Assembly (NCBI GenBank): GCA_903789495.1
Contig: CAIFEQ010000001.1
Coordinates: forward strand, 122,559 to 186,558
Source: an uncultured Erysipelotrichaceae bacterium
GTDB lineage: Bacteria; Bacillota_I; Bacilli_A; Erysipelotrichales; Erysipelotrichaceae
Direction: 5' to 3'
Length of the DNA: 64,000 bases
The notes beneath the pieces are model-generated. The model was given only the letters and a program-made list of their open reading frames with translations, was not told the origin of the DNA and did not search any database. This document shows, piece by piece, positions 1-64,000 of this stretch (positions are counted from its first letter, which is position 1; every line of letters starts with the position of its first letter). A program made the position numbers and the translations under genes.

Positions 1-1511
1 GCCATGGAGTCAATGATGCGGGCAAAGGATTCATAGGTGCAGAAGAAGCCATGCCGCCCGGTGAGCAGATAGCCTTCCAGCCAGCCCTCGCACATATGTT
101 CCGACAGCATCGAGTCCATGACCCGGCCATAGGGATCCAGATGGTCATCTGTTTCCGTCCGGGCCGCGTTCCAGTCCCGGTTCTCGACTTCAAAGACAGC
201 ACCCAGACGGTTGGAATTGGTCTCGTCCGGTCCGAAGATCCGGAAGTTCTTCGCTTCCTTGTTCAGGGTAAAGACATCCCGGACATACTTGCCCAGTTCG
301 ATCATGTCCTGCCCTTCCTTCGATCCGTGCTTCTCCCCGATGTCAAAGGCATAGGCCTTGAAGTCCGGCAGCCGCAGATCCCGCAGAAGCTTGCCGCCGT
401 TGGCATGCGGGTTGGCCCCGATGCGGCGGTCTCCCTGCGGCGCCAGTTCCCGCAGATCGGCGCGGAAGGTGCCGTGTTCGTCGAAGAGTTCTTCGGCATG
501 ATAGCTGCGCAGCCACTCCTCGAGGATGGCCAGGTGTTCCGGCTTGTCCATGGCAATCGGTACCTGATGGGACAGGAAATTGCCTTCGATCTTCTTGCCG
601 TCCACCACCTTCGGACCCGTCCAGCCCTTCGGGGTCCGCAGCACGATCATCGGCCAGACCGGCCGGGTCGTATCATGGGCCTCCCGGGCATGTTTCTGGA
701 TGGCCAGGATCGATTCGATGACCGTATCCATGGTCTCAGCCATCTTCCTGTGCATGGTCATCGGGTCATCCCCTTCGACGAAGTAGGGTTCCCAGCCGCA
801 GCCATGGAAGAAGTCCACCAGTTCCTGGTGAGACATTCTGGCAAAGATGGTCGGATTGGCGATCTTGAAGCCGTTCAGATGCAGGATCGGCAGAACCGCA
901 CCGTCACTGACCGGATTCAGGAACTTATTGCACTGCCAGGAAGTGGCCAGCGGCCCGGTTTCGGCTTCGCCGTCCCCGACCGTCACGGCGGCGATCAGAT
1001 CCGGGTTGTCAAAGACCGCCCCGAAGGCATGCACGATGCTGTAGCCCAGCTCGCCGCCTTCATTGATGGAGCCCGGTGTTTCCGGAGCACAGTGACTCGG
1101 CACGCCGCTGGGGAAGGAAAACTGCTTGAACAGTTTCTTCAGGCCCTCCTCATCCTGGCTGATATTGGGATAGATGTCGGTATAGGAACCGTCCAGATAG
1201 TCATTGGCAATGAAGAAATTGCCGCCATGTCCCGGTCCGGACAGCAGGATGAGATCGAGGTCATAGCGCTTGATGACCCGGTTGAGATGCACGAAGACAA
1301 AGTTCTGTCCCGGCACGGTACCCCAGTGGCCGACAATCTTCTTCTTGATGTCGCTCCACTGCAGGGGCCGCTTCAGCAGCGGATTATCCAGCAGATACAG
1401 CTGACAGGCCGACAGATAGTTGGCAGCCCGCCAGTAGGCATTCATTTTCTGAAGAAGATCCTCGGTGATCGGTCCCTTTTCCGGACAGGTCTTTAACGCA
1501 GAACTGGTCAT
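1..1511 (-). CDS. xfp: Phosphoketolase (xylulose-5-P/fructose-6-P), C-terminus beyond window edge
   Basis: Reverse-strand translation from ATG at 1511 reads [72 protein letters not shown]-like GGAAAGGAAG upstream. Missing from the ORF track because it runs off the window. Confidence 0.95.
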
Positions 1512-1663
1512 ACTGGTCTTCCTTTCCAGCCGGAGCGTTTCTTCCGGCAGCAGGCAGAAAGCACTGCTCTGCACCTGCAATTTACAGTCAGGGAAAATCG
1601 TCTGTCAAATGTAAGGGGATTCATCCCCCGGATGCCGCTTTTCCGCTTCCGGAAAGCGCTTTT

Positions 1664-3985
1664 TTACAGCGCCTGCAGGCTGATCTGTTTGCCGCCCAGC
1701 AGTGCCGCGGTATCTTCCTGGCAGGTCATGTAGAGGATCTGGGTATGGCGGGCATAGTCCTGCAGCAGTCTGGCGGCGGCCTGCCGGCGCGGCTGATCCA
1801 TTTCCAGCAGATCATCGTCCAGGACCAGGAAGCTGTCGCCCGGTTCAGAGAAGTATTCCAGCAGAGCCAGCCGGAATGCAAGCATGACACTCTGCCGGGT
1901 GCCGCCGGACAGCAGCTCGGTCGGTATGGTATTGGGACCGGACTGCAGGCGCAGGGTCTCGTCTTCCACGGCCGCATGGACGCGCCCGCCGGTCAGGCTC
2001 TGCAGATTGGCATCAAACTTCTGCAGGAAGAGTCTGTAGCGTTCCTCCGGTCCCTGGGTATTCAGGCGTTCCAGATCCTGCTGAATGCGCAGGTAATTCT
2101 GATAGGTCTGCCGGTCTTCCTGCAGCTTCTGTTCAGCCTGCCGCAGACTGTCCTGCAGTTCGGATACATCCGCCTCGGTCGCTTCCAGTCCGGCCTTTTC
2201 GGAGGTCAGCTCCAGGATCTCCTTCCGCAGAGCCGTCAGGCGCTTGTCCAGATCGGCAGGCATGCTTTCCTGATTCTCCGGCAGACCATCCTGCAGTTCT
2301 TCTGCTTTCTGCTGTTCTTCCCGGATCTGCTTCTGCAGCTGCGCCGGATTCTGATACATGCTTTCATACTTTTCGATGGTTTTGGCACAGTAAACCAGCA
2401 GCCCGTCCAGGCTGGCCATGCCGGCCTGCCGCAGCAGCCGGGCGATCTGTTCGGCAAGATCCTGCGGAACCGGCAGACCGCGCAGCACCGGCAGGGTCTG
2501 CGCCTCGATGTCGGCCAGGGTACGCCCCTGCAGCAGCTGTTTCCGCTGGTTCTGCAGTACCGGAAGACGCGCGTTGACCTTCTGCAGCTGCTCCTTTTTC
2601 TGAACCAGCTCGGCTTCGCTCTGACAGCCATAGCGCTGCAGCAGCAGCGGGCATTCCTGCTCTGCCGAGGCAATTGCCTGTTCCAGTCCCTGAATATCCA
2701 GGTCTTTCGGCCTGACCGTCAGCCGGCCGGATGATGGCAGATCCACCTGCACATAGCCCTGCAGAATCTGGGTCACGCTGTCGTGTACCGTGTTGGAACC
2801 AAAGGCATCCCGGACGGCTGCCTGCTGCCCGGCCGGCAGGTGCATCTGCAGTTCCAGCTGGGTGGCCTTCAGCAGACTTTCAGCCTGAGCGGCCTCTGCC
2901 TTAAGGTGCTGATAGCGTTTCAGATCTTCAGACAGATTCTGATGTTTCTGACGGAACTGTTCGTCCTGCCGGATCTGCTCGGCCAGTTCATGAAGCTTCT
3001 GCAGAAGTTCCTGATGATCCTGCTGCAGTTTCCGGTTCTTCTGCTCCTCTGCGTATTCTTTCAGTTTCTGAGCCTGCTGCAGCAGGCTTTCCTGCTTCTG
3101 CCAGTCCGCGGCCGCTTCCTGCATGTCCTGCAGGGCTTTCCTGGCAGCATCAAGCAGCTGCCGCTGGTTCTCCAGCTGCCGGGCATCCTGCTGCAGGCGG
3201 CCCAGCCGTTCTTCCTCGGATGCGGCTTTCTGCAGTCTGCCTTCCAGCTCCTGAATCTCTTTTTCTCTGTCCTGAGCCTGCTTCAGTGCGGCCTCAGCCC
3301 TGTCGCGTTCCTGCCAGTCGAGAACCAGCAGGCCGGCTTTCTTCCAGAGCGCACCGGAAGATCTGCTTTCCGGTCTGCCGCGGTCCGGATCCCATTTTCC
3401 GCCGTATGCCGTGATTTTTTCCTGCAGCAGATTCTGCAGCTTTTCCGGCGCAATGCCCCCGGCAGCGGACAAAGCGGCCTGCCGTACCTTCTGGCGGGCT
3501 TCCGCGGTCTCCTCGTTTTCTTCGGCCGCAAAGAAATCAGCGCACCAGGCCAGAATCTGCTCTTCATTCTTCTGCTGGCCGAGAAACAGATTGCGGTAGA
3601 CGGCACTGCCATAACGGGTCAGTTCCGCCAGCTGCTGTTCTGCCTGTCCGCCGCTCAGATAATGCCCGGTCTGCTCATCGGTGAGCCGGATCGTGCCTTT
3701 CCTGCCGCTGCGCTCCCAGGTCTTTTCCAGCTTCCAGATCTTCTGACCGCTCTGAAAACGCACGGCCGCATCGACGGTATCAAAGCCGCCGGTCGGAAAC
3801 ATGCCGGCATCAACCTTTCTTTTCCCCCCTCGGACCGGAACGCAGAACAGCGCATACAGCATGCCGATGAGCGTACTCTTGCCGCTCTCATTCGGTCCGT
3901 AAACCACCGACAGACCATCGGGAAATTCCAGGTGCAGGTTCACCACGCCGGCAAACTGCCGGCAGCTGACAGAAAGAATCTTCAT
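1664..3985 (-). CDS. SbcC/Rad50-like (YhaN-type) AAA ATPase with long coiled coil
   Basis: MKILSVSCRQFAGVVNLHLEF..YGPNESGKST (Walker A), Gln/Glu-rich coiled coil, LLSGGTRQSVMLAFRLALLEYF..FLVLDDDLLEMD (signature/Walker B). Start trimmed from 4048. Confidence 0.85.
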   Translation of the reverse strand: MKILSVSCRQFAGVVNLHLEFPDGLSVVYGPNESGKSTLIGMLYALFCVPVRGGKRKVDAGMFPTGGFDTVDAAVRFQSGQKIWKLEKTWERSGRKGTIRLTDEQTGHYLSGGQAEQQLAELTRYGSAVYRNLFLGQQKNEEQILAWCADFFAAEENEETAEARQKVRQAALSAAGGIAPEKLQNLLQEKITAYGGKWDPDRGRPESRSSGALWKKAGLLVLDWQERDRAEAALKQAQDREKEIQELEGRLQKAASEEERLGRLQQDARQLENQRQLLDAARKALQDMQEAAADWQKQESLLQQAQKLKEYAEEQKNRKLQQDHQELLQKLHELAEQIRQDEQFRQKHQNLSEDLKRYQHLKAEAAQAESLLKATQLELQMHLPAGQQAAVRDAFGSNTVHDSVTQILQGYVQVDLPSSGRLTVRPKDLDIQGLEQAIASAEQECPLLLQRYGCQSEAELVQKKEQLQKVNARLPVLQNQRKQLLQGRTLADIEAQTLPVLRGLPVPQDLAEQIARLLRQAGMASLDGLLVYCAKTIEKYESMYQNPAQLQKQIREEQQKAEELQDGLPENQESMPADLDKRLTALRKEILELTSEKAGLEATEADVSELQDSLRQAEQKLQEDRQTYQNYLRIQQDLERLNTQGPEERYRLFLQKFDANLQSLTGGRVHAAVEDETLRLQSGPNTIPTELLSGGTRQSVMLAFRLALLEYFSEPGDSFLVLDDDLLEMDQPRRQAAARLLQDYARHTQILYMTCQEDTAALLGGKQISLQAL

Positions 3986-3986
3986 C

Positions 3987-5111
3987 TTATTTCCCCTCCC
4001 GGCAGGCCTGCACCAGGTCATACGCCAGACTGAGCAGATCCGGATCATCCAGGTATCCCTTCAGCAGTCGGTTTTCCAGCGAACCCGGCAGGGTTTCCTG
4101 ATCGATCTGGGCGGCATCGATCTGCCGGTGCAGGGCCGCATCATCGATTTCCACGCTGACATAGCTGCTGCGCAGACTGTCGTAGAGATTTTCCCGGTTC
4201 TGATAATCTTCCCCGCTGACCGAGCCGGAAAGGCTCAGCCGCAGAGACGTCTCGGCCGGCTTCAGATCCTGCAGACCGTCTGCCAGGGCAGAAGCCAGGG
4301 AGACATCGGGTTTCAGGGTCAGAGACCGGCTGACAAAGTGCAGCACCGAAACCGCAAGCTTTTCTGCCGTGATCTGCTTCTGATCATCCACATCCAGCAG
4401 GAAGACGGAGCCGGGGGAGGAATCCGCGTGGTCGGTCTGCTGGTGTGTGCCGGCATTGAAGATCCTGCTCTTCAGCCGCTGCGGCTGATCAAAGGGCAGA
4501 TCCGGCCAGGGAATATGCGTATGACCGATCAGCCAGAGATCCACCGGAATCGCCTCCAGTTCCTGAAGACTCATCCGGTAATAGCGGTTCTCCAGATCGG
4601 CAGAGATGCCTGCCAGCGCCCCATGGGCCACGCCGATGTTCAGACAGGCCGGATCAAAGGTTTCCTGCCGCAGCCAGGCCAGACGGTTTTCTTCCGAGTG
4701 CCGGCTGGCGCAGACCGCCGGGTAGAACACGACCTGCCTTCCGGCAGCGGTTACCGGGTAAGGCCGTTCTTCGTTCAGCAGCAGGATCTGACTGCCGCAT
4801 TCTTTCTTAAAAGCCTGCCAGAACGGATCCTGGGCATCCGTACAGTAGTCGTGGTTGCCAGGCAGAACCGCCACAAGACAGGCCGCCTGGTTCAGCAGCG
4901 CACAGGTTTTCTTCATCAGTTCCCTGGCAACGCTGTGACTGTCAAAGAGATCCCCCGTGATGACGAGCAGATCACATTCCTTCTCTTCGCTCAGCCGCAG
5001 TATCTTTTCCAGGGCGGCGAATCTGGCCTCGGCATAGCGTTCCGCCAGCCGGGGCTCATATTTTCCATAGCTGCGGCCCAGATGCAGGTCGCCGGTTTCC
5101 ATGATCCGCAT
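3987..5111 (-). CDS. SbcD/YhaO-like metallophosphoesterase
   Basis: METGDLHLG, VITGDLFDSH, PGNHDY, IGHTH motifs; adjacent to the SbcC-like gene. Confidence 0.88.
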   Translation of the reverse strand: MRIMETGDLHLGRSYGKYEPRLAERYAEARFAALEKILRLSEEKECDLLVITGDLFDSHSVARELMKKTCALLNQAACLVAVLPGNHDYCTDAQDPFWQAFKKECGSQILLLNEERPYPVTAAGRQVVFYPAVCASRHSEENRLAWLRQETFDPACLNIGVAHGALAGISADLENRYYRMSLQELEAIPVDLWLIGHTHIPWPDLPFDQPQRLKSRIFNAGTHQQTDHADSSPGSVFLLDVDDQKQITAEKLAVSVLHFVSRSLTLKPDVSLASALADGLQDLKPAETSLRLSLSGSVSGEDYQNRENLYDSLRSSYVSVEIDDAALHRQIDAAQIDQETLPGSLENRLLKGYLDDPDLLSLAYDLVQACREGK

Positions 5112-5292
5112 ATTCCACCTCCGCTTTGTTTCATTATACGGGCAGGGCTGTCAGAAAAGACATCTGCCGAAGCACAGATGTCTGCTCAGACAGGCTGCCT
5201 GACCGTATTCCGGAACAATCTGATCCGCAGCGATGACAGGATCCTTTTGCCCCTGTTCTGGCTGCCTGTCTGAAAAGCACGCAGGGAAAGAC

Positions 5293-6867
5293 TTACGGCC
5301 TGGCTTTATGCACCGGCAGATGTCTGTGCAGAGCCTGCCAGCCGGCATGCAGGCCAAAGCAGGCAATGGTCAGGCCATACACCATGTAGGGCAGAATATA
5401 GCGGCTCTTGGCCTCCCAGATCATGCTGAAGAGGAAGCCGCCGAAAATCGTATAGGCCAGCACGGAATTCTGGCCGTCCTTTTTCCGCAGGGCCAGCACC
5501 CCGGCGGTCAGGGCCGGGTAGTAGAACAGTTCAAAACCCTTCAGGAACGACTGCAGCAGCCGTCTGAGCAGACCGTTCTGCAGCGATGCCACCAGGGCGG
5601 AACTCCCATTGCTGGTGTACAGCACCATCTGCAGGCACTCATAGGCCGGAGCATTCCACTGGGACTGGAACTTGAAGCGGATAAACATCCGGAACAGGTC
5701 CGGATTGGCTTTCCAGTCGGCGATGGACTTGTCCATGACTTCCAGACAGCGCTCCCGGATCAGATCCGGATCGCCGCCGCTGTTCCAGTAGACCTGCGCA
5801 TTGAACCCGTTATACCCGCCGCCCCTACCCTGCATGCCCATGGCAACATAGGCAATGGCCGGGATCGACGAAACCCCCTTCAGCGCCTCCCGGTATGGCA
5901 GCCGGATCAGCCAGTTCAGGCCCCAGATCAGAGCGGCCAGACAGCCAATCTGCAGCAGCCGGGAGCTCAGCCGGTACTTCCTGGAAAACAGAATGGCCAG
6001 CGCGAAGGCAATGGCCGGGATCAGGGCATTGTGCCGCAGACTGACCGCCAGGGCCAGAACAAAGAAGCTCAGAACATGTTTCGGAAAGGAAGAATCCAGG
6101 AACAGCGCCGCAGCGATCATGACCAGCGATGTCGACTGCAGGTCATTATAGAGATACGGCACATAGATCAGGATCGGCAGGGCCGTCAGGTACAGCGTTT
6201 CGTACCAGAGGGTCGTGTCTTCCGATTCCCAGATCTGCTGTACGATCCGGGCGCCGCACCAGCCGATGCCCAGTACCGCCAGAATGGCATTGAGGATCTG
6301 GAAAGACAGATAATTCCCGTCGCCGAACAGGAAAAACAGAACTCTCAGCAGGCTGACCATGCCGAGCTGATTCTGATGGGCTGCCAGATAGCCATAGCTG
6401 TGGACATCCAGGCTGGAATAATCCCCCTGGTTGATCTGGCTGGCACTGTCGGCCACCAGTTTCTGATCTGCCACCGGCGCATACTGCAGCAGGAAGATAA
6501 GGGCCAGGGACAGCACCAGCTCCACGCCGCAGACGGTCAGCACGGTCCTCTTCAGACCCAGATGCCGGTGCAGTTTCCGCAGCACCCAGGACAGGATTCC
6601 CGCGCCTGCCGTATACAGGATCAGGGAACGGATAAAGGAACCGGGATTCTCCGGAATCAGTTCCACCCCCTGCTCTTTGAGGTCAGAGAAGTTCACTGCC
6701 GTACTGCCCAGCGAACACAGAAAACAGAGCGCAGTAAAACAGGCAATCAGAATACCGACCCCGCGGACAACCGCATAGGGCTTTCCGATCTGCCTGCTGC
6801 TACTCTGTGCTGTCTGATTATCAGCCTGCAGGGTCTGCTCTCCCTGCTTTCCCCCTGTTTCCGGCAT
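5293..6867 (-). CDS. Polytopic membrane protein (glycosyltransferase-39-like/dolichyl-P-mannose family type)
   Basis: Many TM segments in the 524-aa translation; family inferred from overall character only. Confidence 0.6.
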   Translation of the reverse strand: MPETGGKQGEQTLQADNQTAQSSSRQIGKPYAVVRGVGILIACFTALCFLCSLGSTAVNFSDLKEQGVELIPENPGSFIRSLILYTAGAGILSWVLRKLHRHLGLKRTVLTVCGVELVLSLALIFLLQYAPVADQKLVADSASQINQGDYSSLDVHSYGYLAAHQNQLGMVSLLRVLFFLFGDGNYLSFQILNAILAVLGIGWCGARIVQQIWESEDTTLWYETLYLTALPILIYVPYLYNDLQSTSLVMIAAALFLDSSFPKHVLSFFVLALAVSLRHNALIPAIAFALAILFSRKYRLSSRLLQIGCLAALIWGLNWLIRLPYREALKGVSSIPAIAYVAMGMQGRGGGYNGFNAQVYWNSGGDPDLIRERCLEVMDKSIADWKANPDLFRMFIRFKFQSQWNAPAYECLQMVLYTSNGSSALVASLQNGLLRRLLQSFLKGFELFYYPALTAGVLALRKKDGQNSVLAYTIFGGFLFSMIWEAKSRYILPYMVYGLTIACFGLHAGWQALHRHLPVHKARP

Positions 6868-6990
6868 TCCCCAGTATTTTACTACAGATAAAGCCGTTCG
6901 GGCAGAAATTCAGACAATTCCGTGTCCGGAACACTGGCACAGACGCCCTGTCATTCAGTACCATAAGAAACAGAAGGAAAGGAATCGTTT

Positions 6991-8082
6991 ATGACAAGTA
7001 TCAGTGCACTCTGGCAGAACCTGCATGCCCATCCCGAGCCGGCCGGGCAGGAACACCAGACCAGAAAGATTCTGCAGGACTACCTGCGGCAGGAAAGCGA
7101 TCTGCAGCTGTTCGACCGGGGCAGCTGGTTCTACGGGATCCATGACGAACAGGCGGCGGAGACCATCGGGATCCGGGCCGATATGGATGCCATCTTCACT
7201 TCCCGGGGAACTCTGTTCCACGGCTGCGGACACGACGGGCATATGGCCATGGCCTGCGCCTGTGCCCACCGCATTGCCGGAAAGAAGATCGGCAGAAATG
7301 TCGTCTTCCTCTTTCAGCCGGCCGAAGAAAACGGTCAGGGCGCGGCCGAATGCCTGCCGCTGTTTGCGGAGCGCAGGATTGACCGGATGCTGGGGCTGCA
7401 TAACATCCCCGGCTATCCGCTCGGGCAGGTGCTGGTGACCCGGGGTACCTTTGCGGACGGTTCGCTGGGCCTGATCCTGCATCTGAAAGGAAAGCAGAGC
7501 CATGCGGCTTATCCGGAAGACGGCATCAATCCGGCTTTTGCGATCAGCCAGCTGGTCTGCCGTCTGCCGCAGATTCAAAGACTCATCTGTTTCGAACAGT
7601 TCCAGGAAACCACCGTGATCTACGTGCATGTCGGCGAGCCGAACTTCGGCATCAATGCCGGCGAAGGTGAAATCGGTCTGACCCTGCGGGCTCAGAAGAA
7701 CACCGATCTGAAGCGTCTGAAGGAAACGGTCATCCAGGAAATGAAAGAGGCCATCCTGGAGGCCTATGCGCCTGAGCAGGCTGCACAGGTGCAGCTGGAG
7801 ATCCGCGAACAGGATGTCTTCCCGGCTACGGAGACCCGGCCGGAAGATGACGCCCATGTCATGCAGATGCTGCAGCGGGATGGCTTTGATGCGGCGCTGC
7901 TGCCGGACCCGATGCGCTCGGCGGAGGATTTCGGCCACTACACCGCAAAGACAGAGACCTTCTTCTTCGGACTTGGCAGCGGGATAGAACAGCCCAACCT
8001 GCATACCGATCCCTATGTCTTTCCGACCGAGCTGCTGGAGAAAGGCGGGCAGGTCTGGGAAGAGATGCTGAAGATCTTCTGA
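6991..8082 (+). CDS. M20-family amidohydrolase/peptidase
   Basis: HAHPEPAGQEHQT, GIRADMDAI, HGCGHDGHMAMA, FLFQPAEENGQGA motifs. Confidence 0.9.
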   Translation: MTSISALWQNLHAHPEPAGQEHQTRKILQDYLRQESDLQLFDRGSWFYGIHDEQAAETIGIRADMDAIFTSRGTLFHGCGHDGHMAMACACAHRIAGKKIGRNVVFLFQPAEENGQGAAECLPLFAERRIDRMLGLHNIPGYPLGQVLVTRGTFADGSLGLILHLKGKQSHAAYPEDGINPAFAISQLVCRLPQIQRLICFEQFQETTVIYVHVGEPNFGINAGEGEIGLTLRAQKNTDLKRLKETVIQEMKEAILEAYAPEQAAQVQLEIREQDVFPATETRPEDDAHVMQMLQRDGFDAALLPDPMRSAEDFGHYTAKTETFFFGLGSGIEQPNLHTDPYVFPTELLEKGGQVWEEMLKIF

Positions 8083-8148
8083 ACCGCAGAAAGACAATCG
8101 CCGCGATCTGTTCTGTCTCAGCCGAGGCAAAGTTCTATAATAGACGGC

Positions 8149-9525
8149 ATGACAGCAGATCAGTATAAGGAACGTTATGAAAAAGAGAATATGTGGCATC
8201 TGCTGATGTCCATGTCTCTTCCCATGGTTGCCGCCCAGCTGGTCAACCTTCTCTACAGCGTCATTGACCGGGTCTACATCGGTCATATTCCCGGGGTCGG
8301 TACGACGGCCCTGGCAGGGGTCAGTCTCTGCAGTACGATGATCATTCTGGCTGCCGCCTTTGCGACGATCGTGTCCGGCGGCGGGGCTCCCCTGGCCAGC
8401 ATTGCCATGGGCCAGGGCAAGGAAAAGGATGCCGGTAAGATTCTGAATACCGGCTTCTGCCTGCTGGTGGTCTTTGCGGCCGCCATTACGGTGCTGGGCC
8501 TGCTCTTCATGACTCCCTTCCTGAGAGCCTGCGGGGCCAGTGATGCCACCCTGCCCTATGCCAGTGCCTACATGCGGATTTATCTGCTGGGCACGATCTT
8601 TGTCCAGCTGTCGCTGGGCTTATCGGCCTTTGTGACCGCCCAGGGACAGTCCCGGTATTCCTTCAAGGCTGTGACCATCGGCGCCGTCCTGAACATCGTA
8701 CTGGATCCTGTGTTCATCTTCACGCTGAACATGGGCGTCCGAGGTGCCGCGCTGGCGACGATTCTCTCGCAGGCCGTCAGTGCCGCCCTGATCGTGCGTT
8801 TTCTGACCTCAGCCCGGGCCAGTCTGCGGCTGCAGAAAGAAAAGATGCACCTGGATCGGAATATTGTCAGCCGGATCTTCAGTCTGGGCGTCTCCCCTTT
8901 TGTGATGGCCTCGACGGAAGCGGTACTGGGTTTCGTGCTCAACGGCCAGCTGGCCAGGTATGGTGATATCTATGTCAGTGCCCTGGCCATCATGCAGAGC
9001 GGGATGCAGATGATCAGCACGCCCCTGCAGGGCTTTGCCCAGGGCAGCACGCCGATCCTGTCCTATAACTACGGCCATGGCAATGCCCGGAGACTAAAGG
9101 AATGCTTCAGGTGCATGCTCATTGTCTGCTTTACGTTTAATCTGGCGATGACGATGTGGATGGTCTTCTGTCCCCGTCAGATTGCCTCCGTCTTCACGTC
9201 GGATACCGAACTGATCGATACGGTGGCACAGGTCATGCCGTACTTCATGGCCGGCATGAGCATCTTCGGCCTGCAGAGAGCCTGCCAGAATACCCTGGTG
9301 GCCACCAATCAGGCCAAAGTCTCGCTGTTCATTGCCTTCCTGCGCAAGATCTTCCTGCTGATCCCGCTGGTGTACATTCTCCAGCAGGTCATCACGCCGG
9401 GCTATCTGGGCGTCTATCTGGCGGAATCCATCGCCGATGCCACAGCAGCCATCTGCTGTGCCATCATCTTCGCCCGCCGCTTTCCGAAGATCCTGCGCTC
9501 CATGCCGCAGACCAGTGCTCAGTAA
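8149..9525 (+). CDS. MATE family efflux transporter
   Basis: LLMSMSLPMVAAQLVNLLYSVIDRVYIGHI..GVGTTALAGVSLCSTM; typical 12-TM MATE pattern. Confidence 0.93.
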   Translation: MTADQYKERYEKENMWHLLMSMSLPMVAAQLVNLLYSVIDRVYIGHIPGVGTTALAGVSLCSTMIILAAAFATIVSGGGAPLASIAMGQGKEKDAGKILNTGFCLLVVFAAAITVLGLLFMTPFLRACGASDATLPYASAYMRIYLLGTIFVQLSLGLSAFVTAQGQSRYSFKAVTIGAVLNIVLDPVFIFTLNMGVRGAALATILSQAVSAALIVRFLTSARASLRLQKEKMHLDRNIVSRIFSLGVSPFVMASTEAVLGFVLNGQLARYGDIYVSALAIMQSGMQMISTPLQGFAQGSTPILSYNYGHGNARRLKECFRCMLIVCFTFNLAMTMWMVFCPRQIASVFTSDTELIDTVAQVMPYFMAGMSIFGLQRACQNTLVATNQAKVSLFIAFLRKIFLLIPLVYILQQVITPGYLGVYLAESIADATAAICCAIIFARRFPKILRSMPQTSAQ

Positions 9526-9555
9526 AAACACGCAGATCCTGTCTGCATGTTTTTT
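9525..9555 (+). terminator. Candidate intrinsic terminator
   Basis: AAACACGCAGATCCTGTCTGCATGTTTTTTT hairpin plus T-run after the MATE stop. Confidence 0.6.
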
Positions 9556-9560
9556 TCTGC

Positions 9561-11045
9561 TTAATAGGGATCGCCCGTCACGGAAGGCGCATGGCCGTTG
9601 CAGGCCCACTCCCAGCAGGCCGAAGGCCACAGCCTCAGCATCGTATCGATGCCGATCGGATCGGTATGACTGGCCGTGTCGGTCATGAAGATCAGCTCCA
9701 TGTTGTCGGTATGGGAGGAACTGTATGCCCCGTCAATCAGGATGCCGTCCTCGGTAAACTCCAGGACAGAGCCGTTGTAGGTGATCTGGAAGGGTTCGGA
9801 GGATTCCTGCACGGGCTGGCCGTTGACGACAAAGGCATAGTAGTCCGTGTCATAGTCCTGCAGGAAGTCCTTGCTTAAGCCGATCGAGGCCAGGGCCTCC
9901 TGGTCTTCTTCCGTCAGCATCGTTCCTTCCCGGGCGGTATAGCGTACCGCGACGGCTGTGTTCTGATAGGCTGCGGCGATGTGGAGCAGCCGCTGCACAT
10001 CGAGGTTATAGGGCACGATCAGGGAATAGGCACTGGTCAGACTGGCCTGGGCATACTGCTGTTCCAGTTCTTCGTTGTCCTGATGGTTCTGCACCAGGCC
10101 GTTCTCCAGAATGTATTCGCCCAGCCCCCGGGTGACCTTTTCGGCCCCCCAAGAGTTGTTATGCCAGATATCCCCGTCCATGAGCAGATGCCAGCCGATC
10201 GCCTCCGGATGATTGGCATAGTCCACATAATCCTGTCCCTTTTCTTCCAGATAGGCCCAGAGGGCAGCCAGCTTGTCGGTATCTTCCTGTGAGATCTTGT
10301 AGGGGGTCTTGATGAACAGCAGATGGACATCATTCTCCTCACAGAGTGTGATCATCCGGTCCAGCAGGTCTTTTTCCTCCTGGCTCAGTTCCACCTGCCG
10401 GCTGACGGCATAGGTGTCATAGGAGCCGGTCCGGATGTCCGTCGGTTCCTGGCGGACAAAGCCGAAGGTCGTGACCGGACCCTGATTGAGTTCGGCATTG
10501 TCCAGGATGCTGTCGGGATCGCTGAAGTCCATGACCCGCCAGTTGTTGTGATTCATGATCAGATCATAGGCATAGGGCAGCCGCTTTTCCGCCTCGCTGT
10601 CCGGCATGTTCAGGGCGGCCTGCACACGGGTCTCGCCGGTCATCATGTCGATGGCGGTATAGTACATGCCTTCGCCATAGCAGACCTGGGACTGGGGCAG
10701 GAAGGTGAAAACATCCATGATGATCACTTCCGGAGACTGGGTCTTGAGGATTTCCTCCATCATGTAGTAGCTGGTCTCCGGCGGCTGACACATGCTGCCC
10801 ATGACATAGCTGTAGAGACCGGTCTCGGCATAGAGCACGCCGGGATCAAAGGCATACTGGGCATGACTGGAGCCCACGACGACGACATCGAGGCTGTCTT
10901 CCGGCAGGGTGCGGAAGAGATCTCCGGTATCGTTATGATCAATGCGGAAATAGGGGGTCAGGAAACGCCAGACCCCGACCGTCAGACAGCCGGCCAGGGC
11001 GGTCTTGCCCGCAATCCGGAACAGGTTTTTCAGGAACGTCTTCAT
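9561..11045 (-). CDS. DltD/AlgJ-like SGNH-type protein partnering MBOAT acyltransferase
   Basis: VVVGSSHAQYAFDPGVLYAETGLYSYVMGSMCQPPETSYYMMEEILKTQSPEVIIMDVF; directly downstream of an MBOAT gene. Confidence 0.75.
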   Translation of the reverse strand: MKTFLKNLFRIAGKTALAGCLTVGVWRFLTPYFRIDHNDTGDLFRTLPEDSLDVVVVGSSHAQYAFDPGVLYAETGLYSYVMGSMCQPPETSYYMMEEILKTQSPEVIIMDVFTFLPQSQVCYGEGMYYTAIDMMTGETRVQAALNMPDSEAEKRLPYAYDLIMNHNNWRVMDFSDPDSILDNAELNQGPVTTFGFVRQEPTDIRTGSYDTYAVSRQVELSQEEKDLLDRMITLCEENDVHLLFIKTPYKISQEDTDKLAALWAYLEEKGQDYVDYANHPEAIGWHLLMDGDIWHNNSWGAEKVTRGLGEYILENGLVQNHQDNEELEQQYAQASLTSAYSLIVPYNLDVQRLLHIAAAYQNTAVAVRYTAREGTMLTEEDQEALASIGLSKDFLQDYDTDYYAFVVNGQPVQESSEPFQITYNGSVLEFTEDGILIDGAYSSSHTDNMELIFMTDTASHTDPIGIDTMLRLWPSACWEWACNGHAPSVTGDPY

Positions 11046-11054
11046 AGGTGCCTC

Positions 11055-12443
11055 TCAGAATGTGACATAGATGAAGTCCTGCGGATCATACCCGGGACCA
11101 TAGACGCCGAAGATGATGGCGATGACCATCAGCAGGAAGTAGAAAGCCCAGCGTATGACAAAGGGCCTTCTGGCCAGGCCTTCCACCATGTTCCAGCGGT
11201 TACGCAGCAGATCGCTGACCACGATGATGCCCAGCAGAATCCACAGCCAGCCCCATTCATTCCCGGTCAGGCCCAGCAGGGCCGGATCCAGCGGCAGCGA
11301 AGCCGCCGAGAGCGGGAAAAGATCCCGGAAGATCTGCAGCGCCTCCGCCAGGCTGGCGGAACGGAAGAAGACCCAGAGCAGGCTGACCAGCACGAAGTTG
11401 ATCAGAACCCCCAGGACATGCAGCAGAGCAGACCAGAACTTCCCGATCTGCCGGTTCCGGAAGGGCCTGCGGAGCCAGCCTTCCAGGACGCTGAGCAGGC
11501 CATGGCCCAGACCCCAGCAGACATACATCCAGGTGGAGCCATGCCAGAGGCCGGAGACCAGAAAGACCAGCAGGACATTCAGGGCATGGCGCCCGGCACT
11601 GCAGCGGCTGCCGCCCAGCGGAATGTAGACATAATCCCGCAGCCAGCTGCTCAGGCTGATGTGCCAGCGCCGCCAGAATTCCTGGATATTGCCCGCCAGA
11701 TAGGGGGTATGGAAGTTGGCCGGGATATGATAGCCCAGCATACGGGCAGTGCCGATTGCGATGTTGCTGTAGGAATCAAAATCCACATAGATCCAGAAGG
11801 AATACAGGACAATGCCCAGAACCAGATACCAGCCCTGCAGGCCGGAGGACAGCAGACGCTGGGCAATCGGGCCGAGATAGTCGGCGATGACCAGTTTCTG
11901 AAACAGCCCCAGCCCCGCCTGGATACAGCCGTTTTTCTGATCGGTATAGGAAAAGGTAAACTGATCGGTTTCCTTCAGGAATTCGGCACAGCGGTTGATC
12001 GGACCGGCCTGGATCAGCGGAAAGAAATACAGATAGTCAAACAGTACGGCCGGATTCCGGATCACCGGACATTTTCCATGCTGCAGATCCAGCAGGTAGG
12101 AAACGGCCCGGAAGGTAAAGAAAGACAGCCCCAGAGGCATCAGGGGCAGCGTCCAGTCCAGCAGTCCTGCCGCCTTCCAGACCACCAGGGCACTGGCGGC
12201 CCCCAGGCCGAGCAGGAGGGTGATCTTCTGATTCCGGTAACGGGAAATCAGCAGACCGGCCAGCCAGACACAGACCAGATACAGCACAAAGAAGGCATAG
12301 CGCTTCACCGTATAGTGCAGAAGAGCAAAAAAGGCCAGATTGGCCACGCACACAAAAAACCATCTGGCCTTCTTCGGCGTCAGCCAGAGCAGTATCGCGG
12401 CAGCCCCAGACAAAAGAAGATACTCCAGGGTCAGTACGTTCAT
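11055..12443 (-). CDS. MBOAT family O-acyltransferase
   Basis: NIQEFWRRWHISLSSWLRDYVYIPLGGSR..FLVSGLWHGSTWMYVCWG. Confidence 0.93.
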   Translation of the reverse strand: MNVLTLEYLLLSGAAAILLWLTPKKARWFFVCVANLAFFALLHYTVKRYAFFVLYLVCVWLAGLLISRYRNQKITLLLGLGAASALVVWKAAGLLDWTLPLMPLGLSFFTFRAVSYLLDLQHGKCPVIRNPAVLFDYLYFFPLIQAGPINRCAEFLKETDQFTFSYTDQKNGCIQAGLGLFQKLVIADYLGPIAQRLLSSGLQGWYLVLGIVLYSFWIYVDFDSYSNIAIGTARMLGYHIPANFHTPYLAGNIQEFWRRWHISLSSWLRDYVYIPLGGSRCSAGRHALNVLLVFLVSGLWHGSTWMYVCWGLGHGLLSVLEGWLRRPFRNRQIGKFWSALLHVLGVLINFVLVSLLWVFFRSASLAEALQIFRDLFPLSAASLPLDPALLGLTGNEWGWLWILLGIIVVSDLLRNRWNMVEGLARRPFVIRWAFYFLLMVIAIIFGVYGPGYDPQDFIYVTF

Positions 12444-12490
12444 GCTTCCCCTCCCTGCATCTGTACACCCGTACTCAGCGTACCATGATT

Positions 12491-13030
12491 TCAGACGAAT
12501 TTCTCATAGGCATAGCGAGGATCATTGTCTTCTTCGACGTGTATGATCCCGGCTCTTTCATACCCCAGTTTGGCCAGCAGATGCTGCATCGGAATGTTAT
12601 CCGGATGCGTATCGATGCGGATGTGTCCGCACTGCTCCAGGGCCCAGTTCAGACAGGCGGTTCCGATGCCCGGTACCGAACCGTCGCCAGCCAGCCGGTG
12701 CACCACCCCATAGGTATTCCCCTGCTCTTCGCCCAGTGCGGCGATGGCGGGCCACTGGCCATCAGTAATCCGATCATAGCAGGGCTCGGCATGGGGTCCA
12801 ACCATCATGCAGAAGGTGCCGACGACCCGTTCCTGCGGCGTGCCGGCATCCAGGACGCAGACATAGCTGCGCTGCCGGGCAATATCCGTTTTCAGCAGTT
12901 CCTCTGGCGGCCAGTGCCGGTTTCCCCACTGCCGGGGATTGCCATGGGCCGCCATGAAAGCTCTGGCCGTGGCATAAATGTCCAGCATCTGCGGCAGATC
13001 CTCCATGCTGGAATGTCTGATTGTCAGCAT
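12491..13030 (-). CDS. GNAT family N-acetyltransferase
   Basis: MLTIRHSSMEDLPQMLDIYATARAFMAAHGNPRQWG..RIDTHPDNIPMQHLLAKLGYERAG; start trimmed. Confidence 0.85.
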   Translation of the reverse strand: MLTIRHSSMEDLPQMLDIYATARAFMAAHGNPRQWGNRHWPPEELLKTDIARQRSYVCVLDAGTPQERVVGTFCMMVGPHAEPCYDRITDGQWPAIAALGEEQGNTYGVVHRLAGDGSVPGIGTACLNWALEQCGHIRIDTHPDNIPMQHLLAKLGYERAGIIHVEEDNDPRYAYEKFV

Positions 13031-13098
13031 TCCTCTCTTTTCCTTTCTGTTTCTGTCTTCTATCCTATCATGTCCGCTCACGCAGTGTCTGCTGTCCG

Positions 13099-14019
13099 TT
13101 ATTCTTTCCACAGGGTGCTCAGACCATGTTCCGTCTCGGCCTCCAGGGAGGCCTGGCTGTGGCCGCCGCCCTCATTTTCCCAGTAAAGAAGATTCCGGGC
13201 ATTGATCAGATCCGGATAAGCCGACCGCAGGGCTTCGATCTGCGGCCGCATGGTGTATTTTGTGGAGTCCAGACTGCCCACCATTGCCAGGATCCGGAAA
13301 TCCCCGGGTCCATAGCCGCCCGCCAGCAGACCCTGCATGAGCTGTTCTTCCACCGGCTCATCAGAAAGCCGATCCAGCCAGCAGTCGCCGGCCATGGGCA
13401 GATAACAGGCAAAGGCATCGGCCTGCAGGGCCAGCACATCCCAGGTCGTCACGCCGCCCATGGAATAGCCGCCGAATGCCCGGTGCATCCGGCTCTGCTG
13501 CAGACCCTGTGCGTCCGTGCTCTGGGCATAGGTATGATACGTGCTTTCCACCGCCTGCAGCAGGAGTGGGACTTCCTGCCGGGCAAAGAAGTGGTTCAGG
13601 GGATAGTCCTGCGTGTAGTCGGCCTGAACAAAGGAGCGGTCCGGATAATAGGTCGGAAAGACCACCAGCATCGGGACTATTTCCCCGCTGCGGATCCATT
13701 CATCCAGCAGCGGTGCCAGATCTTCTGCCATCTGAGAAGCGCTGCCCTGAGAGCCATGCAGGAGGTAGACGATGTTCATGGGTTCCTGCTCCTCATAGGA
13801 CGCCGGCACATAGACGTAAGCCGTCTTGGTATAGGTCTGCTCTTCATAGCGGATCTCATAGCGTACCGTTTCCAGACTGCCGGCCTCCGCTGCGGCAGAT
13901 CCGCTCTGCGCCGTTTCCGGCGGCAGCGGTTCTGTTCTTCCGGCCGCACAGCCGCTCAGAATGCCCAGGTTTCCGATCACCAGAAAGACAAGCATCGTTC
14001 TGCTGAATTCTGTTCTCAT
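13099..14019 (-). CDS. Lipoprotein alpha/beta hydrolase (esterase D/feruloyl-esterase-like)
   Basis: Signal peptide with lipobox LSGC; AFGGYSMGGVTTWD nucleophile elbow. Confidence 0.8.
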   Translation of the reverse strand: MRTEFSRTMLVFLVIGNLGILSGCAAGRTEPLPPETAQSGSAAAEAGSLETVRYEIRYEEQTYTKTAYVYVPASYEEQEPMNIVYLLHGSQGSASQMAEDLAPLLDEWIRSGEIVPMLVVFPTYYPDRSFVQADYTQDYPLNHFFARQEVPLLLQAVESTYHTYAQSTDAQGLQQSRMHRAFGGYSMGGVTTWDVLALQADAFACYLPMAGDCWLDRLSDEPVEEQLMQGLLAGGYGPGDFRILAMVGSLDSTKYTMRPQIEALRSAYPDLINARNLLYWENEGGGHSQASLEAETEHGLSTLWKE

Positions 14020-14060
14020 TTCTTTTTCCTTCAGAAAAGAAGCACGCGCAGGTGCTTCTT

Positions 14061-15164
14061 TCATGCGTTTCTGCTGAACAGGTCCGTCAGCCAGGCCGCG
14101 TAATCCCGGACCCAGCCGCCGTCCCCGCCGAAGCCATGCGGCCAGCCGTCCAGCACGATCCGCCCGGCTGCGATTCCCATTTCAGATAACAGACGGTACT
14201 GCGCTTCAAACTGGTCATAGAACGGATCTTCCGTCCCGTACACAAAGAAGGTCGGAGGCAGATCGGCCTCTGCCAGCGCCGCCTGATCCAGCGTGCCGTG
14301 GGACAGCCTGCCATAGAAGGAATAGATCATCCCGTCTGCGGCGGCATAGGCCCTGAGCGCATCCAGTTCATCCGGCTGATACGAGGGATCCAGGATGGTG
14401 CCGCTGACGTCTTCGTCATAGCCCATCAGAAACTGCCCGGCCTGAATGCCGCCGGCGGAATACCCCATCACGGCAATGTCATCGGGATCAATGCCGTATG
14501 TTTCGGCATTCTGACGGATGAACCGGACGGCCCGGGCCACATCCAGGGCCCCTTCCTGCTGGCTGTACGGCTGCAGGCGGTAATCCACGATGAAGGGCCG
14601 CAGACCATACTCCCGCAGCTGGGCCGCAGTAGGCAGGGTATCCGTGTAGTTGCCCCGGATCCGATAGGCACCGCCAGCCAGCAGGACGACGGCTCCTCTG
14701 GCGCTGACCCCTTCCGGCAGCGGGATGGACGTGACATAGGGACGGAAATCATAGGGGTCAAAGTAGCCGGTCATTCCCGGCGTAAAGGCCGTGACGGCCG
14801 GAACATTGCCTTCTTCCCAGAGATACAGGGCCTGGAATTCATCCGGTCTGACCTCGGCATGTGCAACCGTATCCTCTGCCCGTTCCGGCAGAGGCATCCT
14901 GCGCACCTGCAGGTCCTGGGACCAGTCTCCCATGAGACCGGACCCATAGTCATAGGCGGGCGGAAAGTCTGCCGGTGCCGCCAGCGTTTCGCCGGAGGTC
15001 CCTTCGCGCAGACCGCTTTCTGTACTTTCCTGATTTTCCTGCATGGTTTCTCCTTCCGCCGGCTGTGTCTGACTGCCGGCCTGACCGGCACAGCCGCTCA
15101 GGGAGAGCAGAGCGGCCAGGGTCAGGCCAGACAGATGCTGTAGGATTTTTCCCGGGTCAGTCAT
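14061..15164 (-). CDS. Lipoprotein alpha/beta hydrolase (Aes-like)
   Basis: LSLSGC lipobox; VVLLAGGAYRIRG, AVMGYSAGGIQAGQ, DGWPHGFGGDGG. Confidence 0.82.
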   Translation of the reverse strand: MTDPGKILQHLSGLTLAALLSLSGCAGQAGSQTQPAEGETMQENQESTESGLREGTSGETLAAPADFPPAYDYGSGLMGDWSQDLQVRRMPLPERAEDTVAHAEVRPDEFQALYLWEEGNVPAVTAFTPGMTGYFDPYDFRPYVTSIPLPEGVSARGAVVLLAGGAYRIRGNYTDTLPTAAQLREYGLRPFIVDYRLQPYSQQEGALDVARAVRFIRQNAETYGIDPDDIAVMGYSAGGIQAGQFLMGYDEDVSGTILDPSYQPDELDALRAYAAADGMIYSFYGRLSHGTLDQAALAEADLPPTFFVYGTEDPFYDQFEAQYRLLSEMGIAAGRIVLDGWPHGFGGDGGWVRDYAAWLTDLFSRNA

Positions 15165-16239
15165 TGTAGATGACCGGCTTGATCAGACTGCGGTCATGGT
15201 TCAGGAAGAGATCCATGGCCTGCGGAATCTGCTCCATGCCGTGGAAGCGGTGCGTGATCATCTTCTCAGGCGCGACTCTGCCATCCGCAATCAGTCTGAC
15301 CATCCGGCTCATCAGCAGCCTGCCGCCGCCGCAGCCGATGCCCTTGATGGTCTTGTCCCCATAGCCGTAGCCCCAGGCAGCGGGATCAATGGGAATATCT
15401 TTTCCGCTGAAGTAGGCCGACAGATTGACCAGAGTACCGCCCTTCTTGAGCATCTTCAGGCCCTTCGACAGCTCGGCTTCCGTACCGCCGCACAGGACGA
15501 CCCGGTCCACCGGACCGTCGTTGGCGCGGATGATGTCATCAATGTAGCCCTCCTTGTGGTAATCCACGCAGTGCGTGGCCCCGTATTCCTTTGCCGCCTC
15601 AAAGCAGACCGGACGGGAACCGATGGCAAACACATGCCCCGCTCCGTGCAGAACCGCTGCCCGGACGGCCATCAGACCGACCGGACCGATGCCCAGAACA
15701 GCAACCGATTCCCCGAAGCGCAGATCCAGCGCCTCCACGCCCGTAAAGGCGGTGCACATCATATCCGGTACCATGACGGCCTGTTCCAGACTGACATTGT
15801 CCGGAATCAGAGCCAGGTTCATGTCCGCGTCACGGATGTAGTATTCCTCCACAAAGGAGCCGCCGCGGTCCGGATAGTCGATGCCGGCATACATGTTGTC
15901 CTGAACCTGAGCCGCATGGCCATCCTGGGCTTCCAGGCTGCGCCAGTGCGGCATGATGGCACAGACGATGACCCGGTCACCCGGCTTGAAATCTCTCACC
16001 TCACTGCCGACCGCGACGATTTCGCCGCACATCTCATGCCCGGCTGCCTTGCCCACCAGATAAGGCAGAGAAGCCGCACCGGTAGCACACAGATGGGCAT
16101 CGCTGGTGCAGGGTGACCAGATCAGCGGCCGGATCAGAGCCCCGGTGGGAACGATGTTCTCCGCCTCCGGGACCGGGCAGTGCGGGCTGACCTCCATTCT
16201 GTTTTTCCCGGCAATCACAACACCTTTCAGATAACGCAT
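15157..16239 (-). CDS. Zinc-dependent alcohol dehydrogenase
   Basis: MRYLKGVVIAGKNRMEV..GHEMCGEIVAVGSEVRDFKPGDRVIV..VAVLGIGPVGLMAVRAA; the ORF-track start (16512) lies in a frame overlapping EFR1, so trimmed. Confidence 0.88.
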   Translation of the reverse strand: MRYLKGVVIAGKNRMEVSPHCPVPEAENIVPTGALIRPLIWSPCTSDAHLCATGAASLPYLVGKAAGHEMCGEIVAVGSEVRDFKPGDRVIVCAIMPHWRSLEAQDGHAAQVQDNMYAGIDYPDRGGSFVEEYYIRDADMNLALIPDNVSLEQAVMVPDMMCTAFTGVEALDLRFGESVAVLGIGPVGLMAVRAAVLHGAGHVFAIGSRPVCFEAAKEYGATHCVDYHKEGYIDDIIRANDGPVDRVVLCGGTEAELSKGLKMLKKGGTLVNLSAYFSGKDIPIDPAAWGYGYGDKTIKGIGCGGGRLLMSRMVRLIADGRVAPEKMITHRFHGMEQIPQAMDLFLNHDRSLIKPVIYND

Positions 16240-17045
16240 GATGATTCCTCCTTTTCCGCTTCTTCCGGAAGCGCTTTGCGCCAGTTGGCATGAACCAGAT
16301 CCGACAGACTGACATGGACATTGCGGTAGCGGGTCTGGGGATCCGGTTCCCGGAAACCCAGAACCGGGTTGATCCGGATGGCCTTTTCCGGGCAGACATG
16401 CACACATGCCATACAGGCCTGGCAGTTCTTCCGGTTCCGGACCGCCCGATGTTTCTGCAGATGAATACAGCCGGCCGGGCAGACCTTCGTGCACAGACCG
16501 CAGCCGATGCACCGGGCCGTAAAGCTGAAGTCTGCCCAGACCGTGGCCGGCTGATGCCCGACCAGCTGCAGGTAATGCTCATGCGCCTGCCGGTCGGCCT
16601 CGGTCACTTCCTCAAAGCCATGTTTTCTGACGGCAAGATCCTGACGGATCACCTCCAGCTGTTCCTCCACATGCTTGTCCAAGGCCAGCTGTTCCTTCAT
16701 GTCAAAGGCGGGCAGAAAATTGTCCACCATCAGCAGGGTGCGGATATAGTCGATCCGCTTCCCGGCATCACCGAAGACCTGACGGGCCAGTTCCACGGCA
16801 TTGGCATGCCGGTTCCCATAGGTCAGGATCAGAAACACATAGGAAGTCTCAAAGGTGGCCCGGCTGATGAAGGCCTTGACCATCTGCGGCATCTCATGCC
16901 CGTAGATCGGGGCCACGATGCCGATCCGCTCCGAGCGGAAATGCAGGTCTGTACGGTCAATCACCTGGGGAATACTGATGACATCCGTATCCAGACTCCT
17001 GGCTGCATACAGACTGTTTCCGGTTCCGGAAAAACAGAAGATCAT
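16227..17045 (-). CDS. EFR1-type flavodoxin/ferredoxin fusion
   Basis: N-terminal MIFCFSGTGNSLYAAR flavodoxin; CIGCGLCTKVCPAGC and CQACMACVHVCPEKA 2x[4Fe-4S]. Confidence 0.9.
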   Translation of the reverse strand: MIFCFSGTGNSLYAARSLDTDVISIPQVIDRTDLHFRSERIGIVAPIYGHEMPQMVKAFISRATFETSYVFLILTYGNRHANAVELARQVFGDAGKRIDYIRTLLMVDNFLPAFDMKEQLALDKHVEEQLEVIRQDLAVRKHGFEEVTEADRQAHEHYLQLVGHQPATVWADFSFTARCIGCGLCTKVCPAGCIHLQKHRAVRNRKNCQACMACVHVCPEKAIRINPVLGFREPDPQTRYRNVHVSLSDLVHANWRKALPEEAEKEESSCVI

Positions 17046-17273
17046 AGGCTTTCCTCCCGGAAGGCTGCTGCTGATCTCTGCCTTCCTGTGCTCTACGTCT
17101 GCATGCTAGCGGGAATCCGGAAATCTGTACAATATTGTTTCCGCAACCAGCTATTCAGCAGATGAATTCTCCTTTTCGTTTTCCATCATGTACTTCCCGG
17201 GAAATCCGGATTATGCTCAGAATCGGAAATGCAGAGCCGTCCTGCGGTTCTGCATCTGGCCAGGAGGAAGAAC

Positions 17274-18461
17274 ATGAAAACATTTCAGTACACAGGAATG
17301 CCCAGGGTCTACTTCGGGGAAGGTGCCCTGGAGACGGCACTGACTGCGGAACTGCCCCAGATCGGCAGGCGGGTCATGCTTGCCTATGGCGGCGGCTCCA
17401 TCAAGCGCAACGGGATCTATGATCAGGTGTGTGCCCTTCTGCACAAAGCCGATAAGACCATCATTGAGTTCAGCGGCATCATGGCCAATCCGACCTATGC
17501 CAAGGTACAGGAAGGCGCCAGGCTGGCCCGTCAGGAAAAGGTGGACTTCATCCTGGCCGTCGGCGGCGGTTCCGTCATGGACTGTTGCAAGATCGTCTCT
17601 GCCCAGGCCAGGATGGAAGAGGATATCTGGAACGCCGAGTTCAGTGAACATAAATATCCCACGGATTTCCTGCCGCTTGGCATGGTGGTGACTGCTTCCG
17701 GCACCGGGGCCGAGATGAACAATGGCGCCGTGATCACCAACGAAGAAACCCGGCAGAAGAACGGCATGGGCGGAGCCCTGGCCCGCTTTGCGGTGCTGGA
17801 TCCGTCTTACACGCTCAGCGTACCGATGTCCCAGGCGGTGTCCGGAGCCTTTGATACCCTGTCCCACTGCATGGAAACCTACTTCGGCAGACCGTCGGAA
17901 ACCAATGTCTCCGATGAGATCAATGAAGCCATCATGCGGAATGTCATCCGCAACATCCGGGCCATGATCGCCCATCCGGAAGACGTCGGTGTCCGTTCCG
18001 AACTCATGTGGGATTCTTCCATGGCGGAAAACGGCATCCTCAAGCTGGGCAAGCAGACGGACTTCCAGTGCCATATGATCGAGCATCAGCTCGGTGCCTA
18101 CACCGACTGCAATCACGGGCAGGGACTGGCTGTCATTCACCCGACGGTCTACCGGCACCTGCTCAAGGGCAACACATCAAAGTTTGCCCGCTTTGCCCGT
18201 GAGGTCTGGCAGCTGCCTGCGGAAGGCCGCTCGGAAGAAGAACTGGCGGCTGCCGGGATCCAGGCGCTGGCCGACTTCATCCGGGAAATCGGTCTGCCTG
18301 CCACGCTGACCCAGCTCAAGGCCAATCTGCGTCCCGGCAGTCCGGATCCTGCCGACCGGGATCTGCTGCGCAGGGTGGCAGACAGCACCATCCTTTCCGG
18401 CGGCTGTGCCCGGAAGCTGACGGCAGATGAAATCTTCCAGATTCTGACCGAGTGCCTCTGA
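17274..18461 (+). CDS. Iron-containing alcohol dehydrogenase
   Basis: YTGMPRVYFGEGALE..AVGGGSVMDCCKIVSA..GTGAEMNNGAVITNEE..DTLSHCMETYF..GAYTDCNHGQGLAVIHP. Confidence 0.92.
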   Translation: MKTFQYTGMPRVYFGEGALETALTAELPQIGRRVMLAYGGGSIKRNGIYDQVCALLHKADKTIIEFSGIMANPTYAKVQEGARLARQEKVDFILAVGGGSVMDCCKIVSAQARMEEDIWNAEFSEHKYPTDFLPLGMVVTASGTGAEMNNGAVITNEETRQKNGMGGALARFAVLDPSYTLSVPMSQAVSGAFDTLSHCMETYFGRPSETNVSDEINEAIMRNVIRNIRAMIAHPEDVGVRSELMWDSSMAENGILKLGKQTDFQCHMIEHQLGAYTDCNHGQGLAVIHPTVYRHLLKGNTSKFARFAREVWQLPAEGRSEEELAAAGIQALADFIREIGLPATLTQLKANLRPGSPDPADRDLLRRVADSTILSGGCARKLTADEIFQILTECL

Positions 18462-18469
18462 GCAGAACA

Positions 18470-20416
18470 ATAGGGTAGAGTGAGCCGCGTGAGCGGCTCG
18501 ACCCTCCCATTGCACCGTACGTACGGTTTTCCGTATACGGCGCTACGTCTGTATTTATGCACGGATACTGAGATAGTAGTTCAGCGGGTTGACCAGTCCT
18601 GGCCGACCCGTTTTCCTGTTTGGCAGGGCCAGTACTTTCGGGCTCAGGGCGTAGTTGACCACATCCATTCCGCATCTCCGATACCAGCCCAGGCGGGAAT
18701 TGGCCACCTTGAAGGTATCTTCTTCTGTGAAATGACAGTGAAACGTCCGATTGAGTTTCTGCAGATTGATATCGATTCTCTTCGGTCTTTTCCACTGCTT
18801 GATGATGATCACTCTGACCTTGTGCCGCATCCATTGACCGAACCGGTCAAGAAAGCCCTTCATATCTCCTATGGAGAAATAATTGATCCAGCCTCTCATG
18901 ATCTGATTCAGCTTTGTGAATGTGACTGCCAGCGGTCTGGACACTGCCTCTCTGCGTTTCAGAACCAGCCTGACTTTGGCGATCAGACGTTTCTTCCTGT
19001 CATCGCTTGGCTTGCAGTGCCATCCATCCTTACTGCTCTTCCAGTACGTAAAGCCCAGGAACTCACTGTTCTGCGGTCTGCCCACCTTTGTTTTGGTCGG
19101 ACTGACCTTCAGGAACAGCTTCCGTTCCAGCCACGAGGCTGCCGACTTCATCACCCTGTTTGCGGCCATCTCGCTTCCGACAAAGATATCGCAGTCATCT
19201 GCGTATCGAACAAAGTGCAGTCCTCTGCTCTCCAGTTCCCTGTCAAATTTATCCAGATAGATGTTCGCCAGTATCGGCGATAACGGGCCTCCCTGCGGGA
19301 CACCCATTTCCGAGGGTGATACGAGACCGTTTTCCATCACGCCGGCCTTCAGGAACGACCTGATGAGATGGAGCGTCTTCCTGTCGTTCACCTTCTCTCT
19401 CAGAATGGAGATCAGCTTGTCGTGATTCACCGTGTCAAAGTACTTCTCAATGTCCAGATCGATGACCCATTCATACCCGCTGTTCAGGTATTCCAGCACC
19501 TCTTCCATGGCGCCATGCGCACTCCGGTTCGGGCGGAATCCATAGCTGTGTTCACTGAACGTACTGTCCTAGATCCGGCTCAGTACCTGGGCCACGGCCT
19601 GCTGAATGACCCGGTCCGCGACCGCCGGGATGCCCAGCGGCCTTTGCTTGCCGTTCGGCTTGGGTATATAGACTCTGCGGACCGGTTTCGGTCTGTACTG
19701 CATGTTCCGGATTTCTGCTTTGATTTCTTCCCCATGACGGGCAAAGTATTCTTCCAGTTCTCCGGTTTTCATCCCGTCCGTTCCGGCGGCGCCGTGATTC
19801 CTCTTCACCCTCTGAATCGCTTCTCTCAGGTTCTGATCACTCAGGATCACTTCAATGAGTTCCATTCCGCTGTGCCACTCCTTTCTATTTACAGAGAATT
19901 CCGAAATCGTCCCCGGGCCTTTTGCCGTCAGAAGCTACGTTCTTCTGCCTCAGGCTTATTCTCCCTTTCGGACTGTTCGGATCTTGTGTATAGTGGGGCA
20001 CACTATACAGACATTAGGTCCTTCGCTCCGCTTCCATTACAGAAGTTTCAACGCTACTGTGACCTCAGCTGACTTCTTGCGATAGACCTTTTCCGACCGG
20101 AGTTTTACGATAGCTGTTTGAAAGCGTTTCGGATTTCTCCGTCCGCAAGATCTCCCGGGATAAGACATACATCCTTCGTTTCCACAGCCCTCCGATTTAC
20201 TGCTTTGGCCTTACGTCTGTCTTTAGGACTTTGGCTTGTATGGCAGCCTTATCCGCCTCACAGCCTCATCGGATTCCTGTGCGTAGGCTCAGAAACCTGC
20301 TAGCCACTGCTTTCACCCATGACGTCACCGTCACCGGCTGGTGGTTCACTTCACTTGGCGACAAATACCTGTGATCCGCATTTCAGCGGACTGGATGTAT
20401 GCCATGCCCGGCATAC
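18470..20416 (-). mobile_element. Group II intron (class C-like), about 1.95 kb
   Basis: Candidate 5' end GTATGCCGGGCATGGCATACATCCAGTCCGC at 20416; candidate domain V AGCGCCGTATACGGAAAACCGTACGTACGGTGC and domain VI AGGGTCGAGCCGCTCACGCGGCTCACTCTACCCTAT ending at 18470; encodes an intron RT; immediately 3' of an intrinsic terminator. Confidence 0.85.
18555..19865 (-). pseudogene. Group II intron reverse transcriptase/maturase interrupted by an in-frame TAG at 19571-19569
   Basis: ORFs 19569-19865 and 18555-19508 are in the same frame; joined protein ..QAVAQVLSRI*DSTFSEHSYGFRPNRSAHGAMEEVLEYLNSGYEWVIDLDIEKYFD..FVRYADDCDIFVG. Confidence 0.9.
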
Positions 20417-20420
20417 CATG

Positions 20421-20463
20421 AAAATCCCGGAACCTGACAGGAAAAACAGGTCCCGGGATTTTT
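20421..20463. terminator. Bidirectional intrinsic terminator between LysR gene and intron
   Basis: AAAATCCCGGAACCTGACAGGAAAAACAGGTCCCGGGATTTTT. Confidence 0.8.
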
Positions 20464-20479
20464 GCGCTGTCCGGCCGGT

Positions 20480-21337
20480 TCAGGCAAAGACCGCCTGCAG
20501 CTGGTACAGCATGTTTCTCCTGCAGGTGAGATAGTAGGTGACATTCACCTCCGGATCGGTGATCTGCACGGCAGTCCGACCGGTGATGTCTTTCATGCCC
20601 TTCAGGGAGAGATCGGTCACAAAGCAGGGCAGAACGGAATTTTCAATCAGCTCCCGGAAGGTATAGCGTTCATTCTGCATCAGGACCCGGGAATCCGGCA
20701 TCTTTCGATGGACAATCTCCGACCAGAAACCGATATCGGAGAACAGCAGCATGTTTTCGCCGTTCATATCCGCCAGCTTCAGCTTCTTCCGGCGAGCCAG
20801 GCGGTGGTGCACCGGCAGATAGAACAGCAGGTGTTCCTCCCCGATGGCTTTGGCATAGAACTCGGAAGTCTGACCTTTCTTTCCCTTCTTTGAAGACAGG
20901 TCATAGGGCAGGATGACCAGCTGATAGCGGTCCTCTGTCAGACCTCTCTCGAGGTCGGCCGGCAGCCCGGGCTCCGAGACAATGGCTTTCTGCGGAAAGG
21001 CCCGCGAGATCCGGCTGATCAGGCCGGGCAGTTCGATGACGGCAGCCGTGCCGATGGAGATGGTCCGGCTGGCCCGGTCATAGGAACGGACCCGATCCAC
21101 CATCTCATCGGTCTGTTTCAGCAGCAGCCGGATCTCTTCCGCCGCCAGCCTGCCATTGTCATTCAGGGCAATGCTGTTGCGGGTCCGGTTGAAGAGCGGA
21201 ACTCCGAAAGTCTCCTCGGCTTTCTTCATGGCCCGGGTAATGGTCGGCTGTGAAATGGTATACTTTTCCGCCACCTCCGTCAGCGTTCCGTACTGGGCAA
21301 ACGCCGCAAAATACTGCATTTCCTCATACGTCAGCAT
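20480..21337 (-). CDS. LysR family transcriptional regulator
   Basis: N-terminal HTH MLTYEEMQYFAAFAQYGTLTEVAEKYTISQPTITRAMKKAEETFGVPLFNRTRNSIALNDNGR. Confidence 0.92.
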   Translation of the reverse strand: MLTYEEMQYFAAFAQYGTLTEVAEKYTISQPTITRAMKKAEETFGVPLFNRTRNSIALNDNGRLAAEEIRLLLKQTDEMVDRVRSYDRASRTISIGTAAVIELPGLISRISRAFPQKAIVSEPGLPADLERGLTEDRYQLVILPYDLSSKKGKKGQTSEFYAKAIGEEHLLFYLPVHHRLARRKKLKLADMNGENMLLFSDIGFWSEIVHRKMPDSRVLMQNERYTFRELIENSVLPCFVTDLSLKGMKDITGRTAVQITDPEVNVTYYLTCRRNMLYQLQAVFA

Positions 21338-21540
21338 TTTCCTTTTCTCCTCTCCTGCTCTGAAACAGCAGCTTTTTCTGTCTCTATTATAAAGCCCTGC
21401 CGCTATACCGGCTTTGTATTCTGTTTCAGTCCTCTAATTTCTGCCGCAATACCCGGAAAGGGTCTGTCAGTGCGAACCCGCGCAAAAATCTCCGTGAAAG
21501 TGTCTTCACGGAGATTTCCGGGCGTGCATGGCAAGAGGGG

Positions 21541-21984
21541 TTATTTTCTCAGCTTCTCTGCCTGTTCTGCTGTAGTCGCCATGCCGCCCCAGGTAAAGCC
21601 ATACAGTTTGGCAAACCGGTTCATCGTATATTCCCCGGCATCCAGCATCCACTTTTCCGGTGCGGCGCCCTGATACAGGAAGTAGAGGGTGCGTCCCTTC
21701 ATGCTGCCGGTCTTGACCGGACCATAGAAGCGGTCCAGCAGAGTGCGGACACTGCCGCAGAGATTATGCCAGTAGACGGGCGAACCGATGGCCACGACAT
21801 CTGCTTCCTTCATCTTTGCGGCAATCTCATCAAACTGATCGCCCGGCAGGTTCTGCCCGTAGAAATTGATACGGTAATCCGTCAGGTTCAGAGTCTCATA
21901 AGGCTGATCGCCGAAAAGTGCTTTGGCAAATGCTGCGGTGGTGCCATCCTTGTTGGGACTGCCATTGATGAACAATGCTTTCAT
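21541..21984 (-). CDS. NADPH-dependent FMN reductase/flavodoxin-like protein
   Basis: MKALFINGSPNKDGTTAAFAKAL..VVAIGSPVYWHNLCGSVRTLLDRF. Confidence 0.88.
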   Translation of the reverse strand: MKALFINGSPNKDGTTAAFAKALFGDQPYETLNLTDYRINFYGQNLPGDQFDEIAAKMKEADVVAIGSPVYWHNLCGSVRTLLDRFYGPVKTGSMKGRTLYFLYQGAAPEKWMLDAGEYTMNRFAKLYGFTWGGMATTAEQAEKLRK

Positions 21985-21990
21985 ATTTCC

Positions 21991-23025
21991 TTATTCCTCC
22001 TCTGTATGCATATGGCGCAGCCAGAACGCTTCCGCATGGTCCACCCAGCCCTCGGCAGCGGTTCCGGTACCCAGGCCGAAGCCATGGGCCAGACCGGGAA
22101 AGACATCGATTTCGGCATCGATGCCCGCCTCCTGCAGACGGTCGATCCGATCTTCCATGGTGCGGTACCAGGCAATCTGATCCGCGGTGCCGACATTGGC
22201 ATAGGTCGGCGGTTCGCTGCCGGTGACTTCGGAAATGCCGCTATACTGCGTGACCACAATGGCCGGCTGCGGATATTCCTCTTCCCCGAACATGCCGGTT
22301 CCCAGGGTGCCGACCCAGTTGGCCATGCGGGCACCGGCTGAGCCGCCCCATAACGAGTAATCCGTCATGTCAATACCCAGGCTCTGCGCATTTTCATGCA
22401 GGAATGCGATGGCCCGGGACAGATCCTCACAGGCTTCTTCTGCATCCGGACGGTAGATCAGGGCAAAGGCGTTATAGCCCCGGTCTGAAAGTTCCAGCGA
22501 TACCGGAAAACTGTCCTGCATGGCCCCGACATAGGCAAACCCGCCGCCTGCCGAAACCACTGCGGTTCTGGCGTTTTCTTCCCCGCGGAAGAAGAACAGA
22601 CCGGTATCTGCCTTGTCAGGATCGGCCTGCTTTTCTGCTTCGGTGTAGATGTCATAGAAGATCTGCTGTCCGGACGAAGCCTGTTCATAGAGATAATTGA
22701 CAATCTGCACCGTCATCTTCGGATCGATGTTGTGATACCAGACCAGCTGCAGATCACCCAGCGTACTGCCGCTCATGTACCCTTCCTCGACGGGAAACAG
22801 CAGGCGGCCATAGTCCCCGAACACCGGATCATCGCGCACCTCGTCAATCGTGGTTTCCGTGGTATAGGGAGCTTCGGTCACGGCCGTATGGAGACCGACC
22901 GCAGAAGTCTGCGGTGCGGAACTGCTCTGTGTCATGGCCGTACTGCCGCAGGCAGACAGGCCAAGGCTGCACAGCAGCAGGCCGGTGAACCTTCCAGGGA
23001 TGCGCAGCTCAGCCGGCCAGGACAT
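21991..23025 (-). CDS. Lipoprotein alpha/beta hydrolase
   Basis: LLLCSLGLSAC lipobox; SLWGGSAGARMANW; FPGLAHGFGLGTG; start trimmed from 23127. Confidence 0.8.
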   Translation of the reverse strand: MSWPAELRIPGRFTGLLLCSLGLSACGSTAMTQSSSAPQTSAVGLHTAVTEAPYTTETTIDEVRDDPVFGDYGRLLFPVEEGYMSGSTLGDLQLVWYHNIDPKMTVQIVNYLYEQASSGQQIFYDIYTEAEKQADPDKADTGLFFFRGEENARTAVVSAGGGFAYVGAMQDSFPVSLELSDRGYNAFALIYRPDAEEACEDLSRAIAFLHENAQSLGIDMTDYSLWGGSAGARMANWVGTLGTGMFGEEEYPQPAIVVTQYSGISEVTGSEPPTYANVGTADQIAWYRTMEDRIDRLQEAGIDAEIDVFPGLAHGFGLGTGTAAEGWVDHAEAFWLRHMHTEEE

Positions 23026-23647
23026 CTTCTGCCCACGCGGCAACCTCCGAGGCATCTGCCTGTGAGGCAAAGCGCTGTCCTTCCTGCCAGTCGCCGGTGC
23101 CTGCCAGGGCAGCGAGATCCTGGCCACTGGAACCGATCCCGGATGAAGCAGAGGTGCAGAACGGAATCACGGTCTTGCCGGTAAAGTCATTGTCTGCAAT
23201 GAACTGTCTGACCGGCCAGGCGGCATTCCCCCACCAGATCGGATAGCCGAAGAACACCACATCATAGCTGTCCCAGTTCTCGACCGTGGTGGTGGTCAGT
23301 TCCACCTGATCCTGCAGTGTTTCATTTTCATGTTCCTGAGAGACCCGGCTGTCCGCATTCGTCCAGTCCAGATCTTCTTCGGTATAGGGATCCACCGGTG
23401 TAAGTTCATAGAGATCCGCGCCGACTGTATCGGCGATGGTTTCCGCCACGGCTCTGGTATTGCCGGTGCCGGAGAAATAGACCACCAGAGTCGCGCCGGT
23501 ATTTTCCGTTTCGGCTGCGGTGCTTTCTGCCGCTGCCGCGGTAGTGGCTGCGGCAGAGGCGGTGGCTGTACTGCTCTGGGCACTGCAGCCGGCCAGCAGG
23601 CCTGCCGCCAGGACCAGGCTCATCACTTTCTGCATTGTCTGTCTCAT
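23009..23647 (-). CDS. Lipoprotein flavodoxin
   Basis: MRQTMQKVMSLVLAAGLLAGC signal/lipobox, Ala/Thr linker, then VVYFSGTGNTRAVAETIAD..FFGYPIWWGNAAWPVRQFI. Confidence 0.88.
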   Translation of the reverse strand: MRQTMQKVMSLVLAAGLLAGCSAQSSTATASAAATTAAAAESTAAETENTGATLVVYFSGTGNTRAVAETIADTVGADLYELTPVDPYTEEDLDWTNADSRVSQEHENETLQDQVELTTTTVENWDSYDVVFFGYPIWWGNAAWPVRQFIADNDFTGKTVIPFCTSASSGIGSSGQDLAALAGTGDWQEGQRFASQADASEVAAWAEDVLAG

Positions 23648-23708
23648 GACTCTGCTCCTTTCGATTCTTTCCGAAGCAGGCTGTCCCTGCTTCCTGCAGG
23701 AACATCAT

Positions 23709-23760
23709 AAAAGCCGCCCCGGTTTCTGTACATTATCGCTTTCGCAGGGCGGCTTTCATT
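23709..23760 (-). terminator. Candidate terminator hairpin
   Basis: AAAGCCGCCC ... GGGCGGCTTT inverted repeat. Confidence 0.5.
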
Positions 23761-23778
23761 TCCTGAAACCTGAAGGAT

Positions 23779-24690
23779 TCAGAACAGGTCCAGTGTATTG
23801 CTGAGATAGATGTCTTCCCGGACCGTCAGCTGATACGCCGGCCGGGTCAGGTAGTAAAGCAGAAATTCCAGGATCAGGGCACTGCCCAGACTGCGTCCTT
23901 CGATCTTGAACTGCGTGAAGCCTCTTGGCAGATAGTCCTGCTGAATGGCATCCAGGCTGATGAAAGCAGGACTCTGCATGGCCCGGGAGAAGCGGTAGCC
24001 TTCTTCGGCATGCGGGGCCCGGCACACGTGTTCCGGTCCGTCTTCGCCCAGCACTTCCCGGCTGACCGCCTCATAGCAGGCCCGCCGGTCCTGACACCCG
24101 GTCCAGCAGCAGGTATTGCAGAGGAATTCCGTCTTCTCCCTCTGATGCGGGGAAAGCTGGTCCAGTTCGGCAAAATGATTGTTCAGACGGTAGTCGGCGA
24201 CCACATAGCGGAACTCCGGCCGGTTCAGTTCCTGCACAAAGGCGGGAAACTGATCCAGTACCTTGGTCGTCGAAGACACCAGATACAGCTGCGGATACGT
24301 CTGCCGCAGATAGGCCGTCAGCAGTTCGGCATGCACGATGATCCCGTTCTGTACACCGTCCGTTCCGGCCAGCCGGGCACAGAGCGCATTGCACCGGGGA
24401 TCGGAGAGATGCTCGGGCCGGAGCAAGGAATTGCTGAAGGTCAGCCGGGCGGAGATGCCGTATTTCTGGGCAAGAGCCAGGGCTTCCTGCACCCTGGCCT
24501 CTTCGGCCCCCAGCCGGCCGCCGCCCCAGATACAGTCTGCCGGACAGCCATAGAGCGAACCGATGTCACACCAGTCATAAAAGTATTCCCGGTGTTCATA
24601 GAACAGCGGCAGGAAGACCTGATACAGGTCAACGAATTCAAACAGACCGGGCAGATGATAATGGGCGATGTGGTTCATCTGCTTCATCAT
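23779..24690 (-). CDS. Cys-rich U32-peptidase-like protein
   Basis: CDIGSLYGCPADCIWGGGRLG, CNTCCWTGCQDRRACYE, GFTQFKIEGRSLG; family inferred. Confidence 0.5.
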   Translation of the reverse strand: MMKQMNHIAHYHLPGLFEFVDLYQVFLPLFYEHREYFYDWCDIGSLYGCPADCIWGGGRLGAEEARVQEALALAQKYGISARLTFSNSLLRPEHLSDPRCNALCARLAGTDGVQNGIIVHAELLTAYLRQTYPQLYLVSSTTKVLDQFPAFVQELNRPEFRYVVADYRLNNHFAELDQLSPHQREKTEFLCNTCCWTGCQDRRACYEAVSREVLGEDGPEHVCRAPHAEEGYRFSRAMQSPAFISLDAIQQDYLPRGFTQFKIEGRSLGSALILEFLLYYLTRPAYQLTVREDIYLSNTLDLF

Positions 24691-24806
24691 ATCCCCAAGA
24701 GCGTCCCAGCGTTCGGTCTTTTCTGCCCTTTCAGGTCAGAAAGAAAACCCGCCTGTCTGAAAACAGCACAGCGCTGCCAGCACCAGGAGGGTCTCTTGTA
24801 TGTACC

Positions 24807-25214
24807 TTACGGATGCATCGGAATGCCCTTGGTGATCTTGTCCAGCTGGTTCCGGGGACCGCGGATGAGAAGACCGACCAGATCCAGATCCTCTGCCTTG
24901 CAGGCTCGGACTTTCGCACGGCTTTCTTCATCGTTATGGGCTGTGAACATTTCCTTCGTATAGACGGAAACTTCCATCTGCCGGTCTACAGCTTTCTTTC
25001 TGACCTCTCTGAGCCTGTCGGCAGAAGCGGACAGGACCAGCATGGGCTGTCTGTTCAGCGGCAGATACTGATTGCCATCCGCATCTTCATACGGTTCGCC
25101 GAGCTCTCCTTCCAGACTTCCGAGTCCGCTGGCCAGAAAAGCGGTGATATTCAGTTCCTGCCACGGCTGCAGATCATCCCGCAGGATGATCTTGATTCTG
25201 GTATCAAAGTCCAT
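24807..25214 (-). CDS. DUF2000 family protein
   Basis: KIILRDDLQPWQELNITAFLASGLG..VYTKEMFTAHNDEESRAKVRACKAEDLDLVGLLIRG. Confidence 0.75.
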   Translation of the reverse strand: MDFDTRIKIILRDDLQPWQELNITAFLASGLGSLEGELGEPYEDADGNQYLPLNRQPMLVLSASADRLREVRKKAVDRQMEVSVYTKEMFTAHNDEESRAKVRACKAEDLDLVGLLIRGPRNQLDKITKGIPMHP

Positions 25215-25373
25215 CTGTTCTGTCCTCCACCATTCCTCTGTTCCGCTGAACCGGTGTGTGATGCATCTTTTCTTTATGATCCGGGTGCAGCAGATCCAGC
25301 AGTTTCAGCTAACAGAAACATACCCATGATTCCCCGTTCTGCCAACGGTTTTCTGCACCGGTGCCGGGAAAAT

Positions 25374-25820
25374 TCAGAGTTTCTCCATGACAAAATTGGT
25401 CATCTGCACGCCCCGACGCTCCACGGTCTGTTTCCGGACGACCCGGTAGCCGCGCTGTTCGAAGAACGGCCGGGCGGTGATTGAGGCGTGGGTTGTGATC
25501 GGGCCGGTGACAGACTGTTCCAGCCGATCGCAGATCGTCGTGCCGACACCCCTGCCCTGCCAGTGTGCATGCACATACAGACGATCCAGATAACCGGTTT
25601 TCTCGATGTCTCCGAAGCCGACGATCGTCTTTCCTTCCACCGCCACGACGGTGTCGTGGGCCAGCAGGGAGGCATTCCACTGCTCAGCCGGCAGATCTGC
25701 CGGTGCCCAGGCATTGAGCTGTTCTTCCGTATAGTCACGGGCATTGACCGTATGAACTGTCTGACAGAACAGGGCCAGGATTTCCTCACAGTCTGAGGGC
25801 TGATAGTTTCTGAGCTGCAT
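25374..25820 (-). CDS. GNAT family N-acetyltransferase
   Basis: MQLRNYQPSDCEEILALFCQTVHTVNARDYTEEQLNAWAP..LDRLYVHAHWQGRGVGTTICDRLE. Confidence 0.9.
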   Translation of the reverse strand: MQLRNYQPSDCEEILALFCQTVHTVNARDYTEEQLNAWAPADLPAEQWNASLLAHDTVVAVEGKTIVGFGDIEKTGYLDRLYVHAHWQGRGVGTTICDRLEQSVTGPITTHASITARPFFEQRGYRVVRKQTVERRGVQMTNFVMEKL

Positions 25821-25873
25821 GCCTGTTTCTCCGTTTCTTCTTTTATCATACCCGGGCCGGCAGTGAACAGAAA

Positions 25874-25895
25874 AGAGCCGATTGATTTCGGCTCT
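25874..25895 (-). terminator. Candidate terminator downstream of ABC permease
   Basis: AGAGCCG ATTGATTT CGGCTCT. Confidence 0.55.
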
Positions 25896-25918
25896 GCAAT
25901 GGATATGTAATCTTTCTT

Positions 25919-26713
25919 TCAGTTGCCGGTGACCATGTTGTGGAATCTCTTGAATCCGAAGTAGCCCAGCACCAGGATACTGACAACCAGACCCGTGATG
26001 CTCCAGCCGATGGCCATGCTGTCAATCTGGGGAGTCAGCACATAGCGCAGCGCCTCGTTGGCATAGACCATGGGGTTGATCAGAACCAGCTTCTGGAAGA
26101 TCGGGACAGCGGACAGGCTCTTCCAGCTGAAGAAGATGGCACCCGAGAAAACCAGCGGCATCAGGAAGCCCGGGAACATGGCGGCAACCTGCATGGGCTT
26201 GACAATCGTGCCCACCAGCAGACCTAACGTAGCCGAGACCAGGGCGATCAGGATCAGGATCGGGATCAGCATCAGCACGCGTTCCGGCGTGATCGTGAAT
26301 TCCACATTGCTGCCCATGAAGATGGCGGATACCGGCAGGACCAGCAGACCGCCGATGAAGGCTTCAATGATGCCGACAAACATCTTGGCAAAGGCGACCA
26401 GATTGGCCGACACCGGGGCCTGCAGACGGTCCTCGATCTCATGCATGTTGTTGAAGTCCATGGTGAACGGCACAGCCGTGCCATGGATCCCGGTCACGAT
26501 GATGCTCATGCCGATCATGCCGGCAAACATCTGGGTCGGGAAGGTAGACGGCAGCAGGCCGATCTTGGGCAGGACATAGCCATAGGTGATGATCAGGACG
26601 GTCGGCAGCATGACGACCCGGAAGACGAATTCCCATTTATCACGCCACTGAGCAATCAGGTCTCTCTGGACCATTGCCCAGAATACGGACATATTGTTAT
26701 TTTTCTTGCTCAT
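25919..26713 (-). CDS. ABC-2 type transporter permease (DrrB-like)
   Basis: FWAMVQRDLIAQWRDKWEFVFRVVMLPTVLIITYGYVLP; paired with ATPase gene. Confidence 0.88.
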   Translation of the reverse strand: MSKKNNNMSVFWAMVQRDLIAQWRDKWEFVFRVVMLPTVLIITYGYVLPKIGLLPSTFPTQMFAGMIGMSIIVTGIHGTAVPFTMDFNNMHEIEDRLQAPVSANLVAFAKMFVGIIEAFIGGLLVLPVSAIFMGSNVEFTITPERVLMLIPILILIALVSATLGLLVGTIVKPMQVAAMFPGFLMPLVFSGAIFFSWKSLSAVPIFQKLVLINPMVYANEALRYVLTPQIDSMAIGWSITGLVVSILVLGYFGFKRFHNMVTGN

Positions 26714-26739
26714 GTTGTTCTCCTCTTTTCCTCTGTTTC

Positions 26740-27705
26740 TTACTTCTCCGGCGCGTTGATGGCATTGCCCGTCAGATACAGGAAGACGTCATCCAGTGTG
26801 CTGGTGCTGAGACTGATGTTCTTCAGGGTTCTTCCCCGGTTCTCTGTCCACTTGATGATGGCATCGAAGTCGACCTGATTGTCCTTCAGATACAGCTGCA
26901 GGGTGCCGCCCTGATAGGCGACCTTCTCCACGTTGGGCAGCTGACCGGCCAGCTGAATGTCTTCGTCGGTCACCTGATCCAGCTTCAGGGAGATGATGTT
27001 CTTGGAAGGGATCATGGCCTTCAGTTCCTCACTGGTGCCGATGGCCTTCAGCTCGCCCTTGTTGACGATGGCGATGTTCTGACAGAAGCGTTCCGGTTCT
27101 TCCATGTAGTGTGTGGTCAGGAAGATCGTCGTGCCCTGCCTGTTGAGGTCCATCATCGCTTCCCAGAGGATCTCCCGGTAGTTGGGATCCAAGCCGGTGG
27201 TCGGTTCATCCAGGAACAGGATCTCCGGCGTGTGCATCATGGCCCGGGCAATCTTCAGACGCTGTGCCATGCCGCCGGAATAGCTGGAGACGTAGTCATT
27301 CTGCCGCTGGGCCAGGCCGAACTTTTCCAGATACTCATCGGCCTTCTTCTTTGCCACATCCATGTCCATGCCGAAGTATCTGGCATGGAACAGCAGGTTC
27401 TCCCGGGCCGTCAGACTGCGGTCGAGGTTGTTGTGCTGGGTGACGACACCGATCTTGGCTCTGACCCTGGCCGGATCCTTCACAATGGAGAGTCCGTCAA
27501 TCGTCGCATCGCCGCCGCTGGTCTTCAGCTGGGTCGTGAGCATCGAGATGGTCGTGCTCTTGCCGGCGCCGTTCGGCCCCAGGAAGCCGAAGATTTCGCC
27601 CCGCTTCACATCAAAGGAAATCCCTTTGACGGCCTCGATGGTGGAACCATTCTTGGTGTGATATGTTTTCTTCAGATCTCTGACACTTAAGATATTTTCA
27701 TCCAT
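26740..27705 (-). CDS. ABC transporter ATP-binding protein (DrrA-like)
   Basis: GPNGAGKST, YSGGMAQRLKIARAMMHTPEILFLDEPTTGLDPNYR. Confidence 0.93.
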   Translation of the reverse strand: MDENILSVRDLKKTYHTKNGSTIEAVKGISFDVKRGEIFGFLGPNGAGKSTTISMLTTQLKTSGGDATIDGLSIVKDPARVRAKIGVVTQHNNLDRSLTARENLLFHARYFGMDMDVAKKKADEYLEKFGLAQRQNDYVSSYSGGMAQRLKIARAMMHTPEILFLDEPTTGLDPNYREILWEAMMDLNRQGTTIFLTTHYMEEPERFCQNIAIVNKGELKAIGTSEELKAMIPSKNIISLKLDQVTDEDIQLAGQLPNVEKVAYQGGTLQLYLKDNQVDFDAIIKWTENRGRTLKNISLSTSTLDDVFLYLTGNAINAPEK

Positions 27706-27731
27706 GTTGGTTACCCCTTTTCCATCCGGAT

Positions 27732-27748
27732 ATACCCTGGTAGGGTAT
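27732..27748. promoter_or_regulatory. Palindrome, candidate operator 1 of ABC operon
   Basis: ATACCCT GGT AGGGTAT perfect 7-3-7 inverted repeat. Confidence 0.6.
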
Positions 27749-27769
27749 CCATCCGACAGTCAGTACAAT

Positions 27770-27786
27770 ATACCCCATCAGGGTAT
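27770..27786. promoter_or_regulatory. Palindrome, candidate operator 2 of ABC operon
   Basis: ATACCC CATCA GGGTAT, about 38 bp centre-to-centre from operator 1. Confidence 0.6.
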
Positions 27787-27966
27787 TAGTCAACACCGAT
27801 TCTGATGATTTTCACCTTTTTTCACAGAATGACTTCGGTTCCGGTATCAGGCATCTGTTAAAAGAAGCGGCTCATCTGTTGATTTGCCACTTCAGATCTT
27901 AAAAATCGCCATGGTTCCGGAACGGTTTTCCGCCTATTCTGAGGTATCAGAACAGCGCTGAAAACC

Positions 27967-29307
27967 ATGCCGGAAAGAACCAGGAATATCGAGCTGACGG
28001 AAGGAACCACCTGGAAGGTGATTCTGGCTTTTGCCGTGCCCATCATCATCGGCAATCTCCTGCAGGAACTCTACAGCGTCGTGGACACCATGATTGTGGG
28101 CAGAACCCTGGGTTCACTAAAGCTGGGGGCGGTCGGGGCAACCGGAGCGGTGCTCTTCCTGGCTACCGGGTTCCTGAACGGCTTTACCGGCGGCTGTACG
28201 GTTCTGACCGCCAACCGCTATGGGGCGGGCGAACCGGAAGGCCTGCGCAGAAGCACGGCCGCTCAGATCGCCGGCTGCACCACGCTCACGCTGGTGCTGA
28301 CCATCGTGCTGTGGTGCCTGGCCCCGCAGCTGCTGCAGTTTCTGCAGACCACCGAGGTCATGTACCCCTATGCCCTGCAGTATGTGCGCATCATCTATGC
28401 CGGTCTGCCGGCTACCCTGCTCTATAACCTGACGGCGGCCCAGCTGCGGGCCATCGGCGACAGCCGGACCCCGCTGGTCATGCTCATCCTGTCTTCGCTG
28501 CTGAACATCGTGCTGGACTTTGTCTTCATCCTGGTCTGCGGCTGGGATGTGGCCGGAGCAGCCATAGCCACGGTACTTGCTCAGCTGGTCTCCGGACTGC
28601 TGTGTCTGGCGATCCTGGTCCGTCATTTCCCCTTCCTGCTGCCCAGGCGGAAGGATTTTCATGCTCTTCTGCCCGTCATCCGGGAAGAATTTGCCACGGG
28701 CATTCCCATGGGTCTGCAGCTGGCCGTCATCTCGATCGGCATGATGAGTGTGCAGTACTTTGTCAACGGTTTCGGGGATGCGGCTGTTTCCGCCTATACG
28801 ATCGGAAACCGCCTGCAGATGCTGCTGCAGTCCCCGCCTTCCTCCATGAACCTGGTCATGGCCTCCTTTGCCGGGCAGAATGCCGGTGCCGAGAGATATG
28901 ACCGGATCTGGAAGGGAACCCGGGAAGCCGGTCAGATCATGGTGATTTACGGCATCCTCTTCGGGGCGCTGGGCCTGGTCTTTTCCCGGTCTCTCATTAC
29001 CCTGTTTGTATCGGCTGCGGAAACCGAGACGGTGGCCATGGCTGAGCAGTACCTGCAGTGGTGCTGCCCGCTGCTCTGGACGCTCTGTCTGCTGTTTGTC
29101 TGCCGCGGCGTGCTGGAAGGTCTTTCGGATGGGGTGACACCCATGCTGGGATCCTTCCTGGAAGTGGCCATGCGGGTGCTGATTCCCCTGCTGTTCTGTG
29201 ATATGCTTGGCTATACCGCCATCGTGATGGCCAGCCCGGCCGCCTGGACAGCCAGTGCCGTGCTGATCGTGGCGGTCTACCGGAAGAGAAAAGCCGCAGG
29301 AAAATAA
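27967..29307 (+). CDS. MATE family efflux transporter
   Basis: TTWKVILAFAVPIIIGNLLQELYSVVDTMIVGRTLG..LGAVGATGAVLFLATGFLNGFTGGCTV. Confidence 0.93.
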   Translation: MPERTRNIELTEGTTWKVILAFAVPIIIGNLLQELYSVVDTMIVGRTLGSLKLGAVGATGAVLFLATGFLNGFTGGCTVLTANRYGAGEPEGLRRSTAAQIAGCTTLTLVLTIVLWCLAPQLLQFLQTTEVMYPYALQYVRIIYAGLPATLLYNLTAAQLRAIGDSRTPLVMLILSSLLNIVLDFVFILVCGWDVAGAAIATVLAQLVSGLLCLAILVRHFPFLLPRRKDFHALLPVIREEFATGIPMGLQLAVISIGMMSVQYFVNGFGDAAVSAYTIGNRLQMLLQSPPSSMNLVMASFAGQNAGAERYDRIWKGTREAGQIMVIYGILFGALGLVFSRSLITLFVSAAETETVAMAEQYLQWCCPLLWTLCLLFVCRGVLEGLSDGVTPMLGSFLEVAMRVLIPLLFCDMLGYTAIVMASPAAWTASAVLIVAVYRKRKAAGK

Positions 29308-29421
29308 CAGAGCAGAAAACCAGACAGAAGAAATCATTTGTGGGAAGATGAAAATGTAGCAGTAAAATGAAGAAAAGAATTTCTTTTTCTGCTATGTTCA
29401 TCCTGTGTGAGAGGAATTTCC

Positions 29422-31065
29422 ATGAAGTTTTCGGATTACAGAAACCGGCTTCGCAGGGCAGCCGGAGCATTGCTTGTTTCTGGCCTTGCAGTATCATCTC
29501 TGACGGTTACACCGGCAAATGCCGAGACCGTAAACTACTCTCTGGAAACCGAGATGTGGGCAGATCCCTATGATCTGTACCCGGACAGTCTGACGACGAC
29601 GGTTTCTCTGCAGCTGCCTTCCGCCGATGCGCGGATCAACAGCGACGTGGTTTTTGTCGTGGATATTTCAGACTGCGTCGATGAAACGCTGACGTCTCTG
29701 CAGAACATGCTGGTTCAGCTGAAGGAAAGCCAGGACAGACAGGGTGTCACCACCCGGATCGGGGTTGTCTTTTTCCGAGGCAGTGCCTACCGCTACCTGG
29801 AACTGGAGGAACTCACGGATACGGCCTACCAGCAGATCTATGACGCCATTTCCTATTATCTGACGATTCCGGAAGGTTCCCGGAACGATGCGATCCTGGC
29901 AGACATTGCGGAACGGAATACCGGCGACGCGGTGATTGCCAAAGGATCCAATCTGGACAGCGGGCTGCAGGCGGCCCAGGCCATGCTGCAGGAAGAAACC
30001 CTGCCGGGCAACAGCCAGTATGTCATTGCCGTCTCGGATGGCATCAGCTATCTCTTTGACGACGAGGAGGGCGATACCAAAGCCATCTATTCCGGCATTC
30101 AGGGCGATACGACGGTCACTTCCATCATGGCACTGTTCTATGAATGGGAAACCCGGTATAACTTTAACGGCGAAGATTATACCTACATCGGGGGCAACTT
30201 TACGCAGGCAGACTGGGACAGTCTGTTTGAAGAGATGCAGCTCAAGGTGGCCGCCGATGCCGGAGCCTATGACGTCAGTGTCCGGGCGGCTGCCGCACTG
30301 CATGCGGATTACCGGAATATGCCGCTGAGCATCATGGATGAACAGCACTTTCCGTATCTCCTGGGCAGTGAATCTTATCTCAATTCACATGCGGTCGGTA
30401 TTGAAAAGGCTCTCGTCGAGGCCTATGACACCTGGATGGAAATGGTCAATGCCGGGTATCAGTGTTTCTTTGTCAACCCGACCTTTGAGGACGCAACCGA
30501 TACTTTCCCGTATTTCTATACCCAGATGATGAATACCGCCTCCGGGCAGACCGGTACGGTGAACTTTGAAACCATCACCGCCCAGGCCATCAATGCCGTA
30601 GCGAGTGCCAGCATTCAGGATGTCATCAATCCGGAATTCGAGCTGAATCTCGAGGATGGCGTCGTACCGTTTACGATGCTCAGAGGCAATGAAGTCCTGA
30701 CCGGAACTGCCGATGCCAGCCTGGCCAATACCTGGAATTTCGGAGAACTGACCGATGACGGCGTCTATTCATACGTCGTGACCTACGATGCCTCGACCGG
30801 CACGATTGTCTGGGGCATCAACGTTCCGGTGGTCAAGGGGCAGGAACTGACACTGACCTACCAGCAGACGCTGAAGACGGCTGGTTCGGAACTGAAGGAA
30901 TATGCGGTCAGTACCTCTGTACCCTTTACCTACACGGATTCTCTGGGCCGTACCGGCAGCGGGACCTTTACGATCCCCAATGTGCTCTATCATCCCCCGG
31001 TGGTGATTCCGGTCACGACGCCGACCCCGGCAGGCCGGCTGGTTCCCGACACATCCGTGAAGTAA
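29422..31065 (+). CDS. Secreted VWA-domain surface (pilin-tip-like) protein
   Basis: Signal peptide ending in NAETVNYS; SDVVFVVDISDCVDETLTSLQNML..GVVFFRG..GSNLDSGLQAAQAML..YVIAVSDG; C-terminus TPAGRLVPDTSVK. Confidence 0.8.
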   Translation: MKFSDYRNRLRRAAGALLVSGLAVSSLTVTPANAETVNYSLETEMWADPYDLYPDSLTTTVSLQLPSADARINSDVVFVVDISDCVDETLTSLQNMLVQLKESQDRQGVTTRIGVVFFRGSAYRYLELEELTDTAYQQIYDAISYYLTIPEGSRNDAILADIAERNTGDAVIAKGSNLDSGLQAAQAMLQEETLPGNSQYVIAVSDGISYLFDDEEGDTKAIYSGIQGDTTVTSIMALFYEWETRYNFNGEDYTYIGGNFTQADWDSLFEEMQLKVAADAGAYDVSVRAAAALHADYRNMPLSIMDEQHFPYLLGSESYLNSHAVGIEKALVEAYDTWMEMVNAGYQCFFVNPTFEDATDTFPYFYTQMMNTASGQTGTVNFETITAQAINAVASASIQDVINPEFELNLEDGVVPFTMLRGNEVLTGTADASLANTWNFGELTDDGVYSYVVTYDASTGTIVWGINVPVVKGQELTLTYQQTLKTAGSELKEYAVSTSVPFTYTDSLGRTGSGTFTIPNVLYHPPVVIPVTTPTPAGRLVPDTSVK

Positions 31066-31082
31066 AAACCAGACATAACCTG

Positions 31083-31120
31083 AAAGGATCCTGCATGCAT
31101 GGCAGGGTCCTTTTCTTTAC
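31083..31120 (+). terminator. Intrinsic terminator
   Basis: AAAGGATCCTGCATGCATGGCAGGGTCCTTTTCTTT. Confidence 0.65.
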
Positions 31121-31659
31121 TTCTGGATCAGGGCAAAGTAGTACTGCACGAGGGTTTCCGGACGTTCCGGACAGCCCTTGCGGATCCACTGCGATACCAG
31201 TTCGGCAAAGGAGGTCACATAGAAAGTTTCGGCATATTCCTCCGGTACAGAAGCAGGAAACAGTTCCTGCATGCCCTCGAAGGCCCGGCCCAGCTGTTCC
31301 CGGAAATACTTCAGAAAGACATCCCCGCTTTCTCCGGAGAACAGACTGGCAATATCCGTTCTTTCCTGCAGATGGTACAGCAGATGCGTCAGTTCACTGG
31401 CCAGGGTCGGCGGCTGACCGGAGAAATCATGGGTGGCCTCGCGGTGTTCCACCGATGAGAAGACATGACTGAAGATCTCCTCACACATCTGGTTCAGGAG
31501 ATCTTCTTTGGTCTGGAAATGGGCATAGAAGGTCGTCCGGCCGACATCGGCCTCATCGATGATGTCCTGCACGGTAATCCGGCTGTAGTGCTTTCTGGCC
31601 AGCAGTCTGCTGAACGCCTGAAAGATGGCTTCTCTGGTCTTGCGCTGTCTGCGGTCCAT
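31117..31659 (-). CDS. TetR/AcrR family regulator
   Basis: MDRRQRKTREAIFQAFSRLLARKHYSRITVQDIIDEADVGRTTFYAHFQTKEDLLNQM; start trimmed from 31755. Confidence 0.9.
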   Translation of the reverse strand: MDRRQRKTREAIFQAFSRLLARKHYSRITVQDIIDEADVGRTTFYAHFQTKEDLLNQMCEEIFSHVFSSVEHREATHDFSGQPPTLASELTHLLYHLQERTDIASLFSGESGDVFLKYFREQLGRAFEGMQELFPASVPEEYAETFYVTSFAELVSQWIRKGCPERPETLVQYYFALIQK

Positions 31660-31679
31660 GTCTTTCCTCCTGTCTGCCG

Positions 31680-31794
31680 AAACAGATTTCTGTTTTTGTC
31701 CGGTATGGAATGGGAAACGGAAACTGTTTCTTGTGTTCTGCCGGAATCTGTCCATAAGATCAGGTTGCAGAACAGACTGTTCTGTTTCAAACAG
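31680..31794. promoter_or_regulatory. Cluster of AAAC/GTTT palindromes in TetR/P-ATPase divergent intergenic region
   Basis: AAACAG-ATTT-CTGTTT (31680-31695), GAAACTGTTTC (31720-31730), GAACAGACTGTTC (31770-31782), CTGTTTCAAACAG (31782-31794). Confidence 0.65.
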
Positions 31795-31834
31795 AATGTA
31801 ACGTTATCCGGTCAGAAATACAAGGAGGAAGAAT

Positions 31835-33721
31835 ATGCAGAAACTCAGTGCGTGGCTGCGGGTAGAGGCGAATTTCCGCCTGGTCAGAATCGCTGTTTCC
31901 GGGATTGCCTTGGTGGTCAGTCTGGGGAAATGGGGTACCCTGCCTGGCGGCCTGGATATGGCCTGGATTGCCATCCTGCTCTGCGGCATTCCGATCATTG
32001 TCGGGGCGGTGAAGGCATTGATTCAGGAACACGATATTACCGCTGATGTCCTGGTCTCCTGTGCCCTGATCGGTTCCCTGCTGGCCCGGGAATTCTTTGC
32101 GGCCGGGGAAGTGGCCTTCATCATGGAGATCGGCTCTGCTCTGGAGGATTACACCTCAGCCAAGGCCAGGAAAGGCATCGAAAAGCTGATCCAGCTGATG
32201 CCGTCCATGGTCCGCGTCAGACGCGGGGATGCGGAAGAAATGATTCCGGTGGAAGAGGTCCGGGCCGGGGATACGATCCTTGTTCAGGCGGGCGAGACGA
32301 TCCCGACCGACGGGGTCATCACCTCCGGCACGGCGGTCATCGATCAGTCGGTCATGACCGGGGAATCCCTGCCGGTGGATAAAACGGTCGGGGATCCGGT
32401 CATCAGCGGCACCGTCAACAAGACCGGTGTCTTTGCCTATACCGCTTCCACAGAAGTGGCAGACAGTTCCCTGCAGAAGATGATTGATCTGGCCAGACAG
32501 GCCGATGAAAACAAGGCCCCGATTGTCACCCTGGCCGATAAATGGGCGGCCTGGCTGGTCATTGCGGCCTTTACGGCAGCCGTGCTGACCTTCTTCATCA
32601 ACTGGGCTGTCTTGGGCGATTCCTACGCTGCCTTCCTGCGGGCCGTGACCGTCCTGGTGGTGGTCTGCCCCTGTGCCTTCATCCTGGCGACCCCGACCGC
32701 GATCATGGCCGGCATCGGCAATGCCTCAAAGTACGGCATGATCATCAAGTCCGGTGAAGCCCTGCAGCGTTTCGGAACCATTGATACCGTGGCCTTTGAC
32801 AAGACCGGCACCTTAACCTATGGAAAACTGGGCATCGAAGAAGTCAGGTCCCTTTCTTCTGTCTATTCGGAAGAAGAGATCCTGCGTCTGGCAGCGGTGG
32901 CGGAAGCCCGTTCCGAGCATCCGATCGGACAGGCCATCTGTGCCGCAGCCAAGACGAAAGAACAGGCCTCTGCGTATGTCGTGACGCCCGGAAAAGGAAT
33001 CACCGCCAGTTATGCGGGAAAATCCCTGCTGATCGGCAAGGCTGCCTTTCTGCAGGAGAACCACATAACAGTCGATGAAAAACTCGCAGAACCCTATCAC
33101 AACGTCGGGGCTACCGTGGTCTTTCTGGCCGTGGACGGCACCGCAGCCGGCCTGATTGCCCTGTCGGATACCCTGCGGGAGAGCGCTGCCCCGACGATCC
33201 GGAAACTGCAGGACATGCAGGTGGAAACGGTCCTGCTGACCGGCGACAGTGCGGCGGCCGCTCAGATGATTGCGGAAAAGGTCGGCGTCTCTGCCGTCAG
33301 AAGTGAACTTCTGCCGGAAGACAAGCAGAAGATCATTCAGGAATACCAGAAGCAGGGCCATAAGGTCTGCATGATCGGCGACGGCATCAACGACGCGGTG
33401 GCGCTGCGTACCGCCGATGCGGCCATTGCGATGGGCGGCATCGGTTCCGATATCGCCATTGAATCCTCGGATGTCGTTCTGGTCCAGGATGAGATCAGCC
33501 GGGTTCCCTATCTGCTTTATCTGTCCCGGAAGGTGCTGAAGAAGATTCAGTCCAACATCATCATTTCCCTGTCCATCAATGCCCTGGCAACGATCCTGGC
33601 CGCCACAGGCGTTCTCAATGCCATTGTCGGCGCTCTGGTCCACAATGCCGGTTCGGTGTTTGTGGTCCTGAATTCGCTGTTCCTGCTTTCGGTGAAAGAT
33701 ACGGATCAGCCTTCCAAATGA
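31835..33721 (+). CDS. Heavy-metal translocating P1B-type ATPase
   Basis: TGESLPVDKTVGDPVISGTVN, VVCPCAFILATPTA, DKTGTLTYG, SEHPIGQAI, GDGINDAVAL. Confidence 0.94.
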   Translation: MQKLSAWLRVEANFRLVRIAVSGIALVVSLGKWGTLPGGLDMAWIAILLCGIPIIVGAVKALIQEHDITADVLVSCALIGSLLAREFFAAGEVAFIMEIGSALEDYTSAKARKGIEKLIQLMPSMVRVRRGDAEEMIPVEEVRAGDTILVQAGETIPTDGVITSGTAVIDQSVMTGESLPVDKTVGDPVISGTVNKTGVFAYTASTEVADSSLQKMIDLARQADENKAPIVTLADKWAAWLVIAAFTAAVLTFFINWAVLGDSYAAFLRAVTVLVVVCPCAFILATPTAIMAGIGNASKYGMIIKSGEALQRFGTIDTVAFDKTGTLTYGKLGIEEVRSLSSVYSEEEILRLAAVAEARSEHPIGQAICAAAKTKEQASAYVVTPGKGITASYAGKSLLIGKAAFLQENHITVDEKLAEPYHNVGATVVFLAVDGTAAGLIALSDTLRESAAPTIRKLQDMQVETVLLTGDSAAAAQMIAEKVGVSAVRSELLPEDKQKIIQEYQKQGHKVCMIGDGINDAVALRTADAAIAMGGIGSDIAIESSDVVLVQDEISRVPYLLYLSRKVLKKIQSNIIISLSINALATILAATGVLNAIVGALVHNAGSVFVVLNSLFLLSVKDTDQPSK

Positions 33722-33746
33722 ATCTCGGACTTTCTGACAGCATCTC

Positions 33747-33776
33747 AAAGGCAGGTCTGAAAAAAGGCCTGCCTTT
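33747..33776 (+). terminator. Intrinsic terminator
   Basis: AAAGGCAGG TCTGAAAAAAGG CCTGCCTTT. Confidence 0.65.
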
Positions 33777-33809
33777 CAGCAGACCTCCTGATCAGACCGC
33801 AGCCTGATA

Positions 33810-34985
33810 TCAGAGCTTCAGACTGCTCAGCAGCCAGGCAGCGAAAGAACGGATGCCGGCCGTCAGCTGACAGAAGAGATCCTGCAGACCGGGCCCGTCA
33901 TCCTTGGTGTTGACGACCACTTTCAGTTCATTGACAGCCGACTGTGCAGGAACAGGCGTTGGCTCTGCCGTTTCTTCCGTCTCGGTATCTGAGGTATCGG
34001 CTGTGTCCTCTTCTGAGGCTGGATCTTCCGTTTCAGCAGGTTCCTCGGTTTCAGCAGGCTCTGTGGGTTCTGCCGTCTCTTCGGTTTCACTGTCTTCCGG
34101 TTCTTCGGTTTCTGTCTCCGCCGCAGCAACCTGGAAAGTCACATGTGCCTGATACCCGGCAGCCCCTGTATCCGGATAAGGCTCTGCCAGGTCATCATTC
34201 CCTGCTTCCGGCGAAGCCAGCGCTTCGAAATCATAAGTACTCCCGTCGATGCTGACAGACACTATTCCCTGCGGAACTGCGCCAATATAGAAGAGATCAC
34301 CAACGCTGTAACCAGAAGGAACGGATAAGCCGGTCAGAGTGATCTTGCCGGATGCGTTCTCCTGCCAGACACTCAGCAGTTCGGAAACAGAGGTGTAGTC
34401 TGTGATCGGCGAAAAGGTCAGCGCAATCACATGGACAGAATCATATGTTTCCTCCCCTATATCCGCAATTTCAAACAGAGAATAGAAACCTTCCAGAATA
34501 AAAGAAGAACTGCTTATGCCCGATGTATCAAGATCCGACGGCAGAAGATAATAGACGTACAGCTTCGTGTCCTGATACGATTCTTCCTCAATCACATCGG
34601 TTCCCAGTGCAGATAGAACCTCCTCCATCTTTTCGACGAGTGCAGTATCGTTCTGAACATAGGTCACCACGAAGGATGATTCCGGTTCCACGGTCTGAAT
34701 CTGTGTCGTGGTTGTGGCATCATCCGCATATAAATCGATCGGTACGCTTACCCCATAGTTATAGTCAGTAGCAAGCTGTGTGGACGGAGAAAGTCCCTCT
34801 GTCACAGAGGAGACAGCAATTGCTTCTGATGCCGTGGAAGAGGTTTCCAGCCCTGCCGGCAGCCGGGTCAGAGCCTGGCTGTTTTCAAGGGCATGAACAG
34901 GCACGCTGGTATACCCAAGGCTCGTTCCTGCTATGGCCGCAGAAATGAAACCTTTCATAAAGCAGTAATATTTATCGTATTTCAT
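33810..34985 (-). CDS. Secreted protein with Glu/Thr/Pro low-complexity region
   Basis: Signal-like N-terminus MKGFISAAIAGTSLGYTSVPVHALE; ETEEPEDSETEETAEPTEPAETEEPAETEDPASEEDTADTSDTETEETAEPTPVPAQS. Confidence 0.6.
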   Translation of the reverse strand: MKYDKYYCFMKGFISAAIAGTSLGYTSVPVHALENSQALTRLPAGLETSSTASEAIAVSSVTEGLSPSTQLATDYNYGVSVPIDLYADDATTTTQIQTVEPESSFVVTYVQNDTALVEKMEEVLSALGTDVIEEESYQDTKLYVYYLLPSDLDTSGISSSSFILEGFYSLFEIADIGEETYDSVHVIALTFSPITDYTSVSELLSVWQENASGKITLTGLSVPSGYSVGDLFYIGAVPQGIVSVSIDGSTYDFEALASPEAGNDDLAEPYPDTGAAGYQAHVTFQVAAAETETEEPEDSETEETAEPTEPAETEEPAETEDPASEEDTADTSDTETEETAEPTPVPAQSAVNELKVVVNTKDDGPGLQDLFCQLTAGIRSFAAWLLSSLKL

Positions 34986-35164
34986 AGTATTTTTTTATTT
35001 TATCTATTTTCGATAAATTTATACAGCAAAAACGTCCTACCGTTACAGTCTGATTTTCCCTGTCTTGATCTTTCGACAGTGACCAAGTTATTGTTCTGCA
35101 CTTCAGAAGACAGATAGGAGCTGTTTCGAATGGACATTTCTGATTCAGGCCAATGGGCATAGTC

Positions 35165-36232
35165 CTAAATGCCAAAATGATCCTCTAAAATATGGTTCAA
35201 CTGTGCTGCGATAACGGAGAACTCCTGATTCAGATCCAGTGTCTTTACAGATATCTGATTCCCACTCATCTGATAAACATTATCCGGCACAAGATCCTCA
35301 TCTGTTTTTGCATATAAAAGCATTCCTGAAACATGATGTTCTGTGCCTTTCAATTGCTCCTGCTTGTTTTTTACGTATGTGAAAATCTGGTACATATTTC
35401 CAGAATGAACCGTCTGTACATCGAAGTTTGACTGCACGGTCCGCTGGTAATACTTTGCATCAATGATGAGTGTCTGATTTCCATAAGTTAGTGTAATGTC
35501 TGTCTGCATAACAGGAAGCAATGCATCATAGCCATTATCCAGCTGCCAGGGAATCTGCAGAGCTTTGGAAGAAAAACCTCTGACCCTTTGACCAAATTCC
35601 TGCGCGTAGTATTCCAGGATGAATTTCTCGTACAATCTGCTCATCCTCTGTTCATCCACAAAACTGGCAAGGCGATATTCTCCGCTCTCTGTCGTCATCA
35701 GCATTCCTTCAATCAATAACTGGCAGATGGCCAGCAGCAGCTGGTATGTGCGGTTATTTCGCTGAAAGCGGATATCAGCCCAGCGGATTTCCGACAGTTC
35801 TGTCACATCAACACCGGAAAAATAGAGCATCTCCTTCTTCAGCTCAGCCTTGTATTTCCTGTCGACATCGTTCTGACGCAAAAGCAGAAAAACTGTTGAT
35901 TTCAGGATCTGATTCAGAAGATTGTTCTCAGACAGCACATCGTAATCACAGGTCACCATCACCTGATGATTCAGTTTATTCCGGATTGTTCCCGGCATAT
36001 CGATTTTTCCGCGGACAACAGCAAGATCCTGGATCTGATTGGTGTACTCACGATAAAGTCCCTGCTTCAGCTGCAGTCCGATTCCCTTGGAAAGAATTGC
36101 CGCGAACAGATTATGAATATTATCAAAAGGTTCCGTCCGGATATCGTCATAGACTGATTCCTTCAGAACTGTGAAGGCATAGGAAAGCATATAGTAGATG
36201 TTTTTTATGAATATGCTTTTATCCTTTGTCAT
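35165..36232 (-). CDS. mcrC: McrC-like component of a type IV restriction system
   Basis: NIYYMLSYAF, RGKIDMPGTIRNKLNHQVMVTCDYDVLSENNLLNQILKST, PD-(D/E)xK-like TDITLTYGNQTLIIDAKYY; overlaps mcrB by 4 nt. Confidence 0.9.
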   Translation of the reverse strand: MTKDKSIFIKNIYYMLSYAFTVLKESVYDDIRTEPFDNIHNLFAAILSKGIGLQLKQGLYREYTNQIQDLAVVRGKIDMPGTIRNKLNHQVMVTCDYDVLSENNLLNQILKSTVFLLLRQNDVDRKYKAELKKEMLYFSGVDVTELSEIRWADIRFQRNNRTYQLLLAICQLLIEGMLMTTESGEYRLASFVDEQRMSRLYEKFILEYYAQEFGQRVRGFSSKALQIPWQLDNGYDALLPVMQTDITLTYGNQTLIIDAKYYQRTVQSNFDVQTVHSGNMYQIFTYVKNKQEQLKGTEHHVSGMLLYAKTDEDLVPDNVYQMSGNQISVKTLDLNQEFSVIAAQLNHILEDHFGI

Positions 36233-38634
36233 TGAAATATTCCGTGCAGGATGTTGTCCCAGCGCTGTACCTTGTCTCCGTCATCAAACCAGTATTCGGC
36301 AAGCATAGGCAGAATATCGTAATCGACGATGGACTGCATCCACTCATCCGTACAGCTTTCTTTTGTTCTGCCGCAGAAATAGCTGTGTCCAATGCAGAAA
36401 CCCTTTCCCAGTGATTTATCCCGCCTGATTTCATCATTCAGCTCAATGACCTTCTGTATCAGGTCATCAAATGTTTCGTTCGCAAGCATCTTCTGATAAG
36501 CAGTGAATCCTTCAGATTCAAATGCCGGATCCATCTCAAAGAAACTGAACCTGCGCCGCAATGCGTAATCGATCATGGCAAGGCTGCGGTCTGCTGTATT
36601 CATCATGCCGATGATGTACAGATTATCCGGAACAGAAAACGACATGTCCGTGTAGGCCAGTGTAGCCTTTGTGCCACGATAGTCTTTCTCAATCAGCATC
36701 AGCAGTTCACCGAAAATCTTGCTGAGATTGCCGCGGTTGATTTCATCAATGAGGAAGAAGTGCTTCTTGTCCGGCTGACTCTCTGCTTTCTTGCAGAAGG
36801 TGTAGAACACTCCGTTTTTCAGCTCGAAGGAATCCCCAGCGGGTTTATAGCCCATCATGAAATCTTCGTATGAATAGTTCTGGTGGAACTGAACGAATTC
36901 TATTCTGCTGTCATCTTTTTCTCCCATCAGAGAATAGGCAAGCCTTTTTGCGGCAAACGTCTTGCCGACGCCTGGTGCACCCTGCAGGATGATATTCATT
37001 TTGTTAAGCAGTACTCCTGCCAGCCTGTCATACTTTTCTTCTGACATGTAGACTTCAGACAGAAAATCTTTCTTCGTATAGGATGGAATCTCTCTCTCCG
37101 TGCTCAGCGGATTCTCCTCACGGATCATATCCATGATGAATTCATATTCTTCCTTTGTCAGTCTGAAGAGACTGCCGTTCGGATTCTGAAAGAACTCCAT
37201 TTCCGCCAGTTCCTGGCATTCCTTCAAAGTTACATAATCGATCGGATTGGCAAGGGACTCCGTTTTTTCAAAATAAATTCTCTGCCCGTCATTTGCTGTG
37301 CTGACTTTGGCAAGCGCAACAATCTGTTTGACAGGATTGGATTCGTAGCCAATAACAAGATCGCCTGTCTTGGCATCAAGAAAATTCTGGAATATGCGCC
37401 GCTTATTCCCGTTCCCGTTATACAGCGTGTAGTCCTGTACGTCACCGACCTGGAGATCGGAAAAACTCCATATCTTCGGATTGGCATTCAGCCACCAGTA
37501 ACCGGTTTTCTTATTATCTTCTTTGTTTGCATACAGATCAACATGACTCAGATCCACCTGACGCAAGGCATCGGAGAGTTCGCTGCGCAGTTTCCAGATC
37601 ATGCCGCTTTCTTCCTCTTTTGCGGCATTTTTGCAAACATAAAGCACAGCCAGCCATTCAGGATGATCAGAATCCTCTGCCATGACCGGACAGCCAGTCT
37701 TTTTCAAAACGCGCTTGGCCAGTTCTGTGGATTCCGAATGGTAAAAATCCTTCTTCTCACCATATTTCACTGCAAGCTGTGACCAGGCAGCAGATCCGCC
37801 ATAGTCCTGGATCCTTTTCATGACTGCAAGACTGCTCTGTGTAAAGACACTCTCATCTTCAAGAAGGCCAATCCACTCAGATGTTGTGATTCCCGGGTTG
37901 TATTCCTCAGGCGAGGGATGCCACTCACTGTCTTCGGAAGAAATACCTTTTTTCTTTAAAGGATTTCGATAGATATAGAAACCAATATCGAAAGTCAGTG
38001 TTTTCAGCTCCGGATCCGGATAACAGCTTTCTGTAAGCTGACTCCTGAACAGAGTCACAAGTTCCGTATCCTGTTTCAATACATTGCAGATCTCATTGTA
38101 AAATGCATAAAAATTCCGAAGATTTTCGGCATAAGCTCCTTTTTTGAAGCTGTAACTACTGCTCAGTCTTTCTGATACTGACCTTGCTTCAGTGTATTTG
38201 TAGATATAGTACTTGTCCGGATAGCGCAGCCAGAGATATGTGGTGATTACATTTTCATACTGATAATGCTGCCTGGCACCGTTACCATACTTTTCCAGAA
38301 GAATGGATGACTGCTTCTTAAAAGTATCTATTCTTTCATATACATCCTGGTTCTCATCGAACAGGTCGATATACATGGACCGCACTTCTTCAGGAGCAGT
38401 TTTGGCAAATCCAAGAATCATTCCTGCCGGGAAATTGTTAGCGGATGCCAGCAGATTATTGGTTTTAGCCAAAGAGCGGCTGAGCATATCAGCAAAATTC
38501 ACTGCATTGATATCCCAGTTATCCTGAAAACATTTAACTGCTTCCCATTTATATTTTTCGTTTGGCCAATGCTTTGATATAAACTCTTTTTTGTACTGGA
38601 CCAGTACCTCGTTTAAACAGGATTGATCAAACAT
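36229..38634 (-). CDS. mcrB: McrB-like AAA+ GTPase with EVE-like domain
   Basis: EVE-like YWWLNANPKIWSFSDLQVGDVQDYTLYNGNGNKRRIFQNFLDAKTGDLVIGYES; Walker A GAPGVGKT; FVQFHQNYSYEDFMMGYKP; FFLIDEINRGNLSKIFGELLMLIE; MMNTADRSLAMIDYALRRRF. Confidence 0.92.
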   Translation of the reverse strand: MFDQSCLNEVLVQYKKEFISKHWPNEKYKWEAVKCFQDNWDINAVNFADMLSRSLAKTNNLLASANNFPAGMILGFAKTAPEEVRSMYIDLFDENQDVYERIDTFKKQSSILLEKYGNGARQHYQYENVITTYLWLRYPDKYYIYKYTEARSVSERLSSSYSFKKGAYAENLRNFYAFYNEICNVLKQDTELVTLFRSQLTESCYPDPELKTLTFDIGFYIYRNPLKKKGISSEDSEWHPSPEEYNPGITTSEWIGLLEDESVFTQSSLAVMKRIQDYGGSAAWSQLAVKYGEKKDFYHSESTELAKRVLKKTGCPVMAEDSDHPEWLAVLYVCKNAAKEEESGMIWKLRSELSDALRQVDLSHVDLYANKEDNKKTGYWWLNANPKIWSFSDLQVGDVQDYTLYNGNGNKRRIFQNFLDAKTGDLVIGYESNPVKQIVALAKVSTANDGQRIYFEKTESLANPIDYVTLKECQELAEMEFFQNPNGSLFRLTKEEYEFIMDMIREENPLSTEREIPSYTKKDFLSEVYMSEEKYDRLAGVLLNKMNIILQGAPGVGKTFAAKRLAYSLMGEKDDSRIEFVQFHQNYSYEDFMMGYKPAGDSFELKNGVFYTFCKKAESQPDKKHFFLIDEINRGNLSKIFGELLMLIEKDYRGTKATLAYTDMSFSVPDNLYIIGMMNTADRSLAMIDYALRRRFSFFEMDPAFESEGFTAYQKMLANETFDDLIQKVIELNDEIRRDKSLGKGFCIGHSYFCGRTKESCTDEWMQSIVDYDILPMLAEYWFDDGDKVQRWDNILHGIFQ

Positions 38635-38879
38635 TCATGCATCCTCCATGGAGCCTTGCAAATTCTTGTATATCAAGCAAGACAAATTACACTGTAGAAT
38701 ACCAGCGATTCTTCATTTTTTTCATACGAAATGGTTTTGATGACATGGCAGGTGTATGTTTCTTCTATATATGTTATTACCTTTAATCAATTCGGATTGG
38801 AACCTGTGTGCCCATTTTAAACGGCAAGGTCATTTACATGATACGTATTTCCGCATCCTAAAGTGAATCACGGAAGGCA

Positions 38880-39200
38880 TCAGAGCTGATCGTATTTATC
38901 CGCCCTGCCTTTGGCTTTCTCTGCAGGGTATTTCTTCTCATTCTGCTCCATCTTCATATTGACAATATCGTCCGCATCCAGATCCAGCTTATCCAGCATG
39001 TTCTGGCAGTAGATCATGACATCTGCCAGTTCTTCCTTCACATGCTGAAGATCATAATGCTCATCTGACCACTGAAAGCATTCCAGCAGTTCGGATGCTT
39101 CGATGACAATGGACTTGGCTAAATTGGACGGTGAATGGAACTGATCCCAGTCTCTGTCCTCACTGAACTTCCTGATTCGTTCAATCGTCTCCGGTTTCAT
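38880..39200 (-). CDS. MazG-like nucleotide pyrophosphohydrolase
   Basis: FHSPSNLAKSIVIEASELLECFQW..VKEELADVMIYCQNMLDKLDLD. Confidence 0.9.
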   Translation of the reverse strand: MKPETIERIRKFSEDRDWDQFHSPSNLAKSIVIEASELLECFQWSDEHYDLQHVKEELADVMIYCQNMLDKLDLDADDIVNMKMEQNEKKYPAEKAKGRADKYDQL

Positions 39201-40894
39201 TATGGTTTCCTTTCCACATACTGACTGATATAGGCTCTCAGATTGTCATCACAGACATAGAGATAGGTCCCTCTGATGCCCCTGGTCAGCAGAACATAGT
39301 AGACATGCCTGATGTATTCGCAGAGATCTTCATCATCCGCTGATCTCTTGCCGTTCTGATCAAAGTACTGATCCCGGCGGAAGATGATCTTACCATCTTC
39401 CATGCCGATATCTTTTCCCAGGATCACAAAAGCATAGTTCAGATCAAAGCCCTGAATGGAATGAATGCAGCCGACCTCATCAATGGCTTCGGGCTTATTG
39501 ACCCAGCCCTGCGTGCAGTGATTCCACATTCTCTGTATGCCCTGAATCTCAATATCCTTCGTCTTATGATCCTGCTTGCTTTTCCATTCCCAGGCATAGC
39601 CGGCGACCATGCGGGACAGGCCGTATTCCTTTTCCTTCTCATACATATCCCGTTCAAATGCTGAGAAATCATCATAGAGTCCAAGTTCATAGGCATCGGA
39701 ATGATAGGGTTCCGTGCACTCGCCATGCAGCAGTTTCCTGACGAAGTCCAGGTAGCCATTGCCGCCCCGCACCCGCATTTCGGTCAGCAGTTCATAATAC
39801 CTGCAGAGACGATGCTGTTCCTTTTCCGCTCTTTGAATCTTGTCCCGGAAGCGCTGGTAGTCGATACCTGAAGGACCGACTACCTGATCGCGGTCATAGA
39901 ACAGAATGGCGGTCTCAGACTGTTTCAGAATCCAGTCCAGTTCATCTGCTTCAGTCGTCATGCCCAGCTTCTCACAGTTCTTCTTGAAGGCACCCATGTA
40001 GGAAATGTTCTTATACTGGTGCAGGCGATGGGCTTCGTCCACAATCAGAATGTCATACTTTTCCCGGACGACGTCTGACGGAGAAAGCACCTGGGACGGT
40101 TTCAGGCCATAGATCGTCTTGAAGATGGACTTCATGGTTTCCCGAAGAGAAGTCTGCGGGACCACAAAACCGATCTTCTTCCCCTGGAACTGTTCATCAT
40201 CTGCCAGGTATTTCATCAGATAGACTGCGACTATGGTCTTGCCGGTACCAGGCATGCCATTGACTACGACGATCTGGGCTTCCCTGTTCTCAATAACCTC
40301 CAGGATGTCATCGACTGCCTGCCGCTGATTGTCATTAAGTTCTTTATAGGGAGAATATTTGAACAGATCTGAGTTTTCGATCTCTTCCAGTGAATGTGTA
40401 ACCAGCTTTTCTTTCTGCAGCTTGCGCCACAGTCTGACAAAGTCCTGATCGTATTCCTGTTTCTGATAGTACTGCTTATCCGCGATGCCGGCATTCTTGT
40501 TTGTCACCTCAAAGAGCTGATCCGCCGCAATATACTGGATCAGCTTGGATTCATAATCAAAGGTAACCGACTGGTTGAACATCTTCGAATAGATGAAATG
40601 CACGGTATCGAAGATCTTCTTTTCTTCCACCGTCGCATGCTGAGACATCCTGGTCTTTGCATGACTGGATTCCCCGATATAGGCTTTCCTGCCGTTTTCC
40701 AGAATATAAAGCATGGGCCAGTTATCGAGATAGGCCTCGTCGGGATAGTCCTCATTTTTAAAGTTACAGGAAATGACCTTAAATCTTTCAGTGCCCATTA
40801 CACTACCATGATATCCTAACTGTCCCCTTCTGGTATCGGCACAAATACACGGATTTCCGCTCTGTCTGATCTCAGACAGCTTGAAAACTGCCAT
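39200..40894 (-). CDS. GIY-YIG-like/DUF2075 DNA/RNA helicase-like protein
   Basis: N-terminal WPMLYILENGRKAYIGESSHAKTRMSQH (GIY-YIG-like); VVNGMPGTGKTIVAVYLMKYL (Walker A); YDILIVDEAHRL; GCIHSIQGFDLNYAFVILGKD; YYVLLTRGIRGTYLYVCD. Start trimmed from 41095. Confidence 0.85.
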   Translation of the reverse strand: MAVFKLSEIRQSGNPCICADTRRGQLGYHGSVMGTERFKVISCNFKNEDYPDEAYLDNWPMLYILENGRKAYIGESSHAKTRMSQHATVEEKKIFDTVHFIYSKMFNQSVTFDYESKLIQYIAADQLFEVTNKNAGIADKQYYQKQEYDQDFVRLWRKLQKEKLVTHSLEEIENSDLFKYSPYKELNDNQRQAVDDILEVIENREAQIVVVNGMPGTGKTIVAVYLMKYLADDEQFQGKKIGFVVPQTSLRETMKSIFKTIYGLKPSQVLSPSDVVREKYDILIVDEAHRLHQYKNISYMGAFKKNCEKLGMTTEADELDWILKQSETAILFYDRDQVVGPSGIDYQRFRDKIQRAEKEQHRLCRYYELLTEMRVRGGNGYLDFVRKLLHGECTEPYHSDAYELGLYDDFSAFERDMYEKEKEYGLSRMVAGYAWEWKSKQDHKTKDIEIQGIQRMWNHCTQGWVNKPEAIDEVGCIHSIQGFDLNYAFVILGKDIGMEDGKIIFRRDQYFDQNGKRSADDEDLCEYIRHVYYVLLTRGIRGTYLYVCDDNLRAYISQYVERKP

Positions 40895-41033
40895 TTTTTC
40901 TCCTAGTATATGGTCTGACTGGTAATGTATTCCGCCGCCGGGTGGATCAGAGGAGGGATTCCTGCGCATCGTAAGGCCATAGAAGATGCGGCAGGTATTC
41001 CTCATTTTCTTACCAGATACCAGGGAGGAAGCC

Positions 41034-41756
41034 ATGCAGAAATTCATTACCGACGATGCCTTCTGGGAGCTGTTCCCGGATGCTGCGATTGCCATCCTGT
41101 CTCTGTCCGATGTCCGGGAAGCAGCTCAGCTGGATGCGGAAAAGGAAGAGGAAATCAGAACCCTGCTGCAGGAAGCCAACGAAACTGCCAAGAAGTATGT
41201 CCCGAATGACCCGATCAGTGAAAACACCGTCCCCAAACTGTGGCGTCAGGCCTACCAGAAATTTCCGACCAAGAAAGGCGCAAGATGTTCCATCGAAGCC
41301 CTGCTGAAGCGGGTTCTGCATGGTACGCCTGTCGGATCCATTCTGCCTTCTGTGGATATTACCAACTCCATTTCCCTGAGGTATGCCTTCCCGATCGGGG
41401 CTGAAAATCTCGATGCCATTGTCGGGGATCTGCATCTCGGGCTCATGAAGGGAGATGAAGATTTCCTGCCGATCGGTTCCGAGAAACCCGAACCGCCGCT
41501 GCCGGGCGAACTGGCCTACTACGATGAGAAGGGTGTGGTCTGCCGCTGCTGGAACTGGCGTGACGGACAGCGTACGGAGATCAACGAAAAGACCACCAAT
41601 GAATTCATCGCCATGGAATGCATTGAACCGGAACGGATTCAGGAACTGCAGGCAGCTCTGGATGAACTGGCCGGCCTCATGCAGAAATACCTGAGTGCGG
41701 AGGTAAAGGCCAAGACCATCCTTACTGCACAGAATCGGGAAACCGTCCTGCGCTGA
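41034..41756 (+). CDS. B3/B4 tRNA-binding-domain protein (PheT-like)
   Basis: MQKFITDDAFWELFPDAAIAILSLSDVREA..GARCSIEALLKRVLHGTPVGSILPSVDITNSISLRYAFPIGAENLD..YYDEKGVVCRCWNWRDGQRTEI. Confidence 0.85.
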   Translation: MQKFITDDAFWELFPDAAIAILSLSDVREAAQLDAEKEEEIRTLLQEANETAKKYVPNDPISENTVPKLWRQAYQKFPTKKGARCSIEALLKRVLHGTPVGSILPSVDITNSISLRYAFPIGAENLDAIVGDLHLGLMKGDEDFLPIGSEKPEPPLPGELAYYDEKGVVCRCWNWRDGQRTEINEKTTNEFIAMECIEPERIQELQAALDELAGLMQKYLSAEVKAKTILTAQNRETVLR

Positions 41757-41844
41757 GTTTCACGGATTGCATAGCAAAATGCCAGAAGATCTTTCAAACG
41801 GAGATCCTCTGGCACTTTTTGTCTTGTATCTGGGCTTTACGGAA

Positions 41845-42885
41845 TCAGTCTTCCGGATCAATATCGATGATCACCTTCATGGTCTTTTCACGGTTATCAT
41901 CAATGTACTTATAGGCATCCAGGTAATGTTCCATATCAAAGTGCTTCGTGATCAGGGGCTTCAGCTGGACCTTTCCTTCCTGAACCAGCTGGATCGCCTT
42001 CACATAGTCCTCATGCCGGTACATCATGGTGGTATTCAGATCCAGTTCCGAGTCATTCAGCTTGGCCAGGTCTACGTTGGCCATCTTGGCAAAGACCGCA
42101 ACGAGAATGATGGTACTGCCTTTGCGGGCATTCTGAATGGCCGCATTCATCGTGACATCATTGCCGGCACAGTCATAGATCACATCCGCTTTATCCGGTC
42201 CGAACTCCCTTAACAGAATGTCTCCGAAGTCTTCTTTCTGCGTATTGGCTACAGCATCTGCGCCGACCTGTTTGGCCAGGGCCATACGGAACTCGGAGAT
42301 ATCCGTACTGACCACTTTCTTTGCCCCGCAGGCCCTGCAGACCTGAGTCAGCAGAATGCCGATCGGTCCGCAGCCCAGAATGGCCACATTTGCCCCTTTC
42401 ATTTCCGGAAACCTGCCTGCCGCATGAACGGTCACGGCAAGGGGCTCAATCATGGCCCCTTCGTCATAGCTGAAGTCATCCGGCAGCGGGGTCACCTTGG
42501 ATTCATCGACGGCAAAGTAGTCGCTTGCCGTACCCACGGTCTGAAAGCCCATGACCTTCAGCTCTTCACAGAGATTGTAGTGACCATGCAGACAGGGATA
42601 GCAGTGACCGCAGAATACCTGCGGCTCAATGGTGACCTTCTGCCCGATCTTGTATTTGCCGGCATACTGGCCGCACTTCACAATCTCTCCGGAGACTTCA
42701 TGTCCCTGGGTAACCGGATACTTCGTATAGGGATGCGTGCCGTGATACACGTGGACATCACTGCCGCAGATCCCGATCCGCTTGATCCGGACCAGCACCT
42801 GATCCGGTCCTGGTTCCGGGATTTCCACCTGCCGGATGACGATCTCACCCGGCGCTGTCATGACTTCCTGTCGCATCATCTTCAT
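41845..42885 (-). CDS. Zinc-binding alcohol (polyol-type) dehydrogenase
   Basis: IGICGSDVHVYHGTHPYTKYPVTQGHEVSGEIV..GHCYPCLHGHYNLCEELKVMG..VAILGCGPIGILLTQVCRA; start trimmed. Confidence 0.9.
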   Translation of the reverse strand: MKMMRQEVMTAPGEIVIRQVEIPEPGPDQVLVRIKRIGICGSDVHVYHGTHPYTKYPVTQGHEVSGEIVKCGQYAGKYKIGQKVTIEPQVFCGHCYPCLHGHYNLCEELKVMGFQTVGTASDYFAVDESKVTPLPDDFSYDEGAMIEPLAVTVHAAGRFPEMKGANVAILGCGPIGILLTQVCRACGAKKVVSTDISEFRMALAKQVGADAVANTQKEDFGDILLREFGPDKADVIYDCAGNDVTMNAAIQNARKGSTIILVAVFAKMANVDLAKLNDSELDLNTTMMYRHEDYVKAIQLVQEGKVQLKPLITKHFDMEHYLDAYKYIDDNREKTMKVIIDIDPED

Positions 42886-43234
42886 GGTTCTCACTCCTTC
42901 CGCTGTCCGTTCCTCTTTACGGACCTGTGTTTCAAAAGATGTCTGTTCAGCTGACTCGGTACGGTCTAACACGATTTTCTTCTTTCCTTGTCCTGGCGGA
43001 ACAGGGAAAACAGGTACCAGAAAACACGCTGGACCGCAGACTCAAGGAAAAGCCGTACTCTGTCAGTACATGATTGTTGGTTATGAGGTCGGAATTGGTA
43101 CCGCTGACGTTCAGAAGACCCTGTGTCCGTCAGCTCTGCTGTTTAAGACTCCCCGTTTATTGTAGCACCTGGGATTCCCTGCCTGAGCACAGAAAGAAAA
43201 CATGTCCCGTTCCGGAACATGTCTCCAGGTCTCA

Positions 43235-43740
43235 TCAGCGCAGATCCAGCACCATCAGATCGCAGTCAAAGCAAGCGTTGCCGATTTTGAAGCAGGCCGG
43301 GTACGTGCCAGTCCGGCGGAATCCGTATTTCTCGTACAGGTGGATGGCCGGAGCATTGTCGCTGCGCACTTCCAGGGAAATCAGTTCGAGGCCGTGTTCC
43401 CTGGCATAGGCGATCAGAGACGTCATCAGACGGCTGCCGACCCCTGATTCCAGTATGCCTTGCGTATTGAAAGACTCAGTTCTGCCCGGTGGCTCATGCG
43501 GCGCGGCAGACCGGACAGACTGCCGCTGCCGATCAGACTGTCACCGGCAAAGGCACCCAGCAGGACCGAGTGCGCATCCGCCTGCACCGACTGCAGATAG
43601 GCCTGCTCGACCAGAACAGAGATCGGCAGACCTTCGGCCCTATAGGACAGATTGTCAGATTCGCCACCCGTCTCCTGCAGAAACAGCAGGAGCTGTTCCG
43701 CATCCTTGGTCTGTAATTCCCTGATGGCAGGATCCTGCAT
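43235..43740 (-). pseudogene. GNAT acetyltransferase split by a -1 frameshift
   Basis: ORF 43426-43740 ends ..SLSIRKAYWNQGSAAV*; ORF 43235-43426 begins MTSLIAYAREHGLELISLEVRSDNAPAIHLYEKYGFRR; adding one G restores NQGVGSRLMTSLI. Confidence 0.85.
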
Positions 43741-43748
43741 CCTTCCTC

Positions 43749-45410
43749 CTAGTTCAGCAGATCAGAATCCGGTTCGATGAAATCTTCATCCGTGCATTTC
43801 CGGATGATGTGCCTGGTCTGGTTCATGGGCCGGGGCACCTTGTCTTTGGCATAGTACTCCACCGCGACGACCTGGGCAATGGCCTCATGATTATCCTCAC
43901 CGGCCGGTACCAGCACATAATCATCTATTTCAATACTGTCGTCATCGGTCAGGTAGTAATAGGTTTTCTCTTCGTCTCCACCGAAGATGACACTGCAGTA
44001 GATGACTTCTCCGATCCGGCGTTTTGCCTTGTCATAGACCACGGGATCCAGAATCTCTCCCATGCCGTAGAAATGAATGAAGTCAAAGATGCGGTCCGCA
44101 AATTCACCGAAGTCATCCGGCAGACCATTCCGGTCAAACGTACCGGTGATGACCCTTTCCGGACCTTTTTGATAATCAATGGTGATGCGGTAGTCCTTGG
44201 TCTCATCCGGGTTTTCCACCACATCATCGGGATTCCCGGCCACGTGAGAGAAGAATGTCTCGGCATCGAAGCTGTCCAGCAGACTCTCGACACCGCCTTC
44301 AATCTCATATTTCCGCGAGACCTTGCAGTCACTGGCAATGTTCTGGATATGTTCCAGGGTTTTCTCTGCCCGGTCAATGATCAGATGCTCCGTATAGTCC
44401 CAGTGCACCGTATTGTCTTTTGTCCCTTCCAGATTCAGAAGAGCAGGCGGCCTGAAGATCGTCAGGCGGTGATAATCAATGGCGATCCGGCTGATCTCAT
44501 CCGTCTCTGTTCCGCCGAAGACCGCCATCTCCGGAATGCCGGTCATGTCACGCACCAGCTGCGACAGATCCAGGTCATCCGGTTCCTGACCCGCTGCTCC
44601 AACAGACAGATCCCCGTGATACCGGAAGACCTGTCCCTTGGTATTGGTCAGTTCCAGGTCCCAGTCGCCGACATCTGTAGTAATCATGCTCTGCTGATAG
44701 CCCCGGCAGAAACGGGCACTGATCAGATCCAGGAGTCCGGCCGCTTCTTCCTTGCCTATGCTGTAGTTAAACGTTCTGGTTTTCGGCAAGGCACCCGATC
44801 CATCCCCGAAGGCATAGGCCGAAAACCACACCCTGCCTGCTCTGTTGATCGTCAGATGCTGTTCCACTTCTTCGTCAGGGTCTGGCGTGGGGCCGTAGGT
44901 GAGCATATTGGTCACCAGGCGCATCTTCTGCAGCGTACCGGTAAAGATGTTCTGGTTCTCGTCACTCAGCACCGCCAGCCTGTCCAGAGCCAGCATAAAC
45001 CAGGCCCGGTTCTCCGGCTCCGTGATCCGGCGTCTCAGCCCCGGCCGCGGTGTGAAGTGTTTCCAGCGGGCATAGACCGCCGAGCCAAGCAGAGGAATAT
45101 CGGTGATGCCATCCACAACATTCTCCAGTTCCATGCAGTTCCAGCCCGCCTGGCCATAGACCGCGCTGAACGTATGTCCAACGCTCGTCTGAAAGCCCAT
45201 GGCCGCACATTCCGCACCCAGTTCCGGGCCGGCCAGTTCTTCCGGGCTGCTGTTTTCATCGCCGAATTTCCGCAGCCATTTCAAGGCAAAGGCGTGTAAC
45301 TGTTTTCTGTCCGTCACAATGGTCACCTCCGATTGTTCTTTTCTGATCGCAAGTCCCCCTGTGCTCTCATTATATTTTCCTTCCCTGTTTCCGTCAGCAT
45401 TCTCGGACAT
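43749..45410 (-). CDS. Uncharacterised protein
   Basis: Long uninterrupted ORF with coding-like composition; start uncertain (MSENADGNREG or later). Confidence 0.6.
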   Translation of the reverse strand: MSENADGNREGKYNESTGGLAIRKEQSEVTIVTDRKQLHAFALKWLRKFGDENSSPEELAGPELGAECAAMGFQTSVGHTFSAVYGQAGWNCMELENVVDGITDIPLLGSAVYARWKHFTPRPGLRRRITEPENRAWFMLALDRLAVLSDENQNIFTGTLQKMRLVTNMLTYGPTPDPDEEVEQHLTINRAGRVWFSAYAFGDGSGALPKTRTFNYSIGKEEAAGLLDLISARFCRGYQQSMITTDVGDWDLELTNTKGQVFRYHGDLSVGAAGQEPDDLDLSQLVRDMTGIPEMAVFGGTETDEISRIAIDYHRLTIFRPPALLNLEGTKDNTVHWDYTEHLIIDRAEKTLEHIQNIASDCKVSRKYEIEGGVESLLDSFDAETFFSHVAGNPDDVVENPDETKDYRITIDYQKGPERVITGTFDRNGLPDDFGEFADRIFDFIHFYGMGEILDPVVYDKAKRRIGEVIYCSVIFGGDEEKTYYYLTDDDSIEIDDYVLVPAGEDNHEAIAQVVAVEYYAKDKVPRPMNQTRHIIRKCTDEDFIEPDSDLLN

Positions 45411-45518
45411 ATTTCCTGTTTCTCCTGTTCCGAACAGCAGAAAACACAGACTGATATACTGTGGGCAGAACAAAAAGAGACTGTGCAAGGTACAGATCTC
45501 GGGAAAGGCAGAAAGCGC

Positions 45519-45885
45519 ATGAATGTGGATACCATGCTGTTCTTTGCGGATGACGTCGATGCCTTCTTCCTTTATGCCAGGCTGGAAGACGAGATTCTGA
45601 AGCGGATGGATGATGTCCGCATCAAGACCCGGAAAACCCAGATCTCTTTCTATAACCGGCATCTGTTTGCCTGTGTCTCCTTTATCCGCATCCGCAGAAA
45701 GAAGGACTGTCCGGAACACGATATCGTGGTGACGTTTGGCCTGGATCATAAGCTCAGATTGAGACTGCCACCGAATCCTATCCGCACCGCTGGCCCCATC
45801 ATGTGCTGATCACGAAGCCGGAGGGAATCGATGCCGAGCTGCTGGGCTGGATTCAGAAAGCAGCCGATTTTGCCCGGCTGAAATA
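45519..45885 (+). pseudogene. DUF5655-like small protein, frameshifted
   Basis: MNVDTMLFFADDVDAFFLYARLEDEIL..RKTQISFYNRHLFACVSFIRIRRKKDCPEHDIVVTFGLDHKL then, in another frame, ETATESYPHRWPHHVLITKPEGIDAELLGWIQKAADFARLK*. Confidence 0.7.
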
Positions 45886-45887
45886 GA

Positions 45888-46367
45888 CTATTTTCCTGTG
45901 CGGGCAGAAAGACGCGCTTCCCAGTCCACGACACCCTTCTGCCAGGCACCGTCTTCCAGAAGGTCGGCGATCTTCAGGGCATCCAGCTTCTCGTAGAAAG
46001 CCTCCATGCCCTCTGAGAAGGTGGCCATGATCTTCTGTTCACTGCGTCTGACATGCGGACGCCGGTCAAACAGTTTCTCCGCATACCCGGACTGCGAGAA
46101 GATTTCATCTCCTTCCCCGACGGCCAGGAACACATCCTTCAGACTGATCTGATCTGCGGGAGCAGAAAGGGTATAGCCCCCGCGCTTGCTGGCACTGGAC
46201 GTGATGAGTCCGCTGCGGGAGAGTTTCATCAGGATTTTCTTCAGATAGGAATCCGATACCTCCAGGAGTGCGCTCATCGTACTGCTCTTGACAGGTTTAT
46301 GATCCTGTTCCAGCGCCAGGATCATGACCACATAGATCCCCTGCTCAAATGTACTGCTGATCTTCAT
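45888..46367 (-). CDS. Rrf2 family transcriptional regulator
   Basis: MKISSTFEQGIYVVMILALEQDHKPVKSSTMSALLEVSDSYLKKILMKLSRSGLITSSASKRGGYTLS. Confidence 0.9.
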   Translation of the reverse strand: MKISSTFEQGIYVVMILALEQDHKPVKSSTMSALLEVSDSYLKKILMKLSRSGLITSSASKRGGYTLSAPADQISLKDVFLAVGEGDEIFSQSGYAEKLFDRRPHVRRSEQKIMATFSEGMEAFYEKLDALKIADLLEDGAWQKGVVDWEARLSARTGK

Positions 46368-46936
46368 TTTCCAATCATCTTGGTCACGAGTTCCTCGGCT
46401 ACATCATCGACCAGTACCGGCTTCAGGTTCTTCGCAAAGATGCCGAGAAACTTCAGAAGCGGTACCATTCTGGTGACCGAATCCTTGCGGCCGTTGCCGT
46501 AGACCAGCGTCGGACTGACATACTCGGTCCGGATCCCGCTGGCCAGCAGACGGGCAATGATTCGCTTCTTCCCTTCCGTGAAGGACTTCGGGCCAAGAAC
46601 ACCGCCGATCATCCCCATGGCCCTGACCTTCTTCTCTTCTGCGATCCGCAGCATCACCGCGGCCGGCAGATCGTTTTTCTTACGGAACTCGTCCGGATCC
46701 TTCTCCGGTCCTCCTACAAAATCAACAATATAATCTACTTTCTCCGGAATGACAGCCATCACCGCATCATAATCGGAACAGTCCGCCTGTACATTCCGGA
46801 TCCGTTCATTCTGAAGCGGATTCTTTCCGGAACGGGAGACGACCACAAACTGTGCTTCCGGATCCTTCTCCAGCCACTTCTGGGTCACGTTTCTGCCAAG
46901 ATAACCATTGCCGCCAAGCATGACTGCTGTATACAT
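46364..46936 (-). CDS. NAD(P)-binding Rossmann-fold protein
   Basis: MYTAVMLGGNGYLGRNVTQKWLEKDPEAQFVVVSRSGKNPLQNERIRNVQADCSDYDAV; start trimmed; overlaps the Rrf2 gene by 4 nt. Confidence 0.85.
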   Translation of the reverse strand: MYTAVMLGGNGYLGRNVTQKWLEKDPEAQFVVVSRSGKNPLQNERIRNVQADCSDYDAVMAVIPEKVDYIVDFVGGPEKDPDEFRKKNDLPAAVMLRIAEEKKVRAMGMIGGVLGPKSFTEGKKRIIARLLASGIRTEYVSPTLVYGNGRKDSVTRMVPLLKFLGIFAKNLKPVLVDDVAEELVTKMIGK

Positions 46937-47054
46937 CGTTCTGCCGCCTTTCTTTTCCTTTGACTTATTTTGTCTGAAGATAATATGTATCTTCGGATAA
47001 TATTTGTCAATAAATAAAACACAGGTTCCGGAATATTCCTTTCTGGGCAAAAGA

Positions 47055-47082
47055 AAACCGCTGGCTCATCAGCTGCCAGCGA
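47055..47082 (-). terminator. Candidate terminator after adhesin gene
   Basis: AACCGCTGGC..GCCAGCGATT inverted repeat. Confidence 0.55.
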
Positions 47083-47141
47083 TTTCCTTTTCCCTGACCT
47101 GCATGCTGTCAGAGAGATTTCATGCAGTTCTTGATCTGTTG

Positions 47142-50100
47142 TTATTCGGTATCAGTCAGCGGCGCATCTGCCGTATTCGGCACGATGTGTCTTTCCTGCG
47201 TCGGCTTCTCGGTCTGTACCCACTTGTTGTTGATCAGGAATTCCTGATCACTGATTTTGGTAATGGTGACCGTGTATCCCGACATGGAGACTTCCGAAAC
47301 ACTGTAGCTTATTTCGTCACCCGTATCCGCATCGTACTTGGGAAGATCTGTCCAGGTATATGTCCAGTCGTTGTCCTCCGTCAGGCGGACCGTATCAGTG
47401 ACTTCCCCGTTCTTCAGGAGATTCACATCGGCATACTCACCGGTCTGTCCTTCCCATTCCTTGGTCACCGTGAGTTCTGTCAGTTCGATATTGGTTAGGA
47501 TGACCGTACCGTCGTCGTCGACAGCCTGAACGAGCTGATAGCCATCAGCGTCTTCCTCTTCGATCTCATAGCTGACGACTACGTTCGAACTGCTGTCATA
47601 GGTACTCAGATCCGTGAACGTATAGGTCCAGTCCATGTCTGAGGTGATCTGCTTCTGCTGAATGAGTGTCTTTGAACCATCCGTGTGGACCTGATACAGG
47701 TCAACGGTCACAGCATCCCCTTCAGTACCAAGCCACTTTTTCTCCACCGTCAGAGAAGTCGTATCGTGGTTGGAGTTGGTAATAATGAATTCATAGTCCC
47801 CTCCAACATTCTTTCCACCGGTCACAATGCTCTGGTAAGAGTTGTCTCCTGACGTCGCCGTTTCAACGACGCTGTAAACGATCTCTGTACCATCGGTGTT
47901 ATATTTGGGCAGATCCGTAAATGTATAGCTGAGATTGCCATCTGAATCCCGCTCAGTAATCACGGTTCCGGCATAGTCCTCAACAACAGTTTCATCTGCC
48001 AGCAGATTGACGGTAATGGAATCTGCTTCATCGCCGACCCACTGTTTCGTCACGCTCACATCTACAGTTTCCGACGTGTTCGTGTTGGTAATGGTAAAGC
48101 CTGCAGACTGACTGCCGGTATATGTGGTGGCATAGCTGTCGGTACTGCCAGTGATCACTGTTTCCTGTACCGTATACGTATATGCATTTCCATCGCTATC
48201 GGCAACTGGCAGCTCATCGAAACTGTCCGTCCACTGATTACTCGAATCCAATGTCAAGGTGCTGCCGGTGGCTACGCCGTCCCTATAGAGCTCGACAGTA
48301 ACGCTTTCTGCCGCTTCACCTTCCCAGTTCTTTGTCACAGAAACAGACGTGGTAGTCGTAGTGGTAGTGGTGGCAAGCCTGGCTGTTACAAGGTTCTGTA
48401 CCCACTGATAACCATAGTCAACGGTATTGACCGGGTTATTGGCAATGTAAAGGTCAACCTGGAACTCATCAGGAACTGCTTCCGTTGAAGTGTTTACTAC
48501 AGAAGAGTCGAACCGGGAAGATTTGCTTATGCCGACCAGCCACTTAAAGATATTTTCCACATCTTCCCAGCCCCAGACAGGGAGTACTCCGTAAATTTCT
48601 TTCAGATGTGTAATCCGATCGTCTGAAGAAAACCAGTCACCTACATTGGAATAATCGATGCCATCCGTGTAGTACCAGATCGCGCACTGTGTCGCGATCA
48701 TGAATGCATATTCTTTTCTCTGATCAATCAGAAGCTCGTAACTGTAGTTCTGATTGCTGCCATCATCCGCCGGTCCGATATCCATGGCGTCGTAGGGATA
48801 GCCGTAATACAGAACCTTTGCAATATTAGCCAGTACCGTGGAACTGCTGGCTTCTGATGACGGCTTTAACGGAACATAACCTTTGATATTAGGAGGATAA
48901 TAAAGCGGATTCGAATTTGGATTCAGTCCGGTGTAGTAATACATTTCTTCCGTCGTGACATCCGAGATCAGGCCGAACTGGTGGTAATAATTGCTCAGAT
49001 TGGAACCGATCGTATAGTAATAGTTCACGCAGTAGACGACATCGCTGCCGATCGTGTACTTCTGCAGTGCAGAATTTCTGATGCTGGTCCTGGACGGCGT
49101 ATAAATATACTCGGATTCAGACGGGATCCGAACATCGTCTGGTGTGCTGTCGCCTGATTCCGCAACCGTAAAGGTAACGGTTACAGGACCCAGTGTAATG
49201 GTATCCGAATCACCGGCCGGAGCAGTCAGGTTAAAGGTCGTCGAATAGGTCCCAGCTGAAAGACCGGTAACAGGCGTTACCGTTACGGTACCCGTCGAAC
49301 CGGCTGCGATGTTCTGCGCATTGTCCGTATTGACCGTGAAATTTGTATCCGAGTTGGTGGAAGTAAACGAAAGTGTTTCAGTACCTGTGTTGGTAATGGT
49401 AAGCGTCAGAGAGCTGACTGTTGAGTACCCGACCAGAACGGATCCGAGGTTGGAACTGTAGCTCTCCAGGCGTGCACTGTATTCCGACGTCGAATAGGCA
49501 GGGATTGTGACAGTCGTCGTTCCGGAGTAAACATTTCCATCGGCATCCACGAAACGGAAATAAGCCGTTAACTCTTCTGAACTTACAGATGTCACGGTAA
49601 AGGAAACCGGTGTATCTGCAGTCAGCTGAACCGGCGTACCGCTGAGGATTGCCTCATCGCTGGGAGCCGTTTCCGAAGAAGGCTTGACCACATAGTATAA
49701 ATAGCCATCAACAGTGGAATTTGCCCTCAGGGTCACGGAAGTGGCGGTCAGTCTCGATTCCTCAATCGTGATGGTTCCCTTCTCAATGATCGAGACAGGA
49801 CCTTCACTTACTTCTGTTGTTGCGGTTCCATAAGCAGCGAGTGACAGAGAGGATGTTGCATACTGATTGCCATCCTCATCAATGTATTTGACATAAATGT
49901 CTTTAGCCGTCTGCGTGGACTGGGCAATCGTAATCGTGTTCGTTCCTGCCGTGCAGGCCGTTGCATTTCCTGTCACATCCACTGGTGCAGCAGCGCCAGA
50001 CTCCTGAACCGCATAATAGACGGTCCCGGCCATGTCCGGATCCACCGTCAAGGTAATAGCCGTCCCATCGTCGTTCCAAGCCGCCGTATAGGACACGGTC

Positions 50101-50183
50101 GGGTCATCAGCCAGTACCGTGGTCGGTGCCAGACCGATGAGCATGCACAACGTCAAAAAGACTGCTCGAAACTTCTTTGCCAT
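47142..50183 (-). CDS. Thioester-domain/Cna_B surface adhesin
   Basis: Signal peptide MAKKFRAVFLTLCMLIGLAPTTVLA; thioester-domain-like VVYCVNYYYT ... ATQCAIWYYTDGID; four Cna_B-like repeats (VTKNWEGEAAESVTVELYRDG, VTKQWVGDEADSITVNLL, VEKKWLGTEGDAVTVDLYQ, VTKEWEGQTGEYADVNLLKNG). Confidence 0.85.
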   Translation of the reverse strand: MAKKFRAVFLTLCMLIGLAPTTVLADDPTVSYTAAWNDDGTAITLTVDPDMAGTVYYAVQESGAAAPVDVTGNATACTAGTNTITIAQSTQTAKDIYVKYIDEDGNQYATSSLSLAAYGTATTEVSEGPVSIIEKGTITIEESRLTATSVTLRANSTVDGYLYYVVKPSSETAPSDEAILSGTPVQLTADTPVSFTVTSVSSEELTAYFRFVDADGNVYSGTTTVTIPAYSTSEYSARLESYSSNLGSVLVGYSTVSSLTLTITNTGTETLSFTSTNSDTNFTVNTDNAQNIAAGSTGTVTVTPVTGLSAGTYSTTFNLTAPAGDSDTITLGPVTVTFTVAESGDSTPDDVRIPSESEYIYTPSRTSIRNSALQKYTIGSDVVYCVNYYYTIGSNLSNYYHQFGLISDVTTEEMYYYTGLNPNSNPLYYPPNIKGYVPLKPSSEASSSTVLANIAKVLYYGYPYDAMDIGPADDGSNQNYSYELLIDQRKEYAFMIATQCAIWYYTDGIDYSNVGDWFSSDDRITHLKEIYGVLPVWGWEDVENIFKWLVGISKSSRFDSSVVNTSTEAVPDEFQVDLYIANNPVNTVDYGYQWVQNLVTARLATTTTTTTTSVSVTKNWEGEAAESVTVELYRDGVATGSTLTLDSSNQWTDSFDELPVADSDGNAYTYTVQETVITGSTDSYATTYTGSQSAGFTITNTNTSETVDVSVTKQWVGDEADSITVNLLADETVVEDYAGTVITERDSDGNLSYTFTDLPKYNTDGTEIVYSVVETATSGDNSYQSIVTGGKNVGGDYEFIITNSNHDTTSLTVEKKWLGTEGDAVTVDLYQVHTDGSKTLIQQKQITSDMDWTYTFTDLSTYDSSSNVVVSYEIEEEDADGYQLVQAVDDDGTVILTNIELTELTVTKEWEGQTGEYADVNLLKNGEVTDTVRLTEDNDWTYTWTDLPKYDADTGDEISYSVSEVSMSGYTVTITKISDQEFLINNKWVQTEKPTQERHIVPNTADAPLTDTE

Positions 50184-50598
50184 ATGTAAAGCAATGCCCC
50201 CCTTCAATTTTTTTACTACGTTTTGAGTATACATGAATCGGTTATAAATTCCACATCATTTGTAGTAAATTTGGTGCACCAATTTTGCTAATATTTTGAC
50301 ATGAATTTTTTGTATACAGACCGGGGACATTTGTTTCTCAGAAGAAGGATTTTGGCGGTTTTTTTAACACTTCATTCAGCCGATGCAACAGGCAGTTCCG
50401 TTCCACTGTCCAAAAGCGCAGAAACCGCCGTTTCAGAAGACTTCCGCCATGAAAACAGCAGTGAGAAACTGTCCTGCAAAACACGATGAATCAGAGGCAG
50501 AAGACACCCGGGCCTTGATGAATAATGATAGTAATAAGGAAAAACTGAGTGAGCATGCATTCATGCTGTTTACATGCATGGCACTAAGCAGACTGAAA

Positions 50599-50632
50599 AA
50601 CAGCCCGGTTTCACGGTCCGGACTGTTCTTTA
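50599..50632 (-). terminator. Candidate terminator downstream of esterase gene
   Basis: Minus strand GAACAGTCCGGACCGTGAAACCGGGCTGTTTTTC imperfect hairpin plus T-run. Confidence 0.5.
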
Positions 50633-50652
50633 TGAAATTCTTTCTGCAGGTC

Positions 50653-52407
50653 TTATTCAATTTTTCTGCCCAGATAGCAGCGGGCTCCTGTCTCGTCCCT
50701 GGAATAGCGGCAGAGGAACTGATCATAGGAGATCCAGCTTTCTTCCGGATAGTTGGCGTGCGGCATGTCATTAACCAGACCGATGACAAACATCGGCACA
50801 GCGGATCCGTTATGCCAAACATAGTAGTCAATCGGATAGCAGGTATACTGCAGTGGCTCTTCCTGAAGTTCATATGTTCTGATGATATAGCGGATAAACC
50901 GATGCAGAAGATTATGCTCATCCAGCGGCCAGGCTGCGGAAGCACCGAAGAACCTGTCCTCTTTCCCCACCAGCAGCATCATGGGTACCTTGCCGTCCTC
51001 GAATGCCGTTTCCCGTCTATAGGTGAAATCCCCGGCATCCGGATCATCCGGCAGGGAAAACCCGCTCCAGGGAGTCACTGCCGTGAAGAGATCGCTTGCG
51101 GCCATGGCACAGTAGGAAGACATGAAGCCGCCGCTTGACTGACCGCAGGCATAGATGCGTCCCTTATCCACCGGCAGACGGCTTTCCACATCCGCGATCA
51201 TCTTCCGGACAAAGGGAAGACTGTCAAACGGCCTGCCGTTCTGACTGCCGTTCCAGAGCCGCACGCCGCGGAAGCCGCCCTTGCGGATCTGATACAGATC
51301 GGCGGTCGGGAAGACGGCAATGAAACCGCGTTCTTCCGCCACAACGCTCATCTCCGTAATGTCGAAGAACGTTTCGCCGTTGCCGCCGCGGCCATGGAAC
51401 ACACAGACCAGCGGAACCGGTTCCCCTTTCTGCTGAACCTTCTTCGGCACATACTCATACCATTCTCTCTTCATGCCATCGACAATCAGGGTATGATAGG
51501 TGGCACCATGCTCAAGAGGATTCCGGAAATAGCGCAGGATCTTGTTGCCATAGCTGCGGTGCCGCCGGGCTGAGCCGATATACGCCCATACATACGACAG
51601 CGTATCGAAGTTCAGATCCTGCAGACGGAAGCCGGTGGTCAGGCGCGTCTGGGCAATATCATCTTCGTTGATCTTTGACGTATCCTTTACGGCTGCCGGC
51701 AGGAAGATTGCGGTCTTCTTCTCATCATAGAGGGGCTGCGGCTGGGCATGGTTTTCCTTTTCCCAGTACGCCAGCAGCTGTTCAGACACGGCCGTTTCCT
51801 GCTCGATCAGCAGCCAGACGGGCAGCTGCGCACGCTTGCCGCTGATGTACATTTCTTCCTTCTGACTGCCGGCATCCGTTTCTGCATGACTCTGCGCACT
51901 GAACTGTACCGAGGCAATAGTCGGATCGCCGAAGACAGCCAGGCCGCTCCAGTCGCTGGCCATGGTCCGTGCTGCTTCCAGGGCAACATCCACGCCATCG
52001 CCGAAGCCCATCGCATAGATGCAGTCCTGCATGACGACGTAGTATTCCCGTCCCTGGACTTTTTTATAGGCCGCATTCATGAACGCGGCATCCTTGCCGG
52101 AAAGATCCCACCGGCCGGCCAGCGGTTCCAGCATGGCAATCAGAAGCTTGTCCCGGTCCGCCAGCTCGCCCAGGCCGCTGCTGGCCAGGAAGCTGTCCGG
52201 TTCCGTATCCGAGGGCGGAGCCACAATGACCGCCCGGTTATTCTGACAGAAACCTTCCGGAATATAGGTGATTATGCTGCGGTCGGTATCTCCGACTTTC
52301 CAGGTCTGACGGAACAGGCCATGCAGCGGGCAGGCCTCCGGAGCCAGAAGATCCACAGGCACCTGATCCGGTGCCGGCGGGGTAAACCATAATCTGCTGT
52401 AATCCAT
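50653..52407 (-). CDS. PHB-depolymerase/feruloyl-esterase-like alpha/beta hydrolase
   Basis: LVCVFHGRGGNGETFFDIT..IYACGQSSGGFMSSYCAMAASDLFTAVTPWSG; no signal peptide. Confidence 0.8.
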   Translation of the reverse strand: MDYSRLWFTPPAPDQVPVDLLAPEACPLHGLFRQTWKVGDTDRSIITYIPEGFCQNNRAVIVAPPSDTEPDSFLASSGLGELADRDKLLIAMLEPLAGRWDLSGKDAAFMNAAYKKVQGREYYVVMQDCIYAMGFGDGVDVALEAARTMASDWSGLAVFGDPTIASVQFSAQSHAETDAGSQKEEMYISGKRAQLPVWLLIEQETAVSEQLLAYWEKENHAQPQPLYDEKKTAIFLPAAVKDTSKINEDDIAQTRLTTGFRLQDLNFDTLSYVWAYIGSARRHRSYGNKILRYFRNPLEHGATYHTLIVDGMKREWYEYVPKKVQQKGEPVPLVCVFHGRGGNGETFFDITEMSVVAEERGFIAVFPTADLYQIRKGGFRGVRLWNGSQNGRPFDSLPFVRKMIADVESRLPVDKGRIYACGQSSGGFMSSYCAMAASDLFTAVTPWSGFSLPDDPDAGDFTYRRETAFEDGKVPMMLLVGKEDRFFGASAAWPLDEHNLLHRFIRYIIRTYELQEEPLQYTCYPIDYYVWHNGSAVPMFVIGLVNDMPHANYPEESWISYDQFLCRYSRDETGARCYLGRKIE

Positions 52408-52421
52408 GAATTTCCTCCTGT

Positions 52422-53708
52422 TCAGGCCGGATAAACGGTCATGATCCATAATACATTCACGACTGTCAGAATGAGGGACGGCCAGATGCTCATGCGGATC
52501 AGGTCTTTCTGACTGTAGCCGCCCAGACCCATGATCATATTGACCGTTGCGGTAGCCATCGGCGTCATGAAGGCCGTCAGGGCACCTGCATTGGACAGCA
52601 TCATCGGGCCGACCGGATTCACGCCAAGCGACATGCAGGTCATGATGGCAATCGGGGCAAAGATGGTGGCGACGGCCCGGTTATTCAGAACCTGGGTCAC
52701 CAGGAACGGCACGATGAAGCAGACAAAGCCGATCAGATAACCATTCGTCGTTCCGCCGAGCAGCGAAGCAACCGCGTTGCCGATGGCTTCGCCGGCCCCG
52801 GTAGCGGTCAGGGCATTGCCGACTCCGAGAACGCCGACATACATCATGACGATACCGGCAAGGGAAGCGGCCTCATAGACTTCTTTCGTGGTCAGAATTC
52901 CTGTTGCGGCAATCACCAGAGCACCCACCAGGGTAATCTGCCAGCCGGCTACCCCGAGCTGATCGGCAAACAGCAGGCCTACGATGACAAAGACGAAGTC
53001 GATGATGCAGACCTTTTCCCGCCAGGGCACCAGGGGTTCCTTCTGCCTGCCTCTCTTAGCCTGGCTTTCCGTCACAACGGGCGGCAGTTCCGGGCAGAGT
53101 TTCGGGGCAATGAAAATGGCATAAAGACAGATCGCCACTACCCCGGGCAGCCTGCCAATCATCGGGTCCAGCATCCCGACTCTCTGGGTTGCCCCCAGGC
53201 TCTCCAGATAGCCGTTGAACTGGGCATAGGTTGCAGCACTGCCGCCGATCGGCAGCGCCGCACAGGTGCTGATGGAGATGATGCCAAGCGGATAGATCAT
53301 TTTGCTGCGGGTGAAGCCCATTTCATCACAGATGGCAAAGGCCATGGGATAAATGATGGCAAAGGCCGCGGAAGAACTGCCGGCAATATTGGCCAGCAGC
53401 ATGGTCACGACGACGTAGCCGGCCATGATTCTGGTAAAGGAACCCTTGCTGACCCGGCCGAGCAGCCGCGAGACTTTGGTGATGGCCTGGGTCCGGGAGA
53501 ACCCTTCTGAGACGACAAACATCGTCGCCATCAGAATGGTATTGGAGTTGCCGAAACCGGACAGCGCTGTTTTCGCATCCAGGCAGCCGGTGAAGACCAG
53601 AATGACCATTGCGGTCAGGGCGACAACGGCCCGGGAGACTTTCTTCTGCACGAACCCGATGACCATCATCAGGAACACGATCAGTGTGATAATCAGCTGC
53701 GGTGTCAT
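52422..53708 (-). CDS. SLC13/CitT-ArsB-like anion permease
   Basis: Polytopic; LSGFGNSNTILMATMFVVSEGFSRT..LANIAGSSSAAFAIIYP; operonic with citDEF. Confidence 0.75.
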   Translation of the reverse strand: MTPQLIITLIVFLMMVIGFVQKKVSRAVVALTAMVILVFTGCLDAKTALSGFGNSNTILMATMFVVSEGFSRTQAITKVSRLLGRVSKGSFTRIMAGYVVVTMLLANIAGSSSAAFAIIYPMAFAICDEMGFTRSKMIYPLGIISISTCAALPIGGSAATYAQFNGYLESLGATQRVGMLDPMIGRLPGVVAICLYAIFIAPKLCPELPPVVTESQAKRGRQKEPLVPWREKVCIIDFVFVIVGLLFADQLGVAGWQITLVGALVIAATGILTTKEVYEAASLAGIVMMYVGVLGVGNALTATGAGEAIGNAVASLLGGTTNGYLIGFVCFIVPFLVTQVLNNRAVATIFAPIAIMTCMSLGVNPVGPMMLSNAGALTAFMTPMATATVNMIMGLGGYSQKDLIRMSIWPSLILTVVNVLWIMTVYPA

Positions 53709-53747
53709 ATTTCCTTACATCCTTTCCTGGATTCCATTCGTTCTGGC

Positions 53748-55304
53748 TTAAAAGCGGAAAGGTCTGACCTGACGGACCACATCGAGAATGGTGCCGTCGC
53801 GGGCTTCCACAATGGCGGTCACCTTGTCCTCCCATTCCAGAGGATCCGGTTCGCCGACCAGGTCGTATGCTTTTTCCTGCAGGGATTCGATGCTGACGTG
53901 GGCAATGCCGGCCTGATCCAGACATTCAATCAGATCGGTACGGACCGGATTGACGGCAATGCCGTAATCCGTGACCAGCACATCCACGCAGTCGCCAGGG
54001 GTGGTCACGGTGACCACATCCCGGCAGACGGTCGCCATGCGGCCGCGGATCAGCGGGGTCACAATGATGCAGCACTTCGAACCTGCCGCCACATCCGGGT
54101 GGCCGCCCGGTGCCCCTCTCAGAACGCCATCCGAACCGGTAATGACATTGACATTGAATTTTGTGTCAATTTCCAGAGCGGAAAGGACAACATAATCCAG
54201 TCTGTTGCAGTAGGCACCTTTGTTGCAGGCATTGGCATATTCATTCAGATCAATTTCGATGTGATGGGGATTGCGGAAGAGATGACCGGCGGCACCCTGA
54301 TCAAAATCCTGGGTGTCGAGAATGTAATCCACCAGCCCCTTGTCCTGAAGATCGCAGATCGGTTTGCTCGTTCCGCCCAGGGCAAAGCTCATATGGATCC
54401 CTCTTTCCCGCATGCGGTCTTCCAGGAAGCGGTTGACCGCCAGTGAAGGACCGCCGACACCGGTCTGGAAGGAGAAGCCATCCTGGAAATACGGGGTTGC
54501 CGCAATGACCGCGGCGACATTCTCCGCCATCATCAGTTCGCGGGGGTTCTTCGTCATGCGCGCTTCCTTGGTGGCAATCTTATCGGGATCCCCGACCGCA
54601 TCGACCACACATACCGCATCCACATCAACACAGGAAATCGAAGCTGGCAGATTCGGGAACGGCACCAGCGTATCCGTAATGATGACCGTATGATCGGCAT
54701 ATCTGGCGTCCTGCATGGCAAATCCCAGCGACCCGCAGTTATTCTTTCCGCCGGTCCCCTTCGCGTTGCCCATGCAGTCCGAAGAAGCCGCTGCCAGAAA
54801 GGCAATGTCAATATGCACTTCCCCGAGCTCCACGGCTCTGGCCCGGCCGCCATGACTGCGGATGATGACCGGACTGGCCACTTTGCCCGCCGAGATCGTT
54901 TCTCCGATTTTTCCGCGGACGCCGGAGGTCTGCGCTTCCGTGATCAGTCCCTTTTCCATGTATGCCGCAAAGGAATCCTGCGCCGTCCCCAGCGAGGTAG
55001 CGGCAACATGAAGATCCTTCAGTCCCATGTCTTCAATCAGAACCTTCGCGACCATCGCCGCAACATAATCACCGTTGCGGAATTCGGTATGAAAGGAGAA
55101 GGTCATACCGTCATGGGCACCGCATTTTTCACACGCTTCGCGGATGGACTGGCATAGTTTGGACTCCTGCGGCTTTTCATGACCGACGAGGATCGGCGAT
55201 GCTTTCCGGCTGATTCTGCCATCCTTTGCGTATTTTCCCTGATAGACTTCTCTGCCATTGACCAGCAGGGCATCCGGGATGTCTCTGCCAACTGCATTAA
55301 TCAT
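53748..55304 (-). CDS. citF: Citrate lyase alpha subunit (citrate CoA-transferase), copy 1
   Basis: MINAVGRDIPDALLVNGREVYQGKYA..TSGVRGKIGETISAGKV..IRSHGGRARAVELGEVHIDIAF..GSDGVLRGAPGGHPDVAAGSKC. Confidence 0.92.
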   Translation of the reverse strand: MINAVGRDIPDALLVNGREVYQGKYAKDGRISRKASPILVGHEKPQESKLCQSIREACEKCGAHDGMTFSFHTEFRNGDYVAAMVAKVLIEDMGLKDLHVAATSLGTAQDSFAAYMEKGLITEAQTSGVRGKIGETISAGKVASPVIIRSHGGRARAVELGEVHIDIAFLAAASSDCMGNAKGTGGKNNCGSLGFAMQDARYADHTVIITDTLVPFPNLPASISCVDVDAVCVVDAVGDPDKIATKEARMTKNPRELMMAENVAAVIAATPYFQDGFSFQTGVGGPSLAVNRFLEDRMRERGIHMSFALGGTSKPICDLQDKGLVDYILDTQDFDQGAAGHLFRNPHHIEIDLNEYANACNKGAYCNRLDYVVLSALEIDTKFNVNVITGSDGVLRGAPGGHPDVAAGSKCCIIVTPLIRGRMATVCRDVVTVTTPGDCVDVLVTDYGIAVNPVRTDLIECLDQAGIAHVSIESLQEKAYDLVGEPDPLEWEDKVTAIVEARDGTILDVVRQVRPFRF

Positions 55305-55321
55305 GCTCCAATCCTCCTTTC

Positions 55322-56245
55322 TCAGAGATCGCCATGATAGACGCCGCACGCCTTGGCGAGGGCGATGATCCGCTTGGCATCTTCGAAGAACGGGACATCG
55401 ACCATCTTCCCGTCGACCGTATAGACCCCGATGCCGGCATCGGCCTGCGCCTGGCAGGAACGCACCAGCTTTTCGGCATAGGCAATTTCCTTCTGCGACG
55501 GGGCAAAGGTTTCGTGGACATAGGCAATCTGCTTCGGATTGATCAGGCTCTTGCCGTCAAAGCCCAGCCTGTGATCCAGCTGTACTTCCGCCTCAAAACC
55601 TTCGGTGTCGTCCAGATTGGGATACATGGTGTCAAAGCACTGCACGCCGGCAGCCCTTGCACACATCAGCATCCAGCCTCTGGCCACCATCATTTCGCAG
55701 CCATCCTTCTGAATCTGCACATGCATGCTCTTGCGGAAATCACCGCCGGAGATCGCACAGCCAAGCATTCTGTCAGAAGCCGTGCAGATCTCATAGGCAT
55801 TCATGACGCCCAGCGGACTTTCCAGGGCCGCCATCAGCAGGGTCCGGCCTACCTCAACCCCGAACTCCCGTTCGGCCTTTTCCACCGCTTCTTCCACCTG
55901 ATGGACCATTTCCGCGTTTTCGCACTTGGCAATCCGGATGCCGTCGGCCCCGCCGGCCACGCAGACTCTGACATCTTCCTGCCAGTGCGGGGTATCAAGT
56001 CCGTTGATCCGGACCAGCACCTCCGTATCGCCATAATCAATGCTGGTCAGGGCATGATAGAGACTGAATCTGGCAGCGTCTTTCTGGTTTTCCGCCACCG
56101 CATCTTCCAGATCCAGAATGATGGAGTCACAGCCATAGATATAGGCATCCCTGATCAGCCCGGGTTTCTGCGCATTCATGAACATCATGGTTCTGCGCAG
56201 ACGCTTTTTATCCGGCTTCGGTCTCTGAATGATTTTCTGCGTCAT
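55322..56245 (-). CDS. citE: Citrate lyase beta subunit, copy 1
   Basis: LRRTMMFMNAQKPGLIRDAYIYGCDSIILDLEDAVAENQKDAARFSLYHALTSIDYGDTEVLVRINGLDTPHW. Confidence 0.94.
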   Translation of the reverse strand: MTQKIIQRPKPDKKRLRRTMMFMNAQKPGLIRDAYIYGCDSIILDLEDAVAENQKDAARFSLYHALTSIDYGDTEVLVRINGLDTPHWQEDVRVCVAGGADGIRIAKCENAEMVHQVEEAVEKAEREFGVEVGRTLLMAALESPLGVMNAYEICTASDRMLGCAISGGDFRKSMHVQIQKDGCEMMVARGWMLMCARAAGVQCFDTMYPNLDDTEGFEAEVQLDHRLGFDGKSLINPKQIAYVHETFAPSQKEIAYAEKLVRSCQAQADAGIGVYTVDGKMVDVPFFEDAKRIIALAKACGVYHGDL

Positions 56246-56541
56246 CTGATGATTCCTTTCCAGGGAATACCCGATTCAGACTGTCCGCAGCTGCGGAAGA
56301 CGGCACATTCCACCCTTGCCTTCAACGTACAGTCCAGCGCTCCCTGATCGACGACAGCAATTCTCCCTGTCCTGACATCCAGTCGGTTCAGGGTTTCCAG
56401 TACGGTATTGCGGATCTGACGACCGTAGCGGTTCAGCACACTGCTCTGAATTTCCAGTTCGAGCGTGTCTGCCGGTTCGACGGTGACCTGGGCGTCGCTG
56501 GATTCCAGTGTTCCAGCAACAGCACTTTTTTCGATGATCAT
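56242..56541 (-). CDS. citD: Citrate lyase acyl carrier protein, copy 1
   Basis: AVAGTLESSDAQVTVEP (prosthetic-group Ser region)..VVDQGALDCTLKARVECAVFR. Confidence 0.92.
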   Translation of the reverse strand: MIIEKSAVAGTLESSDAQVTVEPADTLELEIQSSVLNRYGRQIRNTVLETLNRLDVRTGRIAVVDQGALDCTLKARVECAVFRSCGQSESGIPWKGIIR

Positions 56542-56659
56542 GATTGTCTCCTCCCATCCATCTCTGAATGCTTCGGCATACTGCCTGATAGATGTCCTGT
56601 TGATTTCAATATAGGAATGTTTAAAATTCGTGTAAAATAGCCGTTTTTCGCCTATTTGA

Positions 56660-56674
56660 ATTCCATTTTGGAAT
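56660..56674. promoter_or_regulatory. Candidate LysR box between citD1 and divergent LysR gene
   Basis: ATTCCA TTT TGGAAT perfect palindrome, contains T-N11-A. Confidence 0.5.
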
Positions 56675-56849
56675 GGTTTTGGGAAAGGGCAATCAATCCT
56701 GGATCATCTGTTTGTCTGCTGCTTCCTAAGGATTCTGCGCCTGATTGAAAACTTTTATTATTTTCTGTTATGGAATGTATTTTTGAATTTATTATTCCGT
56801 TCTGTTATTGTTGATTCAGAATCACAGTACTCCTGGCAGGAGGCCGCCT

Positions 56850-57713
56850 ATGGACGAGAAAGATATCGAAATGATTCAGGTACTCGGTGAATGCCACAGC
56901 ATCACCGAAGCCGCCAGCCGCCTTTATACTTCCCAGTCCGCATTATCCAAACGAATCAAGGCCGTCGAGGAAGAATTGCATGTCGAAATGCTGATCCGTT
57001 CGCGCCATGGCATTCACCTGACGCCGGAAGGAGAACAGATCCTGCTGCACAGCACGGCCATCCAGAAGGAAATGGATCAGCTGCGCCGCAGTCTCGATTC
57101 CATGCAGGATCGGATCTGCGGCACCCTGCGGGTCGGTCTTTCCATCAACTTCACGCTCTACAAGGCGCCGGACATTCTGGCTGCCTATCACCGCAGCTAT
57201 CCCGATGTCCAGCTGGATGTCATGACCGGTCAGAGCAGACGTCTTTACCGCAGCCTGATGGAAGGCAGTATCGATCTTGCCGTGCTGCGCGGAGACTTTG
57301 AATGGTATGGGGAGCAGTATATGCTTGCCCAGGAAAACATCTGCCTGGTCTGCAACCCGGAATACGCCGACACACCGCTGTCGGACTATCTCTATATCCG
57401 GCACTGGACAGACGCCAGCCAGGAGATCCTGATGGCTCGCTGGCTGCAGGAGCACGGCCTGAAAGTCGATCACAAAGGATTCTATGTGGACAACATCATG
57501 ACCTGCATGGAAATGGTGAAGCGGGGACTCGGCTGGAGTCTTCTGCCGGAAATTGCCCTGGATGACTTTCACGGCGTGAAGAAACCCTGTGTCTTTGCGG
57601 ACGGAGAAACCTTCTCCCGCCGCTCCTGGATTCTCTGCCGGCCCGATGCCGCAAAGCTTCCCCAGGTCCGTCGGTTTATCGATGCCCTGAAGGCGGCTTA
57701 TCCCAAGGCCTGA
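56850..57713 (+). CDS. LysR family transcriptional regulator (citrate lyase locus)
   Basis: MDEKDIEMIQVLGECHSITEAASRLYTSQSALSKRIKAVEEELHVEMLIRSRHGIHLTPEGEQIL. Confidence 0.93.
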   Translation: MDEKDIEMIQVLGECHSITEAASRLYTSQSALSKRIKAVEEELHVEMLIRSRHGIHLTPEGEQILLHSTAIQKEMDQLRRSLDSMQDRICGTLRVGLSINFTLYKAPDILAAYHRSYPDVQLDVMTGQSRRLYRSLMEGSIDLAVLRGDFEWYGEQYMLAQENICLVCNPEYADTPLSDYLYIRHWTDASQEILMARWLQEHGLKVDHKGFYVDNIMTCMEMVKRGLGWSLLPEIALDDFHGVKKPCVFADGETFSRRSWILCRPDAAKLPQVRRFIDALKAAYPKA

Positions 57714-57863
57714 GTCCTGCCGGCAGAGGCTTCTGACTGAGCCGAAATGAAAAACAGTCCCCGCAGATGAACACACCGCAGGAACTGCTTTGCAGAAAAC
57801 TTCCGCCATGTAAAATAAGAAAGAACCAGGAACGATCGCAGGAAAGGCAGGCAGAACGAACGA

Positions 57864-58469
57864 ATGCAGAAATCATGCAGGAATGATAGCGATACGGAAA
57901 GAAAACTTCTGGAAGAAGCGTGGACAGAAGAACAGCCGGTCGGACTTGCCGATATGCTCACGGCACGGGAGCAGCGTGCTCATAAGCAGGCGCAGCTGCT
58001 GCAGGCCAGCCCCGGCATGACCCTGGTCTGCTTCACAATGAATATTGCCGGACCGATCAAGAACAATCCCCTGATCGAAAAAGGCTTTCAGCGCGGCCTG
58101 GCCCTGCTGAAACAGGCTTTTTCCAGCCATGATATGGCCGTTCTGTTCTCAAAGACCTATTCTGCCAAAACAGGCAATGAAGCCTTCTTCCTCCTGCCGG
58201 ACGAGGCCAGAACCGTCAAGCAGGTGACCTGCAGCGTGGAGGAATCCTCTGCGCTGGGCAGGCTGTTCGATATTGACGTGATCCGTCCGGACGGTACCAA
58301 GGTCTCTCGAGAAGAGATCGGTTTTCCGGAGCGCCCCTGCATGATCTGCGGCAGGCCGGGAAGAATCTGTGCCAGCCGCCGCACCCACAGCGTCGAAGAA
58401 CTGCAGGCCTATACGAAGAACTGTCTGGTGGAAAGCCTCCTGCAAGGCAGCGAGAATGAAAACAGCTGA
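57864..58469 (+). CDS. citX: Apo-citrate lyase phosphoribosyl-dephospho-CoA transferase
   Basis: ADMLTAREQRAHKQAQLLQASPGMTLVCFTMNIAGPIKNNPLIEKGFQRGL..CMICGRPGRICASRRTHSVEEL. Confidence 0.92.
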   Translation: MQKSCRNDSDTERKLLEEAWTEEQPVGLADMLTAREQRAHKQAQLLQASPGMTLVCFTMNIAGPIKNNPLIEKGFQRGLALLKQAFSSHDMAVLFSKTYSAKTGNEAFFLLPDEARTVKQVTCSVEESSALGRLFDIDVIRPDGTKVSREEIGFPERPCMICGRPGRICASRRTHSVEELQAYTKNCLVESLLQGSENENS

Positions 58470-58596
58470 TCTGGCGGTCTGTCAGTTTTCTCGAAAAGAG
58501 TGAGGAATGATGATTTCACCTGCAGGCATGCAGATACTTTCTGCAGACTGATGATTCATGAATACTTTCTGAATGCCTGGTGCGTATCAAAAAGAA

Positions 58597-58632
58597 CGGG
58601 ATCGATCACATATCGTGAAAGATCCCGCTTTT
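58597..58632. terminator. Bidirectional terminator between citX and citC
   Basis: CGGGATCGATCACATATCGTGAAAGATCCCG flanked by A- and T-rich tracts. Confidence 0.6.
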
Positions 58633-58714
58633 CTGTTTTCTGAATCAGATCATCCGTGTGCTGGTCTTCTCGCCAGGCTGCCTGGTTACCCGGTGATCCC
58701 ACATCCTTAACGGA

Positions 58715-59746
58715 TCAGTCTGTTTTCTTTTTCAGCAGCTGTTCCAGTTTCTGACAGACGGCTGCAGGCACCAGGTCCTGCAGACCTTCCAGATTACCTG
58801 CTGCAAAGGCCTTACGGACGTCTGTGGCACTGATGGCCCGGTCATGGCACGCTGCCCGGGGAATGATCCGGACGGCAATGCCATGCTGAGGCAGAATGGC
58901 CTGCATCTGGCGGTTATAGTCCGCGGTGAGTTCGGAAAACGGTTCGGAACCTGCTGTCCGCAGGGTGATGTGCAGCAGCGGGGCGACCTTCTCCCAGAAG
59001 ATCTGCAGGTCCAGTTCGCAGTCCGCATGCTGTCCCTCTTCCCGGTCCTTGAAGAAATAGGTCGGAAAGGTTGCGGCGGAGATCAGATAATCCTGCGTCG
59101 TGTGCAGAATGATGCGCTCTCTGCCCGGCAGATCCTGAATTCCCGTCTCCAGCATGTCCATTCTTTCCTCGGGTGAGAATTCAAACCGGGAATCGGAGAG
59201 CAGGAAAACATGCAGGAAATCACACAGGCCCAGGGACTGTTCAATCAGATACCGGTGCCCGTTGGTAAAGGGATTGCAGGTCATGACGGCCGCACCGATC
59301 TTCTTCCTCGGCTCCAGTGCCGCCGGAGCCTGCCTGATGGTTTCTTCTTTCAGCAGGGCCAGCCAGCTGGCAAAGCCGTGCTGACGATTCTCCATGAACA
59401 GGACCCGGTCGGTGCACAGGATTTCATAGAATCCCAGGGCTCCGAAATACTCCCGGTTGCGCGGCTTCGTATACAGGAACAGTCTGGTCTGTCCCTGATC
59501 AAAGGCGTACTGGATCAGATCCGACAGGACAGTAGCCGTCAGGCCTTCTCCCTGAGCTTCCGGGGCAACCGCAATGCATTTCAGGACATTATGATCCAGT
59601 GATCCCGTGGCCTGTATGTTTCCCTGCTCATCCAGCAGACAGACGGTATATTCAATGCCTTCATCGTACTGCAGGCCCATGCGGTGCAGGAAGTCCTGCA
59701 GCTGCTTCAGCTGTGTTCCGGTAAACGGATTCCCGATGCTCTTCAT
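58715..59746 (-). CDS. citC: [Citrate (pro-3S)-lyase] ligase
   Basis: N-terminal GNAT-like domain; IGAAVMTCNPFTNGHRYLIEQSLGLCDFLHVFLLSDSRFEFSPEERMDML. Confidence 0.93.
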   Translation of the reverse strand: MKSIGNPFTGTQLKQLQDFLHRMGLQYDEGIEYTVCLLDEQGNIQATGSLDHNVLKCIAVAPEAQGEGLTATVLSDLIQYAFDQGQTRLFLYTKPRNREYFGALGFYEILCTDRVLFMENRQHGFASWLALLKEETIRQAPAALEPRKKIGAAVMTCNPFTNGHRYLIEQSLGLCDFLHVFLLSDSRFEFSPEERMDMLETGIQDLPGRERIILHTTQDYLISAATFPTYFFKDREEGQHADCELDLQIFWEKVAPLLHITLRTAGSEPFSELTADYNRQMQAILPQHGIAVRIIPRAACHDRAISATDVRKAFAAGNLEGLQDLVPAAVCQKLEQLLKKKTD

Positions 59747-60588
59747 GCCGGTTCCCCCATCAGACTGTCCAGAAAGATGCCCGCCCCCAGCAGATCGGCA
59801 CTGCCGCCGGGACTGATCCGGCGTTCCGTGAAGGAACGATCCAGCCTTTCCAGTTCCTGCTCTGCCTGGGCAGTATAGGCGCCGCCTTGCTGCAGGAAAG
59901 CCGCGGCTTCCTGCTGCACTTCAGCCAGCACGCCGGGATCATGCCGGGAGATGATATTGGAATCTTCCACATTGGCCATCAGGACCATCAGGGTCTGCAG
60001 CTTCACCCGGTTCCAGTCCTGATGCTGTTTTTTCCCTTCCGCCAGTGTCGGACAGGCATAGCGGAACAGGGCCGGATAGCCCTCAGCCGCTTCCTGGCGG
60101 ATCCCACCTGTCCCGTAGCGCAGGTAGTTGGCCGTGCCATGGCTGCTGGCCGTACGGATCGTGGCCAGCTCCTGCAGCAGCTCTTCCCGCACCATCTTCT
60201 GTTCCATCGCCAGCAGATTCTGCTCGCTGAGGGGCAGATTGCACTGAAGACATCTGGCCGCACACGCGCACCAGATTCCCAGAGTGAAAATCATGCCTTT
60301 ATGCGTATTCACGCCGCCGGTCGCCTGGAACATGGCCTTTTCGGCCTCGATGCCGATCTGTCGGATGCGGGCAAAGAGTTCCCGCTCGCTTCCCTGTTCC
60401 TGAAAGCCGGCCTGTGCCATCCGGACAAAATACGGTTTCAGAGTCCGGGCGCTTTTTTCCATCAGGGCCGCATCCATATCGGTATGGGCTCCGTTGGACA
60501 GCGGATCGACCAGGCCCGGCTTCGGGGCGGTCTGCAGTTCCTCGATCAGGGCTGCACAGGCCAGCTGACCGAGCTGCTGCTCATTCAT
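59743..60588 (-). CDS. citG: Triphosphoribosyl-dephospho-CoA synthase
   Basis: AALIEELQTAPKPGLVDPLSNGAHTDMDAALMEKSARTL..ATGGVNTHKGMIFTLGIWCAC; start trimmed. Confidence 0.92.
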   Translation of the reverse strand: MNEQQLGQLACAALIEELQTAPKPGLVDPLSNGAHTDMDAALMEKSARTLKPYFVRMAQAGFQEQGSERELFARIRQIGIEAEKAMFQATGGVNTHKGMIFTLGIWCACAARCLQCNLPLSEQNLLAMEQKMVREELLQELATIRTASSHGTANYLRYGTGGIRQEAAEGYPALFRYACPTLAEGKKQHQDWNRVKLQTLMVLMANVEDSNIISRHDPGVLAEVQQEAAAFLQQGGAYTAQAEQELERLDRSFTERRISPGGSADLLGAGIFLDSLMGEPA

Positions 60589-62140
60589 CAAAGGCAAACG
60601 GCTTGACCTGTCTGACGACATCCATGACCGTCCCGTCACGCGCTTCGATGATCCCGACGACGCGGTCGGCAAATCTGACCTTCTCCGGTGTTCCGGCAAT
60701 GCCATAGGCGATGTCGCGCAGTTCTTCAATGGTCTTGAACGGCAGATCCACATCCTTCATGGCCTCGATCAGATCCTGCCGGGCCGGGTTGATGGCGATG
60801 CCGTAATCGGTGATGACCACATCCACGCTCTCGCCCGGGGTGGTGACGGTTGTCACATCCGTGCAGACGGCCGGGATCCTGCCCTGCAGCAGCGGGGCAA
60901 TCACGATGGTGCACTTGGCCCCGGCAGCGGTATCCGGATGTCCGCCCTGTGCCCCGGTCAGCACGCCGTCGGAACCGACGACGACATTGACATTGAAGTG
61001 CGTATCGACTTCCAGAGCGGCCAGGATGACAAAGTCCAGCTTGTTGACGACGGCACCCTTGTTGAACGGATCGGCGTACTCGCCGCCGCTGATGAAGTAG
61101 TGTCCCGGCTTGCCCACGTCTCCGACTGCTGTCAGATCAAAGTCCTGTGTATCCAGCAGACAGTTCACCTGCCCGTTGCGCAGCAGATCGACCATCGGCT
61201 TGGTCAGGCCGCCGACGCCGAAGCCCATATGAATGTTCTTCTCCTGCATGATCTTCGCCAGGGAGATCGTCGAGGCAATCGAAGCCCCGCCGACCCCGGT
61301 CTGGTAGGAGAAGCCTTCCTTGAAGTACGGAGAATGTACGACAAACTGCGTGCAGTATTCCGCCATCAGCAGCTTCCGTCTGTCGGTGGTGGGCTTGGCG
61401 GCACCGGTCGCGATCTTGCCGGGATCGCCGACCTTGTCGACCACGACCACATAATCCACCTGCGTCATCGGAATGTCGGCCGGGAAGTTCGGGAACGGTA
61501 CAAGGGTGTCCGTGATCGCCACGACCTGGCTGGCATACTGGGCGTCCGCGACCGCGTAGGAAAGCACGCCGCAGTCCGACTTGCCGCCGATGCCGCGCAT
61601 GTTCCCGTAATCGTCGCAGGTCGGGGCACCGATGAAGGCGATGTCAATCTTGACTTCGCCGGTCTCAATGGCCCGCACTCTGCCGCCATGGGAATTCATG
61701 ATGGCCAGACCCTGCAGCTTTCCTTCACTGATGGCCTGTCCGATCTTCCCTCTGACACCCGAAGAACGGATGTTGGTAATCGTGCCGTCTTCGATCATCG
61801 GCACCAGGGACTCCTGGGCCTTGCCCAGGGAAGAGGCACAGATCGTCAGGTTCTTGATCCCCATGGCATGAATTTCCTGCATGACCATGGCACAGACATA
61901 GTCGCCTTCCCGGAAATGATGATGGAAACTGATGGTCATGCCGTCTTTGATCCCGCATTTCACCAGCACATCGTGGATGGAAGGCACGATCTTGCTGGTG
62001 CCGGAATTCATGACCGTCCGGACTTTTGTCGGATGCTGTTCATACACATAGCCATCGAAATGATGATTTCCCTGAAAGACTTCCTTATGGAGTGTCCGGA
62101 GAATCTCATCCGGAATTTCTCTTCCTACTGCGTTCTTCAT
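60581..62140 (-). CDS. citF: Citrate lyase alpha subunit, copy 2
   Basis: MKNAVGREIPDEILRTLHKEVFQGNHHFDGYVYEQHPTKV..RSSGVRGKIGQAISEGKLQGLAIMNSHGGRVRAIETGEVKIDIAF. Confidence 0.95.
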   Translation of the reverse strand: MKNAVGREIPDEILRTLHKEVFQGNHHFDGYVYEQHPTKVRTVMNSGTSKIVPSIHDVLVKCGIKDGMTISFHHHFREGDYVCAMVMQEIHAMGIKNLTICASSLGKAQESLVPMIEDGTITNIRSSGVRGKIGQAISEGKLQGLAIMNSHGGRVRAIETGEVKIDIAFIGAPTCDDYGNMRGIGGKSDCGVLSYAVADAQYASQVVAITDTLVPFPNFPADIPMTQVDYVVVVDKVGDPGKIATGAAKPTTDRRKLLMAEYCTQFVVHSPYFKEGFSYQTGVGGASIASTISLAKIMQEKNIHMGFGVGGLTKPMVDLLRNGQVNCLLDTQDFDLTAVGDVGKPGHYFISGGEYADPFNKGAVVNKLDFVILAALEVDTHFNVNVVVGSDGVLTGAQGGHPDTAAGAKCTIVIAPLLQGRIPAVCTDVTTVTTPGESVDVVITDYGIAINPARQDLIEAMKDVDLPFKTIEELRDIAYGIAGTPEKVRFADRVVGIIEARDGTVMDVVRQVKPFAFDE

Positions 62141-62142
62141 GA

Positions 62143-63048
62143 TCAGAGTTCCCCCTTATAGACGCCAGCCGCTCTGGCCAGTGCCAGTGTGCGCTTGGCT
62201 CCTTCATAGAAGGCAATATCAATCATCTTGCCGTCAACCGTAAAGACACCGATGCCCCTGGCTTTCTGTTCCTCAATCTGCTGTACGACTTTCTCGGCAA
62301 AGGTGATCTCCTTCTGCGACGGCGTATAGATCTCATGCACAATCGGGATCTGTCTGGGATTGATGATCGACTTACCGTCAAATCCCATGTCCTTGATCTT
62401 CTGCACATCTGCCCGGAATCCCTCTTCGTTGTCGAGGTCGGTATAGACGGTATCAAAGCACTGCACGCCCGCGGCCCGGGCCGCAATCACCATGTTCTCG
62501 CGGGCCCCCTGCAGTTCGATGCCGGTGCCCGTCAGGCTGGTATGCAGATCCTTGGTATAGTCGCCGCCGGAAAGGGCAATGCCGAACATCCGTTCACTGG
62601 CCCGGCAGATGTCGTAGGCATTCACGACACCCTTCGCCGACTCCAGGGCCGCCATGAGCAGGACGGAGCCCTTTTCCCGGCCGAACTCCGCTTCCGCTTC
62701 CGTCACGGCCTGATCGACGGTCTGCACATCCTCTTTGGTCTCCGTCTTGGAAATCCGGATGGCATCCGCACCGCCCGCTACCGCACAGCGGATATCTTCC
62801 TTCCAATAGGGCGTATCCAGGCCGTTGATCCGCACAACGCGTTCCGTCCCGCGGTAATCAATGGTCTTCAGGGCCTGGTACAGAGAGAAACGGGCGGCAT
62901 CTTTCTGGTTTTCGGCCACCGCGTCTTCCAGATCCAGAATGATGGAGTCTGCCCCGTAGATATACGGATCCTTGATCAGAGCCGGCTTCTGGGCATTCAG
63001 GAACATCATGGATCTTCTGAGTCTGTTCTTGTTCGGATTCATGTTCAC
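62143..63048 (-). CDS. citE: Citrate lyase beta subunit, copy 2
   Basis: LRRSMMFLNAQKPALIKDPYIYGADSIILDLEDAVAENQKDAARFSLYQALKTIDYRGTERVVRINGLDTPYW. Confidence 0.95.
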   Translation of the reverse strand: MNMNPNKNRLRRSMMFLNAQKPALIKDPYIYGADSIILDLEDAVAENQKDAARFSLYQALKTIDYRGTERVVRINGLDTPYWKEDIRCAVAGGADAIRISKTETKEDVQTVDQAVTEAEAEFGREKGSVLLMAALESAKGVVNAYDICRASERMFGIALSGGDYTKDLHTSLTGTGIELQGARENMVIAARAAGVQCFDTVYTDLDNEEGFRADVQKIKDMGFDGKSIINPRQIPIVHEIYTPSQKEITFAEKVVQQIEEQKARGIGVFTVDGKMIDIAFYEGAKRTLALARAAGVYKGEL

Positions 63049-63338
63049 AGCTCCTTCCAGGGAATGTCATCCATCTGTTTCCGCGAACGATAGACTGCGG
63101 CTTCGACTCTGGCCCTGATCGTACAGTCCAGAGCGCCCTTGTCCACGACCGAAATCCTGACGTCATCAATCTGAAGCTTTTTCAGGGTATCCAGGACCAC
63201 CTTGCGGATCTCATTGCCGTACTGGTGGATCACATCGCTCTGCAGCGAGAAATCAATCTTTCCGTTTCCCTCTTCGAGTGTGACCTGGCAGTCGCTGGAC
63301 TCCATTGTTCCCGCAATTGCGGGCTGCGTAATTTTCAT
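63045..63338 (-). CDS. citD: Citrate lyase acyl carrier protein, copy 2
   Basis: MKITQPAIAGTMESSDCQVTLEEGNGKIDFSLQS..VVDKGALDCTIRARVEAAVYR. Confidence 0.94.
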   Translation of the reverse strand: MKITQPAIAGTMESSDCQVTLEEGNGKIDFSLQSDVIHQYGNEIRKVVLDTLKKLQIDDVRISVVDKGALDCTIRARVEAAVYRSRKQMDDIPWKEL

Positions 63339-63703
63339 AGCACCTGATCCTCCTTGTCTGCAGCAGCCGGATCACGCAGAAGAACAGCAACATGCCTGTT
63401 TCTTCCGTCATCAGGATCTTTTCTGGCTGTCCGGCCAGACATGATCTGAAAAACAGGCTCGTGTGTTCTGCCGTGAATACCAGCCGGTTCCGACAGCTGC
63501 CTTTCCGGTCTGAAAAGCCTCAGACAAAACGGCTGCCGTCATTTCTTTCTTTCAATATACGGAACCGGATGCTTTTTCAGAAGAACAATTTTGACATGGC
63601 GTACCTATTGATTTGACATATCCTTTACAGGCAGAACCGGTATATCCGGGCCCTCGGAGAGACCGGTTTCCGGCAGACTCCTCTTGACAGGATTGCTTCA
63701 ATA

Positions 63704-63722
63704 TGATATCAAATTGATATCA
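63704..63722. promoter_or_regulatory. Two TGATATCA palindromes one helical turn apart upstream of SPFH gene
   Basis: TGATATCA AAT TGATATCA (63704-63711, 63715-63722) downstream of a TTGACA (63684-63689). Confidence 0.6.
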
Positions 63723-63745
63723 AGACAATATATGTGGAGGAGAAC

Positions 63746-64000
63746 ATGGAAGAAAAAGTGTTACAGATGCGTCAGAATGGAATGCCTGTCCTGCTGGGAA
63801 CTCTCGTCTTGATTGCCCTGCTGATCCTGGGAATGATCTCTGCCATTCAGAACGGGATCGTCTGGCTGATTGTGCTGACCTGCATTCTGCTGCCGGCTTC
63901 CTGTATACTCTTTGCCGGCCTGAAGATCCTCAAGCCGCAGGAAGCCCTGGTCCTGACCCTCTTCGGCAAATATATCGGCACCCTGAAGAGTGAAGGCTTC
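63746..64000 (+). CDS. SPFH/Band 7 family protein (N-terminal part, runs off window)
   Basis: MEEKVLQMRQNGMPVLLGTLVLIALLILGMISAIQNG..LKILKPQEALVLTLFGKYIGTLKSEGF; RBS GGAGGAG upstream. Confidence 0.85.
   Translation, partial: MEEKVLQMRQNGMPVLLGTLVLIALLILGMISAIQNGIVWLIVLTCILLPASCILFAGLKILKPQEALVLTLFGKYIGTLKSEGF

Follow-up and report, generated by a model that had tools for sequence, protein, structure and literature searches.

The adhesin gene at 47142-50183 of the 64,000-nucleotide stretch of Erysipelotrichaceae DNA analysed here (the window) raises the question of how a predicted covalent adhesin is displayed when its C-terminus carries no hydrophobic segment. Sorting signals are recognised as a pentapeptide followed by a hydrophobic helix and a basic tail, and annotation tools as well as the textbook model are built on this arrangement. 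The gene, its parts and a second bare-tailed gene of the window are listed below.

47142..50183, minus strand: thioester-domain/Cna_B adhesin gene (upstream ATG at 50234 also possible)
50109..50183, minus strand: signal peptide MAKKFRAVFLTLCMLIGLAPTTVLA (from translation)
49485..50099, minus strand: two alike beta-rich modules of about 90 residues (by eye; boundaries approximate)
49194..49457, minus strand: Ig-like module, weakly HYDIN/ASPM-like (Pfam, under cut-off)
48615..49037, minus strand: thioester domain, residues 400-540 (Pfam, NCBIfam, profile against structures)
49029..49031, minus strand: codon of Cys402, predicted thioester cysteine (position and alignment to solved domains)
48687..48689, minus strand: codon of Gln516 in TQCAIW, predicted thioester glutamine (position and alignment to solved domains)
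48081..48344, minus strand: Cna_B domain 1 with Lys/Glu/Asn motif (domain search and motif)
47775..48059, minus strand: Cna_B domain 2 with Lys/Glu/Asn motif (domain search and motif)
47499..47750, minus strand: Cna_B domain 3 with Lys/Glu/Asn motif (domain search and motif)
47226..47471, minus strand: Cna_B domain 4 with Lys/Glu/Asn motif (domain search and motif)
47145..47183, minus strand: bare sorting-type tail VPNTADAPLTDTE, abutting the stop codon (VPNTAD at 47166-47183)
47046..47094, minus strand: hairpin with T-rich flank, probable terminator (hairpin inspection)
29422..31065, plus strand: second bare-tail protein of the window, tip-pilin-like, with VWA and GBS104-like Ig domains, ending GRLVPDTSVK

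The adhesin is encoded by an intact single open reading frame at 47142-50234 on the minus strand. A start at 50183, which yields the typical signal peptide MAKKFRAVFLTLCMLIGLAPTTVLA, is more likely than the in-frame upstream ATG at 50234; no lipobox was seen in the translation of this peptide. All residue numbers (Cys402, Gln516, 400-540 and the others) are counted from the start at 50234; the Ig-like match, sub-threshold in Pfam, spans residues 260-347. Elsewhere in the window, two adjacent ORFs of 337 and 121 amino acids (18558-19934, minus strand) resemble, by eye, the halves of a split group II intron reverse transcriptase.

The sequence-only reading had proposed a thioester domain (TED) with its Cys and Gln, followed by four Cna_B-like stalk domains, and both proposals are supported. 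The Pfam TED model (PF08341) matched residues 400-540 with 43 bits against a cut-off of 22 (E=6e-11), and the NCBIfam TQXA model reached 33.3 bits against a cut-off of 30.4; Cys402 sits in VVYCVNYYY and Gln516 in ATQCAIW. A profile built from three TEDs (that of the window, that of a second TED protein, which this genome encodes on contig C2, and one of genome G003) matched solved TEDs, with 5a0g best (E=1.1e-8), followed by 5a0d, 4c0z, 2xi9, 5dcq and 5a0l. In the profile alignment, Cys402 and Gln516 fall on the thioester Cys and Gln of the solved domains, the pairs with 5a0g being YCVN-type/YCFN and TQCAIW-type/TQRAVW; in 5a0d, the CpTIE domain carries the mutation Cys138Ala (PMC4450167). Four Cna_B domains were identified with Pfam (E=2.5e-58), and the Lys, Glu and Asn of the isopeptide triad were located by motif residues in all four. 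The AlphaFold model of the TED had a mean pLDDT of 34.7, a confidence too low to read Cys-Gln proximity, and the Cna_B model was likewise weak. No close relatives of the window TED region were found in named genomes.

By its predicted domains, the window gene is a member of the thioester adhesins, and its product probably grabs its target via a covalent bond; we infer that thioester and isopeptide bonds form in it. The protein resembles the TED adhesins SfbI, FbaB and CpTIE (PF08341; PMC4450167) in its TED Cys, its TQxxxW-type Gln and its isopeptide-type stalk, but differs from them in that the TED is internal, after about 340 residues of Ig-like modules, and in that a classical wall anchor is absent.

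The absence of a recognisable wall anchor, as claimed earlier, stands for the hydrophobic and basic parts of such a signal but not for its pentapeptide. The last residues, NNKWVQTEKPTQERHIVPNTADAPLTDTE, include no hydrophobic segment, and the end IVPNTADAPLTDTE contains VPNTA, a sortase-type pentapeptide which had been overlooked and which is followed by 8 residues to the C-terminus without a hydrophobic domain. Only the pentapeptide-like part of a classical LPXTG-type signal (pentapeptide, hydrophobic helix and basic tail) is therefore present. Past the stop codon no hydrophobic segment was found in any frame, as read-through, +1 and +2 all close within 5-10 codons, and a frameshift or read-through that would restore an LPXTG-type end was ruled out for the window gene on this basis. 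Where a terminator had been noted after the gene, a hairpin was located at 47046-47094 whose 3' flank is rich in T; it is a probable terminator, which the terminator scan missed because its loop is 9 nt. Since about 12 surface proteins encoded in this genome finish with a VPNTA-like pentapeptide, the C-terminus is probably a reduced sorting signal rather than no anchor.

These proteins, which carry Cna_B, TED or VWA/GBS104-like domains and are encoded on eight contigs, end 2-11 residues past a VP[ND]Tx-like motif without a membrane segment; their number was obtained by searching a draft genome in 60 contigs with family models and patterns, and may be incomplete. Nearly all Cna_B-bearing proteins of the genome share this type of end; one is without the motif (contig C14, end YRSGG) and one runs off contig C35. 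Bare ends of Cna_B proteins are PVPNTADAPDPFR, RIVPDTADSRAE, YPVPDTGAEP, PPVPDTRDKY, PVPDTSDAPAQTEQAQR, AVPNTSDRP and PVPDTGDRPADS, with the variants KVVNTSDK (the second TED protein, contig C2) and NVPETSVS; contig C32 begins within a gene whose end is RLVPNTADKG. The linkers ahead of the motif are unrelated, the residues past it are not conserved among the bare tails of this genome, hairpins often follow directly, and TAA, TGA and TAG are all used as stop codons. Shuffled tails predicted 0.26 bare ends in 119 ORFs and ten were observed, in a set that over-represents Cna_B loci; the ten were counted with a motif somewhat looser than the strict one, which gives nine. The exact VP[ND]TxD pattern had 11 DNA matches genome-wide versus 5 with the reversed control. 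Of the 11, eight correspond to the bare ends above and two fall within a pilin on contig C52. That pilin bears the sole classical tail identified in the genome, VPNTGDSGENTFSRLGAGLLGLTMISALLLQKKTRRSE, and adjoins two class B sortases. A profile of the TM-type tails of the genus gave 2 matches here (the C52 one being listed), versus 17 in G003, 10 in G007 and 10 in G048.

Frameshift and read-through were also rejected for the other bare-tail genes, where no hydrophobic segment lies downstream in any frame with one exception on C32, an out-of-frame hydrophobic stretch located behind the terminator hairpin. The reading frame leading to the PVPDTGDRPADS end on C2 is interrupted or shifted further upstream. 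At 59.6-60.2 kb of this contig (L306; L062 near 3915), an in-frame TGA separates the two domains of a Cna_B protein, the downstream part of which carries PVPDTGDRPADS.

Bare ends were also found in the genus, which comprises 70 genomes (closest full-length IleRS match 71% identical). Long ORFs of G062 end VPNTADKG, VPNTADRN, VPNTADRG and VPNTADKS, and others end VPDTADR (G060), VPNTADR (G068), VPNTADTGE (G006) and VPNTADK (G020/G046, in a protein without an obvious signal peptide). The mutually related TED proteins of G082 and G002 end GFQIPNTSDK and GFKIPNTAVKN, both keeping a bare IPNT. A second protein of G060 has the same C-terminal module but a full TM tail, a TM-tailed protein of G019 resembles the bare-tail protein of G006, and VWA relatives in G007 and G001 retain TM tails; proteins of one kind can thus carry either a bare or a TM tail, with the pentapeptide kept. 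Many further VPxTxD pattern matches in other genomes, which no plausible gene contained, were discounted as chance occurrences.

Two further observations concern tails of the genus. Four otherwise different proteins of G062 (L296-L299) share a C-terminal repeat-like module of about 60 residues (VTFLDxxGNTVSVQ...), after which come VPNTAD[KR]x and the stop codon. Cna_B proteins of G020, G046 and G019 (L226, L227 and L031) have a weakened tail, VPNTGDNTPAGLRRGPTLPEFIMLCGFTAFGRH and close variants, in which the motif is kept and the hydrophobic part is poor; such tails could be intermediate between TM and bare.

Five sortase matches, four of which are described here, were obtained in this genome with the class B model, where the Pfam search had given one. 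Two class B sortases on C52 (187 and 173 bits) reach the TIGR03064 cut-off and lie beside the pilin, which has isopeptide-linkage domains. The sortase on contig C24 scored 99.5 bits with the class B model and has TLQTC and a following Arg. Solved class B sortases are matched by this type, and its recurrence throughout the genus, in varying gene neighbourhoods, suggests a housekeeping role; no close relatives of the C24 sortase were found in named genomes. A further match on C26 (L277 2897-3744; 73.6 bits) is apparently split, its N-terminal half lying in another frame than its C-terminal half, and is either a decayed gene or a sequence error. In this genome, no bare-tail gene is adjacent to a sortase gene; in G068, a C24-type sortase comes immediately after a bare-tail gene, from which a hairpin separates it. 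Separately, the G046 protein at L301 680-3640, which ends VPNTADK, and the G077 protein at L283 4138-5667, directly behind a class B sortase gene, have similar N-termini (MTIEELLKLIFIEEK and MSLEEFLKYILTEVR) and no obvious signal peptide.

The closest precedent is AbpA of oral streptococci, which ends LPKTS-AVK without a hydrophobic domain and loses amylase binding when LPKTSAVK, or AVK alone, is removed (PMC4974636). The class B sortase SrtB cuts AbpA between T and S and is responsible for its anchoring and polymerisation, and the supernatant contains AbpA monomer as well (PMC4974636). A soluble LPETG peptide likewise enters the wall of S. aureus via SrtA without a hydrophobic or charged tail (PMC3929722), although the same paper cites the work of others in which proteins exported from the cytoplasm depend critically on the helix and the charged tail. 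In the papers that were searched, no membrane-free sortase substrate other than AbpA was found. Both systems have a secreted adhesin ending in a pentapeptide and a few residues, without a hydrophobic domain, and a class B sortase in the genome (AbpA/SrtB, NF040525). They differ in motif, LPKTS with a needed AVK in AbpA versus VP[ND]Tx without a conserved AVK here, and in number, AbpA being one substrate whereas about a dozen unrelated adhesins have bare tails here. The domain content is also unrelated, the bare-tail genes of this genome are unpaired with a sortase gene, and anchoring would here follow by analogy. Sortases of this genome scored 87, 75 and 58 bits with NF040525, the AbpA-SrtB model, far below its cut-off of 200. 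The window tail VPNTADAPLTDTE does not match LPKTxSAVK and for this reason was not classed as AbpA-type; at best it works like AbpA.

On balance, and somewhat beyond an even chance, we consider the window protein to be a covalent adhesin whose sorting signal is reduced and membrane-free, and which is anchored by a class B sortase. This reading builds on the domain content, the Cys/Gln alignment, the intact gene, the recurrence of bare VPxTx ends in genome and genus, and the class B sortase genes, while cleavage, anchoring and the choice of sortase are inferred from AbpA. The protein would be secreted, and a thioester between Cys402 and Gln516 of its TED would trap an amine of the target, the TED being presented by a stalk of four isopeptide-locked Cna_B domains. 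The predicted signal would consist of the pentapeptide and a few polar residues, without stop-transfer helix or basic tail. One of the lineage's class B sortases would then cut the secreted protein behind the T (VPNT/A), as SrtB does for AbpA, and the cut protein would, by the same analogy, be joined to the wall or to another subunit or pilin; some of the protein may remain in the medium.

If the lineage had instead given up wall anchoring for most of its adhesins, the product would be a soluble, shed covalent adhesin and the VPxTx ends unused remnants, as the missing stop-transfer segment, the 2 TM-type tail matches against 17 in G003 and the partial release of AbpA (PMC4974636) might suggest. 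Remnants should decay, yet about 12 genes with unrelated linkers have retained the pentapeptide and lost the rest of the signal, and the genes end cleanly with no hydrophobic residue left in the downstream DNA. Together with the bare ends kept by the related TED proteins of two species (G082 and G002) and the several class B sortase genes that the genome retains, this makes shedding unlikely, though worth serious consideration.

Distinctly improbable is a role at the pilus tip, in which TED and VWA proteins would be joined to a backbone pilin by the pilus class B sortase, as are streptococcal TED tip pilins, the missing helix reflecting a quick hand-over. The bare-tail proteins are too many and too different for one tip, and the tip genes are scattered outside the C52 locus, even though that locus has two class B sortases adjoining a pilin with isopeptide-linkage domains the VWA protein of the window has a match to the GBS104 tip-pilin domain and the solved TED relatives include two pilus ancillary proteins of streptococci (2xi9, 4c0z). 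These ancillary proteins, which have related TEDs and a class B pilus sortase, Spy0129 (PMC3019223), comparable with the C52 sortases beside their pilin, differ from the bare-tail proteins, which are scattered over the genome and lack a TM sorting signal. That the bare ends are artefacts of sequencing, assembly or annotation, through a frameshift, a lost C-terminus or a recoded stop, might be suspected in a draft of 60 contigs but is very hard to credit, given the same ends in about 12 genes on eight contigs and in further genomes, the lack of a downstream hydrophobic segment in any frame (the sole exception being behind a hairpin), the use of all three stop codons and the refutation of an artefact for the window gene.

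Under the reading of a membrane-free, sortase-anchored adhesin, the window protein may attach to the wall in a manner known so far from one streptococcal protein. What is new is the bare tail repeated over a surface repertoire, a variant of the membrane-free sorting signal, and this is the more interesting part than the TED head. A separate and wider reading, to which we give slightly less than an even chance, is that the whole TED/Cna_B/VWA tip-type repertoire is displayed via membrane-free VPxTx signals and class B sortases, as a separate, genome-wide second instance after AbpA. If this is true, the hydrophobic stop-transfer part of sorting signals would be dispensable as a general strategy. 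The many pentapeptide-only adhesins in one genus make the need of membrane retention for sortase anchoring testable in living cells, with the bare tails as natural candidate substrates for class B sortases, and annotation may wrongly label surface proteins of these species as secreted.
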